Positions 1 through 64,000 of a stretch of DNA of 64,000 bases are shown piece after piece; within the stretch, counting starts at the first letter, position 1; each line of letters begins with the position of its first letter. The stretch comes from Geoglobus ahangari (lineage in GTDB: Archaea > Halobacteriota > Archaeoglobi > Archaeoglobales > Archaeoglobaceae): positions 868,001 through 932,000 of the forward strand of contig NZ_CP011267.1 in NCBI RefSeq assembly GCF_001006045.1. Reading direction: 5' to 3'. The position numbers and the translations under genes are program-made. The notes beneath the pieces are model-generated. The model saw only the letters and a list, made by a program, of their open reading frames with translations. It ran no database searches and had not been told where the DNA came from.

Positions 1-923
1 AGTACGCGATCGGTGCGGGTATAGGCCTCTTCCTCACGCTGATCGGCATGAAGGCCGCCGGAATCGTTGTTGACAGCCAGGCAACGCTCATAACCCTCGG
101 AACCGAGAACTTCGCAAAGCCAGAGTTCTGGGTGGCGATGATTGGGCTTGTGGTGGCATTCCTGCTGATGGTCAGGAACATTCCCGGGGCGCTGCTTTTC
201 TCGATCGTGGTTGCGACCATCTCGGCCATCATTCTCGGAGTTTCTCCGGCCCCGGAGAGCCTGTTCGCTCTGCCGACTCTCGACAAGACTCTGTTCAAGC
301 TCGATCTCGCAGGACTGATGAGCGTTGGTGCCATAGGTGTCGTCTTCGCCTTCTTCATGGTCGACTTCTTCGACACCCTTGGAACAGTCGCAGGTCTCAG
401 CGCGAAGGCGGGATTCATGGAGGAGGACGGGAGCATCCCAGACAGCGAGAAGATACTGCTGACCGACGCCATCGGCACGTCACTGGGAGCACTCCTCGGA
501 ACCTCAACGGTAACGACGTACATAGAGAGCGCAGCGGGTATCGAGGAGGGAGGCAGGACTGGAATGGTCGCCCTCGTTGTGGGCCTACTGTTCCTCGCGG
601 TTGGACTGTTCGTCTCGCCCATAGCCCAGATAATACCCGCACAGGCGACCGCTCCGGCGCTAATGATCGTCGGATTCTACATGCTTACTGTTGTGAGGGA
701 CATTGACTTCGACGACCTCACCGAAGCTCTTCCAGCGTTCTTCGTCCTCGTCACGATCCCCTACACGTACTCGATCGCGGACGGTATTGGCGCAGGGTTC
801 ATAAGCTACGTGGTGCTCAAGATAGTCGCAGGGAGGCACAGGGAGGTTCACCCGCTGATGTACTTCCTTGCCCTGATATTCGTGGCCTACTTCATGTACC
901 TCGGCGGGATAATCATGTTCTGA
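1..923 (+). CDS. NCS2-family purine (adenine/hypoxanthine/guanine-type) permease, 3' part
   Basis: The frame is already open at base 3, so the N-terminus lies outside the window; 306 residues are visible. The product is a very hydrophobic multi-spanning protein. The visible part opens with AIGAGIGLFLTLIGM and carries FFDTLGTVAGL followed by GTSTVTTYIESAAGI. These motifs are characteristic of the AzgA/PbuG branch of the nucleobase-cation symporter-2 family, which takes up adenine, hypoxanthine or guanine. The exact substrate cannot be read from the sequence. The C-terminus is complete and ends in a short hydrophobic helix. A T-rich stretch follows, and the next gene has its own TATA box, so this looks like the end of a transcription unit. 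Confidence 0.9.
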   Translation, partial: YAIGAGIGLFLTLIGMKAAGIVVDSQATLITLGTENFAKPEFWVAMIGLVVAFLLMVRNIPGALLFSIVVATISAIILGVSPAPESLFALPTLDKTLFKLDLAGLMSVGAIGVVFAFFMVDFFDTLGTVAGLSAKAGFMEEDGSIPDSEKILLTDAIGTSLGALLGTSTVTTYIESAAGIEEGGRTGMVALVVGLLFLAVGLFVSPIAQIIPAQATAPALMIVGFYMLTVVRDIDFDDLTEALPAFFVLVTIPYTYSIADGIGAGFISYVVLKIVAGRHREVHPLMYFLALIFVAYFMYLGGIIMF

Positions 924-932
924 CGCCCTTCC

Positions 933-950
933 CTTTTTCCCTCCTTTTTT
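933..950 (+). terminator. T-rich transcription terminator after the permease
   Basis: Two T runs (934-938 and 945-950) lie just after the permease stop codon. Archaeal RNA polymerase terminates at such runs without needing a hairpin. The next gene has its own promoter. Confidence 0.5.
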
Positions 951-967
951 AGTATTTCTTTGTAGTT

Positions 968-980
968 ATTATTATATACT
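968..980 (+). promoter_or_regulatory. TATA box of ribH
   Basis: An AT-only element reading TTATTATATACT is centred about 25 bases upstream of the ribH start at 1000. That spacing puts the transcription start at or next to the ATG, so the mRNA is probably leaderless or nearly so. Confidence 0.5.
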
Positions 981-999
981 CAAAGACCGAGCTTGGAGT

Positions 1000-1425
1000 A
1001 TGGACAGAATTAGGCTTGGTCTGGTCGTCGCCGAGTTCAACAGGGACATCACGTACATGATGGAGGTTCTCGCCAAGGAGCATGCCGAGTTCCTAGGGGC
1101 AGAGGTTGCCGAAGTCATTCGCGTTCCGGGTGTTTTCGACATACCCATCGCGCTCAAGAAGATGCTCGAGAAGGGGAATGTCGACGCCATCGCTACCTTG
1201 GGCTGCGTGATTGAGGGTGAGACCGAGCACGACGAGGTTGTGGCCCAGCATGCTGCGAGAAAGATTATGGATCTGAGCCTCGAGTATGGCGTACCGGTTT
1301 CTCTGGGAATAAGCGGGCCGGGAATGGGCAGGATAGCCGCACAGCAGAGGATTGACTACGCCAAACGCGCGGTTGAGGCTGCCGTGAAGCTTGCGAGGAG
1401 GCTCAAGGAGTATGAGCAGGGCTGA
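1000..1425 (+). CDS. ribH: 6,7-dimethyl-8-ribityllumazine synthase
   Basis: This enzyme condenses 5-amino-6-ribitylaminouracil with 3,4-dihydroxy-2-butanone 4-phosphate to form lumazine, the penultimate step of riboflavin synthesis. The 141-residue length is normal for archaeal RibH. The N-terminal GLVVAEFNRDIT contributes to the aryl substrate site. GCVIEGETEHDEVV near residue 70 carries the conserved glycine-rich loop and catalytic histidine. The family assembles into icosahedral or pentameric shells. The gene overlaps the aminotransferase downstream by 14 bases, so the two are translationally coupled. The late flavin enzyme RibL is in the same window at 55448 but is not linked to this gene. 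Confidence 0.95.
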   Translation: MDRIRLGLVVAEFNRDITYMMEVLAKEHAEFLGAEVAEVIRVPGVFDIPIALKKMLEKGNVDAIATLGCVIEGETEHDEVVAQHAARKIMDLSLEYGVPVSLGISGPGMGRIAAQQRIDYAKRAVEAAVKLARRLKEYEQG

Positions 1426-2545
1426 CCTCATACAGCCTTCGGCCACGATGAAAATTTCCGAGAGGGCGAGACAGCTTAGGAGAGAGGGTAAGGACGTCAT
1501 AGACATGGGTCTCGGAGAGCCGGACTTCTCCACGCCACCTCACATAGTCGAGGCGGCATGCAAGGCTCTCGAGGAGGGAAAGACCACCTACGCCCCCGCA
1601 CAGGGGATACCTGAGCTGAGGGAAGCGATAGCCGAGAAGGTCAGGAATGAGAACGGAATTCCGGCAAACCCCGAGAATGTGATTGTCACGGCAGGGGCGA
1701 AGTACGCGATATACGAGGCGATGCAGGCCATAATCGAGCCGGGAGACGAGGTGATTCTGCTCGAGCCTGCCTGGGTGAGTTACGAGGCCTGCGTGCTGCT
1801 TGCAGGTGGAAAGCCGGTGTTCGTCAAGCACGACGAGACGTTCAAGTCCGCTGAGATAGAGGAGCACATCACGCCCAAAACGAAGATGGTTGTTGTAAAC
1901 AGTCCTAACAATCCGATTGGAGTTGTCTATCCGAAGGAGTTTCTGAAGAAGGTGGCTGACCTCGCATCCGACCACGGCTTCTACGTCATGGCGGATGAGG
2001 TTTACGAGAAGATAATATTCGATGGCACCCACCACAGCATCGCGAGCTTTGACGGCATGTTTGAGAGAACCATCACGATCAACGCGTTCTCCAAAACATA
2101 TGCGATGACAGGGTGGAGGCTCGGTTATGCTGTTGCAGAGGAGGAGGTAATAAAAAGGATGAGGAAGATCCAGTCCCACTCCATAAGCTCACCCACCACG
2201 TTCGTTCAGTACGCTGGAATAGCTGCGCTGAAGGGCGATCAGAGCTTTGTTGAGAGGATGGTCTCCGAGTTCAGGAGGAGGAGGGACGTGCTCGTTAAGG
2301 GGCTCGACGACCTTGGCATTGAATACGCCCCACCTGACGGGGCGTTTTACGTGTTCATGAACACCGGGATGGACAGCGATGAGTTCTCTCAGAGGTTCCT
2401 TGAGGAGTACTACGTTGCCGTCACACCTGGCTCTGGGTTCGGCAGGAGCTACGGCACGTGGGTCAGGCTGAGCTACGCGACGAGTGTTGAGAGCATAAGG
2501 GAGATGCTGGAGCGGCTTGAGAAGTTTTTAGAAAGGATGGCGTGA
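1412..2545 (+). CDS. PLP-dependent class I aminotransferase (aspartate aminotransferase-like)
   Basis: A fold-type I aminotransferase of 377 residues, probably using aspartate or aromatic amino acids with 2-oxoglutarate. MGLGEPDFSTPPHI near the N-terminus is the usual substrate-binding segment, and NSPNNPIG is the conserved Asn-Pro motif. NAFSKTYAMTGWRLGY holds the lysine that forms the Schiff base with pyridoxal phosphate, and the C-terminal TWVRLSYA carries the arginine that binds the substrate carboxylate. I chose the ATG at 1412 because the upstream in-frame TTG at 1391 adds residues unlike the family. The gene overlaps ribH by 14 bases. Amino-acid specificity cannot be assigned from sequence alone. 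Confidence 0.9.
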   Translation: MSRADLIQPSATMKISERARQLRREGKDVIDMGLGEPDFSTPPHIVEAACKALEEGKTTYAPAQGIPELREAIAEKVRNENGIPANPENVIVTAGAKYAIYEAMQAIIEPGDEVILLEPAWVSYEACVLLAGGKPVFVKHDETFKSAEIEEHITPKTKMVVVNSPNNPIGVVYPKEFLKKVADLASDHGFYVMADEVYEKIIFDGTHHSIASFDGMFERTITINAFSKTYAMTGWRLGYAVAEEEVIKRMRKIQSHSISSPTTFVQYAGIAALKGDQSFVERMVSEFRRRRDVLVKGLDDLGIEYAPPDGAFYVFMNTGMDSDEFSQRFLEEYYVAVTPGSGFGRSYGTWVRLSYATSVESIREMLERLEKFLERMA

Positions 2546-2619
2546 ATATATTATTTATCATTTGATAGTCTGAAATCGATAAAAAATTTTTTAAATCTAA
2601 AATTCATGAGGGTGGTAGG

Positions 2620-3264
2620 ATGGGTTCGATACTGCTAATGGGCTCGCCCGGTACCGGGAAAACAAGACTCATACTCAAGTACCTCAGCTATTATGATAAG
2701 GCCCTCTGGGTCTCCACCACGGAGAGCGCACCTGACGTCAGGAGGAAGCTCGTCGACTTTGACGGTGAGCTGTGGGTCGTGGACACCCACACGTGGGATC
2801 AGAAGGTTGAGGTAGAGAGGAGAGACATAATCGTGAGCAACCCGATGAACCTGAACGAGGTGAGCATCGCCATCGGCAAGGCGCTCGACAGCCTCGGCGA
2901 TGAGTACTTCATCGCGTTCGACTCGATATCGGGTTTGCTCCTCTACCACACACCGCAGAAGGTTATACATTTTCTCAGGAACATCGTGGTCAGGATGAAC
3001 ACCGACAATGGGGCCGGCATATTCACCCTCGTGAAGAACGCTCACGACGTGCACATCGAGACCTCCATAAGCCTGGTATTCCACAACATAATCGAGCTGG
3101 AGAGGGTTTTCAACGGAGAGAATGTCAAGAGGTTCATAAAGATCATCCGCGCCTCCCAGTACGTGGAGAAGGAGGTGGCCGAGATTCACATCGTGGAGAA
3201 CGATGTTGCGGTTCCGAAGGTTTTTGACCGCTTTATAAAGCAGCAGCTCAACATAGGGAGATGA
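2620..3264 (+). CDS. KaiC/RadA-like P-loop ATPase of unknown role
   Basis: A single RecA-fold domain of 214 residues. The Walker A loop GSPGTGKT is at residues 8-15, and a Walker B-like strand YFIAFDS is near residue 100. It resembles the small archaeal KaiC-like proteins, sometimes called circadian-clock or RecA-superfamily ATPases, and is too short to be RadA or RadB. A TATA-like TTTTTAAATC lies about 25-30 bases upstream, and GGTGG precedes the start. The stop overlaps the start of the CcdA gene as ATGA, so the two are translationally coupled. No substrate or partner is evident from the sequence. Confidence 0.75.
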   Translation: MGSILLMGSPGTGKTRLILKYLSYYDKALWVSTTESAPDVRRKLVDFDGELWVVDTHTWDQKVEVERRDIIVSNPMNLNEVSIAIGKALDSLGDEYFIAFDSISGLLLYHTPQKVIHFLRNIVVRMNTDNGAGIFTLVKNAHDVHIETSISLVFHNIIELERVFNGENVKRFIKIIRASQYVEKEVAEIHIVENDVAVPKVFDRFIKQQLNIGR

Positions 3265-3893
3265 TCACACTCTTAGCGCTGTCGTTTCTCGCTGGACTGG
3301 TCTCAATCATATCCCCATGCGTCCTTCCCATGGTTCCAGTCGTTTTCGCCGGGGCTCAGGGTGACTGGAGGAGGGGAGTCTCAATAGTCATGGGGATGGT
3401 CGTGTTTTTCGTCCTCATGGGCTTCCTCGTCTCCCTTGTCGGAAAGCTCTGGATCTTCAGGGCAGTCGCGTATGCCGGGCTTGCGGCTTTCGGGGTTGTG
3501 ATGGTCTCCGACAGCCTCTACTCAAGATACTCTGTTTTCTCATCAAGGATCGTTGGAAGTATTAGGCTTCCAGCCGACTCGTTCCTCTTCGGAGCGCTGC
3601 TTGGATTGGTATGGACGCCATGCATCGGCCCGATAGTCGGTGCACTTCTGAGCTACAACGCAATAAGCTCGACGAGCGTTGAGGGAGCAGTCTCGATGCT
3701 GTTCTTTGGATTCGGAATTGCAACAGGAATCGGCCTGATACTCAGGTACGGGGAGAAGAGGAGGATCTTCGCGGAGTACGGGGAGAGGCTGAGGAGAGTC
3801 TCGGGCTGGATAATCCTGATCTTCGTCTTTTTGCTTGTCACCGGGATATACACTCAGATCGAGATCATGCTATCGAGGCTTGTCCCTGTGTAG
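3261..3893 (+). CDS. ccdA: CcdA/DsbD-type transmembrane thiol-disulfide electron carrier
   Basis: A six-helix membrane protein of 210 residues. SPCVLPMVP near residue 18 and TPCIGP near residue 120 supply the two half-repeat Pro-Cys motifs of the CcdA family. CcdA moves reducing equivalents from cytoplasmic thioredoxin across the membrane. It thereby keeps apocytochrome CXXCH cysteines or other exported thiols reduced. The cytochrome c maturation genes in this window (CcmF and CcmH-like, 49-52 kb) are plausible clients but are not adjacent. The gene overlaps the KaiC-like ATPase by 4 bases. Its 3' end overlaps the convergent RNase Z gene by 24 bases, with both reading frames intact. Confidence 0.88.
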   Translation: MITLLALSFLAGLVSIISPCVLPMVPVVFAGAQGDWRRGVSIVMGMVVFFVLMGFLVSLVGKLWIFRAVAYAGLAAFGVVMVSDSLYSRYSVFSSRIVGSIRLPADSFLFGALLGLVWTPCIGPIVGALLSYNAISSTSVEGAVSMLFFGFGIATGIGLILRYGEKRRIFAEYGERLRRVSGWIILIFVFLLVTGIYTQIEIMLSRLVPV

Positions 3894-4784
3894 CTCGAGC
3901 GACATGAAGTCCTCCGCTACCTCGACGTTAGGGAACACCTTTTTCGCCTCGGAGAGGAGTGGTGCTGCGTCCTTCGAATACCTCGCACTTATGTGGGTTA
4001 GTACGAGCCTCCTGACCCCTGCCTTCTTGGCCACCTCCGCAGCCTCTCTTGCTGTTGAGTGCTTCGTGTACTCAGCCCACTCCTGAAGGTCCGAGGTGAA
4101 CGAGGAGTCGTGAATGAGGAGGTCCGCGTTCATCGCAGCGTTCACGACCTTCTCGCTCGGTCTCGTGTCTCCAGTGTAAACCAGCTTCCTCCCTCTGACG
4201 ATCCCGTCGGTCACCATCTCGGGGGTGATGAGCCTCTCGTTCCACTCCACGCTCTGCCCGCTCGCGAGCTTCTTGTATGCCGGCCCGGGGGGAATCCCTA
4301 TCTCCCTCGCCTTCTCCGGAGAGAAGCGGTAGAAGTCGTCTTCGACGACTATGTATCCGACGCTCCTCACTATGTGATCTGTCTCAAACGCAACCACGCT
4401 GAAGTTCTGGAACCTCACGACATCCCCATCATCGAGCCTCGTCACGCTTATGCTGAAGTCGAGGCTGTCGTATCCAAACTCGGAGAAGAGCCCCCTCAGA
4501 AATCGGGGCTCCGGGCAGTAAATGTACAGGGGCTTCTCCCTCCCGTTGAGCGACATGCTCTCTATGAGCCCGAAGAGACCTATGAAGTGGTCAGTGTGCA
4601 TGTGGGTTATGAAAACCGAGCTAACACCAAAACCTGTCTTGGCCACCATCATCTGCCTCTGCGTGCCCTCTCCGCAGTCCAGAAGGATCTTCTCTCCACC
4701 AAAAGAAACGAAAATTGAGGATGGATTCCTCTCAACAGTCGGAACTGTGCCAGAAGTTCCGAGAAAGGTGATTTTGAATTGCAT
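3870..4784 (-). CDS. rnz: Ribonuclease Z (tRNA 3' endonuclease)
   Basis: A metallo-beta-lactamase-fold nuclease that removes the 3' trailer of tRNA precursors so that CCA can be added. The 304-residue length fits the short RNase Z (ElaC) form. The family N-terminus (FLGTSGTVPT) is present. The zinc site HMHTDH is at residues 61-66, and a further metal ligand lies in the TGDTRPSE segment. The HIS motif near the C-terminus (LTHISARY) is also seen. None of the six tRNAs in this window encodes CCA, so the enzyme's product would be the substrate for CCA addition. It begins 6 bases after rps10 on the same strand and may be read from the long translation operon. Confidence 0.93.
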   Translation of the reverse strand: MQFKITFLGTSGTVPTVERNPSSIFVSFGGEKILLDCGEGTQRQMMVAKTGFGVSSVFITHMHTDHFIGLFGLIESMSLNGREKPLYIYCPEPRFLRGLFSEFGYDSLDFSISVTRLDDGDVVRFQNFSVVAFETDHIVRSVGYIVVEDDFYRFSPEKAREIGIPPGPAYKKLASGQSVEWNERLITPEMVTDGIVRGRKLVYTGDTRPSEKVVNAAMNADLLIHDSSFTSDLQEWAEYTKHSTAREAAEVAKKAGVRRLVLTHISARYSKDAAPLLSEAKKVFPNVEVAEDFMSLELHRDKPR

Positions 4785-4790
4785 AAAAAA

Positions 4791-5111
4791 TTAGCTTTCG
4801 AGGACGATCTCGATGTTGACGTCCTTAGGAACCTGAATTCTCATTATCTGCCTGAGAGCCCTCTCATCCGCGGCTATGTCTATGAGCCTCTTGTGAATCC
4901 TCATCTCCCAGTGGTCCCACGTCTCGCTGCCCTCACCGTCCGGCGACTTCCTCGTTGGAACGACAAGTCTCTTCGTCGGCAGAGGAATCGGGCCGCTGAT
5001 CTCAACCCCCGTTTTCAGCGCTATCTCCTTTATCTGGTTGCAGATTCTGTCGAGGTCCTGCGGGTTAAGTCCGGAGAGCCTGATCCTCGCCTTGTAACCC
5101 TTTATTGCCAT
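4791..5111 (-). CDS. rps10: 30S ribosomal protein S10
   Basis: A 106-residue small-subunit head protein. [15 protein letters not shown] opens the protein, and [18 protein letters not shown] carries the extended loop that threads into the 16S rRNA head. The archaeal S10 length is normal. It follows EF-1alpha by 31 bases in the usual archaeal S12-S7-EF2-EF1A-S10 order and is the last ribosomal gene of this operon. A short T run lies between its stop codon and the RNase Z start. Confidence 0.97.
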
Positions 5112-5142
5112 AACAGTTCACCCTAAAAAGAAAAATGGAGGG

Positions 5143-6414
5143 TTAACCTCTTGGCGTGACTTCGAGAACCATTCCGGCTGCGACGGTCATGCCCATGTCT
5201 CTCACTGCGAACCTGCCGAGCGGCGGGATGTCCTTGACCTTCTCGATGACCATCGGCCTGGTTGGCTGGAGCTTCACCACTGCTGCATCTCCAGTCTTCA
5301 GGAACTGCGGGTTCTCCTCCTTGACCTGTCCGGTCCTCGGGTCGATCTTCTTCTGGAGCTCAACGAACTGGCATGCAACCTGCGCGGTGTGGGCGTGTAC
5401 GACTGGGGTGTAGCCGACGGTGATTGCCGTGGGGTGCTGCAGCACGACGATCTGGGCGGTGAAGTCCCTGACCACTGTGGGCGGGTTGTCCGGGTGACCA
5501 GCGACGTCTCCTCTCCTGATGTCGTTCTTGCTGACACCTCTCACGTTGAAACCGATGTTGTCACCCGGCTCGGCCTGCTGGATCGGTTCGTGGTGCATCT
5601 CGATGCTCTTGACCTCTCCGGTAACGCCGGCGGGGTTGAAGATGACCTTGTCACCGACCTTCAGGACACCGCTCTCAACTCTGCCGACAGGAACGGTACC
5701 GACACCGCTGATCGAGTACACGTCCTGAATCGGGATCCTGAGCGGCTTGTCAACGAGCTTCTCTGGCGGCTTGAGCTGGTCGATAGCCTCGAAGATCGTC
5801 GGGCCGTTGTACCACGGGGTCTTGTCGCTCTTCTTGAGCACGTTGTCTCCGTTGTAAGCTGAGACAGGTATGAACGGAACCTCGCTCGGCTTGTAGCCGA
5901 CGAGCTGGATGAGCTTGGCGACTGCCTCCTTACACTTCTCGTAGGCCTGCTGGTCGTAGTTGACCCTGTCCATCTTGTTGATGGCGACGATGAGCTGGTT
6001 GATACCGAGGGTTCTTGAGAGGAACACGTGCTCCTTGGTCTGGGCCTGCACACAGTCAACGACGTCTACGACGAGGATGGCAGCGTCAGCCTGCGAAGCA
6101 CCGGTGATCATGTTCTTGATGAAGTCCCTGTGCCCGGGGCAGTCAACGATCGTGACCTCGTACTTCTGGGTGTTGAACTTCCTGTGAGCCACATCGATCG
6201 TGATACCTCTCTCCCTCTCCTCCTTGAGCCTGTCCATGACCCACGCGAACTCGAAGGTCGCCTTACCCTTCTCCTGAGCTTCCTTCCTGTACTTCTCGAT
6301 TATGTGCTCCGGGATCTCTCCAGCGTCGTACAGCAGCCTTCCAATCAGGGTCGACTTCCCGTGGTCGACGTGTCCGATCATTGCAATGTTAATATGCTCC
6401 TTCTCCTTTGCCAT
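5143..6414 (-). CDS. tuf: Translation elongation factor EF-1alpha (EF-Tu)
   Basis: The GTPase that delivers aminoacyl-tRNA to the ribosomal A site. At 423 residues it has the normal archaeal length. G1 is GHVDHGKS at residues 14-21, the switch segment is [13 protein letters not shown]3 is DCPGHRDF and G4 is NKMD. Domains 2 and 3 follow and end in [13 protein letters not shown]. The gene has a strong ribosome-binding site (GGAGGTGA) about 8 bases upstream. A TATA box sits in the gap after fusA, so a second internal promoter probably boosts its expression above that of the rest of the operon. Confidence 0.97.
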
Positions 6415-6452
6415 ATTCTTTCACCTCCTTCTCAGACTTAAGAAATTAGAGG

Positions 6453-6464
6453 GTTTATAAAATT
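6453..6464 (-). promoter_or_regulatory. Internal TATA box for tuf
   Basis: On the minus strand the sequence AATTTTATAAAC begins two bases before the fusA stop codon. It lies about 45 bases upstream of the tuf start, which would give a short leader containing the GGAGGTGA ribosome-binding site. It suggests independent expression of EF-1alpha inside the operon. Confidence 0.55.
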
Positions 6465-6465
6465 T

Positions 6466-8652
6466 TCACCCGAGGAAGTCCTCGGGCTTCGGAAACTCGA
6501 GCTTCAAGCCCTTTCTCTGTCTTACCTCCATCACAAACTGCTCGAACAGATTCTGCGGGACGAGCTCGAAGCCTGCGAACTCTACGCTCCAGATAGCCTT
6601 TCCTGAGGTTGCACTTCTTATTGCTCCTGCAAAGCCGAACATCTCCTTGACCGGAGCCTTGGCAACCACCGTGATCATGTCTCCCTCAGAGTTTATCTCC
6701 AGCACCTGACCTCTCCTGCCCTGAATCTCCCTCGTCACGGCGCCCATCATCTCCTGCGGGACGGTTATGTAGACCTTCTGGTATGGCTCGAGGAACGCAG
6801 GATTCGCCTGCAGCATCGCGGCGAATATCGCAGACCTCACGGCAGGAATGACCTGTGCAGGACCTCTGTGGACAGCATCCTCGTGGAGCTTACAGTCCAC
6901 GAGCTTCACCTTCAAGCCGTACACGGGCTCCCTCGCAATGGGCCCGGCCTGCATGGCCTCCCTGAACCCCTCGAGGATGAGCTCCATGGTCTCGTTCAGG
7001 TACTGGATACCCTTCGTCACGTCCACGAATATGTTGCCCTCGAAGTACTCCTGAATGCCCGCGGCCTCCTCTCCCGAGAGCCCAGCCTCCTCGAGCTTCC
7101 TTCTCCTCTCCTTCTTGTCCATCTTCATATCGACCTCGCCTTCCTTGAACAGCCTTATGACCTCCTCGGGGCATGGCTCAACGACAATGTAGAACCTGTT
7201 GTGCTTGTTGGGTGACTTGCCCTCCACGACAGGAGAGGTGCCGGTTACAGTCTCCCTGAACACCACTATGGGCGGTGAGGTCTTGACCTCGAGTCCGAAG
7301 TCCCTCCTAATCCTCTCCACCTTAACTTCAAGGTGGAGCTCACCCATTCCGCTTATCAGGTGCTCGCCCGTCTCCTCATTGAGCGTGACCTGAAGGGTCG
7401 GATCCTCCTTGGCGAGCTTTCTGAGCACCTCGATGAGCTTCGGCAGGTCTCTCGGGTTCTTGGCCTCAATTGCCATTGTAACGACCGGCTCGCTGAAGTG
7501 CTTGATGCTCTCGAACGGCTCCATGTCCTCGACGGTGGAGCATGTTGAACCGGCAGATGCGTCCTTCAGCCCAACGAGCGCTACGATGTTACCGGCCGGA
7601 ATCTCGTCAACCTCAACCCTTCTCGGCCCCATGAACAGGCCGACCGTCTGCGCCCTGTTCTTGGCCTTCTTGTCGAGTATGTACAGCTCGGTTCCGGGCT
7701 TGAGCGTTCCGCTGAACAGCCTTCCTACCGCGATCTCACCCGCGTGCGGATCAGTGACTATCTTGGTGATCATCAAAGCGACAGGCCCCTTGGGGTCGCA
7801 GTTGAGCATCGCCTGACCAACCGGGGAGTTGATGTCTCCCTTCCAGATGGTCGGAATCCTCTTCTTCTGGGCCTCTATCGGGGATGGCAGGTGCCTGATG
7901 ACCATGTCGAGGACAACCTTGTAGAGCGGGCTCTTCTTTGCGAGGGTCTTGGAGTCGTCTGCCTTGAGGTACTCGTAAACCTCCTTGAAGCCAATGCCGG
8001 TCTCCTTCATCGATGGAACGCTCACCGCCCAGTTGTAGAGGGCTGAGCCGAAGGCAACGCTTCCATTCGTAACATCAAGCTTCCACTCGTCGTACTTCTC
8101 AGGCTTCACGGACTTTATGAACTTGTTAACATCGGCAATGACCTTCACGAACCTCTTCTGCATCTCCTCCGGAGAGACCTCCAGCTCCCTGATGAGCCTG
8201 TCCACCTTGTTCACGAACAGCACGGGCTTGACGTTCTCCCTCAGGGCCTGCCTCAGAACAGTCTCGGTCTGGGGCATTATCCCCTCAACGGCATCCACGA
8301 CCACGATGACGCCGTCAACCGCCCTCATCGCCCTAGTGACCTCTCCTCCAAAGTCAACGTGACCGGGAGTGTCGATGAGGTTGATCAGGTAGTCCTCTCC
8401 ACCGTATTCATGAACCATCGAGACGCTCGCCGAGTTGATCGTGATACCCCTCTCCTGCTCCTGCGAGTCGAAGTCGAGGTAAAGCTGTCTTCCAGCAAGC
8501 TCCTCGCTGATCATTCCCGCACCGGCCAGAAGGTTATCTGAAAGCGTGGTCTTTCCGTGGTCGATGTGAGCAACGATACCCATGTTCCTGATCTTCTCCG
8601 GCTTGTACATCAGCTCCTTGATCTTGTCAACCATCTTCTTGGCTCTCGTCAT
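6466..8652 (-). CDS. fusA: Translation elongation factor EF-2
   Basis: The GTPase that drives translocation of tRNA and mRNA after peptide-bond formation. At 728 residues it has the normal archaeal EF-2 length. G1 is AHIDHGKT, the switch segment is [10 protein letters not shown]3 is DTPGHVDF and G4 is NKVD. The domain IV tip [12 protein letters not shown] contains the histidine that archaea and eukaryotes convert to diphthamide. It follows S7 by 6 bases. The start at 8652 gives the family N-terminus rich in basic residues, ahead of the conserved MYKPEKIRN. Confidence 0.97.
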
Positions 8653-8658
8653 CTCTCA

Positions 8659-9243
8659 TCACCTTGCCGACTTGGCGACCCTCTCAACCTCCTCCTTCTT
8701 GGCAACAGCATAGCTCCTGCTCTCGTTGTTTGCGGCGGCAATAATCTCGTCCGCGAGGCATGCAGCTATGCTCCTCTTGGACTTGAAGGCCGCCCTTCTC
8801 GCACCTTCAGCGATGTTTCTGAGCGCTATGTCAACCCTCCTCGAGCTTGACGTGTCAACAGACTTGGGAACGGCAATACCACCGTACTTGAGCCTGACGA
8901 CCTCCTCTCTCGGGCCCGCGTTTATGATCGCGTCGACAAGAACCTGAATCGGGTTCTTCTTCGTCTTCTTCTCGATTATCTCGAACGCCTCCTTGACTAT
9001 GCTGTATGCGAGCATCTTCTTGCCCGTGTTGTGCTCCTTCCTCATCACCTTGTTTATGAGCCTCTCCACGATGAACACGTTCTGCTTGGCAAATGGAGTG
9101 TTCGCATGCCTTCCATGGGTGTGCGGAACGACTCTCGGGTTCAGGTTTATGTAGTTCCTAAGCGCCGGATCGCTGACCTCCACCTCGCTCGCGTCGTACT
9201 TCCCGAATACGAGCAGCTCCTCCTTCGTAAGGCCATACTTCAT
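8659..9243 (-). CDS. rps7: 30S ribosomal protein S7
   Basis: A 194-residue primary 16S rRNA-binding protein of the small-subunit head. [17 protein letters not shown] is the archaeal signature, and [18 protein letters not shown] matches the conserved helix-turn region. In archaea and eukaryotes it carries the N-terminal extension seen here. It lies 4 bases after S12 and 6 bases before EF-2 and is clearly part of the same operon. Confidence 0.97.
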
Positions 9244-9247
9244 GAGA

Positions 9248-9676
9248 TCACCTCAGCCTCTTCTCCTTCTTGCCCTTCCAGAGCTCCTTGAGGCTCGTGT
9301 TGTTCACCTTTATTACCTTGAACCTCACACCGGGGATGTCACCCATACTCCTTCCCATTCTTCCTCCAATCCTCTCGATAATGACCTCGTCGTGCTCGTC
9401 AATGAAGTTTATCGCCCCATCTCCCGGCGTGAAGGCCGTGACCTGCTTTCCGTTCTTTATGAGCTGCACCCTCACGGCCTTTCTGATGGCCGAGTTGGGC
9501 TGCCTCGCCTCGATACCTATCTTCTCCAGCACTATCCCTCTCGCCATTGGCGCACCTTCGAGCGGGTCAGCCTTCACGTTCAGCTCGAGGATCCTCCTTA
9601 CGTACCTCTTATCGCTCCACCTGAACTTCTTCCTGTTTTCGATGAGCTTTCTCGCCGCAAATAACCCTCTGCCCAT
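9248..9676 (-). CDS. rps12: 30S ribosomal protein S12
   Basis: A decoding-site ribosomal protein of 142 residues. [21 protein letters not shown] contains the PNSA loop that contacts the codon-anticodon helix in the A site, and [17 protein letters not shown] is the archaeal/eukaryotic form of the second loop. The length and N-terminus ([11 protein letters not shown]) are standard for archaea. It sits between the NusA-like gene and rps7. Confidence 0.97.
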
Positions 9677-9686
9677 TCACACCACC

Positions 9687-10106
9687 TCATTTGACTATTA
9701 CATTCTCGATATCGTGATGTCTTCTCACAAGCTCCTTGACTTTGTTTATATTTTTTCCGCCCTTCCCGATAACGAGCCCCTTGTACTGGAGAGGAGCCTG
9801 AACGTAAGCTATTTTCTTGCCCTCCTTCTCCACGATGTTCACCTTGACCTTTACGGGGCGGAAGAGGTTCTGGATAAATTCCTGCGGGTCGTCGCTGTGC
9901 TCGAGAACCTCCACCTTTTTGCCGATAATCTCCCTCGCCTTCTCCACGTTTATTCCGCCCTTTCCGATTGCGAGACCCATGTCACCCTTTCTGACGAGGA
10001 AAACGACCTTGTCATCGTATATCAAACAGTCCTTGACGTTCGCCCCGGTAAGGCTTTCAAAAAGAGCGATATATCTTATGCTTTCAGTTGACAGCTTAAC
10101 TCCCAT
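9687..10106 (-). CDS. nusA: NusA-like KH-domain transcription factor
   Basis: The short archaeal NusA homologue (139 residues). It consists of two KH RNA-binding domains and lacks the bacterial N-terminal and S1 domains. The KH loops appear as GLAIGKGGINVEKA and GLVIGKGGKNINKV. Its position between the RNA polymerase genes and S12 is conserved across archaea. It is thought to influence termination or antitermination through nascent RNA. The gap to L30e is 38 bases and AT-rich, and could hold a weak internal promoter. Confidence 0.93.
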   Translation of the reverse strand: MGVKLSTESIRYIALFESLTGANVKDCLIYDDKVVFLVRKGDMGLAIGKGGINVEKAREIIGKKVEVLEHSDDPQEFIQNLFRPVKVKVNIVEKEGKKIAYVQAPLQYKGLVIGKGGKNINKVKELVRRHHDIENVIVK

Positions 10107-10144
10107 AAATATCCCCTCAAAAATATTAAATTTGGTTGAGTGGT

Positions 10145-14183
<4,039 letters not shown>

Positions 14184-14192
14184 GATTTCACC

Positions 14193-16007
14193 TCACGCCT
14201 TATCTCCGAGTATCAGCCTCGGCACAACGAACATGGACTTCATCTCATCGAGCAGAAGCTTGAACGCGTAGCTCATCTCCACCTTGTGTATGTCGCTGTC
14301 GTCATCGCAGATGTTGCAGTAGGGCATCCTCCTCCTGTAGTCGTATGTTGCCACATGCCCGCACTTGTTGCACACCCACACCTCTACCTTGTCTGACTCG
14401 TCGAGCAGCCTGTCCTTGAGCAGCAGGGCAGCACCATGACCGATAAGCACGTCCCTCTCCATCTCTCCGAACCTGAGCCCTCCCTTCCTCGCCCTTCCCT
14501 CGGTGGGCTGTCTGGTGAGTATCTGCACCGGCCCCCTGCTCCTCGCGTGTATCTTGCTTGATACCATGTGGTAGAGCTTCTGGTAGTAGATCACGCCGAC
14601 GAAGATATCCGCAACTATCTTCTTGCCCGTAATCCCGTCGTACATTACCTCCTTGCCCGTGTAGCTGAACCCGTACTTTATGAGGGCCTTTCTGAGGTCC
14701 TCCTCCCTCTCACCGTGGAATGGAGTGCCGTCCACCCTTCTCGCCTCGAGGCTCCCCACCTTGCCTCCGATCATCTCGAGCACGTGCCCGACGGTCATTC
14801 TCGATGGAATCGCGTGCGGGTTGATGATCATGTCCGGAACTATGCCCGACTCGCTGAAGGGCATGTCCTCCTCCGGCACTATAAGGCCTATAACTCCCTT
14901 CTGCCCGTGCCTTGAAGCGAACTTGTCTCCAAGCTCGGGAATCCTCTGATCCCTCACCCTCACCTTCGCCAGCTTCGAGCCATTCTCCGAGATCGTCAGA
15001 AACACGGCATCGACGATGCCCTTCTCGTTGCTCCTCATCGTGACCGACGTCTCCCTCCTCTTCTGTGGGGAGATGCCGAACTCTGTCGGCTCCTCGAGGA
15101 ACCTCGGCGGAGAGGTCTTTCCTATGAGCACATCGTCCGGCCCGACCTCAGTCTCTGGGAAGACGAGCCCGTCCTCGTCGAGGTGCATGTACGCCTCAGC
15201 GCCCCTGTAGCCGTTAACATCAGACGGCGGGATCTCGAACCTGTCCTCCTGACCTCCGGGGTACCTCATCTCCTCGCTCTCGTATGTCCTGAAGAAGTGT
15301 GATCTCCCCAACCCCCTCTCTATGCTGGCCTTGTTGAAGATGAGCGCATCCTCAATGTTGTACCCCTCGTAGCTTATGACCGCCACCACGAAGTTCTGGC
15401 CTGCAGGCCTCTCATCGAACTTGATCTCCCTCTGCGTGTCAGTAACGACTATCGGCTTCTGGGGGTAGTGGAGCAGATGGCCCCTCGTGTCTGCCCTGAA
15501 CCTGAGGTTGGAGTATGGCAGACCGAGGCTCTGTTTGATCATCGCCGCGCCCATCGTGTTCCTCGGGCTCGCGTTGTGCTCCGGATATGGAAGGCTTCCG
15601 GTGCATATGCCCACGATCAGAGCTGGATCGACCTCGAGGTGGGTGTGCTCTGGGGTGAGGGACTTCTCGTCTATGGCGATGTACGCGTTCTCCTCCTCTT
15701 CTGCATCAAGATACTCGATCTTCCCCTGCCTCACGAGGTCGTCGAACGTTATCTCTCCGTTCCTGAGCTTCTCTATGTCCTCCTCCGTGACGAGCGGCTT
15801 TCCGTCCTTGACCACTATCAGCGGCCTCCTCGCCCTGCCAGCGTCGGTGTTTATCCTCACCTCATTGGAGTCTGGGTAGTAGACGACGTTAACCTGAGTG
15901 CTTACCTTCCCCTTCCTCCTCATCTCCCTTATCTGGTTCGCGAGCTTCTCGCCATCATCAACAAACCCGACAAGAGCACCGTTAACGTAAACCCTGCACT
16001 TTCTCAT
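14193..16007 (-). CDS. rpoB1: DNA-directed RNA polymerase subunit B' (Rpo2C)
   Basis: The C-terminal part of the second-largest subunit, split from B'' as in many euryarchaea. The catalytic-core motifs [18 protein letters not shown] and [12 protein letters not shown] are visible. The terminal zinc-binding clamp reads [22 protein letters not shown] in sections. I chose the ATG at 16007, two codons inside the longer TTG-started frame, because GGGGTGAT lies at a good ribosome-binding distance. That gives 604 residues. It begins 7 bases after the B'' stop codon. Confidence 0.95.
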
Positions 16008-16014
16008 TCTCAAA

Positions 16015-17484
16015 TCACCCCTTTATGGGCTCGATGCCCAGACCGAGCAGAATCCTCCTGATCTCGGCCTCATCCGTTCCAACGCTGACCTCAGCATACT
16101 CTGCAAAGTTCTTGACCAGACCACAGTTCGGCCCTTCAGGAGTCTCGCTCGGGCATATCCTTCCAAACTGGGTTGGGTGCAGATCTCTCGCCTCGAAGTG
16201 GGGCTGGGATCTTGACAGCGGAGAAATAACCCTCCTGAGCTGGGACAGGATCGAGATGTAGTTGTGCCTGTCTATGAGCTGGGAAACTCCCGTCCTACCT
16301 CCAACCCAGTTTCCTGTTGCCATCGGGTGCATAATCCTGTCGGTGAGCACGTCACTTCTAACAGCAGTGGACATCTTCATTGACCTTCCCCTGACCTTGG
16401 CCCTCTCAAGCTGGTACTTCACGTCCTTGATCAGCCTGAGGAACGCGACCCTGAATATTTCTTCCATCAGGTCGCCCGCGAGCTTCAGCCTCTTGTTTGC
16501 GTAGTGGTCCTTGTCATCCTCACCCCTGTAGCCGAGGTAGAACTCCAGCACAGCCTCGGCCATCCTCGCGAGGAAGAAGGCCTTGGCCCTCCTCGACTCC
16601 TTGTCTATGCCTATGTGCGGGAGGAAGTACTGGTCGATCACCTGCTCTGCCCTCTGCAGCCTGTACTCCTTGCTCTGCCCCGGAGCAACCCTCTTGCCTA
16701 TGTAGTCTATGGCCTCCTCCTGCGTTTCCACCTCAGCAACCTCTACATTCTCGAGCATGAACTTCATGATCTCGGGGTCGCTGCTGACCATCTCGACGAT
16801 CTCCTGATCGCTCTCAACCCCGAGCGCCCTCATCATAACGACGAACTGCACGGGCTTGGGTATCTGCGGGAAGGTCACCTCGAGGATGTTGTTCTTGTTC
16901 CTCTCAACCACGATGAGAGCCCTGTAGCCGCTCCTCTGGCTGAAGCACTTGGCCATCTCTATCTGCTCACCATACCTCTCCTCCCTCTCGAGGAGAATCT
17001 TGTTGGGCGCCAGATCCTCGAGGGTCATCAGTGCTCTCTCAGTTCCGTTTATTATGAAGTAGCCACCCGGATCGAGCGGATCCTCGCCAACGGAAACCGG
17101 ATCGACCTCGTTGAGGTTGCAGATCTTGGACTTAACCATCACCGGCAGCATTCCAATCCTTACCCACTCCTCCTCAAGCTCCTTTCCGTTGTCAACCACC
17201 CAGCACTGCAGGTACAGGGGAGCCGCGTAGGTCAAGTTCCTGAGCCTCGCTATGGAGGGGTAGAGGATCGTCTCAGTCCCGTCAGCCTCCTTTATAACCG
17301 GCCTCCCAACCCTGATCTGCCCGAGCTTTACGTACGTGTTCTCTATGTCCAGCTCGATGACCTTCTGCTCGTCTATCACCCTCTGGAGCCCCTCATCGAT
17401 GAACCTGTTGTACGAGTCTATCTGATGCTTGACAAGCCTCTCATGCGTGAAATACGCCCTCGCAAGAACCCTACTATCTATCAT
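16015..17484 (-). CDS. rpoB2: DNA-directed RNA polymerase subunit B'' (Rpo2N)
   Basis: The N-terminal half of the second-largest subunit (489 residues), with the protrusion and lobe domains. [21 protein letters not shown] and [21 protein letters not shown] are diagnostic (the latter is the fork-loop region). The split point falls in the usual place, after the NCGLVKN segment. The ATG at 17484 is preferred over the upstream GTG at 17493 because GGTGGT lies just upstream of it. Confidence 0.95.
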
Positions 17485-17543
17485 ACACACCACCCACTAA
17501 CTGCAAAATTTTCCTCCGGAGTTCCGAATCCCGGATACAAAAT

Positions 17544-17774
17544 TCATATCACAAGCCTGTATGCTACGCTCCTTCCCACAAGCTCATCCTCTCTGATGAT
17601 CCTCACGATGTCTCCCGGCTTCGCTCCGATCTCCTTGGCTATCGGGTCGTCTGCCCTTATCTTTGGCAGATCCTCCTTTCTGATGCCGAGAGTCTCAAGA
17701 ACTTCCTTAGCCTCCTCCTCGCTCAAAAGCTCGTGCTTCGGAACCAGTATGTGATCCTGCAGCCTGATTTTCAT
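17544..17774 (-). CDS. rpoH: DNA-directed RNA polymerase subunit H (Rpo5)
   Basis: A 76-residue subunit equal to the C-terminal domain of eukaryotic Rpb5. [18 protein letters not shown] and [22 protein letters not shown] are the signature. The perfect AGGAGG ribosome-binding site favours the ATG at 17774 over the one two codons upstream. It heads the polymerase operon, as is usual in archaea. tRNA-Lys lies immediately upstream on the same strand, leaving no obvious room for a promoter between them. Confidence 0.93.
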
Positions 17775-17799
17775 ATCCATCCTCCTTAAATGGATAGTA

Positions 17800-17873
17800 C
17801 GGGCTCGACGGGATTTGAACCCGCGACCGACGGGTTAAAAGCCCGTCGCTCTGCCTGGCTGAGCTACGAGCCC
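17800..17873 (-). tRNA. tRNA-Lys (UUU)
   Basis: A full cloverleaf on the minus strand. The acceptor GGGCTCG pairs with CGAGCCC, with discriminator G. The anticodon stem ACGGG/CCCGT holds the loop CTTTTAA, giving anticodon UUU. The T arm is GCGGG-TTCAAAT-CCCGT. No intron and no encoded CCA. It lies about 26 bases upstream of rpoH on the same strand. Confidence 0.97.
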
Positions 17874-17897
17874 TCTTCACTTCTCCAGCGGTTTGCG

Positions 17898-17910
17898 GTT
17901 TAAATTTTTT
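17898..17910 (-). promoter_or_regulatory. TATA box upstream of tRNA-Lys and the RNA polymerase operon
   Basis: On the minus strand, AAAAAAATTTAAACC is centred about 30 bases upstream of the tRNA-Lys 5' end, the normal distance for an archaeal TATA box. No other good TATA element is seen between here and rpoH, so it may serve both the tRNA and the whole operon. Confidence 0.55.
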
Positions 17911-17975
17911 TCGTGGAGTGAGGAAAGTAGCCCCTCCGGTTAATTAAGTTTATGCTGGGTGGCAAAAAAAGAGGA

Positions 17976-18263
17976 TCATGACTTCAGGGAGCTCAGGAAC
18001 TCCTCAACCTCCACAGCCGGCATCGTTATCGTTCTTATTGTCCCCCTGCTCGCCAGCTCGACCATCGCCTTCATGACCGCCATGTTGCTCTCGGCCTCAA
18101 CTATGTTGACGAAGTCGTACTCCCCGAAGACAACGTACTGCTTCACAACCTTCACGCCCATCCTTTCAAGCTCCTGATTTACCTCCTTAACCCTTTCAGG
18201 GTTCTTCTTGAGCGTTTTCGCTCCATCGTCTGTCAGCTTTGACAGAATAACATACACGCCCAT
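17976..18263 (-). CDS. GYD-domain small protein
   Basis: A 95-residue protein with a ferredoxin-like alpha/beta fold of the GYD type. The family motif appears here as FGEYDFVNIVEA near residue 47, and the C-terminal TRGTIRTITMPA-like segment (here RGTIRTITMPAVEV) matches the family. GYD proteins occur in bacteria and archaea without an assigned function. It is monocistronic, lying between tRNA-Lys and the divergent permease gene. Confidence 0.8.
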   Translation of the reverse strand: MGVYVILSKLTDDGAKTLKKNPERVKEVNQELERMGVKVVKQYVVFGEYDFVNIVEAESNMAVMKAMVELASRGTIRTITMPAVEVEEFLSSLKS

Positions 18264-18389
18264 ACTTCCACCACACTCATTTTATGATGATGAAACTGTA
18301 AATATTTTTCGTTACGTTTTTCGGGTTTGGTGGGAGATTACGTAAAAATCCTAAAAATGTTTTTAACCAGCGTGGACAGGAGAGAAGTG

Positions 18390-20606
18390 ATGGAAGAGTC
18401 GAGAGTAAGGGTAACTCTCAGCAGGGACCTCTCCCTTTTCGACATAACCATGATAGGCATCGCGGGGATGATTGGTGCGGGAATCTTCGCCCTCACCGGC
18501 ATAGCTTCAGGAATTGCCGGCCCTGCTATTCTGCTTGCCTTCTTTCTGAACGGAATAATCGCGACGCTTACAGGGATGGCCTACGCGGAGCTCGGCTCTG
18601 CAATCCCGCAGGCAGGAGGGGGCTACCTGTGGATCAGGGAGGCCATGGGAAACTACGCTGGCTTCATAACCGGCTGGATTGACTGGGCGGCACACACAAT
18701 AGCGTGCGCTTTGTATGCGGTAACCTTCGGAGCCTTTCTGTCCGAATTCCTCGTGAGGTTCGTAGGCCTTGACGTCTCCCAGGCACTCGTGGCGAAAGTT
18801 TCGGCGTTCCTGATAGTCACGTTTCTGGCCTACGTGAACTATGTTGGAGTCAAGGAGAGCGGGAGGCTTGGGGGGATAGTCACCCTGCTGAAGATAGCCA
18901 TCCTCCTCGTATTCGCGTCATTCGGGATCTACAAGACATTCACATATCCCGACTGGACTCAGGCCTTCACACCCTTCATGCCCACCGGCGTTGCGGGCGT
19001 GCTCACTGCAATGGGTCTGACGTTCATAGCATTCGAGGGATTCGAGATAATCGTGCAGAGCGGTGAGGAGGTGAAGAACCCCGAGAGGAACATCCCCCTC
19101 GCGATAGTGGTGTCTCTCTGGACGGCTGTGGCGATATACATCCTCGTTGCATTTTCGCTGCTCGGAGCTGTGAGGGTTGACGTTCCCAGCTGGCAGTACC
19201 TCGGCAAGCTCGGGGAGTTCAGCCTCATAAGGGTTGCAGACTCCTTTATGCCGTTCGGCGGGATAATGATCATTGCCGGAGGTCTGATCTCAACGATAAG
19301 CGCCATGAACGCCACGATCTACTCGTCTTCGAGGGTTGTCTTCGCGCTCAGCAGAACCGGGTACCTGAACAGGAAGCTCTCTGAGGTGAATGAGAAGACC
19401 AAGACTCCCCACTACGCGATATTCTTCAGCTACATAATCATAGCCTTCTCGTCTCTCGCGCCAATTGAGGCAGTGGCTGGGGCGTCGAGCCTGATGTTCA
19501 TCCTCCTCTTCATGACCGTGAACATCGCGCTCGTCGTTCTCAGGCTTAGGAGGCCCGACCTCAAGAGATCATTCAAGGTGCCCCTTGTTCCCGTCTTGCC
19601 GGCAATCGCCGTGCTCTTTCAGGTCGTTATTACATACTACCTCGTCACCCACATAGAGAACGGGATGATGGTGTTCTTCGCGGTTGTGGCGTGGATATTC
19701 ATGGGATCGCTAATGTACTACGCCTACTCCGAGAAGGAGCTGGCAAAGAGGACGGAGGAGGAGATAAAGACGGTCTACAAGGAGATTCCGCCTGTGGAGA
19801 AGAGGTACAGAATCCTCGTTCCCGTTGCGAATCCGGCGATAGCGAGGAAGCTCGTGAGGTTCGCTGAAAGGATTGCAAGGAGCAGGGACGGAGACATAAT
19901 CGTCATGAACACCGTCAGAATGCCCCTCCAGACGCCAATAACCGCAAAGCTGAAGGAGATAGACTCGGCCAAGGAGTTTGTGTCGGAGATAGTCTCCGAG
20001 ATGAGCGTTCCTGCCGGGGGAATCGTCAAGGTCGGTCACTATGTGCACGAGGCCATACTGAACGTTGTTGAGGAGGTTCAGCCCGACCTGCTGATCATGG
20101 GCTGGAGGGGCAGGACGTTCAGAAGGGATGTTGTGCTGGGAAGCACCATAGACCCTGTGATCGTCAAGGCGAGGTGTGACGTGCTTGTTGTGAGGTTCCA
20201 GCCGGGGAAGGAGCTCAACGAGTTCAGGAGGATCCTCATACCGACGTCAGGCGGCCCGCACGCGAGGCTCGCCTGCAGGATAGCGAGAGACATCGTGAGG
20301 GGAGACCACGAGATCAAGCTCCTCTACGTCGGAAAGCTTGAGGAGGAGAAGGTCAAGGCTGAGAGGGCGTTTGAGGAGGCGATGGAGGTCCTTGAAGGGA
20401 TGAACGTCACCTCTGAGTTCGTGGTGTCCCAGAACCCGGCCGAGAGGATTGCGGAAGAGGCGGAGAAGTACGACGCGGTTCTCATAGGTGCGAGCGAGAG
20501 GCCGTTCATAGAGAACTTCCTGCTCGGCCTGTTCCCGGAGAAGATCGTCAGCAGAACCTCCAGAACGGTTGTGATGACGAGGAAGTGGGTCAGGCTCGTA
20601 AAGTAG
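18390..20606 (+). CDS. APC-family amino-acid permease fused to two UspA domains
   Basis: A 738-residue fusion. The first roughly 460 residues form a 12-helix APC (amino acid-polyamine-organocation) transporter; IAGMIGAGIFALTGIASG in helix 1 and FEGFEIIVQSGEEVKNPERN near residue 215 are typical. Two universal-stress-protein domains follow, beginning at RYRILVPVANPAIARKLVRF and RRILIPTSGGPHARLACRI. The C-terminal VLIGASERP region resembles the UspA nucleotide-binding end. I chose the ATG at 18390 because GGAG lies at a suitable distance; the upstream ATG adds 21 non-family residues. Such cytosolic Usp tails may gate transport in response to ATP, but that is inference. Confidence 0.88.
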   Translation: MEESRVRVTLSRDLSLFDITMIGIAGMIGAGIFALTGIASGIAGPAILLAFFLNGIIATLTGMAYAELGSAIPQAGGGYLWIREAMGNYAGFITGWIDWAAHTIACALYAVTFGAFLSEFLVRFVGLDVSQALVAKVSAFLIVTFLAYVNYVGVKESGRLGGIVTLLKIAILLVFASFGIYKTFTYPDWTQAFTPFMPTGVAGVLTAMGLTFIAFEGFEIIVQSGEEVKNPERNIPLAIVVSLWTAVAIYILVAFSLLGAVRVDVPSWQYLGKLGEFSLIRVADSFMPFGGIMIIAGGLISTISAMNATIYSSSRVVFALSRTGYLNRKLSEVNEKTKTPHYAIFFSYIIIAFSSLAPIEAVAGASSLMFILLFMTVNIALVVLRLRRPDLKRSFKVPLVPVLPAIAVLFQVVITYYLVTHIENGMMVFFAVVAWIFMGSLMYYAYSEKELAKRTEEEIKTVYKEIPPVEKRYRILVPVANPAIARKLVRFAERIARSRDGDIIVMNTVRMPLQTPITAKLKEIDSAKEFVSEIVSEMSVPAGGIVKVGHYVHEAILNVVEEVQPDLLIMGWRGRTFRRDVVLGSTIDPVIVKARCDVLVVRFQPGKELNEFRRILIPTSGGPHARLACRIARDIVRGDHEIKLLYVGKLEEEKVKAERAFEEAMEVLEGMNVTSEFVVSQNPAERIAEEAEKYDAVLIGASERPFIENFLLGLFPEKIVSRTSRTVVMTRKWVRLVK

Positions 20607-20608
20607 CC

Positions 20609-21415
20609 ATGAGGGAGATATACGTAAGGAAGAGGGACGGAAGGGTTGAGAAGTTCAGCCCGGAGAAGGTAAGGAGAACGCTCCTGAAGGCAGGGGCCAG
20701 CAGGGATGTGACTGAGAGGATCATCAGAGAGCTTGAGAGGAGAATCTACAGCGGAATAACGACTGACGAGATCCTCTCAATAGTCCTCGACCTGCTCTAC
20801 CGCTACGAGACCGGGAGCGGGGCGAGGTATGATCTGAAGAGGTCAATGTTCCGCCTCGGGCCAGCGGGCTTCGAGTTTGAGAAGTTCGTCGCGAGGTTGC
20901 TGGAGGAGTACGGCTTCAGGACGAGGACAAACGTAATCGTCGAGGGGGAGTGCGTTGAACACGAGATAGACGTCATAGCGGAAAAGGATGGGAAGAGCTA
21001 CCTGATAGAGTGCAAGTTCCACAGCTTTCCGGCCTACACGGGCCTCAAGGAGGTCATGTACACCTACGCGAGGTTTCTGGATGTCGGGAGGTTTGACGCG
21101 GTCTGGTTGATCACGAACACCAAGTTCTCGGATGAGGCAAAGAGGTACGGGGAGTGCAGGGGGGTGAGGCTGACCGGGTGGAAGTATCCAGAGGGTGAGG
21201 GGATAGAGAGGATGCTCGAGAGGAAGAACCTCTACCCCGTGACCCTGCTGAGGATAGAGAAGGAGACCCTCGACAGGCTCGTGAACGCCCGCGTGGTCTT
21301 CTGCAGGGACGTCGTTGCCTCCGGGGTTAGGGGGCTTAAAAAGATAGGTCTTAGCGAAAGAGAGGCGAGGAGGGTTCTCAAGGAGGCAAGAGAGATTTTG
21401 AGGAACACATCATGA
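20609..21415 (+). CDS. ATP-cone domain fused to an Mrr-like nuclease domain
   Basis: A 268-residue protein. Residues 1-85 match an ATP-cone, the allosteric nucleotide-binding module best known from ribonucleotide reductase and NrdR: YVRKRDGRVEKFSPEKVRRT is diagnostic. Residues ~95-190 look like a restriction-endonuclease (Mrr-type) fold, with FEFEKFVARLLEEYGF, EHEIDVIAEKDGKSYLIECKF (the D and E-x-K catalytic set) and a following helix. A helical tail ends the protein. It starts 2 bases after the permease stop and is probably co-transcribed. Such ATP-cone/nuclease fusions are known in archaea, but their role is undetermined. Confidence 0.82.
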   Translation: MREIYVRKRDGRVEKFSPEKVRRTLLKAGASRDVTERIIRELERRIYSGITTDEILSIVLDLLYRYETGSGARYDLKRSMFRLGPAGFEFEKFVARLLEEYGFRTRTNVIVEGECVEHEIDVIAEKDGKSYLIECKFHSFPAYTGLKEVMYTYARFLDVGRFDAVWLITNTKFSDEAKRYGECRGVRLTGWKYPEGEGIERMLERKNLYPVTLLRIEKETLDRLVNARVVFCRDVVASGVRGLKKIGLSEREARRVLKEAREILRNTS

Positions 21416-21454
21416 GGTTGTCAGAATTTGGAAACCACGGAAGAAATGAAATTA

Positions 21455-21529
21455 TGCTCCGGCCGGGATTTGAACCCGGGTCACGGGATCGAGAGTCCCG
21501 TATGATTGGCCGGGCTACACCACCGGAGC
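21455..21529 (-). tRNA. tRNA-Glu (CUC)
   Basis: A minus-strand cloverleaf. The acceptor GCTCCGG pairs with CCGGAGC, with discriminator A. The anticodon stem ACGGGA/TCCCGT encloses CTCTCGA, giving anticodon CUC. The T loop is TTCAAAT. No intron and no encoded CCA. It lies between the ATP-cone/nuclease gene and the MerR regulator. Confidence 0.96.
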
Positions 21530-21649
21530 ACCTTAATGCTCTCAGGTTGGTTCTCAGTTTATAACACTTTTGCATGGGCGCTATTGTCACTATTTATCGG
21601 GCAAAAAACAGTAAAGTCTATAAATAGAATGCTATTTGTATTGGTTCGT

Positions 21650-22072
21650 ATGCCACCAAAAAATAAAGACTACTACACCATCTCCGAGCTCGCGGAAGAA
21701 CTCGACATAAGCACGAGGACGATCAGGTACTACGAGGAAATCGGACTTCTGAGCCCGCAGAGGACACCCGGGAACCACAGGATATTCACCAAGAAGGACA
21801 GGGCGAGGCTGAAGATAATACTCAGGGGGAAGAGGCTCGGCTTCACCCTCGAGGAGATAAAGCAGATCCTCGACATGTATGAGGTGAGCGAGCCCGAGCA
21901 GATCAGGCTCACCCTGAAGCTGGCAGACGAGAAGCTGAAGCAGATAGAGGACAGGCTCCACGACCTCAAGATACTCAAGGAGGAGCTGCTCGACCTGATT
22001 GAAAGACTTTCGAGGAGGCTCAACGAGCTCGAGAGCACCAAGGGGGACAGCGGAGTCAGGAGTGAGACCTGA
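21650..22072 (+). CDS. MerR-family transcriptional regulator
   Basis: A 140-residue regulator. An N-terminal winged helix-turn-helix carries YYTISELAEELDISTRTIRY and then YEEIGLLSPQRTPGNHRIF, the MerR signature. A long C-terminal coiled coil (about residues 75-135) provides dimerisation. No conserved metal-binding cysteines follow, so it is not a canonical metal sensor. The ATG at 21650 gives the family N-terminus; the longer frame upstream runs back into the tRNA. It lies alone, so its target is unknown. Confidence 0.85.
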   Translation: MPPKNKDYYTISELAEELDISTRTIRYYEEIGLLSPQRTPGNHRIFTKKDRARLKIILRGKRLGFTLEEIKQILDMYEVSEPEQIRLTLKLADEKLKQIEDRLHDLKILKEELLDLIERLSRRLNELESTKGDSGVRSET

Positions 22073-22171
22073 AGGCATCCCATTCTATTTTCCGGCTTTT
22101 TTAGAGGCTGAAGGCCTTGCAACCACAACCCGGGTAGTTTTTTAAACACGCTTCCAGAATCGCAGAGCCAG

Positions 22172-23443
22172 ATGAGGGTATGGGTTGGCATGGACGACAC
22201 CGACTCGAGGAAGGGGATGTGCACAACGTATCTGGCAAAAGTTCTCATGGAAAGGCTTGAGGAGTCGGGATGCAGGGTTATCGGCCTACCAAGGCTGATA
22301 AGGCTCAACCCCAACGTCCCGTTCAAGACGAGGGGCAACGGGGCGGTCTCCTTCCTGATAGAGTGCGAGGATGTGGGGGAAGTTGTGGACGTAGCCAACG
22401 AGACGGTTCTGGAGATGGCGGAGCTTGACGACGAGAACACAGACCCGGGAGTCGTGTTTGTCAACGCCGAGAACGACGAGCTCATGAACGTCCTCTACAA
22501 GTTCTCGGAGAGGGTGATAAGGGACATCGTCAGCGTTGACGAGGCGCTGTTCATAGTGGGCAAGTACCTGATCCCCCACCTCAAGTACAAGAGGGGCAGG
22601 GGGCTCATCGGAGCCCTCGCCTCGGTTGGAGCGGAGTGCAGCGAGTACACCCTCGAGCTACTCGCCTACAGGAAGCCGGAGAGGTTCGGAACGAAGCGTG
22701 TTTACGACAGGGACTCCTTCTTCCTCGCTGACCTGCTCACCTACCCCCAGACGTTCGACACTGTTGACTGGGGGAACGATGTGGTGGTTTGCGTGCCCAA
22801 CTCCCCCGATCCGGTGCTGTTCGGGATAAGGGGCGATTCCCTTGAGGCCGTGTTTAGGGCGTTCGAGGTTGTGAGGTGCGAGGAGATTGACAGATACCAG
22901 ATCTTCATGACGAATCAGGCTACGGACATGCACCTGATAAGGGAGGACGAGGTCTTTCAGCTCTTCGAAGGCCGCTCATACGTGCTGGGCGGCACTGTGA
23001 TAGAGGAGCCGTTTGAGATCGAGGGGGGGCACGTGTTCTTCACCATCGAGACGAGGTTTGGAGATGTGAGGTGTGCTGCGTTTGAGCCAACAAAGCAGTT
23101 CAGGAACGTGATCAGAAAGCTCAGGAAGGGGGACAGGGTAACTGTTTACGGTGCATACAAGGATGAGACGATAAACCTCGAGAAGATCAGCATTGACGAG
23201 GTTGCGAGGATTTTCGTCGAGGTGAACCCTGCCTGTCCGGTGTGTGGGAGAAGGATGGAGAGCGAGGGAAAGGGGAAGGGATTCAGGTGCAGGAAATGCA
23301 AGACCAGGGCTAAGGAGAAGGTCAGGTTGGAGGTTGAGAGGGATCTCGAGCCGGGAATGTACGAGGTTCCGCCCTGTGCGAGGAGGCACCTTTCCAAGCC
23401 CCTCATCAGGGAGGGGAGAGAGGGATCCCACCCGTTCAGGTAA
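22172..23443 (+). CDS. tiaS: tRNA(Ile2) 2-agmatinylcytidine synthetase
   Basis: TiaS attaches agmatine to C34 of the tRNA-Ile that reads AUA, using ATP. This is the archaeal counterpart of bacterial lysidine synthesis. The 423-residue protein opens with VWVGMDDTDSRKGMCTTYL, the kinase-like DDTDS domain unique to the family. An OB-fold region follows near residue 285 (RVTVYGAYKDETINLE). A zinc ribbon, CPVCGRR then CRKC, is close to the C-terminus. Start and length agree with characterised archaeal TiaS. Confidence 0.95.
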   Translation: MRVWVGMDDTDSRKGMCTTYLAKVLMERLEESGCRVIGLPRLIRLNPNVPFKTRGNGAVSFLIECEDVGEVVDVANETVLEMAELDDENTDPGVVFVNAENDELMNVLYKFSERVIRDIVSVDEALFIVGKYLIPHLKYKRGRGLIGALASVGAECSEYTLELLAYRKPERFGTKRVYDRDSFFLADLLTYPQTFDTVDWGNDVVVCVPNSPDPVLFGIRGDSLEAVFRAFEVVRCEEIDRYQIFMTNQATDMHLIREDEVFQLFEGRSYVLGGTVIEEPFEIEGGHVFFTIETRFGDVRCAAFEPTKQFRNVIRKLRKGDRVTVYGAYKDETINLEKISIDEVARIFVEVNPACPVCGRRMESEGKGKGFRCRKCKTRAKEKVRLEVERDLEPGMYEVPPCARRHLSKPLIREGREGSHPFR

Positions 23444-23473
23444 CGTTTTTAACTTCTCGACAGAGTTGGGTTT

Positions 23474-23872
23474 GTGAAGAGGAAGGGGATTCGCTTTGAA
23501 AGAGAGCTGATTCACGCTCTGTGGGATGAGGGTTTTGCTGCAATAAGGAGCGCCGGTAGCGGATCGTCAGGCTACCCCTCTCCCGACATCCTCGCGAGCA
23601 ATGGCAAGATCACGCTCGCCATAGAGGCGAAGGTTAGGGAAAAGCTGCCCCTCTACATTCCCGCCGAGAAGGTGAGGGAGCTCGTGATGTTCTCCAACCT
23701 GTTCGGGGCAAAGCCGGTCATAGCCCTCAAGATCAAGAAGGAGAAGTGGAGGTTCTTTGAAATAGATGTGCTTCAGGAGACCGAGAAGGGCTACAAAATC
23801 TCCAAGGACAACTTCTACATGGGAAAGGAGCTCGGTGAGATCCTCAACAGGTACACTCAGGAAAGGCTATAA
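23474..23872 (+). CDS. hjc: Holliday junction resolvase Hjc
   Basis: An archaeal resolvase of 132 residues with the type II restriction-enzyme fold that cuts four-way DNA junctions. The catalytic set is visible: Glu in RFERELIHAL, Ser/Gly-rich SAGSGSSGYPSPDI with the Asp, and AIEAKVRE giving E-x-K. The length is normal. The start is GTG at 23474. It lies 30 bases after tiaS and 23 bases before the phosphopantothenate synthetase gene, suggesting a loose operon. Confidence 0.93.
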   Translation: MKRKGIRFERELIHALWDEGFAAIRSAGSGSSGYPSPDILASNGKITLAIEAKVREKLPLYIPAEKVRELVMFSNLFGAKPVIALKIKKEKWRFFEIDVLQETEKGYKISKDNFYMGKELGEILNRYTQERL

Positions 23873-23895
23873 ATCCGCGGGAGGGATTTGGGGGC

Positions 23896-24648
23896 ATGGA
23901 GATCCCGAGGTCTCACCCTCGCTATCACTCTCTCATGACGAGGGAGAAGCTCGCTGAGGCGTTCAGGAAGGGGCTCGTGGTTCCTGAAGGGTTGATAGCC
24001 CACGGAAGGGGAGAGTGCTTTGACTACATCCTCGGAGAGATGAGCAGGGACTTTGCCCTTGAGGCTGAAAGGGCGGGTGTTGCCATGCTCCTTCTCGCAG
24101 ACCATCCCGTCCTATCCGTCAACGGAAACACCGCTGGCCTTGTTGCAGAGGAGATCTGCGAACTCGCCAGGATCATTGACGCCCCGGTTGAGGTGAACAT
24201 CTTCCACTGGAGCGATGAGAGGAAGAGGAAGATAGCAGAGGAGCTCGAAAAGCATGGGGTGGAGGTCTACAGCAGGAACGATGCGGTTCTGGAGGGGCTT
24301 GAGTCCGCAAGGAGGATCGTGGACAGCAGGGGGATTTACAGGGCCGATGTGGTTCTTGTGCCGCTCGAGGATGGTGACAGGTGCGAGATACTCAAGAGGC
24401 ACGGGAAGAAGGTTGTGACAATCGACCTAAACCCCCTCTCCAGAACGGCGCTCATGGCAGACGTGACGATCGTGGACAACATAACGAGGGCGATTCCAAA
24501 CATGATCGAGTTCGCGAGGGAGATGAAGGACTGGGACAGGGAGAGGCTTGAGAGGGTCGTGGAGAGCTACGACAACAGAAGTGTTTTAAGGAGAGCGATT
24601 CTGGCGATTAGAGACTACCTCACTGAGAGGGCCGGTGAGCTTGAATGA
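23896..24648 (+). CDS. 4-phosphopantoate--beta-alanine ligase (phosphopantothenate synthetase)
   Basis: Archaea phosphorylate pantoate first and then join it to beta-alanine, reversing the bacterial order; this enzyme does the second step on the way to coenzyme A. The 250-residue protein matches the former DUF137 family. It has RSHPRYHSLMTREKL at the N-terminus, then PEGLIAHGRGECFDYILGE and LLADHPVLSVNGNTAGL. The C-terminal IDLNPLSRTALMADVTIVDN is also typical. The 3' end overlaps hisD by 4 bases. Confidence 0.93.
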   Translation: MEIPRSHPRYHSLMTREKLAEAFRKGLVVPEGLIAHGRGECFDYILGEMSRDFALEAERAGVAMLLLADHPVLSVNGNTAGLVAEEICELARIIDAPVEVNIFHWSDERKRKIAEELEKHGVEVYSRNDAVLEGLESARRIVDSRGIYRADVVLVPLEDGDRCEILKRHGKKVVTIDLNPLSRTALMADVTIVDNITRAIPNMIEFAREMKDWDRERLERVVESYDNRSVLRRAILAIRDYLTERAGELE

Positions 24649-25820
24649 TTGAGGAGTACATTGAGAAGGTAAGGCCGATAGTGGAGAGGGTCAGGGAAGA
24701 GGGCGATAGGGCATTAATCGAGTTCACCGAGAGATTCGATGGGGTCAGGATAGAGAGTGTAAGGATAGAGAGGGAGGAGTTCGAGGACGCCTACGACTCG
24801 GTCAGCGACGAGCTCATTGACGCGCTCGAGGTTGCCAAGGAGAACATCGAGAGGTTCCACTACATCACAATGCCCGACAACGACGTGAGGATCGACTTCG
24901 ACTACGCGATAATGGGTAAGAGGTATGTCCCCATCGACATTGCAGGGCTGTACATTCCGGGCGGGAGGGCGAGCTATCCGTCCACAGTCCTGATGGCCGC
25001 GGTGCCTGCCAAACTTGCAGGGGTTGGCACTGTTGTGGCCTGCACCCCACCCAATGAGGAGGGAAGGGTGAACCCCCTCACGCTCGTCGCAATGGATATG
25101 TGTGGCGTTGATGAGGTCTACAGGGTCGGGGGTGCGCAGGCCATAGCTGCGATGGCTTACGGAACTGAGACAGTAAAGAAGGTGGACAAGATCGTGGGGC
25201 CGGGGAACATCTATGTTACGGCAGCCAAGCTGCTCGTCCAGAAGGATGTTGCAATAGATATGCCAGCCGGCCCGTCAGAGGTGCTCGTAATAGCTGATGA
25301 GAGTGCTGACGCTCAGGTGGTTGCACTCGAGTGCTTGGCGCAGCTCGAACACGATCCGCTTGCGAGGGCTTTTGTCGTGACAACTTCCAGGGCTTTGGCG
25401 GAGGATGTGGAGAGACTCGTCAGATCCGAGTTCCCCGAGGCAAATCTGGAGTGCATGGTTGTTGAGAGCATTAAGAAAGCCGTTGAGGTGTCGAATGAAG
25501 TTGCGCCAGAGCACCTCGTGATTCTGACGGAGAATTACTGGCAGGTCTTCGAGAAGGTGAGGCATGCGGGCAGCGTTTTTCTTGGGGAATATTCTCCTGT
25601 AGCCGCCGGAGACTACGCGAGCGGAACCAACCACATCCTTCCCACCGCAAGGTTTGCCAGAATGTATTCCGGAGTGGGTGTTGAGACGTTCATGAAGAGC
25701 ATAACCTATCAGGAGCTCAGAAAGGAGGGGCTCGAGAGGATCTCTCAGGCGATAATTCGGCTCGCAAGGGCTGAGGGTCTTGAGTGGCACGCAAAATCTG
25801 TGGAGGAGAGGTTGAAATGA
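24645..25820 (+). CDS. hisD: Histidinol dehydrogenase
   Basis: Catalyses the last two steps of histidine synthesis, histidinol to histidine, with two NAD+ and a zinc ion. At 391 residues it is slightly shorter than bacterial His[26 protein letters not shown], seen in sections near residue 102, and [15 protein letters not shown] are strong family motifs. [12 protein letters not shown] and the zinc/active-site region LAQLEHDP also match. [11 protein letters not shown] with the later SGTNHILPT completes the active site. No other his genes are in the window. The start overlaps the upstream gene as ATGA, and the stop overlaps the AspRS start. Confidence 0.96.
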
Positions 25821-27109
25821 GGAAGTTTACGGCGGATATTGGTGAGGAGGACTTTGGAAAGGAGGTAGAGCTTTACGGCTGGGTTCACGAGGTCAGAGAC
25901 CTTGGAGGGCTCGTTTTCATAGTTCTCAGAGACAGGGAGGGCTTCGCCCAGATAACCCTGCCGAAAAAGGTGGTGGACAGGGAGCTGTTCAAGAGGGCCA
26001 GGAAGATAAGGAGGGAGAGTGTCATCAGGGTTGTTGGCGAGGTGAAGCCGGAGGAGAAGGCTCCAAACGGCTTCGAGATAATCCCGAGGGAAATCGAGGT
26101 TCTCAACGAGGCCGACGCTCCCCTGCCGCTTGAGGTCACGGAGAAGGTTCCGGCTGAGCTGGATACGAGGCTGGACAACAGGTTCATGGATCTGAGGAAG
26201 CCAAGGGTTCAGGCGATATTCCGCATCAGGCACGTGGCGATTCAGGCCATAAGGGAGTACTTTGACAGGCACGGGTTCATAGAGGTGCACACGCCCAAAA
26301 TCGTGTCCACCGCAACTGAAGGTGGGACTGAACTCTTCCCAATTACATACTTCGAGAGAGAGGCTTTCCTGAACCAGAGCCCCCAGCTCTACAAGCAGAC
26401 ACTCATGGCCGCCGGGTTCGAGAGGGTGCTCGAGATAGGGCCAATATTCAGAGCAGAGGAGCACAACACGATCAGACATTTGAATGAGGCTGTGAGCGTT
26501 GACATAGAGGTCAGCTTCACCGACCACGAGGGCGTGATGAGGTATCTGGAGGAGCTCGTGAAGGAGGTTTACGAGAAGATCAATGAGAGGTGTGAGAGGT
26601 ATCTGGAGTGGCTCAACCTGAAGCTTGAGGTTCCAGAAACGCCGTTTGAGAGGCTCAAGTACGATGAGGCTGTCGAGATAGCCAGAAAGAAGGGGGAGGA
26701 GATAGTCTGGGGAGATGACCTGTCCACAGCAGCATTAAAGCTGATAGCCGAGGACTACAGCGGTTACTACTTCATCGTTGACTGGCCGACAGAGTCCAAG
26801 CCTTTCTACGCGATGCCGTACGAGGAGGAGCCCGAAATCTCCAAGACGTTCGACCTCATGAAGGGATGGCTCGAGATCGCGAGTGGGGCGCAGAGAATTC
26901 ACCAGTACGACCTTCTCGTGAGAAGGATCAGCGAGCAGGGACTTGCCCCGGAGAGCTTCGGCTTCTACCTTCAGGCGTTCAGATACGGCATGCCACCTCA
27001 CGCTGGGTGGGGTATGGGTCTGGACAGGCTCATGATGGCAATTCTCGGACTACAGAATATCAGGGAGGCCGTACTCTTTCCGAGAGATAGGCAGAGGCTT
27101 GTTCCGTGA
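25817..27109 (+). CDS. aspS: Aspartyl-tRNA synthetase (archaeal, Asp/Asn type)
   Basis: A class IIb synthetase of 430 residues. The N-terminal OB-fold anticodon-binding domain contains [19 protein letters not shown]. Motif 2 is [14 protein letters not shown] and motif 3 is [13 protein letters not shown]. The short archaeal form lacks the bacterial GAD insertion. Many archaeal AspRS enzymes also charge tRNA-Asn for later amidation. Whether this one does depends on whether the genome has AsnRS, which the window does not show. The ATG at 25817 overlaps the hisD stop. Confidence 0.95.
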
Positions 27110-27114
27110 AAAAA

Positions 27115-27123
27115 TATATAAAC
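27115..27123 (+). promoter_or_regulatory. TATA box of the SMC operon
   Basis: TATATAAAC is centred about 27 bases upstream of the ATG at 27146, and no ribosome-binding site is seen. The first gene of the operon is therefore probably expressed from a leaderless mRNA. Confidence 0.6.
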
Positions 27124-27145
27124 TTCCAAATCTATTTTTTAGTGG

Positions 27146-27496
27146 ATGAGCGACAGGGATCTGATTATAGAGAGGCTCGAAAAGAAGCTTGCGGAAAAGG
27201 AGAAGGAGATTAGGGAGTTGAGAAAGGTGGCGGGAATGAGTATTGAGGAACTGAAGTCTGAGATAATCCGGGAGATTTCGGAGGAGCTTGGAAAGCTCAA
27301 GGCGCTTGAGGCAAAGGTGGCCGAGCTTAACAAGACCGTTGAAAGCCTCATGAACGAGGTTCTCTACCTGAAGGCCGAGATCGCCAAGAGCGAGCCCAAG
27401 TCAAGGGACATAAGGGAGATCTCCGAGATTACGGAGAGGGAAGAGAAGGTCGAGGAAAGGAAGGACAGCGAGGACGAGATAATCGTCTGCGACTGA
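27146..27496 (+). CDS. Small coiled-coil protein heading the SMC operon
   Basis: I do not recognise a family. The product is 116 residues, highly charged, and predicted by eye to be nearly all helix. A leucine/isoleucine heptad pattern runs from about residue 5 to 90 (for example ERLEKKLAEKEKEIRELRK). The acidic tail ends in EDEIIVCD. It lies 4 bases upstream of smc, so co-transcription with smc, scpA and scpB is very likely. A role in condensin assembly or positioning is plausible from context only. Confidence 0.7.
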   Translation: MSDRDLIIERLEKKLAEKEKEIRELRKVAGMSIEELKSEIIREISEELGKLKALEAKVAELNKTVESLMNEVLYLKAEIAKSEPKSRDIREISEITEREEKVEERKDSEDEIIVCD

Positions 27497-27500
27497 GGTC

Positions 27501-30500
27501 ATGCACATAAAGAAAATAACGATAAAGAACTTCAAATCTTTTGGTAAGAAGGTAGAGATCCCCCTCGAAAGGGGCTTCACGGTTATAAGCGGGCCGAACG
27601 GAAGCGGGAAGTCCAACATCATCGATTCTATCATTTTCTGCCTCGGCCTTCACAGCTCCTCAAAGGTTTTGAGGGCCGAAAAGCTCACGGATCTGATCTA
27701 CTCCGGCAACGGCAGGAGACTCGGAACTGCCGAGGTTGAGATCGTCTTCGAGCCCGATAATGGGGAGGAGCTGAGGATATCGAGGAAGGTCAGGGTTACG
27801 GAGAAGAACTACTACAGCAACTACTACATCAACGGAAAGCCAGCAAGCCACGGGGAGGTTGTTAGGGTTCTCGAGAAGGCCGGAATCTACAGCGACGCCT
27901 ACAACATAGTGATGCAGGGAGACGTGACGAGGATCGTTGAGATGACGCCAATGCAGAGGAGGAAGATCATAGACGACATCGCCGGAATCTCGGAGTTCGA
28001 GGAGAAGAAGGCGAGGGCGATAGAGGAGCTGGAGGCTGTCAGGCAGAACATAGAGAAGATATCCGCAATTCTCTCAGAGGTCGAGCTGAGGCTGAAGGAG
28101 CTCGAGAGGGACAGGGAGGAGGCTCTCAGGTACAGGGAGCTTCTGGAGAAAAAGGAGAGGCTGGAAAACGAGCTGAAGGCGATAAGGAGGAAGGAGCTCT
28201 CACTGAAGCTCGAGAGGCTCAGGAAGGAGGTCGAGAGGCTGCAGAGGCAGAAGGATTCGGCAATGGTCAGAATTTCCGAGATAAAGGTTGAGAAGGAGAG
28301 CATAAGGAAGGAGCTCGAGGACGTGTCCAGAAGGATTGCCGAAACCGCTGACGAGAGGTACAGGGAGATTCAGGAGAGGATTGCCGACATTCAGGCCGAG
28401 ATTGAGGGACTCAGGAAGGAAGAGGAGATCCTGAAAGCGGAGATCGAGAGGCTGAACGAGGAGAGGATGAAGGCGCTGCTCGACATAACCAAGATAAACG
28501 AGAGGCTCGAGTCGCTCAGAAAGGAGCTCGAGAACCTTCTGCTGCAGAAGGTGAGTGTCGAGGAGTCTGTTGACTCGATTAAGGCTCAGATTGAGGGTGT
28601 GAGAGAGCAGATAGAGAAGCTGAGCGGAGAGGAGAAGGAGCTGAGGGATGAAATCGTCAGCCTTAGTGAGAAGGCTGAGGAACTGAGAGAGGGGAAGTCA
28701 GAACTCCTGAGGGAGAGGGACAGAATCTACGAGGGTCTCAGGAGGGTGTCAATTGAGATCGAGGAGCTTGAGGGCGAGCTGAACAGAATCAGGAACGAGT
28801 ACTCGGGAGTGAAGGATGAAATCGAGCTCAGGAGGAGGGAGATTGAGCGGATAGAATCCCAGCTTGCAAGGGAAATAACGAACAAGAACGCAATTGACAG
28901 GAAGATCTTCGACCTTAGGAACGAGATCTCCGCGATTGATGAGGAGATAAAGGGCAAGGAGCTCGAGCTTGCGAAGGTGAAGGCCGAGCTCTCAGCATAC
29001 GAGGCAACCTTCGGCAGAGCGGTGGAGCTAATCCTCGAGGCGAAGGAGAAGAAGGCTCTGCCGGGGATCTTCGGGATTGTTGCCCAGCTTGCCGAGGTTG
29101 AGGAGAGGTACGCCCTCGCCCTCGAGATTGCCGCTGGAAACGCTCTGAACTTCATTGTTGTCGAGAATGAGGATGACGCCATAAGGGCAATAAACTACCT
29201 CAAGCAGATACGGGGCGGAAGGGCGACGTTTCTGCCGCTCAACAAGATCAGGAAGAACTTCGAGAAGATAAACCTCGACAGGAAGGTTCTGAGTGAGAAG
29301 GGGGTTATAGACTACGCGGTCAATCTGGTGAAGTGCGAGCCCAAGTTCAGGCCCGTCTTTAACTTCGTGTTCAGGGACACGCTCGTCGTGGACAACGTCG
29401 AGAACGCGAAGAGGATAATGGACGGCAGGAGGATCGTGACTCTCGATGGAGAGCTAATAGAGAAGAGCGGAGCGATCACCGGTGGAAGCGTGGACAGGAA
29501 GAAGGGCTTGCTCATCTCAAAGGAGCTTTTAGAGAGGGAGAAGAAGATATCGGAGGAGATAACCGTCCTCAACTCGAAAAAGGCTTTTCTCGTTGGAGAG
29601 CTGAGGAAGGTCGAGGACTCGTGGAGGGAGGCGCAGTCCAGAGTGAAGGAACTTGAGGAGAGTCTGAGGAATGCCGAAAACGACGTGAAAGTCCTGCAGG
29701 CGAGGCTTGAAGGGATTGCTGCGAGAGAGAAGGAGATTCTGGAAAGGATAGAGGACAGGGAGAGGGAGAGGAGGGAGCTGGGGCAGAAAATAGGGGACGT
29801 GGAGCAGGCTGTAAAGGAGGTGGACAGCGAGCTTTCAAAGATTGAAGGAAGGCTTGAGGAGCTGAACAGGAAGATGAAGGGAAGCGCGCTTCCAAAGCTC
29901 ACGGAGGAGCTTGAAAGGCTGAAGAGCCAGTTCAGCGTTGCGAGGGAGGGGCTGATAAAGATAGAGTCCGAGATAGAGAAGAAGGAGCTCGAGATAGGGC
30001 AGGCGGAGAGAGAGCTTGAGGACAAGGAGAGGAGGGTTGGCGAGATAGACGGAAAGGTCTCAGAGTACGGTGAGAAGATAGAGCATGGCAGGAAGAAGGC
30101 CATGGAGCTCAGAGAAGAGATGGAGAGGCTGAGGGAAGAGGAGGAAACGCTTGGAGAGGCGATAAAGGAGCTCAGAAGGGAGAGGGATGCGCTGTTCTCC
30201 AAGCTCAAGGATCTTGAGAACGAGGAGAGCAGGCTTGAGTACGACCTTGTTGGGTTCGACGAGAAGATCAGGGCGAGGAAGGAGGCTATGGGCGAGATTG
30301 AGGCAGAAATTCAGGGTCTGCCGGAGATGGAGCCTTCAATGAGCAGAGACGAGGCCGTTTCAGAGCTTGAGAGGGTTGAGAGCGAGCTATCAAAGTTCGG
30401 AGAGGTCAACATGAAGGCCATTCAGGACTACGAGGAAGTGAAGGCGAGGTGGGAGGAGCTCTATTCGAGGAAGGTCACGCTCGAGAAGGAGAGGGAGGAG

Positions 30501-30998
30501 ATACTTGAGAGGATAGAGAGGTACGACAGGATGAAGAAGGAGAAGTTCTTCGAGGTGTTCAACGCGATAAACGAGAACTTCAAGGAGGTCATCGCCAAGC
30601 TCGCAAATGGAGAGGGTGAGCTTTACCTCGACAACCACGACGATCCGTTCAACTCCGGACTGCACATGAAGGTGAAGCCATACGGAAAGCCGGTGCAGAG
30701 GCTGGAGCAGATGAGCGGTGGGGAGAAGAGTCTTGTTGCCTTAGCCTTCATCTTTGCGATTCAGCGCTACAAGCCAGCTCCATTCTATGCCTTCGATGAG
30801 GTGGACATGTTCCTTGATGGTGTCAACGTTGCGAGACTCGCGAGGATGATCAAGGAGATGTCGTCGAGGGCACAGTTCATAGTCGTCTCGCTCAGAAAGC
30901 CCATGCTCGAGCAGGCAGATGCGATTGTTGGCGTCACGATGGGGAGGGATAATTCATCGCAGGTGACTGGGATAAGGAGAGCATCGATGATCCAGTAG
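27501..30998 (+). CDS. smc: Chromosome segregation/condensation ATPase SMC
   Basis: A full-length 1165-residue SMC. The N-terminal head has Walker A GPNGSGKS at residues 31-38. A first long coiled coil runs to about residue 500, and a hinge near 510-670 includes ALPGIFGIVAQL and GRATFLPLNKI. The returning coiled coil reaches about 1020. The C-terminal head carries the signature MSGGEKSLVALAF and Walker B FYAFDEVDMFLD. The protein dimerises at the hinge and with ScpA and ScpB compacts and organises the chromosome. It is followed 2 bases later by scpA. Confidence 0.97.
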   Translation: MHIKKITIKNFKSFGKKVEIPLERGFTVISGPNGSGKSNIIDSIIFCLGLHSSSKVLRAEKLTDLIYSGNGRRLGTAEVEIVFEPDNGEELRISRKVRVTEKNYYSNYYINGKPASHGEVVRVLEKAGIYSDAYNIVMQGDVTRIVEMTPMQRRKIIDDIAGISEFEEKKARAIEELEAVRQNIEKISAILSEVELRLKELERDREEALRYRELLEKKERLENELKAIRRKELSLKLERLRKEVERLQRQKDSAMVRISEIKVEKESIRKELEDVSRRIAETADERYREIQERIADIQAEIEGLRKEEEILKAEIERLNEERMKALLDITKINERLESLRKELENLLLQKVSVEESVDSIKAQIEGVREQIEKLSGEEKELRDEIVSLSEKAEELREGKSELLRERDRIYEGLRRVSIEIEELEGELNRIRNEYSGVKDEIELRRREIERIESQLAREITNKNAIDRKIFDLRNEISAIDEEIKGKELELAKVKAELSAYEATFGRAVELILEAKEKKALPGIFGIVAQLAEVEERYALALEIAAGNALNFIVVENEDDAIRAINYLKQIRGGRATFLPLNKIRKNFEKINLDRKVLSEKGVIDYAVNLVKCEPKFRPVFNFVFRDTLVVDNVENAKRIMDGRRIVTLDGELIEKSGAITGGSVDRKKGLLISKELLEREKKISEEITVLNSKKAFLVGELRKVEDSWREAQSRVKELEESLRNAENDVKVLQARLEGIAAREKEILERIEDRERERRELGQKIGDVEQAVKEVDSELSKIEGRLEELNRKMKGSALPKLTEELERLKSQFSVAREGLIKIESEIEKKELEIGQAERELEDKERRVGEIDGKVSEYGEKIEHGRKKAMELREEMERLREEEETLGEAIKELRRERDALFSKLKDLENEESRLEYDLVGFDEKIRARKEAMGEIEAEIQGLPEMEPSMSRDEAVSELERVESELSKFGEVNMKAIQDYEEVKARWEELYSRKVTLEKEREEILERIERYDRMKKEKFFEVFNAINENFKEVIAKLANGEGELYLDNHDDPFNSGLHMKVKPYGKPVQRLEQMSGGEKSLVALAFIFAIQRYKPAPFYAFDEVDMFLDGVNVARLARMIKEMSSRAQFIVVSLRKPMLEQADAIVGVTMGRDNSSQVTGIRRASMIQ

Positions 30999-31000
30999 AG

Positions 31001-31726
31001 ATGCTCTACAACCTTGCCAAGAAGGGCGAGATCGATCCGCTGAACATAGACGTAGTCGAGGTGGCGGACAAGTTTCTTGAAGAGCTTGAGAACGCGAGGA
31101 AGCTCGACCTGAGGATTTCAGGCAGAGTTCTGCTCTACGCCGCGATACTCGTGAGGATGAAGTCGGACATAATAACGAGCGAGGCCGTTGGAATGACTGA
31201 GGCGGAGGAAGAGGAGCCGGAAATGGACTACGAGTACGGGTTTGACGCATACGACTACGAGCCGTACTACGAGGACGAGTTCGAGGACTTTCTCTCCCAG
31301 GACTTCATTCAGGACGACGACGTCCTCGAGGACGAGCTCATAAGCGCCCTGATCGAGGCTGGCAGGAAGAGAGTCAGGAGGTACACCACGCTTGAAGACC
31401 TGATCAGGGAGCTTGAGAGCGCTGAGAGGGTGAGGAAGAGAAGGAGGCGCAGGAGAAGGGCTGAGAGGGAGCCGCTGGTCGATCCGATGGAAGTACCTCA
31501 CGACGAGAATCTGGAGGAGACGATTGAGAGGGTGAGGGAGGTTCTCGTCAGCATGATGAAGAACAGGGACATGGTGAGGCTTGGAGAGATTGCAGGCTTT
31601 GACCTCGTTTCCAAGTACATCTCAGTCCTGCACCTCGCGTTCAGGAGGGTGTTCGAGATTCACCAGGAGAGGATATTCGAGAGCGACATAGAGATCAGGA
31701 GGTTGAACGATGAAGGAGAAGGTTGA
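31001..31726 (+). CDS. scpA: Segregation and condensation protein A (kleisin)
   Basis: The kleisin subunit (241 residues) that bridges the two SMC heads. YNLAKKGEIDPLNIDVVEVADKFL is the N-terminal SMC-neck-binding helix, and GRVLLYAAILVRMKSDI is typical of the family. A strongly acidic middle (EDEFEDFLSQDFIQDDDV) and the basic RKRRRRRRRAERE precede the C-terminal winged helix. The annotated ATG lies inside the conserved helix: coding-like sequence (DWDKESIDDPVE) extends upstream within the smc 3' end, but no canonical start codon is available there. The start is therefore uncertain. The gene overlaps scpB by 17 bases. Confidence 0.88.
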   Translation: MLYNLAKKGEIDPLNIDVVEVADKFLEELENARKLDLRISGRVLLYAAILVRMKSDIITSEAVGMTEAEEEEPEMDYEYGFDAYDYEPYYEDEFEDFLSQDFIQDDDVLEDELISALIEAGRKRVRRYTTLEDLIRELESAERVRKRRRRRRRAEREPLVDPMEVPHDENLEETIERVREVLVSMMKNRDMVRLGEIAGFDLVSKYISVLHLAFRRVFEIHQERIFESDIEIRRLNDEGEG

Positions 31727-32234
31727 AGCTATACTGTTCGTATCCTCGGAGCCAATATCCGCGACTAAAATCGCAAAGATAATTGGGGCGGGCGTGAAGG
31801 ATGTTGAGGAAACAATCGAGGAGCTCTCCAGAGAGTATGCCTCGAGGGAAACCTCGATTGAGATTGTGAAGCTTGGAAAGAAGTACCTGATGAGGGTCAA
31901 GCCCGAGTACAGCGAGGTCGTGAGGGCGTTCACGGAGAAGGACATGGAGAGGGGCGTGCTCAGAACTCTCGCGATCATAGCGGTAAAGCAGCCCATAAAG
32001 CTCTCAGACCTCGCAAGGATCAGGGGGAACAGGTGCTACGAGCATGTGAAGAAGTTGAAGGAGATGGGGTTCATTTCCGAGGAGAAGAAGGGCAGGGCGA
32101 CCATTCTCAGGACGACCAAGAACTTCGCCATCTACTTCGGGCTGAAGAGCTCAGATCCTGAGGAGATAAAGGAGACCCTGCTCAGGATAGTTAAGAAGGA
32201 CAGGAAGCTGGAGGAGTACTTTGGGAAGATTTGA
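31710..32234 (+). CDS. scpB: Segregation and condensation protein B
   Basis: A 174-residue protein made of two winged-helix domains that binds the central region of ScpA. EAILFVSSEPISATKIAKII at the N-terminus and LRTLAIIAVKQPIKLSDLARIRG near residue 90 are the family markers. FFVT-like bacterial sequence is replaced here by TILRTTKNFAIYFGLK. It overlaps the end of scpA by 17 bases and ends the condensin operon. Confidence 0.93.
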   Translation: MKEKVEAILFVSSEPISATKIAKIIGAGVKDVEETIEELSREYASRETSIEIVKLGKKYLMRVKPEYSEVVRAFTEKDMERGVLRTLAIIAVKQPIKLSDLARIRGNRCYEHVKKLKEMGFISEEKKGRATILRTTKNFAIYFGLKSSDPEEIKETLLRIVKKDRKLEEYFGKI

Positions 32235-32237
32235 GGA

Positions 32238-32378
32238 TCATGTCCTCAGATCACGTGGGCATTTTGACCTTCTGCATGTTTTTGGGATCTTGTCAGCCCT
32301 GATGAACTCAGCTCTCAGAATCATGTCCACGTACTGTCTCCTTGCCCGCTCAATGCCGGAGAGGTCAATGACCGACAT
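32238..32378 (-). CDS. Short open frame of unknown function (46 residues)
   Basis: I do not recognise it. It has an ATG at 32378 with a good purine-rich GGTAGGTGGG upstream. The encoded peptide begins MSVIDLSGIERARRQYV and continues as an amphipathic helix. It ends in a basic Cys-containing tail (CRRSKCPRDLRT) that reads like out-of-frame or decayed sequence. It is divergent from the 54-residue gene at 32422, with 43 bases between them. It could be the remnant of a longer gene. Its 3' end abuts the scpB stop. Confidence 0.35.
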   Translation of the reverse strand: MSVIDLSGIERARRQYVDMILRAEFIRADKIPKTCRRSKCPRDLRT

Positions 32379-32421
32379 CTAACCCACCTACCTTTACCTT
32401 TTTGCAAGAATTTGGAAGGTT

Positions 32422-32586
32422 ATGTCCAGCTTTGTAACAGTCGGAAAAACTTACATAGACAGGGGTGGTGCGGGCAGACCGTATCTCAAGAAAAGAATCA
32501 TGAATGCTTTGAATTTTGAGCATGATGAGGAGGTCAGGATAGAAGTTTTCCTCACGGGGAGTAAGGTCATTGTAACCAAAATCTAA
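32422..32586 (+). CDS. Small hypothetical protein, possibly AbrB/MazE-like
   Basis: A 54-residue frame with a good ribosome-binding site (GGAAGG) and an ATG at 32422. It starts MSSFVTVGKTYIDRGGAGRP and ends EVRIEVFLTGSKVIVTKI. The Gly-rich loop followed by a beta-strand-rich, charged end is reminiscent of swapped-hairpin AbrB DNA-binding domains, but I cannot confirm that. It lies 36 bases upstream of hicB and in the same direction, in a patch of toxin-antitoxin genes. A third component or a separate antitoxin are both possible. Confidence 0.55.
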   Translation: MSSFVTVGKTYIDRGGAGRPYLKKRIMNALNFEHDEEVRIEVFLTGSKVIVTKI

Positions 32587-32622
32587 GTAATCTTTATCAA
32601 CTTCCAGACCCAAGTCTGAACT

Positions 32623-32835
32623 ATGAAGTTCAAGGTCGTCCTCGAAGAGGCTGAAGAGGGCGGATATGTTGTTTATGTTCCCGCTCTTCCCGGATGCGTC
32701 TCTCAGGGTGAAACCAAAGAGGAGGCCATCGAGAACATCAAAGAGGCCATAGAGGTCTATCTCGACATAGATGATGCTCAGATCGAAACCGAAATCGAGG
32801 GTAAGAGGGCTGAAGTCGTTGAGGTTATTCTTTGA
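32623..32835 (+). CDS. hicB: HicB-family antitoxin
   Basis: A 70-residue HicB with the partially degraded RNase H-like fold typical of these antitoxins. It shows the motif GGYVVYVPALPGCVSQGETKEEA, read in sections at residues 13-35. There is no C-terminal DNA-binding domain, so this is the short form. It is paired with HicA 10 bases downstream. Here the antitoxin gene comes first, which reverses the classical E. coli hicAB order but is common in archaea and cyanobacteria. Confidence 0.88.
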   Translation: MKFKVVLEEAEEGGYVVYVPALPGCVSQGETKEEAIENIKEAIEVYLDIDDAQIETEIEGKRAEVVEVIL

Positions 32836-32845
32836 GGTGCTCTTA

Positions 32846-33070
32846 TTGAAATTACCAGTAGTTTCTGGAGAAGATGTGATTAAAGCTCTACATAAGGCCG
32901 GTTTCAAGGTTGTAAGGCAAAAGGGAAGCCACGTCCGAATGGAGAAAAGGACAGAGGAGGGAACAATTAAGGTCACTGTTCCACTGCACCGCTCGCTGAA
33001 AAAGGGCACGCTTCGGATAATTTTGAAGCAGGCTGGGCTTAGCGTTGAAGAGTTTATTAAACTGCTGTGA
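32846..33070 (+). CDS. hicA: HicA-family mRNA interferase toxin
   Basis: A 74-residue toxin with the double-stranded-RNA-binding-like HicA fold: KLPVVSGEDVIKALHKAGF, then VVRQKGSHVRMEK with the catalytic histidine, and VPLHRSLKKGTLRIILKQAG. I chose the TTG at 32846 because it gives the standard N-terminus and has GAGGTG six bases upstream. An ATG far upstream (32771) lies inside hicB and adds non-family residues. It would cleave mRNA when HicB is degraded. Confidence 0.88.
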   Translation: MKLPVVSGEDVIKALHKAGFKVVRQKGSHVRMEKRTEEGTIKVTVPLHRSLKKGTLRIILKQAGLSVEEFIKLL

Positions 33071-33081
33071 TTTCTCACTCT

Positions 33082-33267
33082 TTAATCCTCCTTTAGAACA
33101 GCCTCACCCTCTCCGTTCTTCACGCCGAGGAGTCCCTTACTGGCGAGGTCTTTCTTGATGAGTTCCCTGATGTATGCAGATCGAGAGTCCCAGCCCTCTA
33201 TGTTCTTGGCCTTGTCAATCAACGGCACCCACCTTTTCGGGACGTCTGCCCAGACTTTCTCACCCAT
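33082..33267 (-). CDS. Ribbon-helix-helix-like small protein
   Basis: A 61-residue protein. A short N-terminal strand (KVWADVPKRWVPLIDKAK) and the helix WDSRSAYIRELIKKDLASKG resemble the ribbon-helix-helix DNA-binding fold found in antitoxins and small repressors. No toxin gene is adjacent on the same strand. It is convergent with hicA, 11 bases away. The stretch upstream of its ATG reads TATAT right up to the start, so the promoter must lie further upstream or the mRNA is unusual. Confidence 0.55.
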   Translation of the reverse strand: MGEKVWADVPKRWVPLIDKAKNIEGWDSRSAYIRELIKKDLASKGLLGVKNGEGEAVLKED

Positions 33268-33388
33268 ATATACTACTTCAACTTTTCTACAATATTGTAA
33301 CCCTAAAACTATTTAAAGGTTGCTACTTTGTAGAGCTTATACAGAAATGTTGAATAGTTTAATGAAGAGCCAATAAAATTGTATTATT

Positions 33389-33733
33389 GTGACTGAAAAA
33401 CTGGAGAGAATCATTCAAGTCTTATCTCATTCAGGAGCTCTGAAGATCCTAAAAGCAATCAGCAAACAACCAGCGAGACAAAAAGACATCATTGCGATCA
33501 CTAAACTCGATAAAACAATTGTATGGCGGAGATTAAATGAATTATTTGATTTAGGCTTAATTAGAATCTCGTTTAGTGGAGCTACAAGCCCTAAACTTTA
33601 CGAGCTTACACCTCTTGGCCAAAAGATCGTTCAGCTACTTGAACAAATGGAAAGAGAGTTTGAGGAGTATCATTCTAAGACGCCTCCGAAGGATCCGGAG
33701 GAGTTTATTGGGGAGTTGATGGAGGAGAGTTGA
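33389..33733 (+). CDS. Winged-helix (ArsR/MarR-like) transcriptional regulator
   Basis: A 114-residue DNA-binding protein. SGALKILKAISKQPARQKDI and TKLDKTIVWRRLNELFDLGLI form the helix-turn-helix, and LYELTPLGQKIVQLLEQME the wing and dimerisation helix. The start is GTG at 33389. Its AT-rich codon use (AAA, TTA, ATA) differs clearly from the surrounding chromosome, which points to recent acquisition. It overlaps the following membrane-protein gene by one base (TGATG), so the two likely form a regulator/membrane-protein pair. Confidence 0.8.
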   Translation: MTEKLERIIQVLSHSGALKILKAISKQPARQKDIIAITKLDKTIVWRRLNELFDLGLIRISFSGATSPKLYELTPLGQKIVQLLEQMEREFEEYHSKTPPKDPEEFIGELMEES

Positions 33734-34137
33734 TGAAAGAAACCACAAACCAAGAAATGTATAGAGCTATTTGGTTAAGTGTAGGTGTCACTCTCTTGGG
33801 ATTTCTTGGAGGATTAGCTGCAGACTTTTTATGGGAAATGTACCAAAAAGCAAATCCAGATTTAGCTTTTAAATTTGGCATAACTGCAGTCATAGGGTTT
33901 TTTGGTCTCTGTGGGTTTTTATTAATATTTTCTTTCTTTAAGGAATTTCAAGCAAGCTTAGAAAAACCTCAGAAATCTAATAATAGATCTTCTGGGGAAT
34001 CAGAAGCCACAAGTGATGTAGATCCAAACCAAAAAAAAGAAAAATTCCAAATCCCTCAAGTTTCTAAAAGACCACGAGCCGGTAATCGCCATCTTTTCCG
34101 CATTTATGGTTGCAGGTGCCTTTCTTTACAACACTAA
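33733..34137 (+). CDS. Membrane protein, 5' part of an apparently frameshifted gene
   Basis: 134 residues in this frame. Two clear membrane helices are seen at about residues 11-30 (IWLSVGVTLLGFLGGLAADF) and 46-68 (FGITAVIGFFGLCGFLLIFS). A hydrophilic Ser/Asn-rich linker follows. After base 34031 the frame turns into low-quality sequence ending in RIYGCRCLSLQH, while the next frame reads as a good membrane protein. The junction is a run of eight A at 34031-34038. I therefore think this frame and 34106-34498 are one gene interrupted by a homopolymer indel, or less likely joined by frameshifting. No family recognised. Confidence 0.6.
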   Translation: MKETTNQEMYRAIWLSVGVTLLGFLGGLAADFLWEMYQKANPDLAFKFGITAVIGFFGLCGFLLIFSFFKEFQASLEKPQKSNNRSSGESEATSDVDPNQKKEKFQIPQVSKRPRAGNRHLFRIYGCRCLSLQH

Positions 34138-34498
34138 TTTAGATCCACAAGATCCACAATATACTCAATTGGTTGCCGGTTCAATATTTTTTGGCGGGTT
34201 TTATGGGATTCTGTGGGTCTCACTCAATTCAGTTATTCCAGCTTACAGTTCTCGGATCTCCGAATACATAAACAAAGCTATCAATATTTTTTTCACATCT
34301 ATAATATTCGCCCATTTGGCCACGGGAGTTATAGGACTCTATTTGATCATTCCAAAATTAAAGCCTTTAGACAACTTTTTCTTGTTTTTCTCGTATTATA
34401 TCCAAGTACTTGCAGGAATCATGATCTTGTTTATCTTTTCTATCTCCCTCATAATTATGGGCATAAAAACAATTTATAAAAGATATAAAAGACAATAG
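34106..34498 (+). CDS. Membrane protein, 3' part of the frameshifted gene
   Basis: 130 residues from the first ATG, but good coding sequence in this frame extends back to 34022 (KFLKDHEPVIAIFSAF), where an in-frame TAG blocks it. Four hydrophobic segments are visible, at about residues 1-8 plus the upstream extension, 22-42, 63-80 and 94-120. The C-terminus is basic (KTIYKRYKRQ). No start codon with a ribosome-binding site is present. The AT-rich composition matches the upstream half. Together with 33733-34137 it would give a protein of about 255 residues with some six membrane helices. Confidence 0.5.
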   Translation: MVAGAFLYNTNLDPQDPQYTQLVAGSIFFGGFYGILWVSLNSVIPAYSSRISEYINKAINIFFTSIIFAHLATGVIGLYLIIPKLKPLDNFFLFFSYYIQVLAGIMILFIFSISLIIMGIKTIYKRYKRQ

Positions 34499-34546
34499 AA
34501 GTAGGGTTATTGTTTTCTCAACATACTCCCTTATCGCTTCCCTTAT

Positions 34547-34804
34547 CTACAACCTATCGTAAACCCTATCTCGCCAGTCAATCCTTGCAACCAGAACCGT
34601 CATCTCCTTAAAATCAATCTCAACAATAAGTCTGATCTTCCTCCCCGCTCTTACTCGGTAAATGTTGTCCTTAATCTTCTTTATATCCAGCGAAAATGGG
34701 TCGTTCAGCTTCTCAATTGTTTTAAAAACCCTCTCGAGGTCTTTCCTACTGAATTTCTTCAAATCCTTAACAGCTCTTTCAGAAAGCTCAACTTTAAAAC
34801 TCAT
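34547..34804 (-). CDS. RelE/ParE-family toxin
   Basis: An 85-residue toxin of the RelE superfamily. KVELSERAVKDLKKFSRKD at the N-terminus and DNIYRVRAGRKIRLIVEID in the centre give the core beta-sheet with basic residues. The C-terminal IDWRDRVYDRL contains the conserved Arg and Tyr typical of ribosome-dependent mRNA interferases. It overlaps the antitoxin gene by 4 bases (ATGA), the usual toxin-antitoxin coupling. Confidence 0.85.
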   Translation of the reverse strand: MSFKVELSERAVKDLKKFSRKDLERVFKTIEKLNDPFSLDIKKIKDNIYRVRAGRKIRLIVEIDFKEMTVLVARIDWRDRVYDRL

Positions 34805-35007
34805 TCAAGACCTAACTCCTTCTTTGCCTCCTCAAGGGTGTAAACCTTCATCTTTCCAGTCTTGCATGCCTCAATGATCTCCTCAACTTCCTTAATCTCC
34901 TCATCGGTCAGCTCATCACCCAGTAATTCCTCCTCAAGCTTGCTCAGTCTCTTATCCATGATTTCAAGCTTCTCCTTAATCTCTCTGAGTAGTTCAACAA
35001 CACTCAT
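34801..35007 (-). CDS. Antitoxin partner of the RelE-like toxin
   Basis: A 68-residue acidic helical protein. Residues 1-30 form a coiled-coil-like segment (VVELLREIKEKLEIMDKRLS), and the C-terminal half, KMKVYTLEEAKKELGLE, resembles the toxin-wrapping tail of archaeal RelB-like antitoxins. There is no obvious DNA-binding domain. It has a GAGGAG ribosome-binding site, and a TATA-like GGTATTTATTTT lies about 25 bases upstream. Confidence 0.75.
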   Translation of the reverse strand: MSVVELLREIKEKLEIMDKRLSKLEEELLGDELTDEEIKEVEEIIEACKTGKMKVYTLEEAKKELGLE

Positions 35008-35053
35008 GATCTTACATCTCCTCGAAAAAATAAATACCTTACTTCTAAGGCTT

Positions 35054-35185
35054 TCAAAAGCTCATCCCTTCAGCAAACTCTTCAATAGCTCTTTTAACCT
35101 TTTCCAAGGCAGCATGTACATCAAAATCTCTCAGAACTCCATAGCCAGATCCTCCCGTCTTTATCCAGTCTCTTATTGAAATCAT
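35054..35185 (-). CDS. Short open frame of unknown function (43 residues)
   Basis: I do not recognise it. The ATG at 35185 opens a frame reading MISIRDWIKTGGSGYGVLRD and then a helical, acidic segment ending EEFAEGMSF. The open frame extends further upstream, but that part is the translated tRNA-His and is not real. It lies between tRNA-His and the RelBE-like pair. It may be a small protein or the surviving end of a deleted gene. Confidence 0.35.
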   Translation of the reverse strand: MISIRDWIKTGGSGYGVLRDFDVHAALEKVKRAIEEFAEGMSF

Positions 35186-35253
35186 TATCGCGATCTCGAA
35201 AAGACAAAATGAAGCTATTAAAATTAGTCCCTGCCCCGAAACTAATTTTTGAG

Positions 35254-35326
35254 GGCCCGGACCGGGATTCGAACCCGGCTCCTGGGATCCACAGTCCCAG
35301 AGGATGACCACTACCCTATCCGGGCC
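35254..35326 (-). tRNA. tRNA-His (GUG)
   Basis: A minus-strand cloverleaf. The anticodon stem CTGGGA/TCCCAG holds the loop CTGTGGA, giving anticodon GUG. The acceptor GCCCGGA pairs with TCCGGGC, and an encoded extra G at 35326 pairs with the discriminator C at 35254. This is the G-1:C73 pair that histidyl-tRNA synthetase requires. No intron and no encoded CCA. It marks the right edge of the AT-rich toxin-antitoxin patch. Confidence 0.96.
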
Positions 35327-35368
35327 ATGGATGACAACCGATCCTACTTGCTGGGCGGCATATAAAGC

Positions 35369-36229
35369 TTATTCCCGGGACATGCTGTAGAGCTCCTTCC
35401 TCCTCGCCTCGAGGAGCTCCTCATCCAGACCGGCAAAGGTGGCTGCCGACTCCACAGAAACTCCAAGCTCCTCTCCTTTCTCTATGATTTCGGACACCCT
35501 CTCTCTCCATGCCAGATCTCTCGTGAGGTGGTGGTCGAGGACGATCGTCTTCAGCTCTCCACCCATGAGGGATGAGACGTTCTCCACGCTCTTCTCGAGG
35601 CTCGTTTCGGAGAACCTGTATCCGAGCATGTACGTCATCGGGCCGTCCATGAAAACTATCTCCGCATCACTCTCCCTCAGCCATCCGATCTGCTCTTCTA
35701 AGGACGCTCCCTCAACGTCGCTGGTGTGGATGAGCCTCTCCCTCCCATCGTCGATCATGACCATGACCACGTACCCGAGCCTCGGGTCTGTTCCGTGGGG
35801 TACCGCTGGAGAGAACTCGATGAGAGTGTCTCCGATCTCCACGCTCTTTCCGTCGGCATACTCAACATCCGCAATCTCCCTGAGGGGCTTGAGGAACTTC
35901 CTCGCCCTCCCCATCTGGCTGCGGTTTATCCTCTCCTCTGGATGTTTGACGAACACCCTCTTTCCCTCGAGCAGCTCAACCTCTGCCGGGTTGTGGTGGT
36001 CGTAGTGGTAGTGCGTGATAATCACGACATCCGATTTCTGCAGGTACTCCTTTATCCTCTCCCATAGCTCCTCCTTTCTCCTCAGCTCGAGCCTGTGCGG
36101 TGGAAGTCCGTACCTCCTCGGCCCTAAGGCCACGCTCGGGTCTATGAATATCCTGACGTCCCCGGTCTCAACGTAGGTGGCCATGCTCCTCGCGCCCATG
36201 GAGTCGAATGCAACCGGCACGATTTTCAC
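35369..36229 (-). CDS. Metallo-beta-lactamase-fold hydrolase, UPF0282 family
   Basis: A zinc-hydrolase fold of about 286 residues. THYHYDHHNP is the HxHxDH metal motif, and FDSMGARSMATYVET at the N-terminus is the UPF0282 hallmark. EIVFMDGPMTYMLG and VLDHHLTRD hold further metal ligands. The biochemical function of the family is unknown. The first ATG (36268) adds 13 AT-rich, non-family residues and leaves only 15 bases before the divergent CBS gene. I therefore prefer the GTG at 36229, which fits the usual family start (VKIVPVAF), though no ribosome-binding site decides it. Confidence 0.82.
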   Translation of the reverse strand: MKIVPVAFDSMGARSMATYVETGDVRIFIDPSVALGPRRYGLPPHRLELRRKEELWERIKEYLQKSDVVIITHYHYDHHNPAEVELLEGKRVFVKHPEERINRSQMGRARKFLKPLREIADVEYADGKSVEIGDTLIEFSPAVPHGTDPRLGYVVMVMIDDGRERLIHTSDVEGASLEEQIGWLRESDAEIVFMDGPMTYMLGYRFSETSLEKSVENVSSLMGGELKTIVLDHHLTRDLAWRERVSEIIEKGEELGVSVESAATFAGLDEELLEARRKELYSMSRE

Positions 36230-36283
36230 GTTCACGGGAGGTGAGTAAAAAGAGTTAAGTTTTTCCATTCCAGATTTTTCCTC

Positions 36284-36658
36284 ATGAGAATTGGAGATTT
36301 CATGCAGAGAGATGTCGTGATGGTTGATGGAAAAACGAAGGTCATTGATGTGGCAAGGATAATGGGTGAGAAGAGGATTGGGAGCGTGATAGTCACCAGA
36401 GACGGAGAGCCCTACGGCATATTCACCGAGAGGGACTTCTTCTCCAAGGCAGTTCTGGATGATGGCCTTGAGAATGCCGTTTCAAACTACGCCTCAACCC
36501 CGCTCATCACCGTCTCTCCGGACTTCAGCGTGAGCGAGGCGTCGAGGATAATGGCGGACATGAAGGTCAGGAGGCTCGTGGTGGTTGAGGAGGGGAAAGT
36601 GGTCGGGATATTCACCGCAAGCGATCTCGTGAGGGCTCTCGCCGGGAGGGGTGATTGA
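36284..36658 (+). CDS. CBS-domain pair protein
   Basis: A 124-residue protein consisting of two CBS motifs (Bateman module). The first is MQRDVVMVDGKTKVIDVARI to GIFTERDFF, and the second runs from TPLITVSPDFSVSEASRI to VVGIFTASDLV. Such modules bind adenosine nucleotides or SAM and act as energy-state sensors. The partner is not obvious. The zinc-ribbon gene follows after one base, so the two are likely co-expressed. Confidence 0.88.
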   Translation: MRIGDFMQRDVVMVDGKTKVIDVARIMGEKRIGSVIVTRDGEPYGIFTERDFFSKAVLDDGLENAVSNYASTPLITVSPDFSVSEASRIMADMKVRRLVVVEEGKVVGIFTASDLVRALAGRGD

Positions 36659-36659
36659 G

Positions 36660-36881
36660 ATGCTGAAATGCAAGACGTGTGGTAAGGAGCTCAGCGAGGA
36701 GGACGAGGGAAGGACGTGGAGAAGGTGCACGATCTGCAAGAAACCCGTGTGCTTCGATGACATCCACTACATAGGAACGTGGATGAGGGGTCTTTACAAG
36801 GACTACGTCACGGTCATTCCCGTTTGCGAGGACGAGCTTCCGAGAAAAAGGTTAAAGGCCGAGGTTGAGGAAAAGCTCTGA
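36660..36881 (+). CDS. Small zinc-ribbon protein
   Basis: A 73-residue protein. LKCKTCGKELSEEDEGRTWR and RCTICKKPVCFDDIHY give three CxxC-like pairs (CKTC, CTIC, plus the Cys of KKPVC), enough for one or two zinc sites. A further Cys lies near the end (VIPVCEDE). The ATG at 36660 with GGAGGGG upstream is preferred over the GTG at 36651. Its stop overlaps the TrmY start by one base. Function is unknown; the context suggests an RNA-related or regulatory role. Confidence 0.75.
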   Translation: MLKCKTCGKELSEEDEGRTWRRCTICKKPVCFDDIHYIGTWMRGLYKDYVTVIPVCEDELPRKRLKAEVEEKL

Positions 36882-37471
36882 TGAGCAGAACCTTCGTCAT
36901 AATTGCCAGCAAAGCTGTCACAACACCCTTCAACCTGAACGATCTCGCGGGCTCCGCGGGAAGGATGGATCTCGTGTGCAGGTTCATCTCCCAGTCGCTG
37001 TTCATCTCCCACGGCGTCAGGAGGGATTCCACCGCTTATGCAGTCCTGAAGGGCCCTCCAGAACCGGTAAAGATTCTGCGGTTTGAGGGAGGAGAGGTGA
37101 GGTACCTCGCACCCGACGAGAGGAACATAGCCGGGATGATAAACAAGGCTCTGAAGGCTGAGGTCAAGTGTGGATGGACAAGGGTGTCACCCGGAGTCTA
37201 CGTGTCCAGAATGGAGCTCGCCGATCTGCTCGAGGAGCTCTCTGAGAGAGGTAGAATCTACTACCTGAGGGAGGATGGAGTGGACGTGGATGGAGTTGAG
37301 CTCATCAATCCGGTCTTCGTTGCCGGAGATCACACAGGCGTCAGTCCCGAGGATGAAGAGATCATTCTGGAGAGGTGCTCCGAAATCGTGTCCCTCGGAA
37401 AAGTCCCGTATCAGGCTGACCAGTGTGTCACGATCCTGAACTATCTGCTGGACAGGAGGGCGGAGAGATGA
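36881..37471 (+). CDS. trmY: tRNA (pseudouridine-54 N1)-methyltransferase
   Basis: A SPOUT-class methyltransferase of 196 residues (former DUF358). It methylates N1 of pseudouridine-54 in the T loop of archaeal tRNA, making m1-psi in place of bacterial ribothymidine. RTFVIIASKAVTTPFNLNDL at the N-terminus and FVAGDHTGVSPEDEE near residue 146 are the family motifs; the C-terminal LGKVPYQADQCVTILNYLLD forms part of the knot. It overlaps the Pus10 gene by 4 bases, the enzyme that makes its substrate pseudouridine. Confidence 0.94.
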   Translation: MSRTFVIIASKAVTTPFNLNDLAGSAGRMDLVCRFISQSLFISHGVRRDSTAYAVLKGPPEPVKILRFEGGEVRYLAPDERNIAGMINKALKAEVKCGWTRVSPGVYVSRMELADLLEELSERGRIYYLREDGVDVDGVELINPVFVAGDHTGVSPEDEEIILERCSEIVSLGKVPYQADQCVTILNYLLDRRAER

Positions 37472-38613
37472 TCGAGGTCTGCGAGCACTGCAGGGAGAGG
37501 CTCGGATTCGGAACAATCGGCAAGTGCGTTGTGTGCTGCAATGCCTTTGACAAGATTGTGCCCCTTGTCAGAAAAATTCTGGGCGAGCTGAAGGATTACG
37601 AGTTCGAGACGTTCGACATCGGAGTATCGCTTTACGGAAGCTCCAAAGCCATTGAGGAGTGGCTGAGAGACGAGATGGGTGTGGAGGACTCGCTTAAGGA
37701 TCACTTCAGGAGAGAGTTCATAAGGGCGTTTTCAAGGCTGAACGGCAGGAAGAGGGAGTTGAACGGTGACGTGAGGGTCGTGGTTAATCTGGAGGATCTG
37801 AGCTTTACTGTATCAATTTCCCCGGTTTACATCTACGGGAGGTACAAGAAGAGGGTCAGGTACCTCTCCCAGACAAGGTGGATCTGCCAGAACTGCATGG
37901 GTAAGGGGTGTGAGCTTTGCTCCTACGAGGGGAGAAAGTACCTGAGCGTTGAGGATCTGATAATCCAGCCAGCCCTCGAGCTGTTTGGTGGGGAGAACGC
38001 CTACCTCCACGGATCCGGGAGAGAGGATGTGGATGCGAGGATGCTCGGGAGCGGAAGGCCCTTCGTTCTCGAGATCTCAAACCCGAGAAGGAGGAAGGTC
38101 GATCTGTCGGAGCTTGAGAAGAGGATAAACGAGCACGCGAGAGGGAAGGTGGAGGTTCGCCTGATGTTCTACGCGAGCCACAGGGATGTCGAGAGGATCA
38201 AGAGCGCCGGGTACAGCAAGGTCTACAGGGCCATAGTGAGGATGGACGGAGAAGTGAGTGATAAGGATCTGATTCGCGCGCTCAGGGCTCTGGAGAACAC
38301 AGTGATCCACCAGCGAACCCCGAGGAGGGTCGAGCACAGGAGAGCTGACAGGGTGAGGAAGAGGAGGGTGATATCAGCAAGGCTCATCGCGAGAAAAGGA
38401 AGGTATGCGGTTGTGGAAATACACGCTGAGAGCGGACTCTACATAAAGGAGCTCGTGAGCGGGGATGAGGGGAGAACGAGGCCGAGCCTGAGCGAGATTC
38501 TCGGAGTGAGGTGCGTGGTGGAAAAGCTGGATGTGCTCGAGGTGCTGGGAGGCCTTGAGAATGACGGAAACCTTAAATACAATCCGGTGTCATTTGCTGA
38601 ACAGCGGAGGTAA
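37468..38613 (+). CDS. pus10: tRNA pseudouridine synthase Pus10
   Basis: Makes pseudouridine at positions 54 and 55 of archaeal tRNA. The 381-residue protein has an N-terminal zinc site (CEHC and CVVC) and a THUMP-like region. A second Cys cluster, [12 protein letters not shown], lies near residue 142. The catalytic domain contains [13 protein letters not shown] with the catalytic aspartate and [20 protein letters not shown] near the end. The ATG at 37468 overlaps the trmY stop codon; longer frames upstream are within trmY. The gene order provides both steps of m1-psi54 formation. Confidence 0.94.
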
Positions 38614-38618
38614 TCAAG

Positions 38619-38912
38619 ATGGGCTGGAAATCACACGGGTTCAGGTTCAAATCAGGCAGAAAGCTCAGGAAAAGGGTAAGGGAAAGGGGCCTCAAGATCA
38701 GAAAGGTGCTGCAGACGTTCGAGATAGGCCAGATAGTCCACATAGACATCGAGCCCGCATCGCAGAAGGGCATGCCCCACCCGAGGTTTCAGGGAAGGAC
38801 TGGAAGGGTAGTTGGAGTTAGGGGAAGGGCTTACCTCGTGGAAATCACCGACGGAGGAAAGAAGAAGATAATCTTCGCGAGACCCGAGCACCTGAAGCCT
38901 CAGGGGGCTTGA
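38619..38912 (+). CDS. rpl21e: 50S ribosomal protein L21e
   Basis: A 97-residue archaeal/eukaryotic large-subunit protein with an SH3-like barrel. It begins [20 protein letters not shown], and [20 protein letters not shown] is the conserved central loop. It lies 5 bases after pus10 and 1 base before the Rpo4 gene. The L21e-Rpo4-DUF655-Dim1 series is conserved across euryarchaea. Confidence 0.96.
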
Positions 38913-38913
38913 A

Positions 38914-39264
38914 ATGACGTTCAAGGAGGTCATCGAGTTCCAGTACATAACCGTCGCAGAGGCGAAGGAGGTCCTCGAGAAGCTGGTGGAGAAGAGGAAG
39001 GAGATCGGAGAGCTCAGCTTCGAGGCAAGGAAGACGATGAACTACCTGAGCGCGGTGGCAAAGCTCGACGCGGAGAAGGCGAGAGAACTTGTTGACGAGC
39101 TTGAAAAGCTCCCGCACGTTACGAGAGAGATTGCGATAAAGATCGCAGACATTCTGCCGGACATCCCCGACGAAGTTAGGGTGGTCTACGCCAAGGAGAG
39201 GGTCACCCTCACACCCGAGCAGATACAGGAGATTCTGGATATTGTCAAAAAGTATAAAAATTAA
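38914..39264 (+). CDS. rpoF: DNA-directed RNA polymerase subunit F (Rpo4)
   Basis: The archaeal Rpb4 homologue (116 residues) that pairs with Rpo7 to form the polymerase stalk. It has a short N-terminal region (VIEFQYITVAEAKEVLEKL) and the HRDC-like helical C-terminal half, with LPHVTREIAIKIADILPD and TLTPEQIQEILDIVKKY. It follows L21e with one base between. Rpo7 is not in this window. Confidence 0.92.
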   Translation: MTFKEVIEFQYITVAEAKEVLEKLVEKRKEIGELSFEARKTMNYLSAVAKLDAEKARELVDELEKLPHVTREIAIKIADILPDIPDEVRVVYAKERVTLTPEQIQEILDIVKKYKN

Positions 39265-39309
39265 GGAAAAAATTATATACTTCCATTTTTAAATAGAAGG
39301 TTGATCGCT

Positions 39310-39873
39310 ATGAGTGACAAGAAGAGATTGGAGGATTATGCTTACGTGCTGGACTTCATGCCCTACGGGCATCCAGACAGTAAGGCCCCAATCCACAGAA
39401 GGGAACCCCTCGCGCAGGTTGTGGGTGAGAGCTACTTCACTCTTCTCGAGGTGAGCATAAAAAAGGGGAAGAACCCGCTCATAATGGAGAAGGTCTACAT
39501 CGGCAAGGGAGAGAGGGATGTCGTGAACAAGATCAAGAGGAGGCTCAGGTACGACGAGCTCACGCCAACGGCGAAGTCCGAGCTTCCGTACGTTCTGGAG
39601 CACATCGTCAAGGAGCAGGAGCAGAGGTTTGTTGACTTCTTCAACAACGCCGGGCCGATAACCACGAGGCTCCACCAGCTCGAGCTGCTGCCCGGCATAG
39701 GCAAGAAGCTCATGTGGGCGATACTTGAGGAGAGGAAAAAGGGCCCGTTCAAGAGCTTTCAGGACATCTCCGAGAGGGTCAAGGGGCTGGCTCATCCTGA
39801 GAAGGCGATAGTGAACAGGATCATAGAGGAGCTGAAGGATCCGAGCGTCAAGTACAGGCTGTTCACCTCTTAG
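39310..39873 (+). CDS. DUF655-family RNA-binding-like protein
   Basis: A 187-residue archaeal protein of the DUF655 family. Residues 1-90 form an OB-like region (LEDYAYVLDFMPYGHPDSKA is the marker). A helix-hairpin-helix segment appears as LELLPGIGKKLMWAILEERK. Its constant place beside L21e, Rpo4 and Dim1 suggests a role in ribosome or tRNA maturation, but this has not been shown. The ATG at 39310 is preferred over the TTG at 39301. A separate TATA-like AAATTATATAC lies upstream, so this part of the cluster may have its own promoter. Confidence 0.85.
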   Translation: MSDKKRLEDYAYVLDFMPYGHPDSKAPIHRREPLAQVVGESYFTLLEVSIKKGKNPLIMEKVYIGKGERDVVNKIKRRLRYDELTPTAKSELPYVLEHIVKEQEQRFVDFFNNAGPITTRLHQLELLPGIGKKLMWAILEERKKGPFKSFQDISERVKGLAHPEKAIVNRIIEELKDPSVKYRLFTS

Positions 39874-39881
39874 CTCTTTTT

Positions 39882-40619
39882 ATGAAATTTTACAGGAGAG
39901 AAGGGCAGCACATCCTTGTTGACAGGAGGGTTCTGTCGAGGATTGTTAGATATGCAGAGCTCAGCAAGAGTGATGCCGTACTCGAGGTGGGGTGCGGAAC
40001 CGGCAACCTGACCTCCTACCTGCTCAAGAGCTCAGGAGTTGTTTACGGCATAGAGAAGGACAGGAGATTCGTGGATCTGCTGAAAAAGAAGTTTTCGCAT
40101 GAAATCTCGGAGAACAGGTTCGTCCTAATTGAGGGTGATGCGCTCAGGGTTGAGTGGCCGGAGTTCAACAAGTTCGTCTCGAACATCCCCTACAACATCT
40201 CATCAGAGCTCACATTCAGGCTGCTTGAGCACAAATTCGACCTTGCGGTCGTGATGTACCAGAAGGAGTTCGCCGAGAGGCTGGTTGCGAGGGAAGGGAG
40301 CAAGAGCTACGGAAGGCTGAGCGTCATGGTAAAGGCGTTCTGCAGGGCGGAGATTCTCGAGATTGTTAGACCATCCGCCTTCAGGCCGAGGCCCAAGGTG
40401 GAGTCGGCCATAGTCAGGCTTTACCCCGAGCCGGAGATTGCTGTCAGGGATGTGGAGAAGCTCGACCTCCTGCTGAGGGCCGCGTTCAGCAGCAGGAGGA
40501 AGAAGTTCGGGAAGGTGCTCAGGAGCCTTGGAGTTGACTGCGATGTGGAGGGCTATGAAGATGAGAGACCGGAAAACATTCCTCCGGAGGTTTACGCGAG
40601 ACTGTCAGAATGTCTATGA
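39882..40619 (+). CDS. rsmA: 16S rRNA adenine dimethyltransferase (KsgA/Dim1)
   Basis: Dimethylates the two adjacent adenosines near the 3' end of 16S rRNA (helix 45) late in small-subunit assembly. The protein is 245 residues. LEVGCGTGNLTSYLL is motif I for SAM, NIPYNISSELTFRLLEHKF is the catalytic NIPY motif, and the C-terminal FRPRPKVESAIVRL is the family marker. Its end overlaps the next methyltransferase gene. It lies 8 bases after the DUF655 gene. Confidence 0.95.
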   Translation: MKFYRREGQHILVDRRVLSRIVRYAELSKSDAVLEVGCGTGNLTSYLLKSSGVVYGIEKDRRFVDLLKKKFSHEISENRFVLIEGDALRVEWPEFNKFVSNIPYNISSELTFRLLEHKFDLAVVMYQKEFAERLVAREGSKSYGRLSVMVKAFCRAEILEIVRPSAFRPRPKVESAIVRLYPEPEIAVRDVEKLDLLLRAAFSSRRKKFGKVLRSLGVDCDVEGYEDERPENIPPEVYARLSECL

Positions 40620-41145
40620 GCCAGCAGAGGACTCCGAGCTTCTTTTAGAGTGTGCTCTGAAAGAGGTCAGGAAAAGCGACTCGGTTTTGGAGGTTGGGAC
40701 AGGAAGTGGCTTCGTCTCTTACTTCCTGCAGGAGAGGTGCAGCTTTCTTCTTGCAACGGACATAAACCCCCACGCTGCGAGGTGTGCAAGGAGTTTCGGG
40801 ATTGAATGTGTCATAACTGACCTTGCGAGGGGAATAAAGAAGAGGTTCGACCTGATCCTCTTCAACCCACCCTATCTGAGGCTCGAGGACTGGGAGAGGA
40901 GGGGAGACTGGCTCGAAAAGGCAATTGATGGTGGTAAGGACGGTGTGGAGGTCACCGTAAGGTTTCTCGAGGAGATCGCGGACAATCTATCAGAGAATGG
41001 CAGAATAATAATCATCTCGTCCTCAACAACCTTCGACTCTCTCAGAGACTACCTCAGCAGGTCAAAGTACGAGTGGGAGATCGTGGGCAAAAAGAAGCTG
41101 TTTTTCGAGGAGCTTTACGCATTAAAATTGAGGTTAAAGCTGTGA
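40561..41145 (+). CDS. HemK/Mtq2-like N5-glutamine methyltransferase
   Basis: A class I SAM methyltransferase of about 194 residues. VYEPAEDSELLLECAL is the Mtq2 hallmark, LEVGTGSGFVSYFL is motif I, and FNPPYLRLEDWE is the NPPY catalytic motif. In archaea and eukaryotes this family methylates the GGQ glutamine of release factor aRF1. The start is uncertain: I chose the ATG at 40561 with GGAGGG eight bases upstream, although family members usually begin just before the VYEP motif. The gene overlaps rsmA by 59 bases at its start and Rpo11 (convergent) by 12 bases at its end. Confidence 0.82.
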   Translation: MRDRKTFLRRFTRDCQNVYEPAEDSELLLECALKEVRKSDSVLEVGTGSGFVSYFLQERCSFLLATDINPHAARCARSFGIECVITDLARGIKKRFDLILFNPPYLRLEDWERRGDWLEKAIDGGKDGVEVTVRFLEEIADNLSENGRIIIISSSTTFDSLRDYLSRSKYEWEIVGKKKLFFEELYALKLRLKL

Positions 41146-41394
41146 GAGAACCTCCTCGACCTTCGAGATTATCCTCTCGTTCGCTTCCCTCAGGGCATCT
41201 ATCGGGCTCTTTCCGGACGTCCTTATCATGAACTCCGCCTCGTCCTTGAGCGGGTGCAGGACGTTGTACTTGGCAAGAAGGACGCTCTCATCGTTTACGA
41301 GCTCGTACTGGAGCAGGTTCAGGTACGTGTGGTCCTCACCCTTTATCAGGAGCTTTGCGTAATCGTCCGTCAGCTCTATAACCTTAACCTCCAT
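41134..41394 (-). CDS. rpoL: DNA-directed RNA polymerase subunit L (Rpo11)
   Basis: An 86-residue subunit homologous to eukaryotic Rpb11 and to the alpha-subunit dimerisation domain. It pairs with Rpo3 to nucleate polymerase assembly. DDYAKLLIKGEDHTYLNLLQ and EFMIRTSGKSPIDALREA are the archaeal signature. It follows csl4 by 3 bases and overlaps the convergent methyltransferase gene by 12 bases. Confidence 0.93.
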   Translation of the reverse strand: MEVKVIELTDDYAKLLIKGEDHTYLNLLQYELVNDESVLLAKYNVLHPLKDEAEFMIRTSGKSPIDALREANERIISKVEEVLSQL

Positions 41395-41397
41395 CTC

Positions 41398-41940
41398 TCA
41401 CCACTCTCCGCTTCCGTAGTAGCTGGATATCTTCCTCCTCTCCACATTCCCACACTCCGGGCATTTAAGCTTATCCTTTTCCCTAACCAAAGGGGTGCCG
41501 CAGACCCTGCAGATCGCCCTTATGACTCCCATGTCCTCCTCCTTGATTGACAGCCTGAGGTTGTTGTCAATGACCCTCGCCCTTATTATGTCCCAGTACC
41601 TTACACCATTCTCGAGGTTCTTCATGTAGCCCTCGCTTATGTTCGAGACGTGCAGCAGTGCCCTGTCGTAGTGCCTCAGTGCTCTCTCGCTGCCCTTCTT
41701 CCTCACTATCTCAACCATCGCAAAGCTATTCCTCGTGTCAACAACTCTCCCAACAACTATGTCGTTCTTCCCCACTTCCGGAATCTCCTTTACTGTCCTC
41801 ACCTTTATGACCTTGTCCTCTACAACAACCTCTCCCGCAGTGGCGGCGTACAGCTTTCCTTCTTCCTCATAAACGCCTTCCCCCGGAACGTACTCCTCAG
41901 CATAACCCAGAAAATCACCCGGAAACACAAACATCTTCAC
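41398..41940 (-). CDS. csl4: Exosome RNA-binding subunit Csl4
   Basis: A cap protein of the archaeal RNA exosome (180 residues). It has an N-terminal domain (VFPGDFLGYAEEYVPGEGVY). A central S1 domain follows, with VVGRVVDTRNSFAMVEIVR and RALLHVSNISEGYM. The C-terminal zinc ribbon is CRVCGTPLVREKDKLKCPEC. Csl4 forms the trimeric cap and recruits RNA and DnaG. Its start overlaps the upstream methyltransferase gene by 4 bases. Confidence 0.92.
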   Translation of the reverse strand: MKMFVFPGDFLGYAEEYVPGEGVYEEEGKLYAATAGEVVVEDKVIKVRTVKEIPEVGKNDIVVGRVVDTRNSFAMVEIVRKKGSERALRHYDRALLHVSNISEGYMKNLENGVRYWDIIRARVIDNNLRLSIKEEDMGVIRAICRVCGTPLVREKDKLKCPECGNVERRKISSYYGSGEW

Positions 41941-42530
41941 ATCCTCTCCATTCTAAATACCTCTACGGGTATGTATTTATATGGTTTTTCATGGAACTTG
42001 TATGTTCTCCTGAGCGGGATCTGATACCTCCAGAGGTGGGTAACCCTGAACCCCTCGCTTCTGGCCATCCCCTCGACGAACTCCTGAGAGCCGGCGGAGT
42101 GTATGGAGTATACGACCTCTCCAACCTCCAGAGCCTTCTCGAGGAAGGGGCGATCCGCATGCCTCCTCTTTATGCCGAAGGGCGGGTTCATCACCACACC
42201 CACCCTCCTCTTTAGTGAGAAGTGCCTGATGTCGGCGAGCACGAAATCAACATTTGTCCCAACCCTCTCCGCATTTCTCACGGCAATCTTGAGAGCCTCT
42301 AAATCCACGTCCACCCCAAACGTTCTGAAGCCTGCGAGGTTGAAGGCTATTGCCAGAATCCCCGTTCCGCAGCCCAAGTCTGCGAAAACCTTCACATCCT
42401 TGTCGAGCAGGGATGCGGTGACGGCAAGCTCTCCCGCAAGCCCAGAGGGTGTGGGGTACTGCTCGAGCGACAGTTTTGGACTCTTGAAAACCTCAAGCTG
42501 CTCGAGGAGAATTGCAAGCTGTTTTTTCAT
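41937..42530 (-). CDS. METTL5-like RNA methyltransferase
   Basis: A class I SAM methyltransferase of 197 residues. FADLGCGTGILAIAFNLAG is motif I, VGVDVDLEALKIA-like sequence (here FGVDVDLEALKIAVRN) is motif II, and VVMNPPFGIKRRHADRPFL is the NPPFG motif of the METTL5 group. LEQYPTPSGLAGELAVTASL is the conserved N-terminal loop. Eukaryotic METTL5 makes m6A in 18S rRNA; an rRNA target here is an inference. It is the first gene of a unit with csl4 and rpoL, just downstream of L12. Confidence 0.83.
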   Translation of the reverse strand: MKKQLAILLEQLEVFKSPKLSLEQYPTPSGLAGELAVTASLLDKDVKVFADLGCGTGILAIAFNLAGFRTFGVDVDLEALKIAVRNAERVGTNVDFVLADIRHFSLKRRVGVVMNPPFGIKRRHADRPFLEKALEVGEVVYSIHSAGSQEFVEGMARSEGFRVTHLWRYQIPLRRTYKFHEKPYKYIPVEVFRMERM

Positions 42531-42542
42531 AAAAATAAAAAA
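42531..42542 (-). terminator. T-rich terminator after L12
   Basis: On the minus strand a T6-A-T5 run begins five bases after the L12 stop codon and ends at the start of the METTL5-like gene. It probably ends or weakens the L1-L10-L12 transcript. Confidence 0.45.
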
Positions 42543-42547
42543 GGAGT

Positions 42548-42868
42548 TCAGCCGAAGAGGGCACCAAGTCCCTCGAGTGCCTCTTCTTCCTTCTGCTCCT
42601 CTTCCTCTTCCTTGGCTTCCTCTGCCTTCTCCTCTGCAGCTCCAGCCTCTGCAGGAGCGGCAGCTGCAGCAGGAGCCGCAACAGCTGGAGCGAAGGCGGC
42701 CTTGCTTATTGCCTCGTCGATGTCCACGCCCTCAAGCGCAGCCACGAGGGCCTTGACCCTCGCCTCGTTTACCTCGATTCCAGCAGCCTCAAGCACAGCC
42801 TTGACGTTCTCCTCGGTTATCTCCTTTCCCGCTGAGTGCAACAACAACGCAGCATACACATACTCCAT
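42548..42868 (-). CDS. rpl12: 50S ribosomal stalk protein L12 (P1-like)
   Basis: A 106-residue acidic stalk protein. The N-terminal dimerisation domain is [21 protein letters not shown] long Ala/Pro hinge ([17 protein letters not shown]) leads to a charged tail ending [11 protein letters not shown], the archaeal tail that binds EF-1alpha and EF-2. The same terminal peptide ends L10, as expected for this family. It follows L10 by 19 bases. Confidence 0.96.
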
Positions 42869-42887
42869 TTTCCATCACCCCGTTAAT

Positions 42888-43904
42888 CTAACCAAACAAC
42901 GCTCCCAATCCTTCGAGAGCGGACTCCTCCTTCTCTTCTTCCTCCTCTTCCTCTTTCTCCTCTTCAGCCTTCTCTTCCACCTTCTCCTCAGCCGCAGCAG
43001 TCTGAGCGGCTGGCCTCGAGCTGAGCAACTCCCTCAGCTCGTCGTCGAGGGCATCGTCGCTGAGCAGTGATGCAAGGGAGAGCATCTCCGAGTGGGCCTT
43101 GGCGAGAATGTCCGGCATGGCCTCTGGCTCGTAAATGACGGCGTTGATTGCAAGGTTCTTCGCGTCCATGAACGCCTTCTGGATGAGTATCTCTGCCGTC
43201 TCCTCAGTAACGTACGCGGCGTTGACCGCCAGGTTGAGTGCCTTCTTAGCAGCCTCAACGAAGTCCTCGAAGACCTTGACCTCGTCAATTGCCAGATCCG
43301 AGGGTGTGAATATGATTCCGTTCTCGAAGACGGCCTTTGTCTCGAGCCCTATCTTTATGGGCTTGATCTCGAGGAGGTTAAGTGCTCTCGCGACCTCTGG
43401 CTTCACAACCTCTCCGGCCTTTACCACCGTCACGGTGCTCTTTACAACGATCTTGCCCTTCTCAATTGCGGCCGGAATTCCACCAGCCTGAATCTCACCG
43501 AGTATCGGGCCGGGCGGGAAGTTCGTCGGGCCCGCCTCAACAACAACATCAACAGGTGAAACCTGATTGGGCTTGAGCGGAGACGGAACCTTCGTCTCCT
43601 CAAGCTTCTTGTAGAGCTTGAACGGGTTGAGCTTGGTCGCGACAATCGCAACCTGATCGTCAATGTAGTCCTCGAGCCTCTTGTAGTCGCCGCCGAGCGA
43701 CTCGAGCGCGAGCCTTAGGAGTGAGTTCTTCACGACCCTGATGAGGACCTCTCCCCTCATGTCCCTCCTGATGCTCTGGAACTGGGAGGAGGGTACGCCC
43801 CTGAATCCGACGATGCCCACCACGGGATACTCCCTGAAAATCCTCTTGATCTCCTCAACGGTTTCGACCTTCCACTGTGGAACCTTACCCCTGACCGCTG
43901 ACAT
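42888..43904 (-). CDS. rplP0: 50S ribosomal protein L10 (P0)
   Basis: The archaeal P0 scaffold of the ribosomal stalk (338 residues). The N-terminal rRNA-binding domain (QWKVETVEEIKRIFREYPVV, then RVVKNSLLRLALES) is followed by helices that hold several L12 dimers. The acidic tail [20 protein letters not shown] matches that of L12. It sits one base after L1. Confidence 0.96.
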   Translation of the reverse strand: MSAVRGKVPQWKVETVEEIKRIFREYPVVGIVGFRGVPSSQFQSIRRDMRGEVLIRVVKNSLLRLALESLGGDYKRLEDYIDDQVAIVATKLNPFKLYKKLEETKVPSPLKPNQVSPVDVVVEAGPTNFPPGPILGEIQAGGIPAAIEKGKIVVKSTVTVVKAGEVVKPEVARALNLLEIKPIKIGLETKAVFENGIIFTPSDLAIDEVKVFEDFVEAAKKALNLAVNAAYVTEETAEILIQKAFMDAKNLAINAVIYEPEAMPDILAKAHSEMLSLASLLSDDALDDELRELLSSRPAAQTAAAEEKVEEKAEEEKEEEEEEEKEESALEGLGALFG

Positions 43905-43905
43905 T

Positions 43906-44553
43906 TCAGATCACCCTCACTGCAGGACCCATGGTGGTTTTAACATACACCGACTTAACAACCTGCTGGGCGTTATCGTACTTGTTCTCAACAACCTTCA
44001 GAATCTCCATGGCGTTGTCCGCGAGGTCTGAGGGCTCCATGTCTCTCGTACCAATGGGCGCGTGGAACGTGAGCTTGTCCCTCGTCCTTATTCTGACAGA
44101 GTTCCTGAGCCTCTGAATGAACGGCGTTGGATCGGCACCGGGAGGAATCGGCTGGGGCATCTTGCCCCTCGGTCCGAGAACGGGACCGAGCTTCTTACCG
44201 ATCTCCGGCATCAGAGGTGCCTCGGCTATGAAGAAGTCCATCCTGTTGGCGAGCTTCCTCGCCTCCCTCTTGTTCTTGGCGAGGTCGTCTATCTCCTCAG
44301 GAGAGATGACCACGTCGGCATTTGCCTCCTTGGCCTTCAGAGCCGTCTCTCCTCTCGCAAACACACCGATCTTCCTTGGCTTTCCGAGACCTTTCGGCAG
44401 AAGCACGACCTGATCAATTCTGTTCTCCGGCTTCTTCATGTCCAGATTCCTTAGGTTGACCGCTATCTCAACGCTCTCCCTGAACTTCCTCGGCTTGGCT
44501 CCGTTAATCGCCTCTGCAATCTTCTCTTCCAGTACACTCTTCTCTACCAGCAT
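43906..44553 (-). CDS. rpl1: 50S ribosomal protein L1
   Basis: The L1-stalk protein (215 residues), which binds helices 76-78 of 23S rRNA and the exiting tRNA. GKLGPVLGPRGKMPQPIPP and RVRTRDK-like segments (here VRIRTRDKLTFHAPIG) are the family signature. L1 is also the translational repressor of its own operon in many archaea and bacteria. The leader just upstream contains a structured CGTAG/CTACG element that could be its mRNA target. L11 does not precede it here. Confidence 0.96.
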   Translation of the reverse strand: MLVEKSVLEEKIAEAINGAKPRKFRESVEIAVNLRNLDMKKPENRIDQVVLLPKGLGKPRKIGVFARGETALKAKEANADVVISPEEIDDLAKNKREARKLANRMDFFIAEAPLMPEIGKKLGPVLGPRGKMPQPIPPGADPTPFIQRLRNSVRIRTRDKLTFHAPIGTRDMEPSDLADNAMEILKVVENKYDNAQQVVKSVYVKTTMGPAVRVI

Positions 44554-44612
44554 TTCATCACCCCGTAGTGCTACGGCAAACGCCTCCTACGGGCGCAGCC
44601 TGCAGAGTATGA
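44554..44612 (-). promoter_or_regulatory. Structured leader of the L1-L10-L12 operon (candidate L1 binding site)
   Basis: On the minus strand the bases just before the L1 start read CCCGTAGGAGGCG, then TTTGCCGTAGCA, then CTACGGGGTGATGAA. CCCGTAG can pair with CTACGGG around an internal bulge, and CCGTAG/CTACGG is an alternative. The CGTAGGA piece equals part of the L1-binding helix of 23S rRNA as I recall it. An L1 autoregulatory site is therefore likely but not shown. An AT-rich TATA region lies further up, at 44625-44645. Confidence 0.45.
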
Positions 44613-44613
44613 A

Positions 44614-44944
44614 GCTTGAGTTTAAAAGAGGATTTAAAATTTTTTCTGCCGGGGTCTCCATAATTATACCATTACAGGAATATTAAATTTGATAAAGTCT
44701 GCTGCAAAACTACACAGAATTTGCGGAATTGTTCGAAAATGGCCTGAGATTTCCGGAATAAACTCAAAGAAAACGATAATTTCCGTTTCATTTCAGAAAT
44801 AAAGTGACGATTTCAATACGTTCTGCGAAAACTTTAAAAATCACAAGGTATTACCAGAAATTCAGTCCCAAAACAGGTATTAAGCTGATTTAATATTGCG
44901 ATTTCAATCCTGAGAGGTGGAAAAAATGCCAGAAAACAGATCAG
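44614..44944. other. Gene-free intergenic region between divergent L1 and SpeH genes
   Basis: Some 330 bases hold two divergent promoter regions. AT-rich TATA-like stretches are at about 44625-44645 (toward L1) and at about 44880-44900 (TTTAATATTG, toward SpeH). The middle part contains several imperfect repeats of the words TTTC and GGAA, such as AATTTCCG or TTTCCGGAAT, around 44750-44800. I see no coding frame with a start signal and no recognisable RNA. Confidence 0.4.
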
Positions 44945-44953
44945 GTGATGAAG

Positions 44954-45292
44954 ATGATTGTAGGAAAGCATATCATAGCGGAACTGTATGGAGTTCCAAA
45001 GGAGTTGATTTCCTATGAGAAGGATGTGAGGGAGATTGTAGAGAGCGTGGTCAGAGAGGCAGAGCTTACGAAGGTGAGTTCTCACTACAAGCAGTTTGAG
45101 CCTTACGGCGTGACGGGGGTTGTTCTGATAGCCGAGAGCCACATCTCCCTGCACACATGGCCAGAGTACGGGCTGGTGAACCTCGACATCTTCACCTGCG
45201 GAGATACGAGGAAGACCGACAAAGCCTTTGAGCTGTTTTTGGAGAAGTTCAAGCCCGAGTCGTACAGGCATTACGTCCTTGACAGGGGTTAG
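44954..45292 (+). CDS. speH: S-adenosylmethionine decarboxylase proenzyme
   Basis: A pyruvoyl-dependent enzyme that makes decarboxylated SAM, the aminopropyl donor for polyamines. The 112-residue proenzyme is of the short (class 1B) type. ESHISLHTWPE contains the Glu-Ser self-cleavage site, where the serine becomes the pyruvoyl group. DIFTCGDTRKTDKAF follows with the conserved Cys. I chose the ATG at 44954 because AGGTG lies six bases upstream. The polyamine synthase gene follows after 4 bases, so donor and acceptor enzymes are co-expressed. Confidence 0.95.
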   Translation: MIVGKHIIAELYGVPKELISYEKDVREIVESVVREAELTKVSSHYKQFEPYGVTGVVLIAESHISLHTWPEYGLVNLDIFTCGDTRKTDKAFELFLEKFKPESYRHYVLDRG

Positions 45293-45296
45293 AAGC

Positions 45297-46322
45297 ATGA
45301 TGCGGAGAATCAGGAACCAGATATTTCAGACCCTTTCTTCCGGGCCGGTTTCGGTTTACAGGCTCATAGACAGTCAGGATGCGAGCCTTCCCGAGTTCTT
45401 CGAGCTGATTGAGGAGCTTGAAAGGGAAGGCCTCATCAAGGTGGAGGACGGAAAGGTCTCCCTCACGGAGGAGGGCAGGAAGTACATCTCCGAACTCGGT
45501 GCAGTCAACATAGACGTGAGGTGCAAGAGCTGCGACGGCACGGGCTATTCGATAGCCAAGGACTTCGAGGAGATCCTTCAGAAGTACAAGGAGATCGCCA
45601 AGGACAGGCCCGAGACGTCTGAGGTCTTCGATCAGGGGTTCATAAGCCCGGAGGGAGTGATCAAGAGGGTTGAGTTCATATACGAGAGGGGAGACCTGCT
45701 CAACGCCGAGATGTTTGTGGTTGGTGACGACGATCTTCTGAGCATAGCGTCGGCCCTCACTGAGATGCCCAAGAGGATAAGCGTGATTGATGCCGACGAG
45801 AGACTCATTGACTTCATCAACAGGGTCGCAGACGAGTATTCCCTTCCAGTGACGGCTGAGGTGTGCGACGTTCAGGATGAGCTCCCGGAAAAGTTTAAGG
45901 GGAAGTTCGACCTCTTCGTAACCGACCCTGTTGAGACGCTGCCGGGACTCAGGCTCTTCCTCAGCAGGGGCGTCTCCGCTTTAAAGGGAGAGGGCTGCGC
46001 TGGTTACTTCGGCATAACAACCCTCGAAGCCTCAAGGAAGAAGTGGTACGAGATCCAGAAGATGATCCTCGACATGGGCTTCGTGATAACCGATCTGAGG
46101 AGGAAGTTCAACGTCTATCCAGAGGACGAGAAGAACTTCTTCAGGTTCCAAGAGAAGCTCCCGGTGGTCAAGAAGTTCGGGGCGAAGATAGACTACAACT
46201 TCTACACATCCACGCTCTACAGGATCGAGGCGGTCAGGAAGCCTGAGCCTGTTGTGAAGGGCAGAATGGTGATCAACGAGGCCGTCTACAAGGACGAGGA
46301 GAGCTGGGCAACGCCCTACTGA
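45297..46322 (+). CDS. bpsA: Branched-chain polyamine synthase
   Basis: Transfers aminopropyl groups to spermidine, producing the branched N4-bis(aminopropyl)spermidine found in hyperthermophiles. The 341-residue protein matches the former DUF43 family. An N-terminal winged helix (SVYRLIDSQDASLPEFFELI) is followed by a CKSCDGTGY zinc-like motif. The Rossmann-type catalytic domain has MFVVGDDDLLSIA and FDLFVTDPVETLPGLRLF, with the DP motif near the active site. The start ATG at 45297 has AGGGG upstream. Confidence 0.9.
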   Translation: MMRRIRNQIFQTLSSGPVSVYRLIDSQDASLPEFFELIEELEREGLIKVEDGKVSLTEEGRKYISELGAVNIDVRCKSCDGTGYSIAKDFEEILQKYKEIAKDRPETSEVFDQGFISPEGVIKRVEFIYERGDLLNAEMFVVGDDDLLSIASALTEMPKRISVIDADERLIDFINRVADEYSLPVTAEVCDVQDELPEKFKGKFDLFVTDPVETLPGLRLFLSRGVSALKGEGCAGYFGITTLEASRKKWYEIQKMILDMGFVITDLRRKFNVYPEDEKNFFRFQEKLPVVKKFGAKIDYNFYTSTLYRIEAVRKPEPVVKGRMVINEAVYKDEESWATPY

Positions 46323-46324
46323 CC

Positions 46325-46338
46325 CTTTTCTGTTTTTG
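46325..46338 (+). terminator. T-rich terminator after bpsA
   Basis: CTTTTCTGTTTTT directly follows the bpsA stop codon. The next gene, about 65 bases on, has its own AT-rich promoter (ACTATATTTATTCC). Confidence 0.4.
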
Positions 46339-46388
46339 GAAAACTATATTTATTCCCTCCCCCAGAGTCCCCTCCCGAGGGGATATGT

Positions 46389-47558
46389 GTGGATCAGGCC
46401 GGGGAGGGTACGTTCAGGAGCGCACTGAAGAACGCTTGGAAGATTACCCTCCCAGCCCTCCTGATTAGCCTCGGATTCAACTTCGTCTCCGGAACTTTTC
46501 TTGGAAAGTACTTCGACAAGCTCATGATCTCCTATCCCGTCCTTCTCGTCGTCCTTCCCGGCCTCATGGGGCTTAGAGGAAACATATTCGGCTCCCTCGC
46601 CTCCAGATTCACCACCGCACTGTACCTCGGTGAGATTCAGGCCAGCCTGAGGGAAAGGAGGGTTGGAGAGAACATATACCTGAGCGTCGTCCTCTCGGTT
46701 CTCCCCATATTCCTGCTCTGGATCGTCGGAACTCTGAAAACCGGGCACATACACATGGCGTTCTTCGCCCTCCTAATCCTCTTCGCCTCGACCGTCTTCG
46801 TGAGCCTGCTGCTCGGGTACTCGACGGCGATAATAACGATCGTCCCGTTCAGGAGGGGGCTCGACCCGGACTCAATAGCATCTCCCCTGATAACGTCGAT
46901 GGCAGACCTCCTGACAATCCCGATACTGATTTTCTTCATCCTAATGTACGAGTACCACGAGATGTCATTCTACGCCCTCTTTCTGCTCTCTCTCTTAATC
47001 ATACTGTCAATGTCGATGCACTACAGGATAGAGAGGAGGACGTTCTTCGAGGTCTCCGGAATCCTGCTCGTCCTGTCCGCCATAAGCTCAATTTCCGGTG
47101 GAGTTCTGCAGAGCTACAGCGAGGTCATTCACGAGTCCGCGATAGTCAGCGTCATCTATCCAGCACTCCTCGGGAGTCTCGGGAATTACGGCGGGGTTGT
47201 GGCAGCAAAAACCTCTACGCGGTTGCACTTGGGGTACTTCGAGGGCTTCTTCGACGAGTCAGTGGTGAAGGAGATCCTCGCATTAATAACCACGGGGTTT
47301 GTTGTGTCTGGCGTGATCTATAGCGGCGGGTACCTTATATCCGAGCTCGTCCTCTCGAGAAAGGTTGTCTTTTATCCCTATTTTGTCCCGATGTACATCC
47401 TGATAATGTCCTTCGTCATGCTCGTCTCCGCGGTGTTCGTCCACATCTTCCACAGGTTCGGCCTCGACCCGGACAACGTCTCAATTCCGACTATAACGAC
47501 CATCGCAGATTTGATAGGAACGGTCTTTGCGGTTGTTATTGCTGGGATGATGGTTTGA
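46389..47558 (+). CDS. SLC41/MgtE-type divalent cation transporter
   Basis: A membrane protein of 389 residues made of two homologous halves of about five helices each. Each half contains the MgtE-like signature. The first half has LPGLMGLRGNIFGSLASRFT and DPDSIASPLITSMADLLTIP. The second has YPALLGSLGNYGGVVAAKTS and DPDNVSIPTITTIADLIGTV. The cytosolic N and CBS domains of bacterial MgtE are absent, as in eukaryotic SLC41 proteins. The likely substrate is Mg2+, but Co2+ or others cannot be excluded. The start is GTG at 46389. Confidence 0.85.
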   Translation: MDQAGEGTFRSALKNAWKITLPALLISLGFNFVSGTFLGKYFDKLMISYPVLLVVLPGLMGLRGNIFGSLASRFTTALYLGEIQASLRERRVGENIYLSVVLSVLPIFLLWIVGTLKTGHIHMAFFALLILFASTVFVSLLLGYSTAIITIVPFRRGLDPDSIASPLITSMADLLTIPILIFFILMYEYHEMSFYALFLLSLLIILSMSMHYRIERRTFFEVSGILLVLSAISSISGGVLQSYSEVIHESAIVSVIYPALLGSLGNYGGVVAAKTSTRLHLGYFEGFFDESVVKEILALITTGFVVSGVIYSGGYLISELVLSRKVVFYPYFVPMYILIMSFVMLVSAVFVHIFHRFGLDPDNVSIPTITTIADLIGTVFAVVIAGMMV

Positions 47559-47626
47559 AGTTTGAGTTGAGAGGCTCAAGCGATTATTTTTGGAGATTTG
47601 CTTAAATGGTAAAAGTTCAGTTGCGT

Positions 47627-47641
47627 GGGAGAAAAGTTCTC
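47627..47641. repeat. Perfect 6-bp inverted repeat (hairpin) in the gap before vapB
   Basis: GGAGAA-AAG-TTCTCC forms a small stem with a 3-base loop. No T run follows immediately, so it is not a typical terminator. Confidence 0.45.
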
Positions 47642-47717
47642 CTAATTGGTGTTTTTAATGGGTGTGTAATTCAAGTGTTACTTGCAAGGGGTTAGGGTGT
47701 TTTGGTCGACAATTAAA

Positions 47718-47731
47718 TATACTATTGTATA
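47718..47731. promoter_or_regulatory. Palindromic operator between the TATA box and start of vapB
   Basis: TATAC-TATT-GTATA is a perfect inverted repeat 12 bases before the vapB ATG. It overlaps the end of the TATA box (ATTAAATATAC). This is the expected place for an autoregulatory site of a ribbon-helix-helix antitoxin. Confidence 0.55.
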
Positions 47732-47743
47732 GCAGTAACAGAT

Positions 47744-47980
47744 ATGGCAGCTGAAAAAAGAAGGCTGGTAATTCCAGTCTCACTTCCGGAAGGTCTGGTT
47801 AAGGAACTTGATGAGCTCGTAAGAAAGAAGGTGTTTTCTTCAAGATCTGAAGCTCTCAGATACGGCGCAAGACTCGTGGTTCTCCTTGAAAAGGGAGTCC
47901 ATGCTGAGGCTGAGGATTACGCATACGAGATGATCAAGGAGAGGCTTGAAAGGAGAGTCAGGGATGTATCTGGACACTGA
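47744..47980 (+). CDS. vapB: VapB-type ribbon-helix-helix antitoxin
   Basis: A 78-residue antitoxin. The N-terminal strand (RLVIPVSLPEGLVKELDELV) and helix (SSRSEALRYGARLVVLLEK) form a CopG-like ribbon-helix-helix DNA-binding domain. The acidic C-terminal helix (AEAEDYAYEMIKERLERR) would wrap the toxin. It overlaps the PIN-domain toxin gene by 17 bases. The promoter carries a palindrome suited to autorepression. Confidence 0.85.
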   Translation: MAAEKRRLVIPVSLPEGLVKELDELVRKKVFSSRSEALRYGARLVVLLEKGVHAEAEDYAYEMIKERLERRVRDVSGH

Positions 47981-48353
47981 TGTCATCCTGTCTCAGATAA
48001 AGGAAAAGGACTGGCTCAAAGATATCGTGAAAAGGAAACTGGAATCAATAAATGAGGAGTTTGTTACCTCGGCAATTACAATCGTGGAGTGTCAGATTGT
48101 GCTCATCAGAGAATTCGGAAGAGATGAGGCGGTGAAGGTTCCTGAGAGGATTGAGGAGCTTGGCGTGAAAATTCTTCCCTTAAGCAAAGAGGTTCTTGAG
48201 ATTTCATCTAACCTGCTTAAAAGATACTCAAAGCTGAATATCTTCGATTCGATACATCTGGCTCATGTAATTCATGAAAAGGAGAGAATACTTTCAACCG
48301 ACAGACTGTTCGATGAAGTTGAGGGTATTGTCAGGATTGACCCACTAAAATGA
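47964..48353 (+). CDS. vapC: VapC-type PIN-domain ribonuclease toxin
   Basis: A 129-residue PIN-domain protein. The acidic active site is visible: MYLDTDVIL (Asp near residue 4), SAITIVECQIVLI (Glu near residue 40), and LNIFDSIHLAHVI plus RILSTDRLFDEVE (the two downstream acidic positions). Free VapC toxins cleave tRNA or rRNA. The ATG at 47964 gives the normal short N-terminus; the earlier in-frame start lies deep in vapB. Confidence 0.87.
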   Translation: MYLDTDVILSQIKEKDWLKDIVKRKLESINEEFVTSAITIVECQIVLIREFGRDEAVKVPERIEELGVKILPLSKEVLEISSNLLKRYSKLNIFDSIHLAHVIHEKERILSTDRLFDEVEGIVRIDPLK

Positions 48354-48512
48354 TACTGTTGTCTCCTTAAAATATGTCAAGTTTTTGATGCGAAATTCAG
48401 AGTTTCAACAAGATATTTATTAGAATACATCCTCAACCTGTCAGATTTTGTCGAGCGGAAGTTTCTGGAGTTCCTGTCTTACGTCCAGCACCCTTTAGCG
48501 GCTCAAATCAAA

Positions 48513-48586
48513 TGGACCGGTGGGGATTTGAACCCCAGGCCTCCGCCATGCCAAGGCGGCGCTCTCCCAGACTGAGCTACCGGCCC
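48513..48586 (-). tRNA. tRNA-Ala (GGC)
   Basis: A minus-strand cloverleaf. The acceptor GGGCCGG pairs with CCGGTCC and includes the G3:U70 wobble pair that identifies alanine tRNAs; discriminator A. The anticodon stem CCGCC/GGCGG encloses TTGGCAT, giving anticodon GGC. No intron and no encoded CCA. Confidence 0.96.
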
Positions 48587-48675
48587 GCTGATTAACGGCT
48601 AACCCAAAGTGTTTATAAGGATTGTCCTTTGAGCATGCTGTTCGCATTCTCCATGATTTAACAGCGTTGAAAAGG

Positions 48676-48684
48676 TTTATAAAC
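48676..48684 (+). promoter_or_regulatory. TATA box of the cytochrome c/Ccm operon
   Basis: TTTATAAAC is centred 27 bases upstream of the ATG at 48707. The mRNA is therefore probably leaderless, and the palindrome at 48689 lies across the transcription start. Confidence 0.6.
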
Positions 48685-48688
48685 ATAT

Positions 48689-48705
48689 TTTACATTTGTT
48701 GTAAA
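48689..48705. promoter_or_regulatory. Inverted-repeat operator, candidate BlaI-type site, at the cytochrome operon
   Basis: TTTACA-TTTGT-TGTAAA is an inverted repeat with a TACA/TGTA core, the form of known BlaI/MecI operators. It lies between the TATA box and the start codon. Its first 14 bases recur exactly at 52899-52912 in front of the blaI-like gene. Confidence 0.6.
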
Positions 48706-48706
48706 T

Positions 48707-49090
48707 ATGGTGCAGAGCTTGCTGAAAGCCACGGTCTTCGCGATGCTTGCCATCTCACTGCTCATCCAGCCTTCTCTTGCGAGACCTGAGTACATGAAGG
48801 AGTTTAAAGAATATCCGGACGAAATCAAGAGGTGCACGCTCTGCCACGTTCAGAGTTCCGGATATGGGGGGTTGAACCCCTTTGGAAGGGATTTTGCAGC
48901 TGAGGGTGGGCTCACGGAAAAACTCCTTGAGATGGACAGCGATGGTGATGGGTACAGCAACGGTGCTGAACTGAGTTCTGGCTCCCTACCCGGGAATCCG
49001 GAGCGTGTGGACGGGAAAGAAGCACCGGGCTTTGTGCTGATTCTCTCTGCGGTGGTTCTGGTGACTGTGGCTTTTGTCAGGAGGTCTTGA
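48707..49090 (+). CDS. Secreted/membrane-anchored monoheme c-type cytochrome with a Ca-binding-like loop
   Basis: A 127-residue exported protein. A signal peptide (about residues 1-25, LLKATVFAMLAISLLIQPSL) is followed by one heme-binding motif CTLCH near residue 44. A segment LNPFGRDFAAEGG follows, then DSDGDGYSNGAEL, a calcium-binding loop like those of dockerin or thrombospondin type-3 repeats. A C-terminal helix (GFVLILSAVVLVTVAFV) and RRS would anchor it outside the cell membrane. It is the first gene of the Ccm cluster, so it is the probable local client of that machinery. Its electron partner is unknown. Confidence 0.82.
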   Translation: MVQSLLKATVFAMLAISLLIQPSLARPEYMKEFKEYPDEIKRCTLCHVQSSGYGGLNPFGRDFAAEGGLTEKLLEMDSDGDGYSNGAELSSGSLPGNPERVDGKEAPGFVLILSAVVLVTVAFVRRS

Positions 49091-49124
49091 GTGTGTTTCT
49101 TGCTAATTGCATGGAGGTGATGGG

Positions 49125-49529
49125 ATGAGGAGTTTGCTGGTGCTTGTGTTGATCGTTTTCGCGCTTGTTAGTGCAGCAAACGCGCAGTTCAGCACGAAAG
49201 AGGTTGAGGAGAAGGTCTACTGCCCCTGTGGCTGTGGCGAAGTCCTCGCAGACTGCCAGTGTGAAGATGCTGTCAAGGAGAGGGCAAAAATCAGCAGGAT
49301 GATGGCTGAGAGTAAGACACCGGAGGAGATCGTCGAGGAGTACGCACGTCTGTACGGGAGTTCTGCTGTTGTCAGACAGGTTGAGTCAGTGGAGGAGGAC
49401 AGCAGGCAGGTCAGCATGCTCCCCCTGTATCTCCTTGGAATCGCTGCTACTGCCGCAGTCGCCTACGGCTTCGGCAGAAGCGGACGAGGGGGAAAGGGGA
49501 GAGACGGAGAGAGTTGGGACTTTAAGTGA
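49125..49529 (+). CDS. CcmH-like cytochrome c maturation protein (first copy)
   Basis: A 134-residue exported, membrane-tethered protein. A signal peptide (LLVLVLIVFALVSAANA) leads to a three-helix domain with CPCGCGEVLADCQC near residue 28, then SKTPEEIVEEYARLYG. A C-terminal helix (LPLYLLGIAATAAVAYGFG) follows. CcmH reduces and presents apocytochrome CXXCH cysteines to CcmF. The cysteine pattern here is denser than the proteobacterial LRCxxC. GGAGGTGATGGG precedes the ATG at 49125. It is 12 bases upstream of ccmF. Confidence 0.85.
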   Translation: MRSLLVLVLIVFALVSAANAQFSTKEVEEKVYCPCGCGEVLADCQCEDAVKERAKISRMMAESKTPEEIVEEYARLYGSSAVVRQVESVEEDSRQVSMLPLYLLGIAATAAVAYGFGRSGRGGKGRDGESWDFK

Positions 49530-49540
49530 GGTGAGCTCCC

Positions 49541-51490
49541 GTGAACGCTGGGTATGTGTCAATTCTTCTCGCGCTCGCGGCATCTCTTGCCTCGCTGTGG
49601 GGACTCTACTCGGGAGTCAGGAACCGGGATGCCGCGATGCTGAGGTTCGGTGAAAGGGCAATTTACGCCACGATCCTGTTCGTCACCCTCGCGTCCGCAA
49701 TTCTGACCTACTACTTCCTTACCGACAGCTTCTGGGTGGAGTACGTCGCCTCCTACTCCAGCAGAAACCTCCCGGACTTCTACAAGCTCACGGCCTTCTG
49801 GGCAGGTTCGGACGGCTCCCTGCTCCTCTGGACACTGATACTGGCGGGATACATTTACGCGTACCTTAAACTCGAGAGGAAAGACCTCCTCTCCGCGTAC
49901 ACATTGCTGGCTGCGATGTCCGTTATGACCTTCTTTCTCTTCCTGCTCTCCACCGTGTCCAACCCGTTTGAGGAGCTCGGGTTCGTGCCTGCAGACGGAA
50001 TAGGGCTGAATCCCCTGCTCCAAACCCCGGAGATGGTCGTTCACCCTCCGACCCTCTTCTTGGGGTATGCCGGATCGGCCATCGTCTTCGCCCTCGCGAT
50101 ATCGGGCGTTCTGCTCGCCGACGACAGGTGGGTCTTCAGGGCGAGGAAGTGGATAGTCTTCACGTGGATCTGGCTGACTCAGGGGATATTCTGGGGGGCG
50201 ATATGGGCGTACAGGGTTCTCGGATGGGGCGGTTACTGGGCGTGGGATCCTGTTGAGAACTCCTCACTCCTTCCGTGGCTCACTCTCTCGGCACTCATGC
50301 ACAGCGTGATGATTCAGGAGGCGAGGAGGGGTATGAAGCTGTGGAACATACTGCTGGCGTTCATAACGTTCGAGTTCGTCATCCTCGGCACGTTCATAAC
50401 GAGGAGCGGCGTAATAAGCAGCGTTCACGCCTTTGGACAGAGCAATCTGACGCTCCCGTTTATGGCGATGCTGGTTGGCGTTCCAGCCCTGACGCTCTGG
50501 ATCATCTACGAGAGGAGGGGCTACATAAAAAGCGAGGATGTCATCGAGTCGGTGGCCTCCAAGGAGGCGACGTTCCTGTTCAACAACCTGATACTCGTCA
50601 CTTCAGCCCTCACGGTCTTCTGGGGAACGATATTTCCTCTGATAAGCGAGGGAGTTGCAGGGTACAAGGTTACGATAGGCCCGCCGTTCTACAATCAGGT
50701 CATCACTCCCCTCGACCTGCTGCTCGTGGTGCTTCTCGGGTTCTGCATAGCGTTTCCGTGGAGGAGGGCGAGAGGTGAGGATCTGGTCAGGAGGCTCAGA
50801 TTCCCAGCCGCCGCATTCGCTATCGGACTGATCACGTCGCTTGCTCTCCAGCTCAGAGTAGAGATGGCGGTCTCCCTTTCAATCTTCCTCTTCTCGCTCA
50901 CGACCCACATCCAGCAGTATGTGTGGGACACATCAAGGTTCAGGGAGGAGTACGGTAACCTGAGCAGCATCAAGGTGATACTGAGGAGAAGGAGGAGGTA
51001 CGGCGGCTACACGGCACATCTCGGCCTGCTGATTGTCTTCATCGGGGTTGCAGGCGGTGTCTACACCCAGACGTTTGAGAATGTTCACATGAGCGTCGGG
51101 GAGCAGAAGACGTTTGGGGATTACACGCTCGTCTACAGGGGCCTGCAGTTCGAGGAGAGCGACCTGAAGGTGGTGTGGTATGCCAACGTGGAGATTTGGA
51201 AGGGTGGCGAGTTCTTGGGAGTGCTCAGGCCAGCGATCGAGAAGTACAAGACCGGCAGCGGTGAGGAGATCAGGAGGGTGGATATTTACACGGAGTTTCC
51301 GGAGGATCTTTATCTGATATTCAACGGTGCAAGCGAGAACTCGGCACTGTTCGAGGTCAAGATTGAGCCAACCGTCAACCTGATATGGCTCGGGTGCTGG
51401 ATTCTGACCGCGGGAGGGCTGTTCGCCCTCATTCCGAGGAGGCTCGTCAGCGACTTTGTTTTTAAAGCAGAGGGTGGTGTGAGGGCATGA
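49541..51490 (+). CDS. ccmF: Cytochrome c-type heme lyase CcmF
   Basis: The large integral membrane heme-handling protein of System I cytochrome c biogenesis (649 residues, about 14 helices). The tryptophan-rich heme-presenting motif WGGYWAWDPVENSSLL is near residue 228. Histidines in flanking loops (VVHPPTLFLGY and SALMHSVM) are the likely heme ligands. A soluble extracytoplasmic domain precedes the last helix (VNLIWLGCWILTAGG). It uses a GTG start with GAGGTGAG upstream. CcmA-E are not in this window. It overlaps the second CcmH gene by 4 bases. Confidence 0.93.
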   Translation: MNAGYVSILLALAASLASLWGLYSGVRNRDAAMLRFGERAIYATILFVTLASAILTYYFLTDSFWVEYVASYSSRNLPDFYKLTAFWAGSDGSLLLWTLILAGYIYAYLKLERKDLLSAYTLLAAMSVMTFFLFLLSTVSNPFEELGFVPADGIGLNPLLQTPEMVVHPPTLFLGYAGSAIVFALAISGVLLADDRWVFRARKWIVFTWIWLTQGIFWGAIWAYRVLGWGGYWAWDPVENSSLLPWLTLSALMHSVMIQEARRGMKLWNILLAFITFEFVILGTFITRSGVISSVHAFGQSNLTLPFMAMLVGVPALTLWIIYERRGYIKSEDVIESVASKEATFLFNNLILVTSALTVFWGTIFPLISEGVAGYKVTIGPPFYNQVITPLDLLLVVLLGFCIAFPWRRARGEDLVRRLRFPAAAFAIGLITSLALQLRVEMAVSLSIFLFSLTTHIQQYVWDTSRFREEYGNLSSIKVILRRRRRYGGYTAHLGLLIVFIGVAGGVYTQTFENVHMSVGEQKTFGDYTLVYRGLQFEESDLKVVWYANVEIWKGGEFLGVLRPAIEKYKTGSGEEIRRVDIYTEFPEDLYLIFNGASENSALFEVKIEPTVNLIWLGCWILTAGGLFALIPRRLVSDFVFKAEGGVRA

Positions 51491-51897
51491 GGCTCTTTCT
51501 CATCCTCATCGCCCTCCTGCTTTTAGAGGCAGGAATCACATCCGCTCTGCAGGTTAGCGATGTGGAGAAGGACGTGCTTTGCTCCTGTGGTTGCGGAAAG
51601 GTGCTGGAGAACTGCGACTGCGCGACGTCGGAGGTGATGAGGGAGGAAATAAGGGGAATGATCGAGCAGGGCATGAGCAAGGAGCAGATCGTGGCCGAGC
51701 TGCAGTCGATGTATGGGAAGGAGATACTCGCGAACCCTCCGAAGGAGGGGGTCTTTGCTGGCCTCTGGTACTACCCAGTGGTCGTGATGGGTGCCGGGCT
51801 GGTTGTGGTGTATCTGATCCTGAGAAGAAGGAACGCCAGCTGGTATGCCGACCCGGATGAGGTGATAAATGAGGAGGACATCGAGCTGGAGCACTAA
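51487..51897 (+). CDS. CcmH-like cytochrome c maturation protein (second copy)
   Basis: A 136-residue paralogue of the protein at 49125. Signal peptide LFLILIALLLLEAGITSA; Cys motif CSCGCGKVLENCDC near residue 31; then the helical segment SKEQIVAELQSMYGKEIL. A membrane helix (YYPVVVMGAGLVVVYLIL) and an acidic cytoplasmic tail follow. Two such proteins flanking CcmF may work in series or on different apocytochromes. It overlaps ccmF by 4 bases at its start and the convergent protease gene by 4 bases at its end. Confidence 0.85.
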   Translation: MRLFLILIALLLLEAGITSALQVSDVEKDVLCSCGCGKVLENCDCATSEVMREEIRGMIEQGMSKEQIVAELQSMYGKEILANPPKEGVFAGLWYYPVVVMGAGLVVVYLILRRRNASWYADPDEVINEEDIELEH

Positions 51898-52541
51898 CCG
51901 TAGAACTCCTCTATCTTTTTCTTTGCCCTCTCAAGGGCATTCTTTCCAGCGATGCGCTCCGCGTACCTGTCGGCCATGAGCTCAATCCTGTCCTGCGAGA
52001 GTGGAAGGAATGTGAGGTACTTCAGCCTGCTGACGAGCGGGGTTCTGTTCTCGAGAACGTGAAACTTCTCGTGTGTCAGGACGGCAAACAGCTCATCTTC
52101 TTCGAGCAGGTCCAGCATTCCTGCAGAGACAAAAACCTCTCTGCCGAGGGTGAACGCCTTGGGTATGGATGTATTGAGCACGTACACTCTCTCGAGCCCC
52201 GCGAGCCTTTCGAGTTCCTCATCTCTCTCGAACCCGTAGTTCCTCTTGAGGTACCTCTTGAAAGCATAGGGGAAGGTTACGAGCGTTAGGAGCGCGACTG
52301 TCGCGTACGCGAGGTAGGCTCTGATGAAGAGACCCATGCTGCAGGACATGGAGAGTGCGAGTATCGGTGCGTTGATCAGGGCGAGCACGTTCGCGAACCA
52401 GTAGAATCTGAGCTTCTCCAGACTGTTCCTGACGAGGAGGTACCCACCCAGAGACACGAGTGTGCCCGAGAAGACGAGAAGAGATGGAAAAAATAGGGGA
52501 GAATCCCGGATGCATGCGAGTGCGCACTCAAAAGCGTTCAC
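51894..52541 (-). CDS. M56/M48-type membrane metalloprotease (BlaR1-like, no sensor domain)
   Basis: A 215-residue membrane protein with about four N-terminal helices. The cytosolic-side protease segment reads PKAFTLGREVFVSAGMLDLL, then AVLTHEKFH. That is the HExxH zinc motif in the context typical of BlaR1/MecR1 (M56) proteases. The later ELMADRYAERI supplies the third ligand. BlaR1's C-terminal penicillin-binding domain is absent, so what it senses is unknown. It uses a GTG start overlapping the BlaI-like gene by 4 bases. By analogy it would cleave or trigger loss of the repressor. Confidence 0.82.
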   Translation of the reverse strand: MNAFECALACIRDSPLFFPSLLVFSGTLVSLGGYLLVRNSLEKLRFYWFANVLALINAPILALSMSCSMGLFIRAYLAYATVALLTLVTFPYAFKRYLKRNYGFERDEELERLAGLERVYVLNTSIPKAFTLGREVFVSAGMLDLLEEDELFAVLTHEKFHVLENRTPLVSRLKYLTFLPLSQDRIELMADRYAERIAGKNALERAKKKIEEFYG

Positions 52542-52891
52542 TTCTTTGCCCCCTTCTTGTGGAAGTACTCTATCACCAGCTCACCGAAGTTCTCAACGAG
52601 CCTGTCGAGAACGTTTTCGACGAACCTCCTCGTGACCTCCTCTCTCGTCATCTTGGGGTAGTAGACGAACTTTCTGCGCCCGTCCACCCTTTCCTGCTTT
52701 CTTTCGACCAGTCCGTTTTTGACGAGCCTGTCGAGAGTTGCGGCGACACTCGAAAGCGAGGCATTTATGTCCTCGGATATGAGGGACACGTGAGACGGCC
52801 CCTTCTCCCAAAGAAAGCTCATAATTTTCTCCTCAAGCGGGGAGAGTGGAGAGATTCTCCCGTCGAATTCAACCCTCTCGGTTTTGACCAT
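52538..52891 (-). CDS. BlaI/MecI-family transcriptional repressor
   Basis: A 117-residue winged-helix repressor. ISPLSPLEEKIMSFLWEKGP and SSVAATLDRLVKNGLVERKQ form the DNA-binding domain. The C-terminal half, REEVTRRFVENVLDRLVENF, is the dimerisation helix cut by the partner protease in BlaI/MecI systems. It is paired with the M56 protease gene, overlapping by 4 bases. It lies convergent to the Ccm operon, and its own promoter carries the same 14-base sequence as the Ccm operon promoter. It probably represses both. Confidence 0.87.
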   Translation of the reverse strand: MVKTERVEFDGRISPLSPLEEKIMSFLWEKGPSHVSLISEDINASLSSVAATLDRLVKNGLVERKQERVDGRRKFVYYPKMTREEVTRRFVENVLDRLVENFGELVIEYFHKKGAKK

Positions 52892-52898
52892 AAAAAGG

Positions 52899-52912
52899 TT
52901 TACATTTGTTGT
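52899..52912. promoter_or_regulatory. Operator-like 14-mer in the blaI-like promoter
   Basis: TTTACATTTGTTGT is identical to 48689-48702. On the minus strand it lies between a TATA box (TTTTTATAAC, 52911-52920) and the repressor start at 52891. That fits autoregulation. The second half of the inverted repeat is weaker here (TTATAA rather than TAAAT). Confidence 0.6.
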
Positions 52913-52979
52913 TATAAAAACTTTGCTTGATAGGCTCTTTCAAATTTTAGAATCCCCATTTCCGAGAAAGTCCGGAGAG

Positions 52980-53052
52980 CGCCGCCGGCAGGATTCGAAC
53001 CTGCGACCACCGGATTAACAGTCCGGCGCTCTACCAGCTAAGCTACGGCGGC
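52980..53052 (-). tRNA. tRNA-Asn (GUU)
   Basis: A minus-strand cloverleaf. The acceptor GCCGCCG pairs with CGGCGGC, with discriminator G. The anticodon stem CCGGA/TCCGG encloses CTGTTAA, giving anticodon GUU. The T loop is TTCGAAT. No intron and no encoded CCA. Confidence 0.96.
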
Positions 53053-53121
53053 TCTATTGGACACACCAAGGTATTGAATTTAAAGTTTATCCTCGGCACA
53101 TTTAAATTCTTTCCAGATGAC

Positions 53122-54033
53122 ATGGGAGCGATGAAGGGTCAGCTCAGTGGAGACAGGGTAACAGTGGACTTCTCACAGAGGCTGATCACAAGGAGGTTCG
53201 GAAGGAGAGAAGGGGACAGGGTCGTCCTCCTCCCGGAAGAGGCAGCATACCTCGTCCACAAGGGCACGCTCGAGGTTTATGACGGCAAGAAGGCCGTTGA
53301 CTTCAACGACCTCTTCTCCCTCTGCGACCCGGTGAGGTACTTCGTCTATGCTGACTTGAGAGACAGGGGTGTCAGGGCAGACTTCGGGGATATGGGCGAG
53401 TACCTGCCTGTAAGCGAGGACGATGTTTTCGAGACCTCAGACCTCCTTCGGCGCGCGGGAAAAAAGCTGGCCGTTGTCGACAGCGAGGCAGAGGTAACGT
53501 ACTTCCTGCTTGAAAGATTTGACGGCACGGGGAACCACAGCGAAGAGCTCAGGGAGTTTGAGGCGAGGTTTGCAAACGGGTTCTTTGTGACAGACTACCT
53601 CGAGCTGCACAGAAAGTACTTTTACGGGGTTCAGAAGGGGAATCGAGTAGTTCTGTCGATCTTCGAGGCGCTTTACCTGATGGAAGAGGGCTTTCTCTCC
53701 TCCAGCGTGGATGAGGAGAAAGTCCTGAGCTTCGGAAGGCAGAACGTACTAAACTTCGAGAGGAGGTACGCGGTATACAAAGATCTAAGGGAGAGGAGGT
53801 TCATGGTGAAGACAGGCTTCAAATTTGGCAGCGATTTCAGGGTCTACGAGTACGTGAGGAGCGTTTCCGAGCTCAGGCACTCAAAGTACTTGGTAAAGCT
53901 GAGAGAGGCCGTTTCGATGATGGAGCTGGCATGCGATGTCAGGCTGAGCAGTGCGGTCAACAAAACAGTCCTCTACCCCGTCTTCCGGGATGGCAGGCCA
54001 GAGTACCTTGCGGTTAGAAGGGTTAAGATGTGA
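53122..54033 (+). CDS. endA: tRNA-splicing endonuclease
   Basis: Cleaves bulge-helix-bulge introns from archaeal tRNA precursors. At about 303 residues it is the duplicated (homodimeric) form known from Archaeoglobus, with an inactive first half and a catalytic second half. The second half shows YAVYKDLRERRFMVKTGFKF, then ELRHSKYLVKL with the catalytic histidine, and SAVNKTVLYPV with the catalytic lysine. A Tyr in FRVYEYV is the third residue. The start is uncertain: ATG at 53122 or 53131. The six tRNAs here have no intron. It is divergent from tRNA-Asn. Confidence 0.9.
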   Translation: MGAMKGQLSGDRVTVDFSQRLITRRFGRREGDRVVLLPEEAAYLVHKGTLEVYDGKKAVDFNDLFSLCDPVRYFVYADLRDRGVRADFGDMGEYLPVSEDDVFETSDLLRRAGKKLAVVDSEAEVTYFLLERFDGTGNHSEELREFEARFANGFFVTDYLELHRKYFYGVQKGNRVVLSIFEALYLMEEGFLSSSVDEEKVLSFGRQNVLNFERRYAVYKDLRERRFMVKTGFKFGSDFRVYEYVRSVSELRHSKYLVKLREAVSMMELACDVRLSSAVNKTVLYPVFRDGRPEYLAVRRVKM

Positions 54034-54075
54034 TTACCAAAATTTTTATTAATCTAAGCATTCTGCGAGATTAAG

Positions 54076-54148
54076 GGGTCCGTGGTCTAGTGGTTATGAC
54101 GTCGCCTTGACGAGGCGAAGGTCCCCGGTTCGAATCCGGGCGGACCCA
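54076..54148 (+). tRNA. tRNA-Val (GAC)
   Basis: A plus-strand cloverleaf. The acceptor GGGTCCG pairs with CGGACCC, with discriminator A. The anticodon stem TCGCC/GGCGA encloses TTGACGA, giving anticodon GAC. The T loop is TTCGAAT. No intron and no encoded CCA. Confidence 0.96.
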
Positions 54149-54311
54149 CTCCCGATTTTGGGAGATTGGGTCTCTTCTTCTTTCAGCTCTAAAGAGGTCT
54201 GGCAGGCCTTCTGTTTCTGGAGATTTCTGAGGTGCTTGGAGGCCTGGTTTGGTGTGCTTGTCTATCTACTTGCGGCAGTTCTTCTCTTGTCAACACAACG
54301 CAACGTTTTTA

Positions 54312-54341
54312 TACACGTGTAAGTGAAATATTACACGTGTA
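54312..54341. promoter_or_regulatory. Two 10-bp palindromes, 20 bp apart, in the DUF4405 promoter
   Basis: TACACGTGTA occurs at 54312-54321 and again at 54332-54341, centre to centre 20 bases or about two helical turns. The first copy overlaps a TATA box (TTTTTATA, 54306-54313), and the second ends 15 bases before the ATG. A dimeric regulator bound cooperatively to one DNA face would block transcription. Confidence 0.65.
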
Positions 54342-54356
54342 GGATGGTGATGAAAA

Positions 54357-54695
54357 ATGTCGAGAAGATCCCTCCGGGCCGCAGTGGACGTGCTGCTTGT
54401 GATAGGATTCGTGGTGATACTGGTTACCGGAATCGGGCTGTACTTCGCCCCGTCAGGAAGGATTGCTAAAGAAACCGGGTGGACGTGGATGGGAATGGAC
54501 AAGGAAACTCTCGAGGAGGTGCACACGTACTTCGGCTTCTCCATGGTGGCAGTCGGTCTGGTACATCTTTTCCTTAACTATAGGGCAATGTACTACCTGC
54601 TGAAACACACCGTAAGTGTTAAGAGAAATCTTGCAAAGATCAGCGTTGCGGTGGCGCTCATGTGGTCGGCGGGATCGTTTACGTTACGGGGGTGA
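54357..54695 (+). CDS. DUF4405-like small membrane protein (possible b-type cytochrome)
   Basis: A 112-residue protein with three predicted helices: VDVLLVIGFVVILVTGIGLY, then EEVHTYFGFSMVAVGLVHLF, and KISVAVALMWSAGSFTL near the end. Histidines sit in or next to the second helix (VHTYFG and GLVHLFLNY), as in DUF4405 proteins, which are thought to be related to cytochrome b subunits. Heme binding is inference. It lies behind the double palindrome and is followed after 4 bases by the DUF2202 lipoprotein gene. Confidence 0.72.
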   Translation: MSRRSLRAAVDVLLVIGFVVILVTGIGLYFAPSGRIAKETGWTWMGMDKETLEEVHTYFGFSMVAVGLVHLFLNYRAMYYLLKHTVSVKRNLAKISVAVALMWSAGSFTLRG

Positions 54696-54699
54696 TGGT

Positions 54700-55392
54700 A
54701 TGAGGAAAGTCTTGCTTGCGGCCATGCTTCTCGTGGTCGCGGCATTTGCCGGATGCGCTCAGGAAGAGCAGCCTGCCACTCTCACTCCCCAGCCGGGGAC
54801 AAGTGGGGGATATGTGGACAAAGGTGGTGACGTCAGCACCCAGCTGGTGGATCAGGTTAACCAGCTTCCGGTGCAGCAGCTGAGCGTGGAGGAGAGGAGC
54901 GGAATCCTCTACATGAGGGAGGAGGAGAAGCTCGCGAGGGACGTGTATCAGGCCCTGTACGACAAGTGGGGCCTGAGGATATTCGAGAACATTGCCCGGA
55001 GTGAGCAGACGCACATGGACGCGGTTAAGGCGCTCATTGACAAGTACGGGCTCGAGGATCCCGCGAAGGACGGATACGGGGAGTTCACGAACCCTGAATT
55101 TCAGAAGCTATACGACGAGCTTGTGAGGACCGGCGAGAAGTCCGAGGTGGATGCGCTGAAGGTGGGAGCGCTCATTGAGGAGATAGACATCGTGGACCTG
55201 AAGGAGAGGCTGTCCCAGACGGACAACGAGGACGTAAAGCTCCTCTACGAGAATCTGATGAAGGGCTCGAGGAACCACCTGAGGGCGTTCGTATCCAACC
55301 TCGAGAAGTATGGGGAAGAGTATGAGCCCCACTACCTGAGCAAGGAGGAGTTCGAGCAGATAATCAGCACGCCCATGGAGACCGGGCACTGA
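54700..55392 (+). CDS. DUF2202-family ferritin-like lipoprotein
   Basis: A 230-residue exported protein. The N-terminus is a signal peptide with a lipobox (VVAAFAGCAQE) and a Thr/Pro/Gly-rich linker. A four-helix ferritin-like domain follows. YMREEEKLARDVYQALYDKW and IARSEQTHMDAVKALIDKYG carry the E and ExxH metal ligands, and the later GSRNHLRAFVSNLEKYG is typical of DUF2202. A di-iron or other metal centre on the cell surface is likely, but its reaction is unknown. The ATG at 54700 follows GGTGATGG. It is co-transcribed with the DUF4405-like gene. Confidence 0.83.
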   Translation: MRKVLLAAMLLVVAAFAGCAQEEQPATLTPQPGTSGGYVDKGGDVSTQLVDQVNQLPVQQLSVEERSGILYMREEEKLARDVYQALYDKWGLRIFENIARSEQTHMDAVKALIDKYGLEDPAKDGYGEFTNPEFQKLYDELVRTGEKSEVDALKVGALIEEIDIVDLKERLSQTDNEDVKLLYENLMKGSRNHLRAFVSNLEKYGEEYEPHYLSKEEFEQIISTPMETGH

Positions 55393-55447
55393 TTCTCTAT
55401 TTTTTAACCCCACAACAGTTATAATCCATCCCATTCCACCAGCCGTG

Positions 55448-55894
55448 ATGAAAAAAGTGGTGGCCACCGGCACGTTCGACATAATCCACCCGGGACACAT
55501 CAGGTATCTCGAGGAGGCGAAGAAGCTTGGTGACTACCTGATCGTGATAGTGGCGAGGGAGAGAAACGTCAGGCACAAGCCCAAACCCGTTATCCCGGAG
55601 GAGCAGAGGCTCAGGGTTGTGAGGGCGCTGAAGCCTGTGGACGAGGCGATTCTCGGCGATGACGAGGACATGTTCAGACCGATCGAGAGGATAAGGCCTG
55701 ATGTCATCGCTCTCGGCCACGACCAGCACTTTGACGAGGAGTGGCTGAGGGGTGAGCTTAGGAGGCGCGGAATTGAAGCGGAGGTCGTGAGAATTGAGAC
55801 CAAGGAGGAGTGCGAGCTCTGCAGCTCAGCAAGGATAGTTGAGAGGATACTCACCCTCGCTCCAGAGCGTCTAAAGCAGATGAGGCGGACTTGA
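55448..55894 (+). CDS. ribL: FAD synthetase (archaeal RibL)
   Basis: A nucleotidyltransferase of the cytidylyltransferase superfamily (148 residues). GTFDIIHPGHIRYLEEAKKL contains the HxGH nucleotide motif, and the ISSxxxR-type region is replaced by CSSARIVERIL, the form seen in RibL. It adenylates FMN to FAD. The C-terminal CELC cysteines are also found in characterised archaeal RibL. The ATG at 55448 is chosen over the in-frame GTG just before it. The 3' end overlaps the convergent Pcc1 gene by 44 bases. Confidence 0.88.
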   Translation: MKKVVATGTFDIIHPGHIRYLEEAKKLGDYLIVIVARERNVRHKPKPVIPEEQRLRVVRALKPVDEAILGDDEDMFRPIERIRPDVIALGHDQHFDEEWLRGELRRRGIEAEVVRIETKEECELCSSARIVERILTLAPERLKQMRRT

Positions 55895-56075
55895 TGTTCA
55901 TGAAGAAGTCCTCGACTGCGTTCATCAGCGCCCCTATTTTGTGAGTCCTCACCTCAACTACCAGCTTTCCGTTTTCGATTCTCGATCTCGCCCAGTCGAG
56001 GTCGTCCGGCTTCAGGGCTCTTGCTATGATCTCCGAGTCCTTTCCGTCTATCTCCAGCCTAACTGTGTACAGCAA
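55851..56075 (-). CDS. pcc1: KEOPS complex subunit Pcc1
   Basis: A 74-residue dimerisation subunit of KEOPS, which makes t6A at tRNA position 37. LEIDGKDSEIIARALKPDDL at the N-terminus and NAVEDFFMNIKSASSALDAL at the C-terminus match the CTAG/Pcc1 family. It overlaps the DHH phosphoesterase gene by 28 bases at its start and the convergent ribL gene by 44 bases at its end. Kae1, Bud32 and Cgi121 are not in this window. Confidence 0.87.
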   Translation of the reverse strand: MLYTVRLEIDGKDSEIIARALKPDDLDWARSRIENGKLVVEVRTHKIGALMNAVEDFFMNIKSASSALDALERG

Positions 56076-57355
56076 AGTCTGTCCACCTCCTTCACGAATT
56101 CATCGACCACGTCCGCGCTTATGTTCGCTCCAGCTGCCACAACGTGCCCTCCACCCCTTCCACCGACCTTCTCCGCGGCTATCCTCATAACCTCCGCCAG
56201 ATCGACCCTCTCTGCAAGCTTCTGGTTGGAGCGGGCGGAGACCTTCACCCTCCCGTCCTTCTTTATGTTTATCGCCACAAAGGGCCTGTCGGCGAAGAGG
56301 TAGCGGGAAAACACCGAGGCGATGGGGCCGGTTGATGAGCCCTCCTCCATGATCAGGTACCTTATGCATTCCCCTTCCTTGACCTCATGCCTCCTCCTTT
56401 CGATCTCCTCGTGTATCTCCACGGTGAACTTCCTCCAGAGCTCATGTCCCTTCTCTAAATAGCTTTCATCTCTCATGCATATCCCGAAGCCGATTGACTG
56501 GGAGGCTTTCCTGCCGGTCGCATTCACGATCTCGCTCATCATCACCGCATTTCTGACAAGCTCGCTCTTCAGGAAGAACTTCTTTCCGGTGAAGTCCTCG
56601 ACGACTCCGGGGTAGGAGTTCATGTTCAGAACCCTCAGAACTATGGCGTTCGCGAGCCTCCTCTCCTCCTCCCTTGAGAGCTCGTCAAACTCCCTGTCTC
56701 CGTTAATTCTGACCCTCTCCAGAAACTCCTCGAGCTCCTCTTCCTTTGAGTAGAAGTCGAGGTAGGGCTCGAGGCTCAGCCTGAGCACGTCTCTCACACT
56801 GCCCGATATCATCCGGAGCCCCTCTTTCTCGTCAATGTGCCCGCTCTCGACCCCTTTCTTTACGATCTCCGCATTCCCCCCGGATATCTTCTGCTTATCG
56901 CCAATCATCCCGAGAAGCGCGAGGGACGAGAGGTCTGAGTTGTCTCCAACCTCGTTGGCGAATATAAATGCTGTGCCGCTTGCCGAGAGCTCGTACGAGC
57001 CGTCTATTCCGGCCAGATGGGGGTTTATGTGCGCGAACTCCCTTCTCGCCTCTATCCTGCCAACCGGGAAGTGGTGGTCCACAACAATAACGTTGGCATC
57101 AATGCTCGAGATCACGTCCGGGTACCCGCTGCCCATGTCGGCGAATATGACAAGCTCGTCCTCAACCTCAACACCGTCATTCAAACCGCTGAGAAATGAC
57201 AGGTGAAACTGAATTCCCCTTCTGAGGAGAGCGGTGGCGATTATCGCTCCGGATGAGATTCCGTCAACGTCGTAGTGCGTGTAAACCCGGGCAAACTCGT
57301 GCTTCTCGAGAATCCTGACTGCTCTCTTTGCCTCCACTCTGAGCATTTCGAACAT
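56048..57355 (-). CDS. DHH-family phosphoesterase (RecJ-like)
   Basis: A 435-residue protein of the DHH superfamily. VYTHYDVDGISSGAIIATAL, then IFADMGSGYPD and VVDHHFPVG supply the metal-binding motifs I-III. The C-terminal DHHA1-like domain ends with GGRGGGHVVAAGANIS, which binds substrate. Archaeal members include RecJ-like exonucleases that act with GINS; others are nanoRNases or phosphodiesterases. I cannot tell which this is. It is the first gene of a pair with pcc1 and overlaps it by 28 bases. Confidence 0.85.
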   Translation of the reverse strand: MFEMLRVEAKRAVRILEKHEFARVYTHYDVDGISSGAIIATALLRRGIQFHLSFLSGLNDGVEVEDELVIFADMGSGYPDVISSIDANVIVVDHHFPVGRIEARREFAHINPHLAGIDGSYELSASGTAFIFANEVGDNSDLSSLALLGMIGDKQKISGGNAEIVKKGVESGHIDEKEGLRMISGSVRDVLRLSLEPYLDFYSKEEELEEFLERVRINGDREFDELSREEERRLANAIVLRVLNMNSYPGVVEDFTGKKFFLKSELVRNAVMMSEIVNATGRKASQSIGFGICMRDESYLEKGHELWRKFTVEIHEEIERRRHEVKEGECIRYLIMEEGSSTGPIASVFSRYLFADRPFVAINIKKDGRVKVSARSNQKLAERVDLAEVMRIAAEKVGGRGGGHVVAAGANISADVVDEFVKEVDRLCCTQLGWR

Positions 57356-57369
57356 TGGATTGAGGTCTC

Positions 57370-57387
57370 AAAAAAGTGTTAAAAAAA
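57370..57387 (-). terminator. T-rich terminator after mer
   Basis: On the minus strand two T runs (T7 at 57381-57387 and T6 at 57370-57375) lie 10-27 bases after the mer stop codon, before the DHH gene starts. Confidence 0.5.
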
Positions 57388-57396
57388 TTGCCGGGT

Positions 57397-58407
<1,011 letters not shown>

Positions 58408-58449
58408 CTATTAATAAAGTGGTATAATCTTTTCGATTTTTGTCGGCTT

Positions 58450-59193
58450 TCAGTCCAGATTCTCCACGTGCACCCTCCAGAGCGAGTTGATCTGCGTTGC
58501 TATTTTCGGGTTCTTGAACCCCTTGAGCAGCAGGAAGTCCTTGGGGTACCCTATGAACGGGTCTATCGTTTTCTCTTCAGTGTTGACAACCCAGATCTTG
58601 AACCCGGCGTTCTTGACCTTCTCTGAATGCCTGGCGAAGAACCTCAGGAAGTGGGTTATCTCCTCCTCGGTCGGCACGACAACCACGTACTCTCCGTCAA
58701 ACTCCCCAGCCACCCTGACGTGCACGTCTATATCCTCTCCAACGTCGTCTATGGTTGAATAGTAAACGCCGTACCTGTTCCTGCCCTTGCTGTACACCCT
58801 TATGAGCCCCTCCTCCACGTCATACCCTGAGAAGAACCTGTCGGTGACCTCCTTCATGATGGGGATCGAGCTCAGAAGCCTTCTTGAGGTTACGAGCTCG
58901 TCGTATGCGTCCTCCACCTGCTCCTTGGTGGGCTTGCAGGTGTGAATGTGCCTGAACGTGAGGTCTTCTATCTTCAGCTCTTCAGAGTAGTGAAGGCTGT
59001 GGAGTGAGACTGGCTCGTCACACAAACTCTCCACAACCGCCGAAACGACCTCATCAACGTTGCCGACATGTTTGGCCCCAAAGTGCTGGAGCATTGCCCT
59101 CAGAGCGGTCCTCCTGATCTCCTCTTCAGTTGTAACCTCCTTGCCCGCGAGCCTCTCCGATACGAGCCTCACGACCTCTCTGACGTCGTCCAT
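58450..59193 (-). CDS. Conserved-looking protein of unknown function
   Basis: I do not recognise a family. The product has 247 residues and is soluble and acidic. An N-terminal helical part (DDVREVVRLVSERLAGKEVT) is followed by a mixed alpha/beta part with strands such as GRNRYGVYYSTIDDVGEDID and EYVVVVPTEEEITHFLRFFA. A basic end (KGFKNPKIATQINSLWRVHV) closes it. The single HIHTCKP segment near residue 80 could bind metal. I chose the ATG at 59193 because GGGAGAAAGG lies upstream. It is divergent from pheT and 51 bases upstream of mer on the same strand. Confidence 0.7.
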   Translation of the reverse strand: MDDVREVVRLVSERLAGKEVTTEEEIRRTALRAMLQHFGAKHVGNVDEVVSAVVESLCDEPVSLHSLHYSEELKIEDLTFRHIHTCKPTKEQVEDAYDELVTSRRLLSSIPIMKEVTDRFFSGYDVEEGLIRVYSKGRNRYGVYYSTIDDVGEDIDVHVRVAGEFDGEYVVVVPTEEEITHFLRFFARHSEKVKNAGFKIWVVNTEEKTIDPFIGYPKDFLLLKGFKNPKIATQINSLWRVHVENLD

Positions 59194-59298
59194 CGCATGC
59201 CCTTTCTCCCGCAAATTTTTAAATGTTGTCAATTCTTGAGCCGGAAATCAAACCGGACTTTTGTTAAACTTTATATTCTGAAGATTTAAGTCCGAGTG

Positions 59299-60942
59299 AT
59301 GCCAGTTGTCACGCTCTACTGGGACGAGCTCGAGAGGATGGTCGGCGAGAGCAGGGAGAGAATCCTTGAGAAACTCCCCATGCTCGGGTGCGACATTGAG
59401 AGGGTTGAGGACGATCACGTTGATGTTGAGTTCTTCCCGAACCGCCCCGACCTCTACAGCGTGGAGGGTGTCGCGAGGGCTCTGAAGGGGTTCATGGACA
59501 TCGAGTTTGGCTACATCGACTATAAGGTTAAGGAGGGCAACTGGAAGATCTACGTTGAAAAAGCCGTTTTGGACGTCAGGCCGAGAATTGTTGGCTGCGT
59601 TGTGAGAAACATAAACGTTGATGAGGAGCTCCTCAGGTCAATCATCCAGATTCAGGAGGATCTTCACTGGACGATCGGAAGGAATAGAAGAAAAATGGCC
59701 ATAGGAATTCACGACCTTGAGAAGGTCAATTTCCCGCTTAGATACACGGCCGTTGACTCCTCATTCTCCTTTGTGCCTCTGGATTTCAAAGAGGAGATGA
59801 GCGTTGCCGAAATACTCGAGAAGCACCCAAAGGGTGTGGAGTACGCCCACATCCTCGAGGGTAAGGACAGCTATCCGATGATAATTGACGCGAGGGATGA
59901 GGTGATCTCATTCCCGCCGATAATCAACGCCGAGAAGACGAGGGTCAAGGAAGGCACATCCTCTCTCTTCATAGACGTAACCGGGTTTGATGAGAACGTG
60001 GACAAGGCGTTGAAGATACTCGCCGCCATGTTTGCCGACAGAGGGGGTGTTGTGGAGGGCGTCGAGGTGATCTACCCTGACAGGACCGAGATCACCCCCG
60101 ACATGTCTCCCGAGAGGATGGTGGTGAAGAAGAAGGAGATCTTCTCGCTCCTCGGCTTCAGGCTGAGCGACGAGGAGATCAAGCTCGCCCTCGGCAGGAT
60201 GAGGTACGGCTTCGAGATCGGTCAGGATGAGGTGGAGGTTCTCGTTCCGCCCTACAGGGCCGACATCATGCATCCATGGGATGTGATTGAGGACATAGCG
60301 ATAGGCTACGGCTACGAGAGGATTCCGGTGAACTACCCGTCAACGCCGGGGATTGGCAGGGAGCATGAGTGGAACTACCTGAGGGATGTGGTAAAGGAGA
60401 TAATGATCGGTCTGGGATTCACGGAGGTCATAACCTTCACCCTGACGAACGAGAGGGTGATGTACGAGTACATGAACAGGAAAGCTGAGGAGTGGAAGGA
60501 CTACGTGCCTGTGATGCACCCCCTAACCGAGGAGCACACGATCCTGAGAACCCACATAATGCCCAAGCTCGTTGAGCTACTCAAGTACAACAGGCACGAG
60601 GCGATGCCCCAGAGGATCTTCGAGGTTGGCGACGTTGTTGTGGGCATGAAGAACAGGCTCAAGCTCGCGGCATGCATCACGCACTCAAGGGCGAACTTTG
60701 CGGAGATAAGGAGCGTGGTTCAGGCGGTTATGCGCGAGCTCGACCTGAAGTGGGAAGTGAAGGAGAGCGATGACGGAGCCTTCGTGAAGGGCAGGAGAGC
60801 TGACATAGTGGTGAACGGGAAGAGGGTTGGGGTCTTCGGGGAGCTCCACCCGGAGGTGCTGGAGAGGTTTGAGATCACCATGCCCGTGGTGGGATTCGAG
60901 CTCGACCTCTCCGAGCTCTTCGACACCGGCCTCGTGATCTGA
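59299..60942 (+). CDS. pheT: Phenylalanyl-tRNA synthetase beta chain
   Basis: The beta subunit of the alpha2beta2 PheRS (547 residues, the short archaeal/eukaryotic type). VTLYWDELERMVGESRERIL at the N-terminus and IEDIAIGYGYERIPVNYPS in the centre are family markers. LGFTEVITFTLTNERVMYEY is in the catalytic-like core, and VVGFELDLSELFDTGLV is at the C-terminus. The alpha subunit gene (pheS) is not next to it. The start is the ATG at 59299, just after an in-frame GTG. It is divergent from the unknown gene at 58450. Confidence 0.95.
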   Translation: MPVVTLYWDELERMVGESRERILEKLPMLGCDIERVEDDHVDVEFFPNRPDLYSVEGVARALKGFMDIEFGYIDYKVKEGNWKIYVEKAVLDVRPRIVGCVVRNINVDEELLRSIIQIQEDLHWTIGRNRRKMAIGIHDLEKVNFPLRYTAVDSSFSFVPLDFKEEMSVAEILEKHPKGVEYAHILEGKDSYPMIIDARDEVISFPPIINAEKTRVKEGTSSLFIDVTGFDENVDKALKILAAMFADRGGVVEGVEVIYPDRTEITPDMSPERMVVKKKEIFSLLGFRLSDEEIKLALGRMRYGFEIGQDEVEVLVPPYRADIMHPWDVIEDIAIGYGYERIPVNYPSTPGIGREHEWNYLRDVVKEIMIGLGFTEVITFTLTNERVMYEYMNRKAEEWKDYVPVMHPLTEEHTILRTHIMPKLVELLKYNRHEAMPQRIFEVGDVVVGMKNRLKLAACITHSRANFAEIRSVVQAVMRELDLKWEVKESDDGAFVKGRRADIVVNGKRVGVFGELHPEVLERFEITMPVVGFELDLSELFDTGLVI

Positions 60943-60957
60943 GCACGTCGTGTTATC

Positions 60958-60963
60958 TTTTTT
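60958..60963 (+). terminator. T run after pheT
   Basis: A T6 run lies 15 bases after the pheT stop codon. The following genes have a separate TATA box. Confidence 0.4.
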
Positions 60964-61014
60964 CTCCCAAATGTTAATGCGTGTCAATACTCGCGGTGAA
61001 ATTCATAAAAAAGG

Positions 61015-61022
61015 TTTTTATA
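61015..61022 (+). promoter_or_regulatory. TATA box of the radical SAM cluster
   Basis: TTTTTATATG is centred about 35-40 bases upstream of the ATG at 61055 and 66-70 bases upstream of the ATG at 61086. The predicted transcription start near 61043 would place the short Cys-rich frame at the very 5' end of the mRNA. Confidence 0.55.
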
Positions 61023-61054
61023 TGATAAAATCCAACTGTGACAGGGTGATGCAC

Positions 61055-61117
61055 ATGAGAATCAGGAAGGTGGAGAGGAGGAAGAATGGCATCTGCAAGT
61101 GCAGCGTCTCATGCTGA
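61055..61117 (+). CDS. Very short Cys-rich peptide, candidate radical SAM substrate
   Basis: A 20-residue frame (22 if the ATG at 61049 is used). It begins MRIRKVERRKNG and ends ICKCSVSC. The first half is basic; the last seven residues hold three cysteines in C-x-C-x3-C spacing. GGTGAT lies five bases before the ATG at 61055. Its 3' half overlaps the next gene in another frame. The layout (basic leader, Cys-rich core, RRE-radical SAM enzyme next door) is that of a ribosomally made, modified peptide. A non-coding coincidence or a translated leader cannot be excluded. Confidence 0.45.
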   Translation: MRIRKVERRKNGICKCSVSC

Positions 61118-61286
61118 GAGCGAGTACAAGAAGGTCATCTGCTCCGCGTGCGACTTCTACAAGCCCGGAGATACCCTTGAGTGTGCGGCGTTCAAGGTGC
61201 TGAAGTACCTCGTTGAGACCGGAAAGCTGACCCTCGAGGAGGTAGATCTTGCGGTATCTCAGGCTTGCAGAAAGAGTTCTGCTTAG
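61086..61286 (+). CDS. 66-residue Cys-containing protein next to the radical SAM enzyme
   Basis: I do not recognise a family. An Ala/Ser-rich N-terminus (MASASAASHAESEYKK) is followed by VICSACDFYKPGDTLECAAF, with a CxxC pair and a third Cys 11 residues on. Then comes a helix-loop-helix (KVLKYLVETGKLTLEEVDLA) and a last Cys. A very good ribosome-binding site (GGAGAGGAGG) lies five bases upstream. The 3' end overlaps the radical SAM gene by 38 bases. It may be the true substrate, a carrier, or an accessory protein of that enzyme. Confidence 0.68.
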   Translation: MASASAASHAESEYKKVICSACDFYKPGDTLECAAFKVLKYLVETGKLTLEEVDLAVSQACRKSSA

Positions 61287-62379
61287 GAAGTTTGGAGAGG
61301 GGCTCTACGCCTACAACGCATCTACAGACGAGCTCTACGAGTTCGACGATGAGGCCTTCAATTTTTTATTGAGCTGTGACGGCAGCGGGATTGAGGTTGA
61401 TAACGATCTTCTCGATCTTCTTCTTTCTGAGGGACTTGTTGAGCTGAAAAATGACAGGAAGGAGAACTCTTTTGTGGAGCAGGAGGAGCCGTCGCTGAGG
61501 TACATGCTTCTGAGCGTAACCCTAAGGTGCAACCTCAGGTGCCGGCACTGCTACGTGAGGCAGAGGGACGCTTTCATGGACTTTCACACGTTCTCTTCTG
61601 CCGTGGATCAGTTCCACGGGATTGGAGGACTGAAGCTGATTGTCTCGGGAGGAGAGCCGCTCCTTCACCCGCACATCTGGGAGTTTCTCGAGCACGCGAG
61701 AAAAAGGCCCTTCAGGGTAGTCCTCCTGACAAACGGCTATCTTGTTGACAGGGAGAAGGCCAGCAGGCTTTCGGAGCTCGTAGATGAGGTTCAGGTGAGC
61801 CTTGACGGTCTGGAGGGGCACAGAAAGCTGAGGGGGGCTGGATGGGAAAGGGTGGTGAAGAGCATAGAGATGCTCGCTGAGAATCTGGACGTCTCGGTCT
61901 CGACGATGGTCACGAGGTACAACCTGCAGGAGTTTGACAGGCTTGAAAAGATACTTGAGGACATTGGGGTGAGGAGGTGGACTGTGGACGTTCCGACAGC
62001 GGAAAAGGACATCATTCCATCAATGGATGAGGTTGCGGAGGTCCTCGGCAGGTACGGCTTTGGAGATCTCGGGCACGTGAGCGATGGCAAATTTGCCTGC
62101 GGAGCCCACTACTGCGAGGTAAATCCGGATGGGAGTGTTGTTAAGTGCGGGTTCTTCGAGGAGTCTGTGGGGAATGTGGTCTCTGATGGTCTGGGGCGAT
62201 GCTGGGAGGAGATGAAAAGGAGGTTCATCTGGAGGCTCGAGGAGCTTGCATGCGACTGCGAGTTTCTGGAGGAGTGCAAGGGAGGGTGCAGGTACAGGGC
62301 TCTCGTTTACTCGGGCCACCTCTTCGCCTGCGACCCGGTCATGTGCTTTGCCTATGGCGTCAGGTGTTACGGGAAATGA
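61249..62379 (+). CDS. Radical SAM/SPASM peptide-modifying enzyme with a PqqD-like N-terminal domain
   Basis: 376 residues. Residues ~1-75 resemble PqqD/RRE peptide-binding modules: VLLRKFGEGLYAYNASTDEL and FDDEAFNFLLSCDG. The radical SAM cluster motif CNLRCRHC is at residues 94-101, followed by SGGEPLLHPHIWEFL and LTNGYLVDREKA. The C-terminal SPASM region with auxiliary-cluster cysteines includes GKFACGAHYC, VVKCGFFEES, CDCEFLEECKGGC and FACDPVMC. Enzymes of this build install thioether or carbon-carbon links on peptides, or process them (PqqE, MftC, AlbA). The start is TTG at 61249 with GGAGGT five bases upstream. Confidence 0.88.
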   Translation: MRYLRLAERVLLRKFGEGLYAYNASTDELYEFDDEAFNFLLSCDGSGIEVDNDLLDLLLSEGLVELKNDRKENSFVEQEEPSLRYMLLSVTLRCNLRCRHCYVRQRDAFMDFHTFSSAVDQFHGIGGLKLIVSGGEPLLHPHIWEFLEHARKRPFRVVLLTNGYLVDREKASRLSELVDEVQVSLDGLEGHRKLRGAGWERVVKSIEMLAENLDVSVSTMVTRYNLQEFDRLEKILEDIGVRRWTVDVPTAEKDIIPSMDEVAEVLGRYGFGDLGHVSDGKFACGAHYCEVNPDGSVVKCGFFEESVGNVVSDGLGRCWEEMKRRFIWRLEELACDCEFLEECKGGCRYRALVYSGHLFACDPVMCFAYGVRCYGK

Positions 62380-63760
62380 ATTTGCGGTACTCCTCGACGC
62401 TCATCAGGTTCCCGAACGCCCAGCTCACAACCTCGCTCAGCGCGGGGTGGATGTGGAGTGCGTGGAGTGCCGCGTGATAGCTCGCTCCAATTGCCATGAG
62501 CGTCGCAACCTCCTGAACGAGAATGGATGCCGACTTTCCGACTATGTGTGCTCCGAGAATCCTTCCGTCCCTGTGCACGATCACCTTCGCAAACCCGTCG
62601 GCATTCATCGCCAGCCCCTTGCCCGTTGACCTGAGCTCCTCGTATCCAATCAGCACGTTGCCCTTCCCGAACCTCTCAACCGCTTCATCTTCTCTCAGCC
62701 CGACGCTGCCAACCTCCGGCTGGGTGAAAATAGCATGGGGCATAGCTGAGTAGTCCATCTCTATTCCCGCGTTCCTGAAGGCGTTCTCGTAGGCTATAAC
62801 CGCTTCTCTGTTGGCCACGTGTCTGAACATGTGCTTTCCGTTGGCATCACCTATTGCGTAAACCCCCTTCACGCTGGTCTCGAGGTGGCTGTTGACCTTG
62901 ATCCACCCTCTCTCGTCCGTCTCCACCCCTCCTCTCTCCGGCCTCAGGACGTCCGAGTTCGGCTCCCTTCCGACAGCAACGAGAACGACCTCTCCCTCCA
63001 CCTCGACCTTTCCGCTCTCTCCCTGAGCCACGACCCTCCTGACCTCCCCATCTCTCCGAACCTCCACGACTCTGTGGGAGGTGTAGATCTCCGCGTGCCT
63101 TTCAAGCTCTCTCTGCACGACTTCCGACACCTCTGGCTCCTCGTTGCTGAGGATTCTGGGCATCATCTCGACTATCCTGACGTCACACCCTGCCCTTGCG
63201 AAGAAGTTTCCGTACTCGACGGCTATGTATCCTCCGCCAATTATCACCATGCTCTCCGGCATCTCCTCGAGCCTGAGGATCGTGTCGCTCGTCAGGTAGC
63301 CTGCCTCTCTGAGCCCCTTTATGCCCGGAACCAGCGGCCTCGAACCGGAGCCGATGAATATCCTGTCCGACTTAATTTCTTTGCCTCTAACCTTCAGGGT
63401 GTACCTGTCCACGAATTCTGCAACATCCTTGAAGTAGTTGATGTTCTCGCTCCTCCTGAGAGACTCCTCTATCATCCTCGACTCCCTGTCCACTTTCTCC
63501 CGCATCCTCCTCATGACCCTCCCGAAGTTCACTCCCCTTACTTTAGCGTCTATGAAGTCCCTCATCTTCTCCAGATCGTAGAGAATCTCTGCTGGAGATA
63601 TAACGAGCTTGGACGGGATACAGCCTCTCGTGAGGCATATGCCGCCGGCATCGTCCTTGTCAACAACCGCAACCCTCGCCTCGGGGTTCTCTGACAGAAT
63701 CCTGCCCGCGATGATCATCGCCGAGCCTGTGCCTATGACTATCGCATCATATTCGTTCAT
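62360..63760 (-). CDS. Dihydrolipoamide dehydrogenase-like flavoprotein disulfide reductase
   Basis: A class I pyridine-nucleotide disulfide oxidoreductase of 466 residues. YDAIVIGTGSAMIIAGRIL is an N-terminal FAD-binding motif of GxGxA-like form. The redox pair is GGICLTRGCIPSK (Cys-x4-Cys). MVIIGGGYIAVEYGNFFARA binds NAD(P)H, and VYAIGDANGK is the second FAD motif. The C-terminal ALHIHPALSEVV matches the His/Glu base of lipoamide and mercuric reductases. No mercury-specific cysteines are at the C-terminus. No 2-oxoacid dehydrogenase genes are nearby, so its substrate is unknown. The ATG at 63760 is preferred over the TTG five codons before. Confidence 0.87.
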   Translation of the reverse strand: MNEYDAIVIGTGSAMIIAGRILSENPEARVAVVDKDDAGGICLTRGCIPSKLVISPAEILYDLEKMRDFIDAKVRGVNFGRVMRRMREKVDRESRMIEESLRRSENINYFKDVAEFVDRYTLKVRGKEIKSDRIFIGSGSRPLVPGIKGLREAGYLTSDTILRLEEMPESMVIIGGGYIAVEYGNFFARAGCDVRIVEMMPRILSNEEPEVSEVVQRELERHAEIYTSHRVVEVRRDGEVRRVVAQGESGKVEVEGEVVLVAVGREPNSDVLRPERGGVETDERGWIKVNSHLETSVKGVYAIGDANGKHMFRHVANREAVIAYENAFRNAGIEMDYSAMPHAIFTQPEVGSVGLREDEAVERFGKGNVLIGYEELRSTGKGLAMNADGFAKVIVHRDGRILGAHIVGKSASILVQEVATLMAIGASYHAALHALHIHPALSEVVSWAFGNLMSVEEYRKFISRNT

Positions 63761-63847
63761 GACTTTATTCTTCAAAATTGGGTGGCTATATCAGTTATCC
63801 CTAATCTCTGAAAAACAGAAAAAAGATGGTGAAAAAGTTTTGAAGGG

Positions 63848-64000
63848 TTACTTCCCGACCTCCTTCTCCCTCAGCACCCTCCTCAGTATCTTCCCCACAG
63901 CAGATTTGGGCAGCTCATCCACAAACTCTATCAGCCTCGGCACCTTGTAGGCAGCAAGCCTCTCCCTGCAGAACTTCTCGATCTCCTTCTCGTCCACCTT
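63848..64000 (-). CDS. AMP-forming acyl-CoA synthetase, C-terminal end (partial)
   Basis: Fifty residues of the C-terminus are visible; the gene runs off the window. [20 protein letters not shown] then [19 protein letters not shown] match the last part of ANL-family acyl-CoA synthetases. The lysine of SAVGKIL is the conserved catalytic/acetylation site. Chain-length specificity cannot be judged. The gene is followed 87 bases later by the flavoprotein gene on the same strand. Confidence 0.85.

Follow-up and report, generated by a model that had tools for sequence, protein, structure and literature searches.

A gene pair in Geoglobus ahangari encoding a small DUF4405 membrane protein and a DUF2202 ferritin-like lipoprotein is preceded by two copies of the same 10-bp palindrome. 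This arrangement raises the question of whether the copies form a regulatory element and, if so, which protein is likely to bind it and what it would control. The locus resides in a stretch of 64,000 nt (NZ_CP011267.1, positions 868,001 to 932,000; hereafter the window), in which the following features are relevant.

54306-54313, plus strand: TATA box TTTTTATA, predicted from the sequence; a TATA-like box likewise lies 5′ of the dyad in related promoters
54312-54321, no strand: palindrome 1, TACACGTGTA, from the sequence and a genome search
54314-54339, no strand: candidate 26-bp dyad operator, CACGTGTAA-N8-TTACACGTG, with 0 mismatches to CAYRTGTAA-N8-TTACAYRTG
54332-54341, no strand: palindrome 2, TACACGTGTA, from the sequence; the predicted start of transcription lies within or close to it
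54346-54351, plus strand: likely ribosome-binding site GGTGAT, predicted from the sequence
54357-54695, plus strand: DUF4405 membrane protein, 112 aa (Pfam PF14358, E 1.2e-16)
54700-55392, plus strand: DUF2202 ferritin-like lipoprotein, 230 aa (Pfam PF09968, E 1.1e-64; match to MJ0754)

Twin Palindromes at the Promoter

The centers of the two TACACGTGTA copies are 20 bp apart. The TATA box shares 2 nt with the first copy, the second copy ends 15 nt ahead of the DUF4405 start codon, and the two genes are separated by 4 nt. A previous sequence-only reading of this DNA had described such a pair, with 20-bp center spacing, across a TATA box and a transcription start, and this layout is indeed present at 54312-54321 and 54332-54341, with the start site being a prediction. 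The search for additional copies that the same reading had proposed was carried out on the 1,770,093-bp genome and returned no exact match beyond these two. Allowing up to one mismatch yielded 16 places, compared with 33 for a reversed control pattern. As a regulon-wide motif in this genome, strict TACACGTGTA or TACANNTGTA was rejected because its copy counts fall below those of the reversed control, and a degenerate dyad was used instead.

Short palindromes are common, with 67 perfect 10-bp examples in the window, and the two copies might conceivably have arisen by chance or serve a structural role without being recognized by any regulator. However, TACACGTGTA is the only one of these palindromes that forms an identical pair within 60 bp, and no such pair appeared in any of 60 simulated windows. 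In addition, the site, its gap, and the regulator show joint conservation in several archaeal groups (see below), which refutes the chance reading in practice and leaves it a negligible probability.

A tRNA-Val gene (54076-54149) ends 162 nt 5′ of the operator. Neither the DUF4405 nor the DUF2202 gene was found in any of six genus-mates, and the unit may therefore have been gained beside the tRNA gene or lost elsewhere.

Conservation of the Element in Related Promoters

Close orthologues of the DUF4405 protein (E below 1e-20) are encoded in five other Archaeoglobales genomes, designated G002, G014, G021, G022, and G032. Four of the five promoters, the exception being that of G014, retain the layout of the window, in which ACAYRTGT 8-mers, some with one or two departures, lie 20 bp apart behind a TATA-like box. 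Thus the palindromes ahead of orthologous genes, on whose conservation the sequence-only reading had made its proposal depend, are conserved in degenerate form with their spacing kept. In three of these four genomes, the gene immediately behind the site encodes a secreted protein and DUF4405 comes second, and in G032 DUF4405 comes first, as in the window.

No dyad was found upstream of the G014 DUF4405 gene, and the site in that genome precedes a lone secreted-protein gene. Likewise, no site accompanies DUF2202 in G011 or G014 (best matches with 6 and 7 mismatches, respectively), though the regulator described below is present in both genomes. These examples indicate that DUF2202 and DUF4405 do not always belong to the regulon in regulator-bearing genomes. 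From genomes without the regulator, none of the 10 DUF2202 upstream regions read carries a site (best, 5 or 6 mismatches), with locus L062, from which no ORF was obtained, standing outside this comparison.

Two observations concern the neighborhoods of these genes. In G002, a gene for a CopD-like membrane protein (L018:2470-2994) adjoins the orthologous operon in divergent orientation. In G017, a site with two mismatches (L150:4158-4183) extends over the initiation codon of a gene for a membrane protein located upstream of DUF2202, a position that would fit a leaderless transcript.

A Single Dyad Is the Preferred Reading of the Two Palindromes

Among relatives, the element takes the common form of a 26-bp dyad, CAYRTGTAA-N8-TTACAYRTG. 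Across 44 unique sites, to which strands were assigned by a TATA heuristic, the positions CA-TGTA and TACA-TG are nearly invariant and the central 8 bp are loosely A/T-rich. The inner half-sites are the best conserved portions, and the outermost bases are weak (A at position -1 in 35 of 44 sites, T at position 26 in 17 of 44). The spacing is similarly constrained. In 58 regulator loci totaling 498,533 bp, a gap of 8 gives 38 matches at up to two mismatches and none of the other gaps between 0 and 24 gives more than 2, the consensus having been fixed from Archaeoglobi before this wider scan, with a few of the 58 loci among those that supplied it.

A different arrangement, in which each palindrome is a separate operator occupied by its own dimer, as with CopY or BlaI, is a variant of this reading and would involve the same regulator. 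Both copies are perfect 10-bp palindromes in the window, and a 20-bp separation amounts to approximately two turns, which would place two dimers on one face of the DNA. This arrangement is at odds with the near invariance of the inner half-sites and the weakness of the outermost bases. Moreover, the 26-bp dyad is similar in length to the 12-2-12 repeats associated with ArsR proteins. We consider separate operators possible but somewhat doubtful, and read the two palindromes as halves of one dyad because the inner half-sites are conserved and the outer bases are not. The proposal of the sequence-only reading that the two palindromes are a control element therefore holds with regard to a conserved element, which is refined here to one 26-bp dyad in place of two independent palindromes.

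The dyad is located just 3′ of TATA-like boxes both in G. ahangari and in its relatives, and in Archaeoglobi and Thermococcus no more than about 20 nt separate the site from the start codon. This placement points to repression.

A BlaI-like Neighbor Does Not Track the Site

The sequence TACANNTGTA is the general operator core of BlaI/MecI/CopY regulators, and it is present in the window palindromes. Because a known BlaI operator shares the palindrome, the first candidate considered was a BlaI/CopY-like repressor encoded 1.4 kb from the site (52538-52891, minus strand; Penicillinase_R match, E 2.6e-16), whose activity would be set by an overlapping M48-type membrane peptidase in the manner of BlaI/BlaR1. 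According to PMC3305447, operator OP1 of B. licheniformis BlaI contains TTACATATGTAA, a palindrome identical to that of the archaeal consensus half. A position over the promoter is another feature shared with BlaI/MecI/CopY operators. However, 17 of 57 Archaeoglobales genomes encode orthologues of the BlaI-like protein (E below 1e-20), and only two of these are among the eight that bear a site with at most one mismatch (Fisher p = 1.0); the promoter of the BlaI-like gene itself contains only an imperfect single half. The distribution of the gene thus does not follow that of the site, and the candidate was rejected on its distribution among genomes. We consider it improbable that this protein binds the dyad.

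The BlaI/CopY-like gene and the M48-type peptidase gene that it overlaps together occupy 51894-52891 (minus strand) and adjoin cytochrome c genes of the ccmF/ccmH type. It is possible that they represent an archaeal BlaI/BlaR1-like pair.

An ArsR-like Regulator Co-occurs with the Dyad

In G002, G021, G022, and G032, the cluster that contains DUF4405 also encodes an ArsR-like protein of about 95 aa, and the next gene specifies a protein of about 70 aa that combines a single membrane helix with a coiled coil. Strong orthologues of the ArsR-like protein (E up to 1.3e-25, a threshold placed once the distance to the next match, at 2.9e-14, was evident) are present in nine of 57 Archaeoglobales genomes. 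One of the nine is G. ahangari itself, in which the matched region (C1:480206-480481) lies outside the window, about 442 kb from the operator. The operon there encodes a small secreted protein, the ArsR-like winged-helix regulator, and the membrane coiled-coil protein, and its promoter carries the dyad with one mismatch (C1:479653-479678). At up to three mismatches, the dyad occurs in three places in this genome: the window promoter (0 mismatches), the regulator operon (1), and the interior of an ORF (3), the last of which is at chance level, given that the reversed control yields 8 places at this stringency.

Sites with at most one mismatch are found in eight of nine regulator-bearing Archaeoglobales genomes and in none of the 48 genomes that lack the regulator (Fisher p = 5.4e-9). 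G011, the remaining regulator genome, has a site with two mismatches ahead of its regulator operon. At up to two mismatches, sites are detected in 16 of 57 genomes and the reversed control also matches in nine, and therefore only the class with 0 or 1 mismatches was used.

Scanning contigs with the regulator alignment revealed 58 regulator loci, in which Archaeoglobi, Thermococci, and Methanosarcinales are represented together with a few other groups. The dyad with its 8-bp gap is again found next to regulator orthologues in Thermococcus and Methanosarcinales. A site is present in 36 of these loci at up to two mismatches and in 44 at up to three; the 14 loci without one include some that are cut by contig ends, which does not explain all of them. 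Regulator locus L164 has no local site, and a site occurs elsewhere in the same genome. Eleven further regulator-bearing genomes, chosen from the 58, each contain exactly one site at up to one mismatch (reversed control, 0), using a pattern in which R and Y were accepted at the inner edge once the methanogen sites had been seen. One of the eleven is the Thermococcus genome with L164, whose single site lies in a separate locus, L225, ahead of DUF2202 and then DUF4405.

Perfect sites occur in 12 of 392 genomes of the phylum, with the reversed control giving none in any of them. Five of the 12 are Archaeoglobales with the regulator. From the other seven, eight loci were read, and a gene matching the regulator profile adjoins the site in three (L231, L232, and L234). 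At L228 (G075), the site precedes an apparently unrelated nucleotidyltransferase-like gene, and the remaining loci either run into the end of a contig or lack a match to the regulator. In L231, L232, and L234, which derive from another family of the phylum, the regulator-like genes and perfect sites are accompanied by families of small secreted proteins.

Relationship of the Regulator to Known Families

ArsR/SmtB proteins resemble the regulator in several respects. The G021 orthologue, to which the G000 regulator is 49% identical, matches the winged-helix domain HTH_5 (PF01022) with 54.2 bits against a cut-off of 22 (E 1.3e-14). The A1 profile matches the arsR-family regulator 2p4w, the nearest solved chain (E 2.2e-9), and the dyad at the TATA box in G. 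ahangari and its relatives is an inverted-repeat candidate operator overlapping the promoter, as expected of ArsR-type systems. Unlike ArsR/SmtB metal sensors, the protein has no invariant cysteine in an alignment of nine orthologues, so it is not a classical thiolate metal sensor. MM2441 of Methanosarcina mazei is described as an ArsR-family regulator in PMC3510493.

A second difference from ArsR/SmtB systems is the membrane coiled-coil partner, whose gene lies beside that of the regulator in 55 of the 58 loci (L159-L216); the secreted protein is encoded in 44 of 58, both counts being obtained with profiles built from those same loci. SdpR/SdpI likewise pairs an ArsR-type repressor with a small membrane protein. 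The partner here has one helix plus a coiled coil. Outside the methanogens, DUF4405 is encoded in 12 and DUF2202 in 8 of 23 regulator loci, and neither was found at the Methanosarcinales regulator loci.

The small secreted protein varies in its matches to known domains. The Archaeoglobus and G000 forms scanned have no Pfam match; of the Thermococcus forms, one has a sub-threshold dCache_1 match and the other none; and one of two methanogen forms has a PepSY match below threshold (20.9 bits against 24). Its predicted fold (mean pLDDT 72) has an ordered core of one helix and six strands, and a comparison with the PDB returned no match at E up to 0.001.

In a regulator tree of 97 columns, which includes 53 of 61 rows, the other eight having been excluded because the regular expression did not capture them, the G. 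ahangari protein is placed in a Thermococci clade (96/91). Its DUF4405 protein groups with Archaeoglobi (89/100), and its DUF2202 protein falls in a mostly Archaeoglobi clade (100/98). Given the small number of columns and the long G000 branch, transfer of the regulator between Thermococci and Archaeoglobi is offered as a suggestion only.

Products of the Two Genes

The sequence-only reading had portrayed the first gene product as a small membrane protein with helix histidines, and this description proved accurate. The protein scores 61.4 bits against the DUF4405 gathering threshold of 26.7, and helices are predicted at residues 3-30, 49-73, and 89-111. The second helix contains His56 (codon 54522-54524) and His70 (54564-54566), 14 residues apart; both are invariant in 8 of 8 operon-type homologues and also in a 15-sequence set, which is consistent with conserved intramembrane histidines. 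A structure model of the protein gave no significant PDB match. As reported in PMC11334425, a purified DUF4405 protein and the ferrosome protein FezC bind heme b, and the family thus has proven heme-b members with similarly conserved helix histidines. The characterized DUF4405 protein is described as having six transmembrane segments and four central histidines, whereas the protein encoded in the window has about three helices and two histidines, and would have to dimerize, as FezC is modeled to do.

The second product, which had been called a cell-surface ferritin-like lipoprotein, bears a signal peptide and a lipobox with Cys19 (codon 54754-54756), scores 217.5 bits against a DUF2202 threshold of 22, and matches the solved homologue MJ0754 (PDB 3q4n, 3q4o, 3q4q, and 3q4r) over the full domain (E 1.1e-69), all of which agrees with that assignment. 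The candidate metal ligands E75/E76, E102xxH105, E160, D163, and H193 (alignment segment numbering plus 49) are invariant in 23 sequences, and MJ0754 has the same conserved Glu/His pattern. The signal peptide and lipobox of the window protein distinguish it from MJ0754. No paper on DUF2202 or MJ0754 was found in the literature searched.

A Proposed Mechanism of Control

It is highly probable, from the comparison of genomes, that the twin palindromes together make up a single 26-bp operator, recognized by an ArsR-family repressor whose gene lies elsewhere in the genome and which would control an extracytoplasmic heme/di-iron module. This assignment of operator to regulator derives from the co-occurrence of the two, the fixed gap, and the recurrence of the same genes behind the site. 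One regulator dimer would occupy the site, or two dimers would do so at a distance of two helical turns. Occupancy of a site that is flanked by the TATA box on one side and the start codon on the other would be expected to block transcription initiation; this position is the sole feature that argues for repression rather than activation. A release signal, perhaps relayed by the regulator's coiled-coil membrane partner, would then permit synthesis of the presumptive DUF4405 b-type cytochrome and the surface-anchored DUF2202 ferritin-like di-metal protein, along with the products of the regulator's own operon, including the small secreted protein.

The likeliest function of the module is extracytoplasmic redox handling of iron or the removal of oxidants. 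That electrons reach the ferritin-like protein by way of the DUF4405 cytochrome is conceivable, and we put it forward tentatively. A broader and more speculative scheme, which we consider unlikely, would have the regulator and its partner constitute a transmembrane signaling pair common to Archaeoglobi, Thermococci, and Methanosarcinales, in which the partner senses the redox or iron state of the envelope, with the secreted protein as a possible intermediary, and keeps the ArsR-like repressor bound at the membrane, thereby switching on the heme-cytochrome/ferritin-like surface module.

In the literature searched (titles and the beginnings of abstracts, mostly outside subscription papers), no description of this regulon was found, and a query for TACATATGTA with archaea gave nothing relevant by title. 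Few archaeal regulators have both a known site and a known target set. The system described here defines one small regulator, its exact operator, and a compact target set in several archaeal groups, among them genera that have cultured members. It also places DUF4405 and DUF2202, two domains of unknown function, under what is probably a common control, such that their function would be testable through the inducer of the regulator.
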